10,516 nucleotides of DNA from positions 1,054 through 11,569 of the forward strand of contig MENB01000042.1 of the NCBI GenBank assembly GCA_001768125.1, read 5' to 3'. Positions 1-10,516 of the stretch are shown here, one piece after another. The position numbers were made by a program, and so were the translations under genes. Under the pieces are notes generated by a model. The model did not search any database, was not told the DNA's origin, and saw nothing but the letters and a program-made list of their open reading frames with translations. This stretch comes from Armatimonadetes bacterium RBG_19FT_COMBO_69_19. GTDB lineage: Bacteria; Sysuimicrobiota; Sysuimicrobiia; Sysuimicrobiales; Kaftiobacteriaceae. The number at the start of each line of letters is the position of its first letter. Position 1 is the stretch's first letter.

Positions 1-750
1 CAGGTTGCGGGCACCAGTCGCCTCGCGGATCATGATCACGAGGCCTCGCCGGAGCTTCTCGAGCGCCTCGTCCTTCGTCGTGCACTCGTGGTCAGAGCCG
101 ATGCCCACCGCCGCGTAGGCGTTGAGGCCCGGACCCACGAGCCCCGGCGCGTGGCCGTCGATGGGGCGCGTCCCCGCCGCCCGCAGCTTGTCGAGCACGT
201 CCCGGTCGGCGGCGAGGACCCCCGGATAGTTCATCATCTCGGCGAGGCCCAGCACCCACTTGTCCGCCATGAGACTCTCCAGGTCGTACGCGGACAGCTG
301 CGCGCCCGAACTCTCGAACGGGCCGGCCGGCACGCAGGAGGATGCCATGACGAAGACGCTGAGGGGATTGTACTTGGCGGACTCCAGCATGTAGCGGATG
401 CCGGTCATCCCCAGCACGTTGGCGATCTCGTGGGGATCGGCGATCACCGCCGTGGTGCCGCGCGGGACGACGGCCCGGGCGAACTCGGGCACCGTGACCA
501 TCGAGCTCTCGATGTGCACGTGGCCGTCGATGAACCCCGGAGCGAGGTAGGCGCCGTCGAGATCGACGACGTTCACCGCGCTGTACGCGCCGCCGTCGGG
601 GGGCGTGATCGCGGCGATGCGATCGTCGAGGACGGCCACGCCGCCCGGGACGACGTCCTGGTTGTACAGATCCACGATCCGGGCGTTGGTGAGGAGGAGG
701 TCGGCGGGCTCGTCGCCGCGGGCCACCCTGATGAGGCGGGCGAGGTCCAT
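1..750 (-). CDS. ade: Adenine deaminase, N-terminal part (runs off the left edge)
   Basis: This is the first 250 residues of an adenine deaminase (AdeC/COG1001 amidohydrolase), which hydrolyses adenine to hypoxanthine and ammonia in the cytoplasm. The frame is read leftward from an ATG at 750 and stays open to base 1. Family signatures are dense. The metal-site HxH lies in GFIDGHVHIESS (His77, His79), followed by ADPHEI (104-109), GLAEMMNYPGV (168-178), DGHAPGL (198-204) and GIGSDHECT (216-224). The N-terminus (MDLARLIRVARGDEPADLLL) is where family members normally begin, which supports this start, although the Shine-Dalgarno is poor. Full-length bacterial enzymes are near 570-600 residues, so less than half is visible. 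It is divergent from the phosphoribosyltransferase, giving adenine two competing fates from neighbouring transcripts. The family assignment is secure; the missing C-terminus cannot be judged. Confidence 0.95.
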   Translation of the reverse strand, partial: MDLARLIRVARGDEPADLLLTNARIVDLYNQDVVPGGVAVLDDRIAAITPPDGGAYSAVNVVDLDGAYLAPGFIDGHVHIESSMVTVPEFARAVVPRGTTAVIADPHEIANVLGMTGIRYMLESAKYNPLSVFVMASSCVPAGPFESSGAQLSAYDLESLMADKWVLGLAEMMNYPGVLAADRDVLDKLRAAGTRPIDGHAPGLVGPGLNAYAAVGIGSDHECTTKDEALEKLRRGLVIMIREATGARNL

Positions 751-827
751 TGCCAGAGCGCTTCGACGCCACCGCAGGGATTCACTTCCGGCAGAAAGAA
801 GGGAGGAGCGCGAGCGAGGAGGCGCGC
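751..827. promoter_or_regulatory. Divergent intergenic region between adenine deaminase and the purine operon
   Basis: These 77 bases separate two divergent starts, so both transcripts should initiate here or inside the opposite gene. I see no convincing -35/-10 pair on either strand. The region contains two purine-rich stretches, at 801-808 and 817-822. It also has a small GC inverted repeat (808-812 with 823-827) whose loop holds the second stretch. A shared operator for a purine-responsive regulator is plausible by position, but no regulator gene is visible. Confidence 0.45.
817..822 (+). promoter_or_regulatory. Strong Shine-Dalgarno (AGGAGG) setting the phosphoribosyltransferase start
   Basis: A perfect AGGAGG lies five bases before the ATG at 828. 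It decides the start of the phosphoribosyltransferase against an in-frame ATG at 750, which would overlap the adenine deaminase start region and add 26 residues with no family resemblance. The motif lies in the loop of a possible 5-bp GC stem (808-812/823-827). Confidence 0.8.
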
Positions 828-1412
828 ATGGCGCACATCCTGCCCTACAACGGACAACCGACGTACGACCTGGAGATCGCGGGGACGGTTCGCACCCTGC
901 CCCTGATCCAGGTCTCGCCCGACACGTGGATCGCCTACTACTACAGCCTCGGCGACACCGAGGTCATCGACCGCGCCGCCCGCCTGCTCGCGCCGAAGAT
1001 GAGCGGATGTGAGATCTTCATCACCACCGAGACCAAGGGCATCCCGCTCGCGCACGCCATCGCCACGTACCTGGGTCTGAAGCCCTACGTGGTGTGCCGC
1101 AAGGAAGTCCGCCCCTTCATGCTGTCGCCGCTCGTCGTCCGCTACAAACCGATCACCGCCAAGACGGAGCAGGAGCTGTTCATCGACGGCCGCGACGGCA
1201 AGAAGCTGGTGGGCCGGAAGGTCGGCATCGTGGACGACATCGTCAGCACCGGAGAGACCATCCAGGCGATGGCGGAACTCGTGCGCCGGGCCGGGGGCGT
1301 GGTGTTCGGCAAAGCGGCGCTGCTGCTCGAGGGCGATGAGCGCAAGGACGTCGAACACCTCGGGATCCTCCCGATCTTCAAGTCGAACAACTCGCAGGGC
1401 GGGCGCTCGTAG
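828..1412 (+). CDS. Adenine-type phosphoribosyltransferase (type I PRTase)
   Basis: The product is a 194-residue type I phosphoribosyltransferase, most like adenine phosphoribosyltransferase, which joins adenine and PRPP to give AMP and pyrophosphate. The PRPP loop is clear at residues 134-144 (IVDDIVSTGET), preceded by the usual hydrophobic strand and a flexible-hood region (ending TAKTEQELFIDG). The segment TETKGIPLAHAIATYLG followed by a VCRKE stretch matches the APT pattern in which a glycine-rich turn precedes the strand carrying RK. No DNA-binding domain precedes the catalytic fold, so a PurR/XpR-type regulator is less likely, although some PRTases in purine clusters are regulatory. The start is fixed by the AGGAGG at 817-822. 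It is the first gene of the plus-strand operon and is separated from the FAD subunit gene by 36 bases. The fold is certain; adenine rather than xanthine or guanine as substrate is inferred. Confidence 0.85.
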   Translation: MAHILPYNGQPTYDLEIAGTVRTLPLIQVSPDTWIAYYYSLGDTEVIDRAARLLAPKMSGCEIFITTETKGIPLAHAIATYLGLKPYVVCRKEVRPFMLSPLVVRYKPITAKTEQELFIDGRDGKKLVGRKVGIVDDIVSTGETIQAMAELVRRAGGVVFGKAALLLEGDERKDVEHLGILPIFKSNNSQGGRS

Positions 1413-1419
1413 CCCCACC

Positions 1420-1447
1420 ACGACGCCCCCGCGCTGCGCAGCGTCGT
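1420..1447 (+). other. Inverted repeat (possible RNA hairpin) just before the FAD-subunit start
   Basis: ACGACGC at 1420-1426 is repeated perfectly in inverse as GCGTCGT at 1441-1447, around a 14-base loop that contains a smaller GCG/CGC pairing (1431-1433/1437-1439). The repeat ends one base before the ATG at 1449. It fills most of the 36-base gap, where no Shine-Dalgarno is visible. There is no T-tract after it, so it is not a typical intrinsic terminator. It could tune translation of the downstream gene or mark an mRNA processing site. Confidence 0.4.
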
Positions 1448-1448
1448 C

Positions 1449-2321
1449 ATGCGCATCCACCTCCCGCGGACACTCGACGAAGCACTCGAGATCAAAGCGA
1501 CCGACCCCGAGGCCGTGCCGCTGGCCGGGGGCACCGACCTCATGGTCCTCCTCAACTTCGACCGGCTGCGCCCGGCGGCGATGCTCGAGGTGAGCCGCCT
1601 GCCCGAACTGCGCGCCTGGCGCTGGGAGAACGGGACGTTCTTACTCGGCGCCGGCGTCACGTACAGCCGCATCGTGTCGTCTCTGACCGAGTTCAAGCCG
1701 CTCGTCGAAGCGTCGCGCACCGTCGGCTCCCCGCAGATCCGCAACCGGGCCACGATCGGGGGGAATCTGGGAACCGCATCCCCGGCGGGTGATGCGCTGC
1801 CCGTCCTGGCCGCCTATGACGCCGAGGTCGTGCTGATCAAGGCGGGCGGGAAGACGCGCACGCTGCCCTGGCACCAGTTCCTCGTCGGCCCCAAGAGAAA
1901 CGCGCTCGCCCCCGACGAGCTCATCCTCGGGGTACGGTGGACGGTAACCAGAGGCCCGGGGTCGTTCTCGAAGATCGGCACGCGCAACGCTATGGTCATC
2001 GCGGTCGCGGGGCTGTGTCTCGTCATGGATGAGGGGCAGCGGCAGCTCCGCGTCGCCTTGGGATCGGTCGGACCGACGATCCTCCGGGCCCCGGACGCGG
2101 AAGCGTTCGCATCGAAGGCGCTGACCGGCGCAGGCGCGTGGGAGGATCCCCGGGCGGCGCTGCCGCCCCGCGTGCTCGAGGAGTTCGGGGAGCGTGTGGC
2201 AGCGGCGGCCAGGCCGATCGACGACGTGCGGGGGACGGCCGCCTACCGCCGGCACGCCTGCAGGGTGCTGGGGCGGCGCGCGCTGGCCTGGGCGCTCGAG
2301 GACCGCAAGCTGCGCGGATAG
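1449..2321 (+). CDS. Xanthine-dehydrogenase-type molybdenum hydroxylase, FAD-binding subunit (CoxM/XdhB family)
   Basis: This 290-residue protein is the medium subunit of a three-component molybdenum hydroxylase. It holds FAD and passes electrons from the iron-sulfur subunit to the final acceptor. The two FAD motifs of the family are present: LAGGTDL (25-31) and TIGGNLGTASPAGD (102-115). A C-terminal CO-dehydrogenase-flavoprotein-like domain follows, with VALGSVGPTILRAPDAE near 200 and an RRHACRVLG-type end. Length is normal. The ATG at 1449 gives the usual N-terminus (MRIHLPRTLDEALEI), but no Shine-Dalgarno precedes it. The only other starts in frame after the upstream TAG (1410-1412) would be non-ATG codons such as CTG at 1434. 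It is followed after 11 bases by the 2Fe-2S subunit, and the Mo subunit comes one gene later. Its neighbours argue for a purine substrate rather than CO or nicotinate. Confidence 0.93.
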   Translation: MRIHLPRTLDEALEIKATDPEAVPLAGGTDLMVLLNFDRLRPAAMLEVSRLPELRAWRWENGTFLLGAGVTYSRIVSSLTEFKPLVEASRTVGSPQIRNRATIGGNLGTASPAGDALPVLAAYDAEVVLIKAGGKTRTLPWHQFLVGPKRNALAPDELILGVRWTVTRGPGSFSKIGTRNAMVIAVAGLCLVMDEGQRQLRVALGSVGPTILRAPDAEAFASKALTGAGAWEDPRAALPPRVLEEFGERVAAAARPIDDVRGTAAYRRHACRVLGRRALAWALEDRKLRG

Positions 2322-2332
2322 CGGCGAACAGG

Positions 2333-2800
2333 ATGATCATCCGGCTGAAGGTCAACGGAGAGTGGCGGCAGGCCGACGTCTGGCCGGGCGCGAGCCTGCT
2401 GCACGTCCTGCGCGAGCACCTGGGCCTCGTCGGGTCCAAGAACGCCTGTGAGCAGGGCGAGTGCGGATCGTGCTCCGTGTGGCTGGATGGCGATCTCGTG
2501 TGCTCCTGTCTCGTCCTGGCGGCGCAGGCGCACGAGCGTGAGGTGCAGACGGTCGAGTCGCTGGCGGAGGGGCCGCGCCTGCATCCGGTGCAGGAGGCGT
2601 TCCTCGAGGCCGGCGCGGTGCAGTGCGGGTTCTGCACGCCGGGACTGATCGTGGCCGTGGCCGACCTGCTCCAGCACGATCCGGCTCCGAGCGAGCTCAC
2701 CATCCGCGAGGCGCTGGCCGGCAACCTCTGCCGGTGCACCGGGTACGCGAAGATCATCGACGCCGTGAAGCTCGCCGCGCAGAAGATGGGGAACGCGTGA
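2333..2800 (+). CDS. Xanthine-dehydrogenase-type molybdenum hydroxylase, 2Fe-2S subunit (CoxS/XdhC family)
   Basis: This 155-residue small subunit carries two [2Fe-2S] clusters that link the molybdenum centre to FAD. The plant-ferredoxin-type cluster is bound by Cys39, Cys44, Cys47 and Cys59 (CEQGECGSC, then VCSCL). The second, all-helical cluster is bound by Cys98 and Cys101 (QCGFCTPG) and by Cys133 and Cys135 (GNLCRCTGY). All eight ligands are present; Cys57 is an extra cysteine beside the fourth ligand. The frame is open back to 2138, but homology begins at MIIRLKVNG, so the ATG at 2333 is the start. Its last base is shared with the ATG of the deaminase (TGATG), so the two are probably translationally coupled. 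The family call is secure. Confidence 0.95.
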   Translation: MIIRLKVNGEWRQADVWPGASLLHVLREHLGLVGSKNACEQGECGSCSVWLDGDLVCSCLVLAAQAHEREVQTVESLAEGPRLHPVQEAFLEAGAVQCGFCTPGLIVAVADLLQHDPAPSELTIREALAGNLCRCTGYAKIIDAVKLAAQKMGNA

Positions 2801-4170
2801 TGAGCGCGATCCTCATCCGGGGGTGCGACGCGGTGGTCACGATGGATGACGCCGGCACGGAGCTCTCCGGCGCGTCGCTGCTGCTGCGCGACGGCGTCAT
2901 CGCGTGGGTCGGCCGGGACGATGCGCCGGGCGCGCCCGAGGTCGGCGACACCGAGGTGATCGACGGTGCCGGGATGGTCGCGATCCCGGGGCTCATCAAC
3001 GCCCATCACCATCTGTACCAGTCGCTGACGCGCGTGCGCGCGCAGGGGCAGGGGCTGTTCGGCTGGCTGCGGGAGCTGTATCCGGTGTGGGCGGGCCTCA
3101 CGGTGGACTGGATGCGGGCCGCCGCGCGCGCCGGGCTGGCCGAGCTCGCGCTGTCCGGCTGCTCCACGACCACCGACCATCACTACGTCTTCCCGAACGG
3201 CGTGACCGGCGTCCTCGACGCCGAGGTCGATGTGGCGCGAGAGCTGGGACTCCGCTTCCATCCCTGCCGGGGATCGATGGATCTCGGACGATCGGACGGC
3301 GGGCTCCCTCCCGACGCGATCGTCGAGGACACCGACGACATCCTGGGGCACACCGAAGACGCCGTGCGGCGTCTCCACGATCCGTCTCCGGGGTCGATGC
3401 TGCGGGTGGCCGTCGCCCCCTGCTCGCCGTTCTCCGCGACCCGCCGGCTCATGGAGGAGTCGCAGGCGCTGGCCCGGCGCCTCGGGGTCCGGTTGCACAC
3501 CCACATCGCGGAGACGCTCGACGAGGAACGCTTCTGCCGTGAGTCCTTCGGGCTGCGTCCGGTCGAGCTCCTCGATGCGCTGGGGTGGTTGGGGCCGGAC
3601 GTGTGGCTCGCGCACTGTGTCCACCTGAACGCGGATGACGTCGGCCGCATCGCCCGGACGAAGACCTCCGTGGCCTGGTGTCCCACCTCGAACCTCCGCC
3701 TGGGATCGGGGCTCGCCCCCGCGCGAGAGCTGCTCGACGCGGGAGCCGTGGTCGGACTGGCCGTGGATGGCTCGGCGTCGAACGACAGCGGGGACATGCT
3801 GGCCGAGGTGCGCCAGGCGATGCTGGTGGCGCGAGGCCGGAGCGGCCCCGCGGCGATGAGCGCGCGCGACGCGCTGCGTGTGGCCACGCGGGGAAGTGCG
3901 GGCTGCCTGGGGCGCGATGACATCGGCTCGCTCCAGGCCGGGAAGCGGGCCGACGTCGCGCTGTTTGACCTCGCCAATCTCGCGTATGCCGGTGCCGAGG
4001 CGGACCCGGTGGCCGCGCTCGTGTACTGCCGGCCCCAGCGCGCGAGCTATCTGTTCGTCGAAGGGCGCCCGGTCGTGCGGGATGGGGAACTGGTCACCGC
4101 AGACGAAGGCGAGATCGGCCGGGCAGCCCGACGTCTCGGCCGGACGATCGCGAGCGAGGGCAGACGATGA
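2800..4170 (+). CDS. 8-oxoguanine deaminase (amidohydrolase family)
   Basis: This 456-residue amidohydrolase matches the 8-oxoguanine deaminase group (Pseudomonas Pa0142 type), which hydrolyses 8-oxoguanine to urate and ammonia. Metal and catalytic positions are in place: His69 and His71 (NAHHHLYQ), His233/His235 and Glu238 (HTHIAET), His272 (WLAHCVHL) and Asp323 (AVDGSASND). Segments typical of this group rather than generic ATZ/TRZ hydrolases include HPCRGSMDLGRSDGG, DPSPGSMLRVAVAPCSPFS and CPTSNLRLGSG. The frame extends back to 2623, but the protein family starts at MSAILIRGCDAVVT, so ATG 2800 is chosen. It overlaps the 2Fe-2S gene by one base and the Mo-subunit gene by four (ATGA). That places it inside the hydroxylase subunit set, much as ssnA lies among molybdoenzyme genes in E. 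coli. Guanine deaminase or SsnA-like activity is the main alternative. Confidence 0.88.
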   Translation: MSAILIRGCDAVVTMDDAGTELSGASLLLRDGVIAWVGRDDAPGAPEVGDTEVIDGAGMVAIPGLINAHHHLYQSLTRVRAQGQGLFGWLRELYPVWAGLTVDWMRAAARAGLAELALSGCSTTTDHHYVFPNGVTGVLDAEVDVARELGLRFHPCRGSMDLGRSDGGLPPDAIVEDTDDILGHTEDAVRRLHDPSPGSMLRVAVAPCSPFSATRRLMEESQALARRLGVRLHTHIAETLDEERFCRESFGLRPVELLDALGWLGPDVWLAHCVHLNADDVGRIARTKTSVAWCPTSNLRLGSGLAPARELLDAGAVVGLAVDGSASNDSGDMLAEVRQAMLVARGRSGPAAMSARDALRVATRGSAGCLGRDDIGSLQAGKRADVALFDLANLAYAGAEADPVAALVYCRPQRASYLFVEGRPVVRDGELVTADEGEIGRAARRLGRTIASEGRR

Positions 4171-6500
4171 GCACGAAAGTCCGTGAACGGACGAAAGGCG
4201 GCGTGGGCGAGAGCCTCCGACGCGTCGACGGCGCACCGAAGGTGAAGGGGCAGTTCCTCTACGGCAGCGACCTCTGGGCGGAGGACATGCTGTGGGGGTT
4301 CACGGTGCGCAGCCCGCACCCGCACGCGCGCATTCGCGCCATCGACATCTCGCAGGCGCTCACCTATCCCGGCGTACACGCCGCGCTCGTCGCCGCGGAC
4401 GTCCCGGGCAAGAAGACCTACGGCCTCGAAATTGTGGACCAGCCCGTGCTGGCCTGGGAACGCGTCCGCTACCAGGGCGAGCCCGTCGCCCTCGTCGCCG
4501 CCGCGGATCTGGAGACGGCCAAGCGGGCGGCAGAGCGCATCAAGGTCGACTACGAGGTGCTCCCGGCGGTGGCCGACATGGAGCAGGCGCTCCGCCGCGG
4601 CGCCCCGCGCGTCCACGACCACGGGAACGTCCTCAAACACATCCACATCGAGCACGGCAATCCGGATGTCCGAGCGGATCTCTGGGTGGACGGGTACTAC
4701 GAGACCGGCATGCAGGACCAGGCCATCCTCGGTCCTGAGTCGGGCATGGCCGTCCCGGCCGAGGACGGCGGGGTGGATCTCTACGTCGCCACGCAATGGC
4801 TGCACGTGGATCAGGAGCAGGTTGCACCGTGTCTTGACCTGCCGAAGGAGAAGGTCCGGCTGCACCTCGCCGGGGTGGGCGGCGCCTTCGGGTCACGCGA
4901 GGACGTGAGCATGCACATCCATGCGTGCATGCTCGCCCTGCGCACGGGGCGGTCCGTGAAGATGGTGTACTCGCGTGAGGAGTCGTTCTTCGGCCACGTG
5001 CATCGCCATCCGGCCCGCATCTGGATGCGCCACGGGGCCTCCCGCGACGGCAAACTCATCTGCGTGCGCGTGCGCATGGTCATCGACGGGGGCGCATACG
5101 CCTCCTCGTCGCCCGCCGTCATCACCAACGCGTCGACCTTCGCCGCGGGCCCGTACGAGGTCCCGAACGTGCTCATCGACGGCACGGCTGTCTTCACGAA
5201 CAACCCTCCATGCGGGGCGATGCGGGGATTCGGCGCGGTGCAGGCCTGCTTCGGGTACGAGGCGCAGATGGACAAGCTCGCCGCGCGGGTGGGGATCGAC
5301 CCCGTCGAGCTCCGTCTGCGCAACGCCCTGTCCACGGGCTCCGTGCTGCCTACCGGCCAGGTTATCCGGGGCAGCGCGCCGGTTCGCGAGGTGATCCGCC
5401 GGTGCGCGGCGCTTCCGCTTCCACCGCAGCCTGTGGAGCGCGACCCGATCACCTATCCCGGCGGCGCCGGGAATGTGAGCCGCGGCGAGCGCCTCCGCCA
5501 GGGGACCGGGTTTGCGATCGGCTACAAGAACATCGCCTACAGCGCGGGATTCGACGACTCCGCCGAAGCCCGCGTGAAGCTCTTCGCTGGGGCGGGCGGC
5601 CCGGTGGCCGAGGTGCACAGTGCCGCGGCCGAGGTGGGCCAGGGCGTGCACACCGTGCTGGTCCAGATCGCCCGGGAGGAGCTGGGGATCGATCAGGTGA
5701 CCCTCCATCCTCCGGACACCATGGTAGGGTCCGCCGGGTCCAGCTCCGCCTCCCGCCAGACGATGATGTCGGGCGGGGCGGTGCAGCTGGCCTGCCGGGC
5801 CGTCCGGGACCAGCTGTTCGAGCGGGTCAGGCAATGGGCGCGGACGCGCGGGCTCACGCTCGCCGGCGAGCTGCGCATCATGGGCGCGGACGTGGTCACG
5901 GATGGGCGGCGTCTCGCGCCCGTCGTCGACTTCCTCGAGCAGCCGGTCGTCGCCACCCGCGTCTACCATCATCGCAAGACGACGCCCATGGACGAGCGGG
6001 GGCAGGGGGACGTCCACGTGACGTTCGCGTTCGCGGCGCAGCGCGCGGTGGTCGAGGTCGATGAGGAGCTGGGGCTGGTGCGCGTCGTGCAGGTGGCCTG
6101 CGTTCAGGACGTGGGCCACGCGCTCAACCCGCAGAGCGTCTACGGGCAGATCGAGGGCGGCACGGCGCAGGGGCTGGGCCTCGCGGTCATGGAGGAGATC
6201 CAGATCAAGGACGGCCGCGTGCTCAATCCATCGTTCACCGACTATCTCATCCCCACGATCCTCGATATGCCGCCGGTGGTCTCCGAACTCGTGGAAGAGC
6301 CGGAGCCGGGCGTCCCCTTCGGCGCCAAGGGCGTCGGGGAACCCTCGACGGTGGTCTCCACGGCGGCGATCGCCGCCGCGCTGCGGGCCGCCACGGGGCG
6401 TGAGCTCAACCGCGTGCCGGTGCGTCCGGACGACCTGATCGGGCTCGAGCCGCCGCGAAAGTCCTCCGGCCCACCTCCGGCCGTCAAAGGCGTCGCCTGA
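4167..6500 (+). CDS. Xanthine-dehydrogenase-type molybdenum hydroxylase, molybdopterin-binding subunit
   Basis: This 777-residue catalytic subunit binds the molybdenum-pterin cofactor and hydroxylates its substrate with water as oxygen donor. The small a/b-hammerhead domain covers about residues 15-135 (GESLRRVDGAPKVKGQFLYG onward), followed by the two Mo-binding domains. Landmarks are GGAFGSRED (238-246), MRGFGAVQ (352-359), AEVGQG (488-493), SAGSSSASRQTMMSGGA, and GAKGVGEP (719-726) with the catalytic base Glu725. By comparison from memory with bovine xanthine oxidase, Glu245 aligns with the purine-binding Glu802 and Phe355 with Phe914. The position of Arg880 appears to be Asn321. The ATG at 4167 overlaps the deaminase stop (ATGA) and has GAGGG at 4156-4160. 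With the FAD and 2Fe-2S genes it makes a complete enzyme. Purine oxidation is the best guess from context; the exact substrate is not fixed. Confidence 0.92.
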   Translation: MSTKVRERTKGGVGESLRRVDGAPKVKGQFLYGSDLWAEDMLWGFTVRSPHPHARIRAIDISQALTYPGVHAALVAADVPGKKTYGLEIVDQPVLAWERVRYQGEPVALVAAADLETAKRAAERIKVDYEVLPAVADMEQALRRGAPRVHDHGNVLKHIHIEHGNPDVRADLWVDGYYETGMQDQAILGPESGMAVPAEDGGVDLYVATQWLHVDQEQVAPCLDLPKEKVRLHLAGVGGAFGSREDVSMHIHACMLALRTGRSVKMVYSREESFFGHVHRHPARIWMRHGASRDGKLICVRVRMVIDGGAYASSSPAVITNASTFAAGPYEVPNVLIDGTAVFTNNPPCGAMRGFGAVQACFGYEAQMDKLAARVGIDPVELRLRNALSTGSVLPTGQVIRGSAPVREVIRRCAALPLPPQPVERDPITYPGGAGNVSRGERLRQGTGFAIGYKNIAYSAGFDDSAEARVKLFAGAGGPVAEVHSAAAEVGQGVHTVLVQIAREELGIDQVTLHPPDTMVGSAGSSSASRQTMMSGGAVQLACRAVRDQLFERVRQWARTRGLTLAGELRIMGADVVTDGRRLAPVVDFLEQPVVATRVYHHRKTTPMDERGQGDVHVTFAFAAQRAVVEVDEELGLVRVVQVACVQDVGHALNPQSVYGQIEGGTAQGLGLAVMEEIQIKDGRVLNPSFTDYLIPTILDMPPVVSELVEEPEPGVPFGAKGVGEPSTVVSTAAIAAALRAATGRELNRVPVRPDDLIGLEPPRKSSGPPPAVKGVA

Positions 6501-6505
6501 TCGGG

Positions 6506-7885
6506 ATGCGCACGCTCTTCAGCGGTGGGACGCTCGTCGGTCCGGAAGGCACCCTCCAGGCCGACCTGCTCGTGGACGGCGAGCGCATCGCGGCGATCGG
6601 CCGCGATCTACCGCGCGGCGACGTCCGCGTCATCGACGCCGCCGGACGCTATCTGCTGCCCGGGGGCATCGACGTGCACACCCACCTCGACATGCCGCTG
6701 GACGACATCGCGTCGACCGACGACTTCCGCACAGGGCATGTCGCCGCGGCCTTCGGCGGGACCACGTCGCACATCGACTTCGTGATCCAGTCCAAGGACG
6801 GTTCGCTTCGGCAGGCCCTCGACGCCTGGCACGCCCTGGCCCAAGGCAAGGCCTGCATCGATTACGGTTTTCACATGACGATCGCCGACCCGCGCCCGGA
6901 TGTGCTCGACGAGATCGCGCATCTGCCGGAGTGGGGGATTACGACGGTCAAGGTGCTCATGGCCTACAAGGGCCGTCTGCAGCTGGACGATGCGCAGCTG
7001 CTGGCCGTGATGCGCCGCGCCGCGGAGCACGGGCTGCTCACCATGGTGCACTGCGAGAACGGCGACGTGATCGATGTACTCGAGCGCGAGGCGGTCGCGG
7101 CAGGGCACCGTGAGCCGAAGTATCATGCCATGGCGCGGCCGCCCGAGCTCGAGGGTGAGGCCACCGGCCGGGCTATCGCGATCGCCTCGGTCGCCGGTGC
7201 ACCGCTCTACGTGGTGCACCTTACGTGTGAAGCGGCCCTCGACCAGGTCCGCGCCGCCCAGCGGCGCGGACGACATGTATGGGCGGAAACCTGCATCCAG
7301 TACCTGTTCTTCACGGCCGCAGATCTGGACCGCCCCGACTTCGAAGGGGCCAAGGTCGTGTGCTCGCCGCCGTTCCGCACGCCCCAAGATCAGGCCGCGC
7401 TGTGGGAGGGGTTACGCGACGGGGCGCTCGCGGTGGTCTCGACCGACCACTGCCCGTTCAACTTTGCCAGGGAGAAGCAGCGCGGCCGCCATGACTTCAC
7501 GAAGATCCCCAACGGCGTCCCCGCGATCGAGGACCGCCTGCTCATGCTCCATCACGCCGGCGTGAACGGCGGGCGCATCCCGCTGTCGCGTTTCGTCGAG
7601 CTCACGGCGACCAATCCGGCCAGACTCTTCGGGCTCTACCCGCGCAAGGGGATCCTGGAGGTGGGCTCGGACGGAGACATCGTACTCTGGGACCCACGGG
7701 CGCGCCGCACAATCACCGCTGGCACCCACCACATGCGTGTAGACTACAACCTCTTCGAGGGTACGACCGTCACCGGCGCGCCCGCGGGGGTATGGGTTCG
7801 CGGTACGCAGGTGGTGGACGGCGAGCGCTTCACCGGCCGCGCCGGCGCCGGTCAGTTCCTGCGACGCGCGGCGTTCACGTCGTAG
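6506..7885 (+). CDS. Hydantoinase / dihydropyrimidinase (cyclic amidohydrolase)
   Basis: This 459-residue enzyme belongs to the D-hydantoinase/dihydropyrimidinase family, binuclear zinc hydrolases that open cyclic amide or imide rings. All metal ligands are recognisable: His58 and His60 (GGIDVHTHLD), the probable carboxylated Lys149 (VKVLMAYKG), His182 (MVHCENGD), His238 (VVHLTCEAAL) and Asp314 (STDHCPFNF). The substrate-backbone loop FTKIPNGVPAIEDR is the hydantoinase form, not the allantoinase one. Length is normal. The ATG lies five bases after the Mo-subunit stop with only a weak ribosome site, so coupling is likely. As in the E. coli hyuA-xdh region, its presence beside a purine hydroxylase suggests action on a ring intermediate below xanthine or urate. 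Simple dihydropyrimidine or hydantoin breakdown remains possible. The family is sure, the natural substrate is not. Confidence 0.92.
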   Translation: MRTLFSGGTLVGPEGTLQADLLVDGERIAAIGRDLPRGDVRVIDAAGRYLLPGGIDVHTHLDMPLDDIASTDDFRTGHVAAAFGGTTSHIDFVIQSKDGSLRQALDAWHALAQGKACIDYGFHMTIADPRPDVLDEIAHLPEWGITTVKVLMAYKGRLQLDDAQLLAVMRRAAEHGLLTMVHCENGDVIDVLEREAVAAGHREPKYHAMARPPELEGEATGRAIAIASVAGAPLYVVHLTCEAALDQVRAAQRRGRHVWAETCIQYLFFTAADLDRPDFEGAKVVCSPPFRTPQDQAALWEGLRDGALAVVSTDHCPFNFAREKQRGRHDFTKIPNGVPAIEDRLLMLHHAGVNGGRIPLSRFVELTATNPARLFGLYPRKGILEVGSDGDIVLWDPRARRTITAGTHHMRVDYNLFEGTTVTGAPAGVWVRGTQVVDGERFTGRAGAGQFLRRAAFTS

Positions 7886-7888
7886 CGA

Positions 7889-9220
7889 CTACTGCACCGG
7901 ACCCCGGGCGGTGACGTAGCGGCGGTCCACCTCTTCGACGCGATCACCCTCTTCATCCCAGAACGCGCGGCCACGCATCTTCCTGAGGTAATCCGCAGGA
8001 TATCCGAGGCGACTCCACATCGCCTCTTTCTGCGCGAAGAGCCGATCCTTCTGCTCGGGCGTCCGGGTATCGAGGATCTCTTCCGGCGTCGATGCGGCAA
8101 ACGGGCTGGCCTTCCAGCGGGCGAGCTCCCGCGGCACCCGCGCCCCCGCGCGGCGCCTGAGGTCGTCCATCACCGAGGGATAGCGGTCAAAGCCGTCGGT
8201 GGCGACGGTGACGACGTTGTCGGCCCGCCCGAGGCCGAGGTGCCTGGCCATACGCACGGCCGCGATGATGTTGCACACGCCCGAGACCCCGAGCACGCCG
8301 CCCAGCGGTCCCTCTTGCAGGGCCAGCAGGCTCCACAGGCAGTCCTCGTCGTGCACGAGGAGAACGTAGTCCGTGTTGAGGACGTTGTGGATGAGCGTGA
8401 CCATCTTGTCGCCCACGCCCTCGATCCGGTGGGAACCGAGGCCGTTGCTGTAGAGGGTCGGACACTCCCGGGGCTCGGGCGCGGCGACGATTGCCTCGGG
8501 GTATTTCGACTTGATCTCGTCTCCCGCCGCCAGGGTCCCCGCTGAGCCGGGGGCAGCAACGAAAAGGGTAATCTTTCCGTTGCCGTAACCGGCCGCAGCC
8601 TCAAGCGCGCTGCGACCGGTGACATGGCGGTGGAACCGGTAGTTGGGCAGGAGCGAGAACTGCTCGAGGACGATGAACTCCGGCCGGTTCATGTAGGCGG
8701 CGTGCGTGCGCTCCAGGGTCAGGATCACGTCCGATTCCGTGCCGGGCGTCAGGTCGAGCTCGCCGCCGTACCGCCGGATGCGCTCGTAGCGCTCGCGGCT
8801 CATGCCGTCCGGCATCACGACCACCGCCCGGTAGCCTTTGAGGCGCGCGACGTAGGCGGTGCCGATCCCGAAGTTCCCCGTCGATGGGCCGACGACGGTG
8901 TGGATCCCCGGCCGCGCGCGACCGTCCAGCTCGGCTTCCATCAGCGTCGTGTACACCGGCCCGACCTTGTGGCTGCCGGAGGGGAAGTCTCTTCCGATGA
9001 GGACGATGATGTTCGCGTCCACGCCGGTGAGCTCGCGGGGGAGAAGGATGTGGTTGATCGATCCGTCGGCGCGGCGCCAGGTGATGTTGAACAGGTCGAG
9101 CGGGTCGTCCTCGCGCGGGCGGGCGGCGAGCACGCGGGCACGGAAGGCCTCCGGCAGCAGACGTGGGTCGCGCATCTCAGCATAGCTCGGGCCGGGGATG
9201 TTCGTCGGGGTGTTCTTCAA
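7889..9220 (-). CDS. PLP-dependent fold-type II enzyme, cysteine-synthase-like, substrate unknown
   Basis: This 443-residue protein is a fold-type II PLP enzyme of the cysteine synthase/cystathionine beta-synthase family. The likely PLP lysine is Lys85 in SGSHKVG. The substrate/PLP loop is STGN (113-116). MPDGMSRERYERIRRYGGELDLTPG matches the CysK pattern MPxxMSxER, and GLGSHRIEGVG resembles its HKIQGIG segment. The phosphate-binding glycine loop is degenerate: PGSAGT (224-229) instead of GTGGT. It has about 50 extra N-terminal residues and a charged C-terminal tail of about 80 residues (EEILDTRTPEQKDRLFAQKE onward) absent from plain CysK. The start is TTG at 9220, with AGAGGA seven bases upstream and an overlap with the upstream stop; the next ATG (Met16) is less well placed. 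I do not recognise a characterised enzyme. Lyase or beta-replacement chemistry on an amino acid is expected from the family. Confidence 0.85.
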   Translation of the reverse strand: MKNTPTNIPGPSYAEMRDPRLLPEAFRARVLAARPREDDPLDLFNITWRRADGSINHILLPRELTGVDANIIVLIGRDFPSGSHKVGPVYTTLMEAELDGRARPGIHTVVGPSTGNFGIGTAYVARLKGYRAVVVMPDGMSRERYERIRRYGGELDLTPGTESDVILTLERTHAAYMNRPEFIVLEQFSLLPNYRFHRHVTGRSALEAAAGYGNGKITLFVAAPGSAGTLAAGDEIKSKYPEAIVAAPEPRECPTLYSNGLGSHRIEGVGDKMVTLIHNVLNTDYVLLVHDEDCLWSLLALQEGPLGGVLGVSGVCNIIAAVRMARHLGLGRADNVVTVATDGFDRYPSVMDDLRRRAGARVPRELARWKASPFAASTPEEILDTRTPEQKDRLFAQKEAMWSRLGYPADYLRKMRGRAFWDEEGDRVEEVDRRYVTARGPVQ

Positions 9221-9235
9221 CGCGTCGTCCTCTCT
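9217..9235 (-). promoter_or_regulatory. Ribosome site plus TTGA stop/start overlap coupling the two PLP genes
   Basis: On the minus strand AGAGGA (9233-9228, part of AGAGAGGA from 9235) precedes a TTG start at 9220 by seven bases. The TTG shares two bases with the TGA stop of the upstream gene (9219-9217), forming TTGA. The ribosome site lies inside the end of the threonine-synthase-like gene. This arrangement supports the rare TTG start and suggests the two proteins are made in linked amounts. Confidence 0.75.
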
Positions 9236-10506
9236 GCCGCGGGCGATGGCGTCGGCGCATCACGCTTTGCGATCATGTCCGCAACCGCGTCGAGCGAGGC
9301 GTCGATCTCGAACGCGCTGCCGGACGCGCGCAGCGTGCTCGGAATATCCTTGAGGCCGGTGCCCGTGATCATGAGGAGGACTCGTTCGCTCCTGCTGATC
9401 GCACCCCGCTCCAGCAAGTGTGCGAGCGCCGCCACGCCTGCGACTGCGGCCGGCTCGCCCCAGATGCCCGTCCTCTGGGCCAGCAGCCGCATCGCCTCCA
9501 GGATCTCCTCATCGCTGACCGTGACGTAGGTGCCACCCGAATCGCGGACGGCGCGAAGGGCCTTGCGCCAGTTGCGCGGCGTCCCGACGGCGATGCCGTC
9601 CGCGATGGTCTGCGACGGACCCGGGTGGAGGCTCTGGCCGGAGCGGAACGCCTGCTCGATCGGCGAGGCGCCGGCGGCCTGCACCCCGATGACGCGTGGC
9701 GTGCGGGAGGTCAACCCGATGCGCTGCATCTCGTGGAGGCCCTTGTAGATGCCGGCCAGCGTGCAGCCGTCGCCGACGGGGACCACCACCGCATCCGGCG
9801 GGTCCCAGCCGAGCTGCTCGGCGATCTCCAGCCCGGCGGTCTTTTTCCCTTCTACTAATACGGGGTTCACGGCGCTGTTCCGGTTGTACCACCCCCAGCG
9901 CGCTGCAGCTTCCATGGAGATTCTGAACGCGTCCTCGTAGGTGCCCCGGACCTTGAAGACGGTGGCGCCGTAGATCAACATCTGCGCAAGCTTCGACTGC
10001 GATGCTTGCGCAGGCAAGAAGATGTACGGGTGCAGGCCCAGCTGCGCCGATTGCCCGGCGAGCGACGATGCCGCGTTGCCGGTCGAAGCGCAGGTGATCT
10101 CCCGCCTGCCCGCCTGCGCGGCCCGCACCGCGCCGACTGAGCTCGCGCGATCCTTCAGCGATCCCGTGGGGTTACGGCCTTCATCCTTCACGTAGACGGT
10201 CCGCAACCCGAAGTAGCGCGCGAGCGGCGCCACCTCGTGGACCGGGGTCCATCCCACGGGAAGTAGAGGGCGTGCCGCCTCGCGGGCAACGGGGAGCAGC
10301 GGTAGATATCGCCAATGGCTGGGATCCGGATGGGCAGCCAAGTGCTCCCGCGTGAGCAGATGCCGCACAGCGTCGTAGTCGTACTGGATATCGAGGATGC
10401 CGTCCAGCCCGCATGAGGGGCACGTGTACACCGCTTCCCCCGGAGCGTACCTGCGCTCGCAGGAGGTACAGACGAGGTCGGTCGCGTTCCCCCAATCCGA
10501 CGACAT
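9217..10506 (-). CDS. Threonine-synthase-like PLP enzyme with N-terminal zinc ribbon
   Basis: This 429-residue protein resembles threonine synthase, which turns O-phosphohomoserine into threonine. A zinc-ribbon-like N-terminus has Cys13, Cys16, Cys29 and Cys32, seen in archaeal and some bacterial ThrC proteins. The PLP lysine is Lys118 (NPTGSLKDRAS), the substrate loop is ASTGNAAS (140-147), NPVLVEGKKTAGLEIAEQL lies near 214-232, and the phosphate loop is GDGCT (245-249). The ATG at 10506 has a weak upstream site, and the frame stays open to the window edge, so a slightly longer form cannot be excluded. No homoserine dehydrogenase or homoserine kinase gene is in view, and the gene is coupled to a second fold-type II enzyme. 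A catabolic role on another amino acid is therefore a real alternative to threonine synthesis. The fold is certain, the reaction only likely. Confidence 0.85.
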   Translation of the reverse strand: MSSDWGNATDLVCTSCERRYAPGEAVYTCPSCGLDGILDIQYDYDAVRHLLTREHLAAHPDPSHWRYLPLLPVAREAARPLLPVGWTPVHEVAPLARYFGLRTVYVKDEGRNPTGSLKDRASSVGAVRAAQAGRREITCASTGNAASSLAGQSAQLGLHPYIFLPAQASQSKLAQMLIYGATVFKVRGTYEDAFRISMEAAARWGWYNRNSAVNPVLVEGKKTAGLEIAEQLGWDPPDAVVVPVGDGCTLAGIYKGLHEMQRIGLTSRTPRVIGVQAAGASPIEQAFRSGQSLHPGPSQTIADGIAVGTPRNWRKALRAVRDSGGTYVTVSDEEILEAMRLLAQRTGIWGEPAAVAGVAALAHLLERGAISRSERVLLMITGTGLKDIPSTLRASGSAFEIDASLDAVADMIAKRDAPTPSPAAERTTR

Positions 10507-10516
10507 CTCTGCGCAC

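What the first reader, a model, noticed from the sequence alone, without database searches (positions are those of the whole stretch)
2333..6500. 8-oxoguanine deaminase gene placed between the 2Fe-2S and Mo subunit genes of a purine hydroxylase
The deaminase start shares a base with the 2Fe-2S stop and its stop overlaps the Mo-subunit start. It is therefore made as one of the hydroxylase's own cistrons. 8-Oxoguanine deaminase is usually discussed as clearing oxidative damage. This position suggests instead a metabolic route in which the hydroxylase oxidises guanine at C8 and the deaminase yields urate, bypassing guanine deaminase and xanthine. The gene arrangement is seen directly; the route is inferred.
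Basis: partly seen in the sequence, partly recalled or inferred. Interest (0 to 1): 0.72.

Follow-up and report, generated by a model that had tools for sequence, protein, structure and literature searches.

The report
Deaminase gene inside a urate-making operon
A gene for an enzyme thought to clean up oxidised guanine sits inside the genes for a purine-oxidising enzyme in several groups of bacteria, which suggests that the two together turn guanine into uric acid, possibly by a route not yet described.

Summary
Confirmed: FAD, 2Fe-2S, 8-oxoguanine-deaminase-type amidohydrolase and Mo subunit genes run in that order at 1449-6500, with a one-base shared stop/start and a four-base overlap. Of 80 loci picked by the deaminase, 44 show the same embedding, in Sysuimicrobiota, Chloroflexota and Actinomycetota. 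Picked by the Mo subunit, 18 of 22 genomes have the deaminase immediately upstream, though 21 of the 22 are of the window's own order. Deaminase and Mo trees agree (r 0.90). In 11 of the 12 actinobacterial genomes with uricase it adjoins the operon, so urate is the likely product.

The C8-first route (guanine to 8-oxoguanine to urate) is plausible, unproven; deamination first (via xanthine) is not excluded. For: family kinetics, a conserved active-site Cys, no GuaD over cut-off, Asn at the bovine Arg880 site in 69 of 69 readable relatives. Against: deaminase-less operons beside uricase (G018, G039), genomes where this is the only close Mo subunit found, and E. coli XdhA also lacking that Arg. 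Searches of open-licence papers showed me none linking the deaminase to a hydroxylase operon.

The parts
1449..2321 (+). FAD subunit of the hydroxylase
   Evidence: FAD_binding_5 and CO_deh_flav_C; best NCBIfam XdhB 145 bits, below its cut-off 310
2333..2800 (+). 2Fe-2S subunit of the hydroxylase
   Evidence: Fer2_2 and Fer2; best NCBIfam 185 bits, below its cut-off 290
2798..2802 (+). TGATG: stop of 2Fe-2S and start of deaminase share one base
   Evidence: sequence
2800..4170 (+). 8-oxoguanine-deaminase-type amidohydrolase (DEAM)
   Evidence: NF006055 634 bits, cut-off 532; nearest solved chains 7ww2 and 3hpa
3421..3423 (+). DEAM Cys208 codon, in the PCS motif where E. coli GuaD has PRF
   Evidence: alignment; position computed from the start codon; contact with O8 is recalled from Hall 2010
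4167..4170 (+). ATGA: start of Mo subunit overlaps stop of deaminase
   Evidence: sequence
4167..6500 (+). Mo subunit of the hydroxylase (Asn type)
   Evidence: TIGR03196 pucD 853 bits, cut-off 784
5127..5129 (+). Mo subunit Asn321 codon, aligned with residue 310 (Arg) of R. capsulatus XdhB (1jro_B)
   Evidence: pairwise alignment, multiple alignment; position computed from the start codon; that R. capsulatus Arg310 equals bovine Arg880 is recalled
6506..7885 (+). dihydropyrimidinase/hydantoinase, directly downstream, probably same operon
   Evidence: TIGR02033 587 bits, cut-off 393
825..1412 (+). phosphoribosyltransferase upstream, same strand (start uncertain; the ORF opens at 750)
   Evidence: NF005592 190 bits, cut-off 143

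Best explanation
This is a conserved urate-forming purine operon in which a molybdenum hydroxylase (FAD, 2Fe-2S, Mo subunits) and an 8-oxoguanine-deaminase-type amidohydrolase are made together. The hydroxylase oxidises free purines, C8 included. The deaminase removes the 2-amino group, so that guanine also ends as urate. Urate is then consumed by a neighbouring uricase (Actinobacteria, some relatives) or by reductive urate enzymes (other relatives). Shown: gene order, families, conservation, linkage to urate-consuming genes, active-site residues. Inferred: the joint guanine-to-urate function. Unresolved: whether guanine is hydroxylated first (via 8-oxoguanine) or deaminated first (via xanthine); I lean slightly to C8 first.
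For: Overlaps and order. Embedding in 44 of 80 deaminase-picked loci, plus 7 with one side off the contig and 4 with the order Mo-DEAM. DEAM immediately upstream in 18 of 22 genomes found by the Mo subunit, 21 of the 22 from the window's order. Trees agree, r 0.90. In the Mo tree the Asn-type subunits group together, DEAM-less ones scattered inside. Uricase directly upstream of the FAD gene in 11 of the 12 actinobacterial genomes that have one (coordinates), and next to or within 2 kb of the operon in G018, G039 and G037. Near the operon, TIGR03311-type XDH in L079, L104, L070, L058 (coordinates) and SsnA-like proteins, just under their cut-off, in L079, L099, L104, L058. Deaminase keeps Gln74, Tyr129, Cys208, Glu238, His272, Asp323 of the solved relatives. 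No GuaD over cut-off in 61 and 16 genomes. For C8 first: AtzB-cluster enzymes, a cluster that includes P. aeruginosa 8-oxoguanine deaminase, have low guanine activity, 2.2e3 per M per s or less, against about 1e5-1e6 for the GuaD cluster (PMC13054789, section 7).
Against: No activity was measured for any member of this operon. Uricase stays next to the hydroxylase where the deaminase is absent from the operon (G018, G039), so the hydroxylase can serve urate formation without it. The window's own genome shows no uricase and no TIGR03311 XDH; it is 81% complete. Two actinobacterial-labelled MAGs with the operon (L094, L104) show no uricase. 22 of 80 deaminase loci have no Asn-type hydroxylase in view; L148 has uricase, FAD, FeS and deaminase but no Mo gene next to them.
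Confidence: 0.72

Rival explanations
1. C8 first: the hydroxylase oxidises guanine to 8-oxoguanine and the deaminase turns it into urate; xanthine is bypassed.
For: Low guanine efficiency of the deaminase's cluster (PMC13054789 section 7); preference of Pa0142 for 8-oxoguanine is recalled from Hall 2010. Asn replaces the Arg that, in one of two published binding models, contacts the 2-keto group of xanthine, in 69 of 69 readable subunits (PMC4334109 passages). RECALLED, not from a call: Streptomyces cyanogenus xanthine dehydrogenase oxidises guanine with a lower Km than xanthine (Ohe and Watanabe 1979; only the citation was seen).
Against: E. coli XdhA, needed for xanthine consumption (PMC12507026 passage), also lacks that Arg, so the Asn is weak evidence. 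DEAM-less operons keep uricase. In G387 and G392 the Asn-type subunit is the only TIGR03196 match at E 1e-60 or better, so it probably also oxidises (hypo)xanthine. Guanine is a non-substrate of bovine enzyme (recalled).
Confidence: 0.4
2. Deamination first: the deaminase acts as the operon's guanine deaminase, giving xanthine, which the hydroxylase oxidises to urate; an ordinary pathway with a replaced enzyme.
For: URA3 and Vcz of the same family convert guanine to xanthine (PMC6186785 passages, data not shown there). No GuaD over cut-off. Of 20 PF00383 hits in eight operon-bearing genomes 16 were opened: 15 look like dCMP or cytidine deaminases (naming by motif, recalled; four of the 15 scanned), one is unassigned (L232, scanned); four were not examined.
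Against: Low guanine efficiency of characterised relatives; the Arg-Phe pair of GuaD is Cys-Ser here; TIGR02967 score 141 against cut-off 375.
Confidence: 0.37
3. Damage clearing or scavenging: the deaminase disposes of free 8-oxoguanine from repair, and shares the operon only because both products are urate.
For: Usual account of the family (PMC13054789 section 7; PMC9608346 passages).
Against: Tight, conserved embedding with uricase and the hydroxylase fits a bulk catabolic role better.
Confidence: 0.13
4. Another amino-heterocycle is the true substrate (isocytosine, N2-methylated guanines, a pterin).
For: Broad substrate range of the cluster, including N2,N2-dimethylguanine hydrolases and isocytosine.
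Against: Linkage to uricase and urate-degrading genes.
Confidence: 0.1

Closest known systems
8-oxoguanine deaminase family (NF006055; P. aeruginosa Pa0142; Sargasso enzyme; Vcz/URA3)
   Same: Family score over cut-off; active-site residues of the solved relatives conserved
   Different: Here it is a cistron between two hydroxylase subunit genes; the papers seen study the enzymes alone
Bacillus-type xanthine dehydrogenase PucA-E (TIGR03196)
   Same: Mo subunit over the pucD cut-off; B. subtilis is the only control genome that rings at E 1e-120
   Different: The two pucD-like subunits of another type over the cut-off (L190, L191; organisms not named) have Phe at the Arg880 site and Mo before 2Fe-2S; in L190 only a 31% amidohydrolase is near, in L191 none by this search; the genome of L191 (G094) has a GuaD over cut-off elsewhere
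Oxidative purine catabolism with uricase (TIGR03383/PF01014)
   Same: Uricase adjacent to the operon in Actinobacteria and some relatives
   Different: Textbook guanine entry is GuaD; here no GuaD passes the cut-off in the 61 and 16 genomes searched and an 8-oxoguanine-type deaminase is embedded
Reductive uric acid pathway (XdhD, YgfK or F420 enzyme, SsnA, HyuA, YgeW, YgeX; PMC12507026)
   Same: Genes of that kind lie near this operon in several loci: TIGR03311 XDH, SsnA-like, an F420-type LLM enzyme (L079), an OTC- or YgeW-like carbamoyltransferase (L104)
   Different: Those use an Arg-type hydroxylase and SsnA; the window's deaminase is not SsnA (124 bits, cut-off 444)

Membership tests
8-oxoguanine deaminase (NF006055) | curated family score | tested here: met
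   634 bits, cut-off 532
8-oxoguanine deaminase (NF006055) | Gln after strand 1, Tyr after strand 2, Cys after strand 4, catalytic Glu, His, Asp | tested here: met
   Q74, Y129, C208, E238, H272, D323 align with 3hpa and 7ww2; strand assignment and roles recalled, an active-site Cys also in PMC6186785
8-oxoguanine deaminase (NF006055) | higher activity on 8-oxoguanine than on guanine | not testable with these tools
   needs enzyme assay
guanine deaminase GuaD (TIGR02967) | curated family score | tested here: not met
   141 bits, cut-off 375
guanine deaminase GuaD (TIGR02967) | Arg-Phe pair (PRF) in the base pocket, motif recalled | tested here: not met
   E. coli GuaD PRF, window PCS
xanthine dehydrogenase Mo subunit (TIGR03196) | curated family score | tested here: met
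   853 bits, cut-off 784
xanthine dehydrogenase Mo subunit (TIGR03196) | Gln767 and Glu802 equivalents (equivalence of numbering recalled) | tested here: met
   Gln and Glu in the alignment; Glu in 70 of 70 close relatives
xanthine dehydrogenase Mo subunit (TIGR03196) | Arg880 equivalent as in bovine and R. capsulatus enzymes | tested here: not met
   Asn321; but E. coli XdhA has Ala there, so not a strict requirement
SsnA of the reductive urate pathway (NF005540) | curated family score | tested here: not met
   124 bits, cut-off 444

The most novel reading that the evidence does not exclude
8-Oxoguanine is a deliberate metabolic intermediate: an Asn-type molybdenum hydroxylase is a guanine C8-hydroxylase, and its operon-encoded deaminase turns 8-oxoguanine straight into urate, a guanine-to-urate route through neither guanine deaminase nor xanthine, spread over at least three phyla.
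Probability: 0.38. Interest if true: 0.78.

Novelty: new variant of a known kind. Interest (0 to 1): 0.52.

Why it matters
If the hydroxylase makes 8-oxoguanine, a molecule known as a damage marker becomes a normal catabolic intermediate, and many genes named as 8-oxoguanine deaminase would need another reading. Even if deamination comes first, the deaminase would fill the missing guanine step in bacteria without recognisable GuaD. Cultured hosts with the operon (Micromonospora L111, Dactylosporangium L114, Phytohabitans L118, Actinocorallia L134) make the question directly testable.

Tried and rejected
Tried: GuaD absence as a test. It does not discriminate: of 386 genomes GuaD passes its cut-off in 9, the deaminase in 74, both in 1, about 1.7 expected if independent; and absence would fit either order of steps. 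In those two searches at most four candidates per genome were scored.

Tried: the Arg880-to-Asn change as proof of guanine specificity. Rejected as proof. Among 29 other Mo subunits the site holds R 11, L 4, K 4, A 2, N 2, F 2, Y 2, H 1, D 1. E. coli XdhA has Ala, E. coli XdhD has Asn. PMC4334109 also reports a second binding model with the Arg at the 6-position.

Considered and rejected: a recent chance insertion (conserved in several phyla, trees agree); an SsnA or GuaD gene misnamed as 8-oxoguanine deaminase; a pseudogene (window ORFs open, conserved).

Not run: structure prediction and fold search, because they would not settle the substrate and no ligand modelling was on hand. Hall 2010 is not held, so its numbers are recalled. 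The amidohydrolases L047 (G018), L239 (G386) and L240 (G390) were scanned as possible other guanine deaminases; none passes a guanine-deaminase cut-off.

Rows dropped before the counts: seven loci judged duplicates by equal length and hit positions; Mo hits spanning 200 residues or fewer, or not covering residues 245 and 321. The 80 genome loci were picked by the deaminase and are the best 80 of 582 relatives from a capped list of matches, so their share of embedding is biased upward.
Full report
OBSERVATION. The window carries, on the + strand, FAD 1449-2321, 2Fe-2S 2333-2800, deaminase 2800-4170, Mo 4167-6500 and a dihydropyrimidinase 6506-7885. The 2Fe-2S stop and deaminase start share one base (TGATG); the deaminase stop and Mo start overlap by four (ATGA). 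The deaminase passes the NF006055 8-oxoguanine deaminase cut-off (634 against 532 bits) and the Mo subunit the TIGR03196 pucD cut-off (853 against 784); the other two subunits fit xanthine-dehydrogenase-type models below cut-off.

WHERE IT IS. The genome G000 is a 2.24 Mb draft, 80.8% complete. Named relatives close by deaminase are MAGs labelled ANGP1, Armatimonadetes (one of them CSP1-3) and others; one is placed by NCBI in Candidatus Sysuimicrobiota.

CONSERVATION. Of 26 loci taken from G000 and other genomes, 13 show FAD-FeS-DEAM-Mo (two with Mo cut by the contig end), 8 show part of it, most cut by contig ends, and 5, all from outside the order, do not. A scan of named genomes by a deaminase alignment kept the best 80 loci of 582. 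Of these 80, 44 are embedded between FeS and Mo, 7 show one side with the other off the contig, 4 have Mo then deaminase, 3 lie near with other spacing, 22 have no such hydroxylase in view. The 44 are 26 Actinomycetota, 12 Chloroflexota, 2 labelled Armatimonadota, 1 Sysuimicrobiota and 3 without phylum. That sample is biased, being picked by the deaminase. The Mo-family search in 386 genomes is not: leaving out two pucD-like proteins with another residue pattern (G094, G368), 22 genomes have a full-length match of 775 bits or more; all 22 have the Asn described below, and 18 have the deaminase immediately upstream. The exceptions are G014, G018, G039 and G286. But 21 of the 22 are of the window's order, so they are not independent. 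G286 has a deaminase about 35 kb away; G014, G018 and G039 have none over cut-off.

HISTORY. A FastTree tree of 99 Mo subunits puts the 70 close relatives together (with one unstable long row, L193), the deaminase-less ones scattered inside. Embedding is most simply old, lost several times and moved downstream once; the root was not inferred. Mo and deaminase distances correlate with r 0.90 over 58 pairs; no permutation of 2000 came near. Other, distant hydroxylases also neighbour this deaminase: G055, G203, G342 (Mo then deaminase) and L257 (FAD-FeS-Mo-deaminase), so the association is not confined to one hydroxylase lineage.

PRODUCT. Of 16 genomes reached through loci, 14 are labelled actinobacterial; 12 of these 14 have uricase, the two MAGs L094 and L104 and the two other genomes do not. 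In 11 of the 12, uricase ends about 1.4-1.5 kb before the deaminase match, the room taken by FAD and FeS on the same strand; in one of the 11 (L148) no Mo gene follows. Blastococcus G397 is the exception. In the relatives search uricase is in 4 of 61 genomes, all of family f7. It directly precedes FAD in G018 and G039, lies within about 2 kb in G037, and is on another contig in G024; the G018 protein passes TIGR03383. An Arg-type Mo subunit lies close to the operon in L070, L079, L093, L095, L099 and L104. TIGR03311 is passed in L079 and L104 and, by coordinates, in L070 and L058. SsnA is the best model, under its cut-off, of the scanned neighbours in L058, L079, L099, L104 and L110; an F420-type LLM enzyme is in L079 and an OTC- or YgeW-like carbamoyltransferase in L104. 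This resembles the reductive uric acid pathway, for which Chloroflexota are reported to have an F420-type enzyme (PMC12507026: abstract and passages). So the operon's product is most likely urate. In G000 itself neither uricase nor TIGR03311 was found; the sister genomes G001 and G002 have TIGR03311.

THE DEAMINASE. It aligns with 3hpa and 7ww2 and keeps Gln74, Tyr129, Cys208, Glu238, His272, Asp323; all 17 further deaminases aligned have the PCS motif, where E. coli GuaD has PRF. An active-site cysteine is named for 8-oxoguanine deaminases in PMC6186785 (passages); that it contacts O8 is recalled from Hall 2010, not held. Relatives URA3 and Vcz act on isocytosine, guanine and 8-oxoguanine. 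PMC13054789 (section 7) gives AtzB-cluster enzymes, a cluster that holds 8-oxoguanine deaminase, guanine efficiencies of 2.2e3 per M per s or less, and GuaD-cluster enzymes about 1e5-1e6.

THE HYDROXYLASE. Pairwise and multiple alignments place window Asn321 at residue 310 (Arg) of R. capsulatus XdhB. It is Asn in 69 of 69 readable close relatives; one further row has a gap. The Glu802 equivalent is kept in 70 of 70. PMC4334109 (passages) says contact of the 2-keto group with this Arg matters for C8 hydroxylation of xanthine, and that a mutant of it in A. nidulans lost xanthine but kept hypoxanthine activity; it also reports a rival binding model with the Arg at the 6-position. Asn could accept the 2-amino group of guanine; this is inference. 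It is no proof: the site varies widely in the family, and E. coli XdhA, needed for xanthine consumption (PMC12507026 passage), has Ala. In G387 and G392 the Asn-type subunit is the only TIGR03196 match at 1e-60, so it probably handles hypoxanthine and xanthine too.

GUANINE DEAMINASE ELSEWHERE. TIGR02967 passes its cut-off in 0 of 61 genomes, 0 of 16 genomes through loci and 9 of 386 in the wide sample; two of 14 control genomes, E. coli and Caulobacter, pass it. PF00383 gave 1 to 4 hits in each of eight operon-bearing genomes, 20 in all. Sixteen were opened by motif: 15 look like dCMP or cytidine deaminases, the other is L232 of G029. Five were scanned: two best match ComEB below cut-off, two pass cytidine deaminase, L232 matches nothing. 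Four were not examined.

VERDICT. The operon most likely turns purines, guanine included, into urate, with the deaminase as a fixed partner. Order of steps: C8 first 0.40, deamination first 0.37, damage clearing 0.13, other substrate 0.10. Print: 10 held papers name the deaminase and 2 of them also xanthine dehydrogenase; the passages read treat it as a damage-clearing or promiscuous enzyme or list it for urate. Further searches gave no listing or passage joining it to a hydroxylase operon; only open-licence papers are held, and most listed papers were not opened.

Noticed in passing
window 7889-9220 (-) and 9217-10506 (-): Two overlapping PLP-enzyme genes (CysK/SbnA-like; threonine-synthase-like, 314 bits against cut-off 303) next to the operon. 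A relative of the first lies between Mo and deaminase in L258, and relatives of the second directly precede the deaminase in L140 and L155; they might be end enzymes of urate breakdown, like YgeX.
   Followed up: partly
window 6506-7885: Dihydropyrimidinase gene with 5 bases between it and the Mo stop; kept in sister genomes (L053, L086); possibly a ring-opening step of urate breakdown (HyuA-like).
   Followed up: no
window 1-750 (-) and 825-1412 (+): Adenine deaminase (cut by the window end) and a phosphoribosyltransferase flank the operon, as in several relatives: other purine genes.
   Followed up: no
L118 11332-13529: Mo subunit of Phytohabitans flavus matches in two overlapping pieces in different frames, a possible frameshift or sequencing error.
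   Followed up: no
L168 (G008:C142 1587-3833) and L042 (G045:C16 16734-18086): One stop codon inside the family match of a Mo subunit and of a deaminase.
   Followed up: no
L232 1474-2145: A CDA-fold protein of G029 that matches no NCBIfam model at 1e-10.
   Followed up: no
L115, L131, L154, L156: Four Chloroflexota loci with the deaminase after, not before, the Mo gene; one clade in the Mo tree.
   Followed up: partly
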